Below, piece after piece: positions 1 to 5,479 of a stretch of 5,479 nt of DNA. Numbering within the stretch: position 1 is the first letter of the stretch; every line of letters begins with the position of its first letter. Position numbers and translations under genes: made by a program. This DNA is from JALSIF01 sp026981635 [NCBI: bacterium] (lineage in GTDB: Bacteria > 4484-113 > JALSIF01), in the NCBI GenBank assembly GCA_026981635.1, contig JALSIF010000040.1, forward strand, positions 1 through 5,479, given 5' to 3'. The notes below the pieces were generated by a model. It saw nothing but the letters and a program-made list of their open reading frames with translations, searched no databases and was not told the origin of the DNA.

Positions 1-99
1 GTCCCTGAGGCTAATCCCCAGGGTGACGGTGCGCACGTCACAGTGGTAGCTCTCCACCATCTGGAGAGCGGCAAGGATCTCTGCCCGGGTAAGCTCCAC
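1..99 (-). CDS. UPF0210 (DUF711) family protein, N-terminal fragment
   Basis: A reading frame on the minus strand opens with GTG at 99 and runs off the left edge, giving 33 residues. They include LTRAEILAALQMVE followed by CDVRTVTLGISLRD. This matches the start of UPF0210/DUF711 proteins, which begin with an EIL-x-TI-x-MI helix and then a D(I/V)RT(I/V)T(M/L)GISL strand. The family's reaction is not known to me. In Firmicutes such as streptococci its gene lies next to a small UPF0237 ACT-domain gene. The GTG start is chosen because the family match begins right after it. In-frame TAG lies 30 codon-bases upstream, leaving CTG as the only other plausible start. There is no Shine-Dalgarno, but an extended -10 box lies 8 nt upstream, so the mRNA is probably nearly leaderless. 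Family assignment is fairly confident; function is open. Confidence 0.8.
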   Translation of the reverse strand, partial: MELTRAEILAALQMVESYHCDVRTVTLGISLRD

Positions 100-107
100 C
101 CCGGCGA

Positions 108-116
108 ATTCTATCA
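108..116 (-). promoter_or_regulatory. Extended -10 promoter of the UPF0210 gene
   Basis: On the minus strand TGA precedes TAGAAT, which reads as an extended -10 (TGn + TANAAT). It ends 8 nt before the GTG at 99, so transcription would start within one or two bases of the start codon. No convincing -35 box is visible at the expected distance, which is acceptable for an extended -10 promoter. No SD is present. This is inferred from motif and spacing only. Confidence 0.5.
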
Positions 117-245
117 GTGTGGGGAGAACCTAGGCTTACCAGAAAAGAAGGACTCTCCTCGGGTACCGCTCCAAGCACGGTGTCAGGTCTAACATTTCCG
201 GCTGGCCAATTCATTAGTTGACAGGTTTCAGTTTCATGCGCAACA

Positions 246-314
246 GATTGGGATACCCACCAGGGGTATCATGCGGACTCTTTGTTAGTAAGAAAATGAT
301 ACCGTTGCCCAATC
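246..314. repeat. Nested inverted repeats upstream of the lipoprotein operon
   Basis: Three inverted-repeat relations overlap here. GATACCC (252-258) faces GGGTATC (264-270) across a 5-nt loop. GGTATC (265-270) can instead pair with GATACC (298-303). GATTGGG (246-252) is the exact complement of CCCAATC (308-314). A fourth small hairpin pairs TGCCCA (306-311) with TGGGCA (317-322). The arrangement allows mutually exclusive folds, or it could be a symmetric protein-binding operator. The rest of the intergenic stretch from 100 to 366 shows no coding sequence, tRNA or known riboswitch. Confidence 0.5.
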
Positions 315-334
315 GGTGGGCACTGTGGTAGACT
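305..334 (+). promoter_or_regulatory. Candidate promoter of the lipoprotein operon
   Basis: TTGCCC (305-310) could serve as a -35 box and TAGACT (329-334) as a -10 box, with an 18-nt spacer. TGG directly before TAGACT makes it an extended -10. The same TAGACT hexamer precedes the aminotransferase gene at 4794. Transcription would start near 341, giving a leader of about 26 nt that carries the Shine-Dalgarno. The -35 half overlaps the right arm of the nested inverted repeats, so a regulator bound there could block it. An alternative -10, TATCAT at 267-272, has no matching -35. Confidence 0.4.
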
Positions 335-349
335 TGGTAAGCTTATCTG

Positions 350-357
350 AAAGGAGG
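350..357 (+). promoter_or_regulatory. Strong Shine-Dalgarno deciding the ATG at 367
   Basis: AAAGGAGG lies 9 nt before the ATG at 367. It selects this codon over the in-frame GTG at 316, which has no ribosome binding site and would add 17 residues in front of a well-formed lipoprotein signal peptide. Confidence 0.85.
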
Positions 358-366
358 TTAAATATC

Positions 367-1353
367 ATGCTGGAAGCAAGAAGGAGATTCCAGGCAGCTT
401 GGAACACAATCCCCTCCTTAGGCTGGCTCTTTCTTGCTTTTCTGCTCTTGTACATCTCTGGTTGTAACCCGGCTGAAGTCTCGACAGACGGCTATCTGAG
501 AGACGGAGAGCAAGCCGTCTCCTCCCCGCTAATAGGGCAGGATGCTTCCCTGCCCCGGAGCCTTGCCACCCAGCCAGCTGATGACTTTCCTTTCCGGATC
601 TATCCTTGCGGTGAAAAGAAGGAGTTCGGAAATTGGAAAGAAATTTACGAACTATACGAGGACTTTACCCGCACTCTTCCAAGTGGTGAGAAAGTAACTT
701 TAGATGAGCCTTCATTTTGTGACAGCATCTATTGGGGAACAAAAAGGCCCATCTACAAGCGTGTGTCAGTCATAGCTTCAGCTCTATCAGTCATTCCGGT
801 TTCCGAGCGCACGCCGGAAAAGCTTGAGCAAGCGTTGGCCACCTTCCCCAACTGGGTGTGGCCCAAGTGGGGCCATTTCAGCGTGGAGTACGAGCTGGTC
901 AGTCCGCACCAGCTTCTGGTGAAGCTCATTCCCGGGCGGGGGGGAAACTTTGAATGCGTCTACCGTAACTTCTGGCTGGGGGACCGGGATTATGCTTATG
1001 GCTACTACCAGCTAAACGATCCCCGGCGGGAGGTGCCTTTGGAGGAGCGTTGGGACTACCAGTCTGGATCCCAAACCTGGCACAACGAGCGATACCTGAA
1101 GGGCTGGTTTGAGCCGGCGCTGGTCAACTTCTACCTCTATGCGGGGAGGACCCCCGGTTCCATAGACGAGCTGTTGAGCTTCTATGAGCTGGAGAGGAAT
1201 CCGGACTACCCGGGCATCTGGAACACGCTCAGGTTTGAGTCCTGGGAGACCGGCGCCCGCATCAGCTACCGCCTGCCCTCAAGCGGGGAGGAGGTGGAGG
1301 CGGTGGTAGAGCTTGCCGACCAGAACAAGCGCCACAGTTTCGGCTTCAATTGA
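367..1353 (+). CDS. Putative lipoprotein, first of a tandem paralogous pair
   Basis: The protein has 328 residues from the ATG at 367. Positive residues near the N-terminus (RRR, 5-7) are followed by a hydrophobic stretch (about 18-30) and a lipobox ISGC ending at Cys33, so the mature protein should be lipid-anchored and face outward. A low-complexity stretch then leads to the domain shared with the next gene, starting near FPFRIYPCGEKKEF. Conserved blocks include SERTPEKLEQALATFP, ECVYRNFWLG, AGRTPGSIDELLSFYEL and IWNTLRFESWETGARISYRL. Cys81 and Cys197 are conserved in the paralogue and could form a disulfide; Cys118 is not. The GRTP-x-S-x-x-EL pattern resembles a motif near the C-terminus of some secreted thermophile proteins and pseudopilins, but this is not an identification. 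The 5' two-fifths is visibly more AT-rich than the rest and than neighbouring genes. Probably co-transcribed with the next gene, 28 nt away. Function unknown. Confidence 0.85.
   Translation: MLEARRRFQAAWNTIPSLGWLFLAFLLLYISGCNPAEVSTDGYLRDGEQAVSSPLIGQDASLPRSLATQPADDFPFRIYPCGEKKEFGNWKEIYELYEDFTRTLPSGEKVTLDEPSFCDSIYWGTKRPIYKRVSVIASALSVIPVSERTPEKLEQALATFPNWVWPKWGHFSVEYELVSPHQLLVKLIPGRGGNFECVYRNFWLGDRDYAYGYYQLNDPRREVPLEERWDYQSGSQTWHNERYLKGWFEPALVNFYLYAGRTPGSIDELLSFYELERNPDYPGIWNTLRFESWETGARISYRLPSSGEEVEAVVELADQNKRHSFGFN
1203..1278 (+). repeat. Near-identical 76-bp tract, copy 1
   Basis: This segment inside the first lipoprotein gene matches 2206-2281 in the second at 74 of 76 positions. Both differences (ACC/ACT and CGC/CGT) are synonymous. 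Divergence rises on both sides, including at synonymous sites, so the identity exceeds what protein conservation alone would need. Recent gene conversion is the simplest reading. Confidence 0.75.
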
Positions 1354-1365
1354 GGAAATTGATTA

Positions 1366-1372
1366 GGGAGGT
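1366..1372 (+). promoter_or_regulatory. Shine-Dalgarno of the second lipoprotein
   Basis: GGGAGGT lies 9 nt before the ATG at 1382, the same spacing as at the first lipoprotein gene. It supports this start and contrasts with the absence of such sites in front of the other genes in the window. Confidence 0.8.
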
Positions 1373-1381
1373 AACAGCAAA

Positions 1382-2356
1382 ATGAGGAGAGATGAGAACT
1401 CGAGAGTTCTCCTACTGACAGGTTTCACCCTGCTGGCGGTGTTCTGGTTGAGCGGGTGCAATCCCCTTGACCGCTCAAACACCGAGATCTTTTTTGCCAG
1501 CGAGGCTGTGGTTGGCCCCGCCTTGACCGGTCAGGGAAATGGGGCAACATCATTTCCGGCAAGGACCATCTCGGGCGGGGAGGAGGTCCCCTTCCAGATG
1601 TACCCCTGCGGAGAAAAGAAGGAGTTCAGCAGCTGGAAGGAACTGTCTGGCCTCTACGACCGCTTCACTCGCCAACTCCCCAACGGCCAGGTCTTTACCG
1701 ACTACGAACCGGGATTCCGCAGCATGGTGATGCAGGGAACCACCCTCCCCTTTGAGAAGCGGGTGGTTGATCTGGCCACCGCCATGTCTTCCATTCCTCC
1801 CTCCGAGCGCACCCAGGCCAAGTTTGAGCAAGCCCTGGCCACCTTCCCAAGCTGGGCAAAGCCCAAGCCCGGCCACTTCACCGTGGAGTATGAGTTCCTG
1901 CCGGAGAGGGGGACTGTGGCCGTAAGGACCTATCCCGGCACCGGGGGCAACATTGAGTGCATGTTCAAGAACTTCTGGCTAGGGAGCAACGACTATGGCT
2001 ACTACGACTGGCCGGTAAGAGATACAGGCCAGTATGCCCCTGGAAGCGACCGGTGGGACTACCAGAACCGACCCCTTCCCCACACCAGCGAGAATGACCT
2101 GTCCCAGTGGTTCATGCCGGCGGTGGTCCACTTCTACATCTACATGGGCCGGACTCCTGCCACCATGGAGGAGCTGCTGGACTTCTACGAGCTGGAGAAG
2201 AACCTGGACTACCCGGGCATCTGGAACACGCTCAGGTTTGAGTCCTGGGAGACTGGCGCCCGTATCAGCTACCGCCTGCCCACATCGGCCAGGGAGGTGG
2301 TGACCGAGGTAGAGCTGGCTGACAAGAACAGGCGGTTCCTCCCCAACTGGCCCTGA
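1382..2356 (+). CDS. Putative lipoprotein, second of a tandem paralogous pair
   Basis: The protein has 324 residues. A charged N-terminus (MRRDE) precedes a hydrophobic core at about 9-23 and a lipobox LSGC ending at Cys26, so it should be processed by signal peptidase II and anchored in a membrane. The mature part is a clear paralogue of the upstream gene along its whole length, with shared YPCGEKKEF (74-82), SERT (141-144), EQALATFP (149-156), ECMFKNFWLG (192-201), GRTPATMEELLDFYELEKN (256-274) and a 25-residue block from DYPGIWNTLRF (277-287) to about residue 300. Cys76 and Cys193 are conserved in both copies. The gene is more uniformly GC-rich than its neighbour. It ends 10 nt before a strong hairpin. 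I do not recognise the family; a cell-envelope structural or binding role is only a guess from the lipobox and many aromatic residues. Confidence 0.85.
   Translation: MRRDENSRVLLLTGFTLLAVFWLSGCNPLDRSNTEIFFASEAVVGPALTGQGNGATSFPARTISGGEEVPFQMYPCGEKKEFSSWKELSGLYDRFTRQLPNGQVFTDYEPGFRSMVMQGTTLPFEKRVVDLATAMSSIPPSERTQAKFEQALATFPSWAKPKPGHFTVEYEFLPERGTVAVRTYPGTGGNIECMFKNFWLGSNDYGYYDWPVRDTGQYAPGSDRWDYQNRPLPHTSENDLSQWFMPAVVHFYIYMGRTPATMEELLDFYELEKNLDYPGIWNTLRFESWETGARISYRLPTSAREVVTEVELADKNRRFLPNWP
2206..2281 (+). repeat. Near-identical 76-bp tract, copy 2
   Basis: This is the partner of 1203-1278, in the same orientation and 1003 bp downstream. It encodes the same block from DYPGIWNTLRF to SYRLP in the second lipoprotein. 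A direct repeat of this size could also support recombination that deletes or fuses the two genes. Confidence 0.75.
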
Positions 2357-2365
2357 TGGTGATTG

Positions 2366-2404
2366 CCTAGCTGGGGGGCTGGATTCCGCCAGCCCCCCAG
2401 CTGG
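2366..2404. terminator. Hairpin terminator between convergent genes
   Basis: AGCTGGGGGGCTGG (2369-2382) and its exact complement (2389-2402) form a 14-bp stem around the 6-nt loop ATTCCG. It can be extended by a T-G wobble and one C-G pair. On the plus strand it is followed by a moderately T-rich stretch (ATTTGACTCTTTT), so it should end the lipoprotein transcript. On the minus strand no T-run follows it, so termination of the convergent peptidase transcript there would be factor-dependent or weaker. It fills most of the 60-nt gap between the two genes. Confidence 0.8.
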
Positions 2405-2416
2405 ATTTGACTCTTT

Positions 2417-3370
2417 TCAGCTCGCCGATGCCCCGGTGACGGCTGGGCAGGCCATCTGTACAAAGCGGTCAAAGAGCTTCTCCTCGTAGGTGAGGGTAAG
2501 CTCCTCCGGGCTCATCCCCGACTGGATCAGGGCCTGGGTTGCCCTCAGCCCCAGGAAGTAGCCGAAGCGGCCGGGAAGCTCCACCCCCCCGAGCGAAACC
2601 GGCTCCGTCTGAAAGAGGAGCCTCTCAAACACCTCCTCCTCATCGCTCTCAATCGCCTCCACCACCTCCCCCAGGTGTTTGGCATAGACCTCCCCTGCCC
2701 GCTCATACTCCTCCTCTGAGTAGCCCAGCACCGCCGGCTCCTCCCGGCCGGTGAGCTCCAGCGACTCCCAGGTGGCCATCCCCTCGTCCATCACGAAGGC
2801 CTTGATGGGGCAGAGGGGGCGAAGCTTGCTAATCAGCACCCCGGTGCTCAGGGCAAGCTCGTTGAACCAGGAGCGGGTGCGGTGGTCCAGGGAAAGGTAG
2901 CGGCGAAGGTGGGCAAGCTCGTGGGATAGCCAGATGGGAAGGTTCTCCAGGGGTACCCTGAGGCTGGGCTCGGGAGCATCCTCGCCAAACTGCTCCAGGC
3001 AGATGCCCACCATCCCCACCCCCTGCTTGGCCCCCTGGAAGGCGTTGGAGAAGAAGAGGCCGGGCATTAGGACCACATAGATCTCCCTTTCGCCGAGGCC
3101 CATCCGCTCCTCAAGCTCCCGGGCCAGCCGCTCCGCCTCCTGGCCGATCCGGTCGCGCACCCCGAGCACATGCTCCCGGTAGGCATCCCTTTCTACCGCG
3201 GATAGAATCTCTTTGGCATCCTCCCCCTTCTCCAGACCGGCAAGGTCGGTGAGGTAGCGCTCGGCAAGGTAGGGGGAGTAGTCGGCCAGGGCCTCCCAGT
3301 AGCCCTCCCCGTCGGCCTCAACCACCCTGTCCAGCAGCAGTTCGGTTAGATCGTTTACCCTCACACCCAT
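2417..3370 (-). CDS. HExxH zinc metallopeptidase, DUF2268-like
   Basis: The protein has 317 residues and no signal peptide or membrane segment, so it is probably cytoplasmic. The motif LSHELAHLRR gives the zinc ligands His150 and His154 and the catalytic Glu151. About 42 residues later, MDEGMATWES offers Glu196 as the third ligand, the layout of gluzincins. This HExxH-(~40)-EGxA pattern, followed by a C-terminal GYFLG-x-R helix (270-275) and an SPEEL segment (287-291), resembles the DUF2268 family of predicted Zn-dependent proteases. The first 90 residues look helical and acidic. The substrate is unknown. The start ATG at 3370 has no Shine-Dalgarno, but TAGAAT lies 9 nt upstream. It lies 42 nt downstream of the ACT-domain ORF on the same strand, so it may be transcribed from its own promoter and also by read-through. 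The catalytic class is well supported; the exact family is less so. Confidence 0.8.
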   Translation of the reverse strand: MGVRVNDLTELLLDRVVEADGEGYWEALADYSPYLAERYLTDLAGLEKGEDAKEILSAVERDAYREHVLGVRDRIGQEAERLARELEERMGLGEREIYVVLMPGLFFSNAFQGAKQGVGMVGICLEQFGEDAPEPSLRVPLENLPIWLSHELAHLRRYLSLDHRTRSWFNELALSTGVLISKLRPLCPIKAFVMDEGMATWESLELTGREEPAVLGYSEEEYERAGEVYAKHLGEVVEAIESDEEEVFERLLFQTEPVSLGGVELPGRFGYFLGLRATQALIQSGMSPEELTLTYEEKLFDRFVQMACPAVTGASAS

Positions 3371-3379
3371 GGCATAGAG

Positions 3380-3385
3380 ATTCTA
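3380..3385 (-). promoter_or_regulatory. -10 box of the metallopeptidase gene
   Basis: TAGAAT on the minus strand ends 9 nt before the ATG at 3370, placing the transcription start 2-4 nt before the start codon. The hexamer is the same as in front of the UPF0210 gene. No TGn extension and no clear -35 are visible, so this is weaker than the other promoter calls. Confidence 0.35.
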
Positions 3386-3412
3386 GACCCGCGGGCAAAC
3401 TTTTCTTCTGCT

Positions 3413-4084
3413 TTAGAGGCGGTGGATGTAGTTGAAGAGCTCCTCGCTCTGCAGGCCCACCAGCAGCCCCAGCCTCACCCCCAGGTCCTCCAGCTGGCGC
3501 TTTAGCTCCACGAAGGGCAGCCGGCAGGAGCAGGCGTCCACCCGGCCGATCACCACCGCCATCTCCCCCACCTGCTCCCGCTCCCAGCCCACCAGCCGAC
3601 AGCCGTTCTTCTCCAGGTAGGCGCGAAGCTCCCGCTCCTTGGGCTCGGTGAGCTGGCCCGCCACGGTGAGCACCAGCCGCTGGCAGAGGCCGGGACCGGG
3701 GGCAGCCTTGGCCGGCCGGTAGTCGGCCCGGGGCTGATAGGAGAAGGCGTTGCCCTGCTCCCGGCTGGGCAGGAGAAAGCCCACCTGGGGCCCGGTGTGG
3801 AGGAGGACGGGGTGTTCCTCCGGCTTGACCTTTGGCCTGACGGAGGGGGAGGCAGGGGCTCTCTGGCCGGTCCCCCTGGCCGCCTGGGCCTGCGGCGATG
3901 GGGCCGGTTTGGGTGCGGCCTTGCCCTCTTCCCCGCCGGTTCGCCTGAGTATCTCCACCACCGCCCGGGTGAGGGCCTCCGGCGGTGCGTCCATTCCCAG
4001 CTCCCTCACCGCCGCCTCAATGGCCCCCTCCACCTCGGATAGGGAGCCCACCCTGACCTGGCCCGATGGCTTGGCCAGGGGCAT
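3413..4084 (-). CDS. ACT-domain (UPF0237-like) ORF; likely 3' part of a frameshifted gene
   Basis: From the ATG at 4084 the frame gives 223 residues. Residues 15-50 form two likely amphipathic helices ending in EALTRAVVEILRRTGG. A Pro/Ala/Lys-rich linker (about 52-130) follows. Residues 136-223 look like an ACT domain: a RLVLTVAG strand, a helix, a second strand, then FVELKRQLEDLG and LQSEELFNYIHRL. The last part matches the end of UPF0237 ACT proteins (FDELKEEL, then QREDIFxAMHRI). ACT domains usually bind small ligands such as amino acids; no ligand is evident here. The ATG has no Shine-Dalgarno and no promoter. Its frame stays open upstream to 4150 with Pro/Ala-rich residues, then crosses the A9 run into the preceding gene. 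I therefore think this is not an independent gene but the C-terminal half of a 445-residue product. Confidence 0.7.
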   Translation of the reverse strand: MPLAKPSGQVRVGSLSEVEGAIEAAVRELGMDAPPEALTRAVVEILRRTGGEEGKAAPKPAPSPQAQAARGTGQRAPASPSVRPKVKPEEHPVLLHTGPQVGFLLPSREQGNAFSYQPRADYRPAKAAPGPGLCQRLVLTVAGQLTEPKERELRAYLEKNGCRLVGWEREQVGEMAVVIGRVDACSCRLPFVELKRQLEDLGVRLGLLVGLQSEELFNYIHRL

Positions 4085-4143
4085 GCCTGAGGGGGCCTTG
4101 GTAGCAGGGGGGGCACTACCGGTTGCCGGCGGAGGGGGGCTAG

Positions 4144-4749
4144 TTAGGGATTTTTTTTTGAGCCCTCCGACGGCGTGGGGAAGGGGCTTGCTCCCGGCGT
4201 TGGCACGGAGGGATTGCCCCGCCAGTTGGTGGAGGGGTCGTTTTCCTGCCTCACCCTGGACCGGGCGTAGGGCATCCCTTCCCGCTTCTCCGGCGGCGAG
4301 GGCCTCAGGTTCAGGTTGCCCGCCCAGCTGGGCAGGCGGTCAAAGTCGGTCCCTCCGTCCTGGTAGTAGTAGGGCCGAAATATGGGCACCTTGGGCTGGT
4401 AGGGAGTGGGGGTGAAGGCCCCGGTTACCCTCTCCGGCCGGGTCCCCTCTGGGACCTGGTGGACGAAACTCTGGGGGTTGGTGTGGGAGGGAAGCTCCGG
4501 CTCAACCATGGGCCGGTTGCCCGGCCAGTTGCTCTTGGGAATGTCGCGAAAGTGTCGCGGGTCCCGCTCCCGGTTGGTAAGGTTTCTCGGCCATGGCTGG
4601 ACCACCGGCCTTCCCCCCTTGTAGATGGTGATCCCGTGCTCCCTGGCGTGGTCGGCGGCAAGCGGCGTGATGATGGTCTCCTCGTCCACATCCAGCCGGC
4701 TGCCCGGGGGGAGCTGCTTGATGTCCGCCAGGGAGATGAGCTTGGCCAC
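4144..4749 (-). CDS. EutT/EutQ-like N-terminal motif plus disordered repeat region; likely 5' part of a frameshifted gene
   Basis: Starting at GTG 4749, this frame gives 201 residues. Residues 1-45 (LISLADIKQLPPG, then IITPLAADHAREHGITI) resemble the N-terminal segment of EutT and EutQ, where a strand is followed by (I/L)TPxAR and a short helix. The usual Arg is Ala here. From about 46 the chain is rich in Pro, Asn, Arg and aromatic residues, with no predicted fold. It contains a repeated short motif: WPRN (53), WPGN (75), WAGN (142) and WRGN (176). The frame ends KKNP right after nine adenines. On its own it lacks a folded C-terminal domain, which supports fusion to the next ORF by slippage. 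The GTG is chosen because an extended -10 TATAAT lies exactly 6 nt upstream. A scaffold or tether role, perhaps in a microcompartment, is inference. Confidence 0.7.
   Translation of the reverse strand: MAKLISLADIKQLPPGSRLDVDEETIITPLAADHAREHGITIYKGGRPVVQPWPRNLTNRERDPRHFRDIPKSNWPGNRPMVEPELPSHTNPQSFVHQVPEGTRPERVTGAFTPTPYQPKVPIFRPYYYQDGGTDFDRLPSWAGNLNLRPSPPEKREGMPYARSRVRQENDPSTNWRGNPSVPTPGASPFPTPSEGSKKNP
4151..4168 (-). other. A9 slippage site joining two ORFs (programmed or mutational frameshift)
   Basis: On the minus strand the upstream frame reads TCA AAA AAA AAT CCC TAA through a run of nine adenines (4159-4151). This contains the heptamer A AAA AAA in the phase required for -1 ribosomal slippage. 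After a -1 shift, or one extra A in the transcript, the frame continues AAA TCC CTA ACT and runs open through 4084 to the stop at 3413, giving 445 residues in total. An SD-like GGAGGG (4168-4163) lies 3 nt before the run. Thermus thermophilus dnaX uses transcriptional slippage on nine adenines. E. coli dnaX uses A AAA AAG with an upstream SD-like element about 10 nt away, so the spacing here differs. A sequencing error or a real inactivating indel in the homopolymer would look the same. Confidence 0.7.
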
Positions 4750-4755
4750 GGGCCG

Positions 4756-4764
4756 ATTATAGCA
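4756..4764 (-). promoter_or_regulatory. Extended -10 promoter, leaderless, for the GTG at 4749
   Basis: TGC followed by a perfect TATAAT sits on the minus strand, ending exactly 6 nt before the GTG. Transcription would start at or within a base of the start codon. No -35 box is needed with an extended -10 and none is seen. There is no Shine-Dalgarno. This is the best promoter in the window. Confidence 0.7.
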
Positions 4765-4793
4765 ACGCCCCCGCCCCCAGCCGGCTGAGAAGC

Positions 4794-4799
4794 TAGACT
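4794..4799 (+). promoter_or_regulatory. -10 box, leaderless, for the aminotransferase
   Basis: TAGACT ends exactly 6 nt before the ATG at 4806, mirroring the spacing of the divergent promoter on the other strand. No Shine-Dalgarno and no clear -35 are present. The two -10 boxes lie 32 bp apart, close enough for one bound protein to affect both. Confidence 0.55.
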
Positions 4800-4805
4800 T
4801 TGCCC

Positions 4806-5479
4806 ATGCCGACGGAAACTGACCGCCACCTGCTCAGCCTCTACCAGAAGCACCTAAACGAGGGGCTCGCCCGCCTGATTGACTTTATGGGCCTGGCCAC
4901 CGAGGAGGTGGATGCGGAGGGCTCCATCGTGCGCACGGCAGACGGGCGCGAGTTCATTGACCTCCTTGGCGGCTACGGGGTCTTCAACCTGGGCCACCGC
5001 CACCCCCGGGTGGTGGAGGCGGTGCGGCGCCAGCTTGAGCGCATGCCCCTCTCGGCCAAGGTCTTCCTCAACCGCCCCCAGGCGGAGCTGGCCGCAAAGC
5101 TTGCCGAGATCACCCCGGGGGAGCTTGCCAGGTGCTTCTTCTGCAACTCGGGCACCGAGGCGGTGGAGGCGGCCATCAAGTTTTCCCGCCTGGCCACCGG
5201 CCGCTCCCAGGTGGTCTACGCCACCGGCGCCTTCCACGGCAAGACCCTGGGCTCCCTCTCCGCCACCGACCGTCCCCACTACCGCGACCCCTTCATGCCT
5301 CTCTTGGAGTTTCGCCTGGTCCCCTACGGCGACCCGGCCTCCCTTGAGGAGGCGGTTAGCGAGGACACCGCCTGCCTGCTCATTGAGCCCATCCAGGGCG
5401 AGGGGGGCATCGTCATCCCCCCCGACGGCTACCTTCGGGCCTGCCGCGAGGCCTGCCATCGGGCGGGCGCCCTTTTGGT
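4806..5479 (+). CDS. Class III PLP aminotransferase, putrescine aminotransferase-like, N-terminal half
   Basis: The frame opens with ATG at 4806 and is cut by the right edge after 224 codons, about half of the usual 430-460 residues. It shows the fold-type I aminotransferase landmarks: GREFIDLLGGYGVFNLGHRHP (48-68, in two parts), the phosphate-binding NSGTEAVEAAIK (114-125), AFHGKTLGSLSAT (142-154), PFMPLL (162-167) and EPIQGEGG (194-201). The FIDxLGGxGxFNxGHR and CNSGTE...AFHGKxLGxLSAT...PFMPLL combination is closest to putrescine aminotransferase (PatA/YgjG), although acetylornithine or other omega-amine enzymes cannot be excluded. The catalytic lysine and the cofactor aspartate lie beyond the window. 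The enzyme would move an amino group from an amine to a keto acid, usually 2-oxoglutarate, using pyridoxal phosphate in the cytoplasm. It is divergent from the A9-linked gene, with 56 bp between start codons. Confidence 0.88.
   Translation, partial: MPTETDRHLLSLYQKHLNEGLARLIDFMGLATEEVDAEGSIVRTADGREFIDLLGGYGVFNLGHRHPRVVEAVRRQLERMPLSAKVFLNRPQAELAAKLAEITPGELARCFFCNSGTEAVEAAIKFSRLATGRSQVVYATGAFHGKTLGSLSATDRPHYRDPFMPLLEFRLVPYGDPASLEEAVSEDTACLLIEPIQGEGGIVIPPDGYLRACREACHRAGALL

Follow-up and report, generated by a model that had tools for sequence, protein, structure and literature searches.

The two open reading frames at positions 3,413 to 4,749 of the window, the 5,479-base DNA stretch analyzed here, are on balance best read as one gene in which RNA polymerase slippage on a run of nine adenines (A9) would yield a short and a long product, both probably microcompartment-associated. 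The window is an entire contig (C40) of a fragmented metagenome-assembled genome (MAG; 1.745 Mb, 317 contigs, 85% complete), and its features are collected in Table 1. The 3′ end of the first frame (ORF1) reads TCA AAA AAA AAT CCC TAA, and the −1 frame across the run reads CTC AAA AAA AAA TCC and meets no stop until 3413. The initial annotation was thus correct that ORF1 ends just past the A9 run and that the −1 frame is open through it. The stop-free stretch of the ORF2 frame spans 308 codons and its first ATG, GTG or TTG is the ATG at 4084. As also computed earlier from the frames, a −1 slip on A9 gives a predicted fusion of 445 residues, and one added A does the same.

Table 1. Features of the slippage-candidate gene, in coordinates of the window.
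Feature	Position	Strand	Basis or remark
Extended −10 promoter TGCTATAAT	4756..4764	minus	Ends 6 nt before GTG, leaderless-type ORF1 start; sequence and hexamer score at 6 nt
ORF1, 201 aa, short product or N-terminal half	4144..4749	minus	GTG 4749 to TAA 4144
N-terminal microcompartment-type segment, ~41 residues (ORF1 residues 2-43)	4621..4743	minus	Profile matches
Pro-rich region with four W-x-[GR]-N motifs	4213..4593	minus	W at residues 53, 75, 142 and 176
Candidate A9 slippage site	4151..4159	minus	Genome contains one other A9/T9 run
ORF2, −1 frame part, C-terminal half of the predicted 445-aa long product	3413..4159	minus	Open frame
22 codons from A9 to ATG 4084	4085..4150	minus	Linker rich in Pro, Ser, Thr and Ala in a joined gene; largely spacer if there are two genes
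ATG, earliest possible ORF2 start if a separate gene	4082..4084	minus	No Shine-Dalgarno (SD) site, no −10
C-terminal ACT-like (ferredoxin-like) domain, ~89 residues	3416..3682	minus	Predicted beta-alpha-beta-beta-alpha-beta

Searches of 96 other genomes with each half of the protein returned only the gene itself, and no match was found for the joined protein in a set of genome contigs or for the C-terminal half among viral contigs. The proposal of one gene with two products has partial support: a junction of the ORFs through A9 is favored over separate genes, helped by a T9 split of a second gene in this genome and in two relatives. The motif YQP(K/R), which the initial annotation had pointed to in both halves, is indeed present in each (the exact motif arose in 1 of 50,000 shuffles), although it was picked post hoc and is weak evidence for joining.

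The second gene is priA-like (L012:8714-10839) and contains the other run of this kind in the genome, a T9 at C92:9074-9082. The name priA was assigned here; TIGR00595 stayed below its cut-off in all 10 genomes of the class and other helicases match as well. In the genome under study (G000), a part resembling PF17764, the 3′-DNA-binding domain, lies in one frame (E 0.15, below cut-off) and the PriA-like helicase part lies in the −1 frame (TIGR00595, E 3.6e-6, 25.8 bits against a cut-off of 230). Searched genome-wide, PF17764 exceeded its cut-off in six of the ten genomes, gave nothing in G000, G005 and G007, and matched weakly elsewhere in G001. Seven cysteines are invariant across the ten aligned priA-like proteins.

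The sequence G-T9-GC recurs at the same place and in the same phase in two genera of another family (G002 and G004; loci L091:1408 and L114:1807), and in all three genomes the frame is open for 132-134 codons up to the end of the run. Identity to the G000 helicase part is 15 and 17% in these two relatives. In G004 the two parts come from separate contigs with 27 bases in common. In G002, which corresponds to the public record JAGGVC010000126.1 (MAG isolate AUK090), the helicase frame offers no start codon until 50 codons past T9, and that one has no SD site. In each of the seven other class genomes the priA-like gene is one unbroken ORF, and A and T runs stay below 7 bases in the stretch around it; run and frame break occur together in three of ten genomes and both are missing in seven. 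Since these seven homologs have no run, the T9 split is a feature of only part of the class. The priA-like split is likely programmed slippage that would give a stand-alone N-terminal part along with the full protein. A nine-base run whose length is conserved among homologs is, in the available text of an earlier study, very likely to reflect purposeful slippage (Baranov et al., PMC1088944). In the open-licence literature as far as its text was available, priA and programmed frameshifting co-occurred only in a phage SPP1 genome paper, and no open-licence paper was found on a primosomal protein with frameshift slippage at a poly-run. The main text of the GeneTack frameshift survey (PMC3711429) mentions neither priA, "primosom" nor microcompartment.

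Runs of A9 or T9 occur at two places in 1,745,230 bases. Base composition gives a rough expectation of about 0.7 by our own estimate, so two runs are no excess; what goes beyond chance is that both sit at same-strand switches of coding frame of the same sense (−1). Because both runs are at −1 splits and the priA-like one is common to three genomes, this lineage very probably makes use of slippage at A9/T9. The ten A8 runs of the genome provide a comparison: both of those with a coding-like open frame on either side (L016 and L019; scores 0.05-0.10) keep the frame.

Longer runs were considered across the class in a census of A9 and longer runs, which comprised 40 distinct runs from the nine other genomes. 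Coverage differed among them (2 runs out of 100 matching positions in G004, 4 runs out of 11 in G002); a second place in G009 (L064) was taken as a duplicate of the first, and the priA-like run of G004 fell outside the count. Most of the 40 were not flanked on both sides by a positively scoring open frame, which indicates that A9 usually lies outside genes. Clear same-strand switches were found at the priA-like run of G002, with a left-flank score of just 0.00, and at an A20 run of G007 (L100:1501-1520), itself an apparent same-strand switch of coding frame. The runs at L099 and L107 also showed a same-strand frame change, with scores at or below zero. At least two in-gene A9/T9 runs (L077 and L078) keep the frame, so an A9 within a gene is not always a frame switch.

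An assembly or sequencing error, with a true run of A10 or A7, would also turn one frame into two, and an assembly of this fragmentation and completeness makes such an error conceivable. This explanation is highly improbable given how long runs behave here. Seven distinct G/C runs of 9-10 are present in the assembly and all four of those inside coding frames keep the frame (L016, L028, L029 and L032); the others (L026, L031 and L033) lack coding sequence on one or both sides or are at a contig end. Runs of T10, A13 and A20 were assembled in the class relatives. These two observations show that long runs are not generally miscalled, and the priA-like T9 recurs in three assemblies.

Indels in homopolymers are common. 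A recent indel that made a pseudogene, or a run that varies in phase at the DNA level and was caught by the consensus in its off state, would be compatible with the lack of an ortholog to show that function was kept. We consider this very unlikely. Codon use is intact on both sides of the junction, up to 4160 and again from 4084: three successive parts of ORF1 scored 0.32, 0.28 and 0.13, and the ORF2 frame from 4084 onwards scored 0.25, 0.17 and 0.49, against reference 21-codon windows with a mean of 0.29 (sd 0.20) for true coding frames and −0.53 (sd 0.29) for off-frame ones. The priA-like parallel, being common to families, also speaks against an accidental break and shows that genes split at nine-base runs are kept in the lineage.

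The codons between the run and ATG 4084 bear on whether ORF2 is instead a separate gene that starts at this ATG, 59 nt past the ORF1 stop codon, with the A9 run incidental. In the ORF2 frame these 22 codons (4150-4085) scored −0.31 with a first model and −0.38 with a larger one, and they score like non-coding DNA in every frame. The larger model has an intergenic mean of −0.35, and among 7,339 true coding windows −0.38 falls at roughly the 0.5% quantile. A Viterbi parse called 4088-4143 non-coding and put the start of coding at 4087. Equally low scores were found in at least 9 of 44 windows of a control set of linker-like sequence (stretches of long ORFs with as high a content of the residues P, A, S, T, G, K, Q), a weak control in that its 22-codon windows overlap (step 5), the nine come from two contigs (L006 and L117) and at least one of them falls where the parse of L117 changes frame. 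The likelihood of the switch point peaked near 4204, about 45 bases ahead of A9, and was better there by 8 log units; we attribute this peak to noise in a low-complexity stretch, although it weakens the case for A9 as the precise switch point. Codon statistics for this interval lean toward a gap and against coding, and are not decisive for joining.

A Viterbi scan for background frameshifts covered 183,026 bases (24 contigs or parts of contigs) and gave 12 transitions, most of which involved a short segment (a few to 83 bases) at the edge of a gene. The sole transition between two long segments (L126:3735) was rejected as a frameshift: it marks two overlapping genes, the second of which has TAGAAT 6 nt before its GTG. 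Neither A9/T9 junction was flagged, because the scan closes genes at stops, and the scan therefore supplies no usable background rate.

Start signals gave a different view of ATG 4084. The initial annotation had noted that this ATG has neither an SD site nor a promoter, and we found no SD-like site and no TANNNT at leaderless distance. Each of the five other assigned starts in the window (367, 1382, 3370, 4749 and 4806) has one or the other: the genes given starts at 367 and 1382 have SD sites, and TANNNT is 6 nt from the ATG at 4806, which belongs to the divergent aminotransferase gene, and 9 nt from the ATG at 3370 of the next gene. In a survey of 25 contigs or contig parts, 87 of 120 genes had an SD or −10 at one or more early candidate starts; among 105 sets of internal start codons matched in size, 38 had one. 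The lack of a signal at ATG 4084 argues modestly against ORF2 as a gene of its own, and such an absence is not rare (33 of 120 genes had no recognized signal at their early candidate starts). Two separate genes would fit the poor codon scores, the parse and the position of most A9 runs of the relatives outside coding frames. They fit less well with the contrast between ATG 4084 and the other starts of the window and with the use of the one other A9/T9 run of the genome as a frame-switch site common to relatives; we therefore regard two genes, the main rival reading, as unlikely. The starts at 4749 and 4806 are divergent, of the leaderless type and 56 bases apart, and the split gene and the class-III aminotransferase gene may be co-regulated. 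A string nearly the same as that at the 4749 start, TAGAATCGGCCCGTG, was observed at L126:3720-3745 (C11), where it marks a leaderless-type start within the end of the preceding gene.

If the two ORFs are one gene, the frame could be changed by the ribosome instead of the polymerase. The heptamers A AAA AAA and U UUU UUU are slip-prone, and the first is present in the window gene and the second in the priA-like gene. The SD-like element GGAGGG sits 3 nt upstream of A9 in ORF1/ORF2, and AGGGAG, also SD-like, immediately precedes T9 in the priA-like gene of G000; neither the G002 nor the G004 site has such an element. Seven bases would be enough for a ribosomal slip, yet all four slippery sites (the window gene and the three priA-like genes) are exactly nine long. 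No significant downstream structure was found at the three sites folded (z of −0.1 for the window, 0.1 for the G000 and −0.8 for the G002 priA-like site; the folding covered structures other than pseudoknots). A hairpin upstream of the run, as a stimulator of slippage, was not significant in the window (z +0.7) or at the G002 priA-like site (z 0.8), and was suggestive at the G000 priA-like site (z −1.9; 12 of 200 shuffles). Bacterial RNA polymerase slips efficiently at nine As or Ts according to a review (PMC5009743, section 43). The shared length of nine, the lack of significant downstream folds and this efficiency together favor the polymerase over the ribosome, and −1 ribosomal frameshifting on A AAA AAA is quite unlikely.

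The product of the gene is probably tied to a protein-shelled microcompartment, and its most likely role, as suggested by profile and motif matches, is that of a microcompartment adaptor. The N-terminal segment of ORF1 matched the C-terminal ends of TIGR02536 (E 2.8e-4), PduM (TIGR04493; E 0.094) and PDU_like (PF15953; E 0.28), with bit scores that in no case reached the curated cut-offs (20.6 vs. 152.6, 12.6 vs. 50, and 11.5 vs. 27, respectively). The segment of about 41 residues in common is N-terminal in ORF1 and C-terminal in those families. All four tryptophans of ORF1 fall in W-x-[GR]-N, a pattern defined after viewing the sequence; four were reached in none of 200,000 shuffles. The C-terminal part of the long form matched the ACT profile NF001220 (PRK00194 type) with E 8e-4 and 19.7 bits against a cut-off of 74, covering half of the model. 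The order of elements of the ACT fold is present in a single-sequence AF2 model (pLDDT about 53-88 by blocks of ten). In fold comparison, 1zpv gave a TM of 0.58-0.60 (target length), behind a permuted ribosomal S6, and no match reached E ≤ 0.001.

The genome encodes two hexamer-type and two pentamer-type microcompartment shell proteins, all off the window's contig. The two hexamer-type genes adjoin a gene for an acetylating acetaldehyde dehydrogenase-like protein (L011:474-3096, C317; 562.8 bits vs. a cut-off of 620.1), and the two pentamer-type genes are at L139:31-683 (C42). The hexamer-type shell family had no match in any of the nine other class genomes. Other genes of the window include tandem paralogs at 367-1353 and 1382-2356 (51% identity over 305 columns), whose N-termini look lipoprotein-like by eye, and a minus-strand gene at 2417-3370 with its own leaderless-type promoter and no Pfam or NCBIfam match at E ≤ 1. 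The latter contains HELAH (HExxH) by eye and its product is possibly a metallopeptidase. On another contig (C164), an 82% DNA match falls in an ORF taken by eye for GlmM.

Several known systems resemble the proposed gene in part, as described in the portions of the literature available. The classical A9 case is Thermus thermophilus dnaX, in which nine As give heterogeneous mRNA and two products. The initial annotation drew this comparison, rightly for the mechanism; the outcome is reversed, since the long product of dnaX is the zero-frame one and slippage gives the short one. Shigella mxiE, where slippage makes the long product as proposed for ORF1/ORF2, is closer. The closest parallel in decoding is tssM1 of Citrobacter rodentium, which has a stop just past a poly-A run and gains a long form beside the short one by slippage; tssM1 is a secretion gene with A11 and was shown by experiment, whereas the gene described here has A9, is microcompartment-linked and is known from sequence alone. 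In outcome, the closest parallel is the CsoS2A/CsoS2B pair of alpha-carboxysomes, a repeat-bearing, microcompartment-linked protein that a −1 event produces in two lengths. Abstracts describe the disorder and repeats of CsoS2, and a review (section 20) its −1 ribosomal frameshifting. The long form of CsoS2 is the zero-frame product; the likeness to ORF1/ORF2, under the best reading, would be one of outcome only. Within the open-licence text available, microcompartment, frameshift and slippage came together only in the review that covers CsoS2.

The proposed mechanism is as follows. Transcription of the joined gene, which would be leaderless and divergent from the class-III aminotransferase gene, would be accompanied by RNA polymerase slippage on A9. 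Transcripts that keep nine As would give the 201-residue protein, and those with one extra A (or two fewer) would give the protein of about 445 residues, which alone would carry the ACT-like domain. The product would be a largely disordered microcompartment-associated adaptor that could bind to the shell or to cargo through its N-terminal segment and the four W-x-[GR]-N motifs. Slippage at the ORF1/ORF2 run, its efficiency, and the disorder and scaffold role of the protein are what we infer. A broader reading, held tentatively and with more doubt than confidence, is that the lineage regularly sets the ratio of two protein lengths through T9/A9 slippage, in priA (a stand-alone 3′-DNA-binding domain beside the full helicase, in two families) and in a microcompartment scaffold that parallels CsoS2A/B by an independent mechanism.

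Genes split at slippery runs can pass for two ORFs or for broken genes, a warning for annotation. If the proposed reading is true, the cellular genes expressed through A9/T9 slippage would come to include one for a microcompartment-linked protein and one for a PriA-like replication-restart helicase. It would also suggest that microcompartments acquired a scaffold in two lengths on more than one occasion, through different decoding mechanisms.
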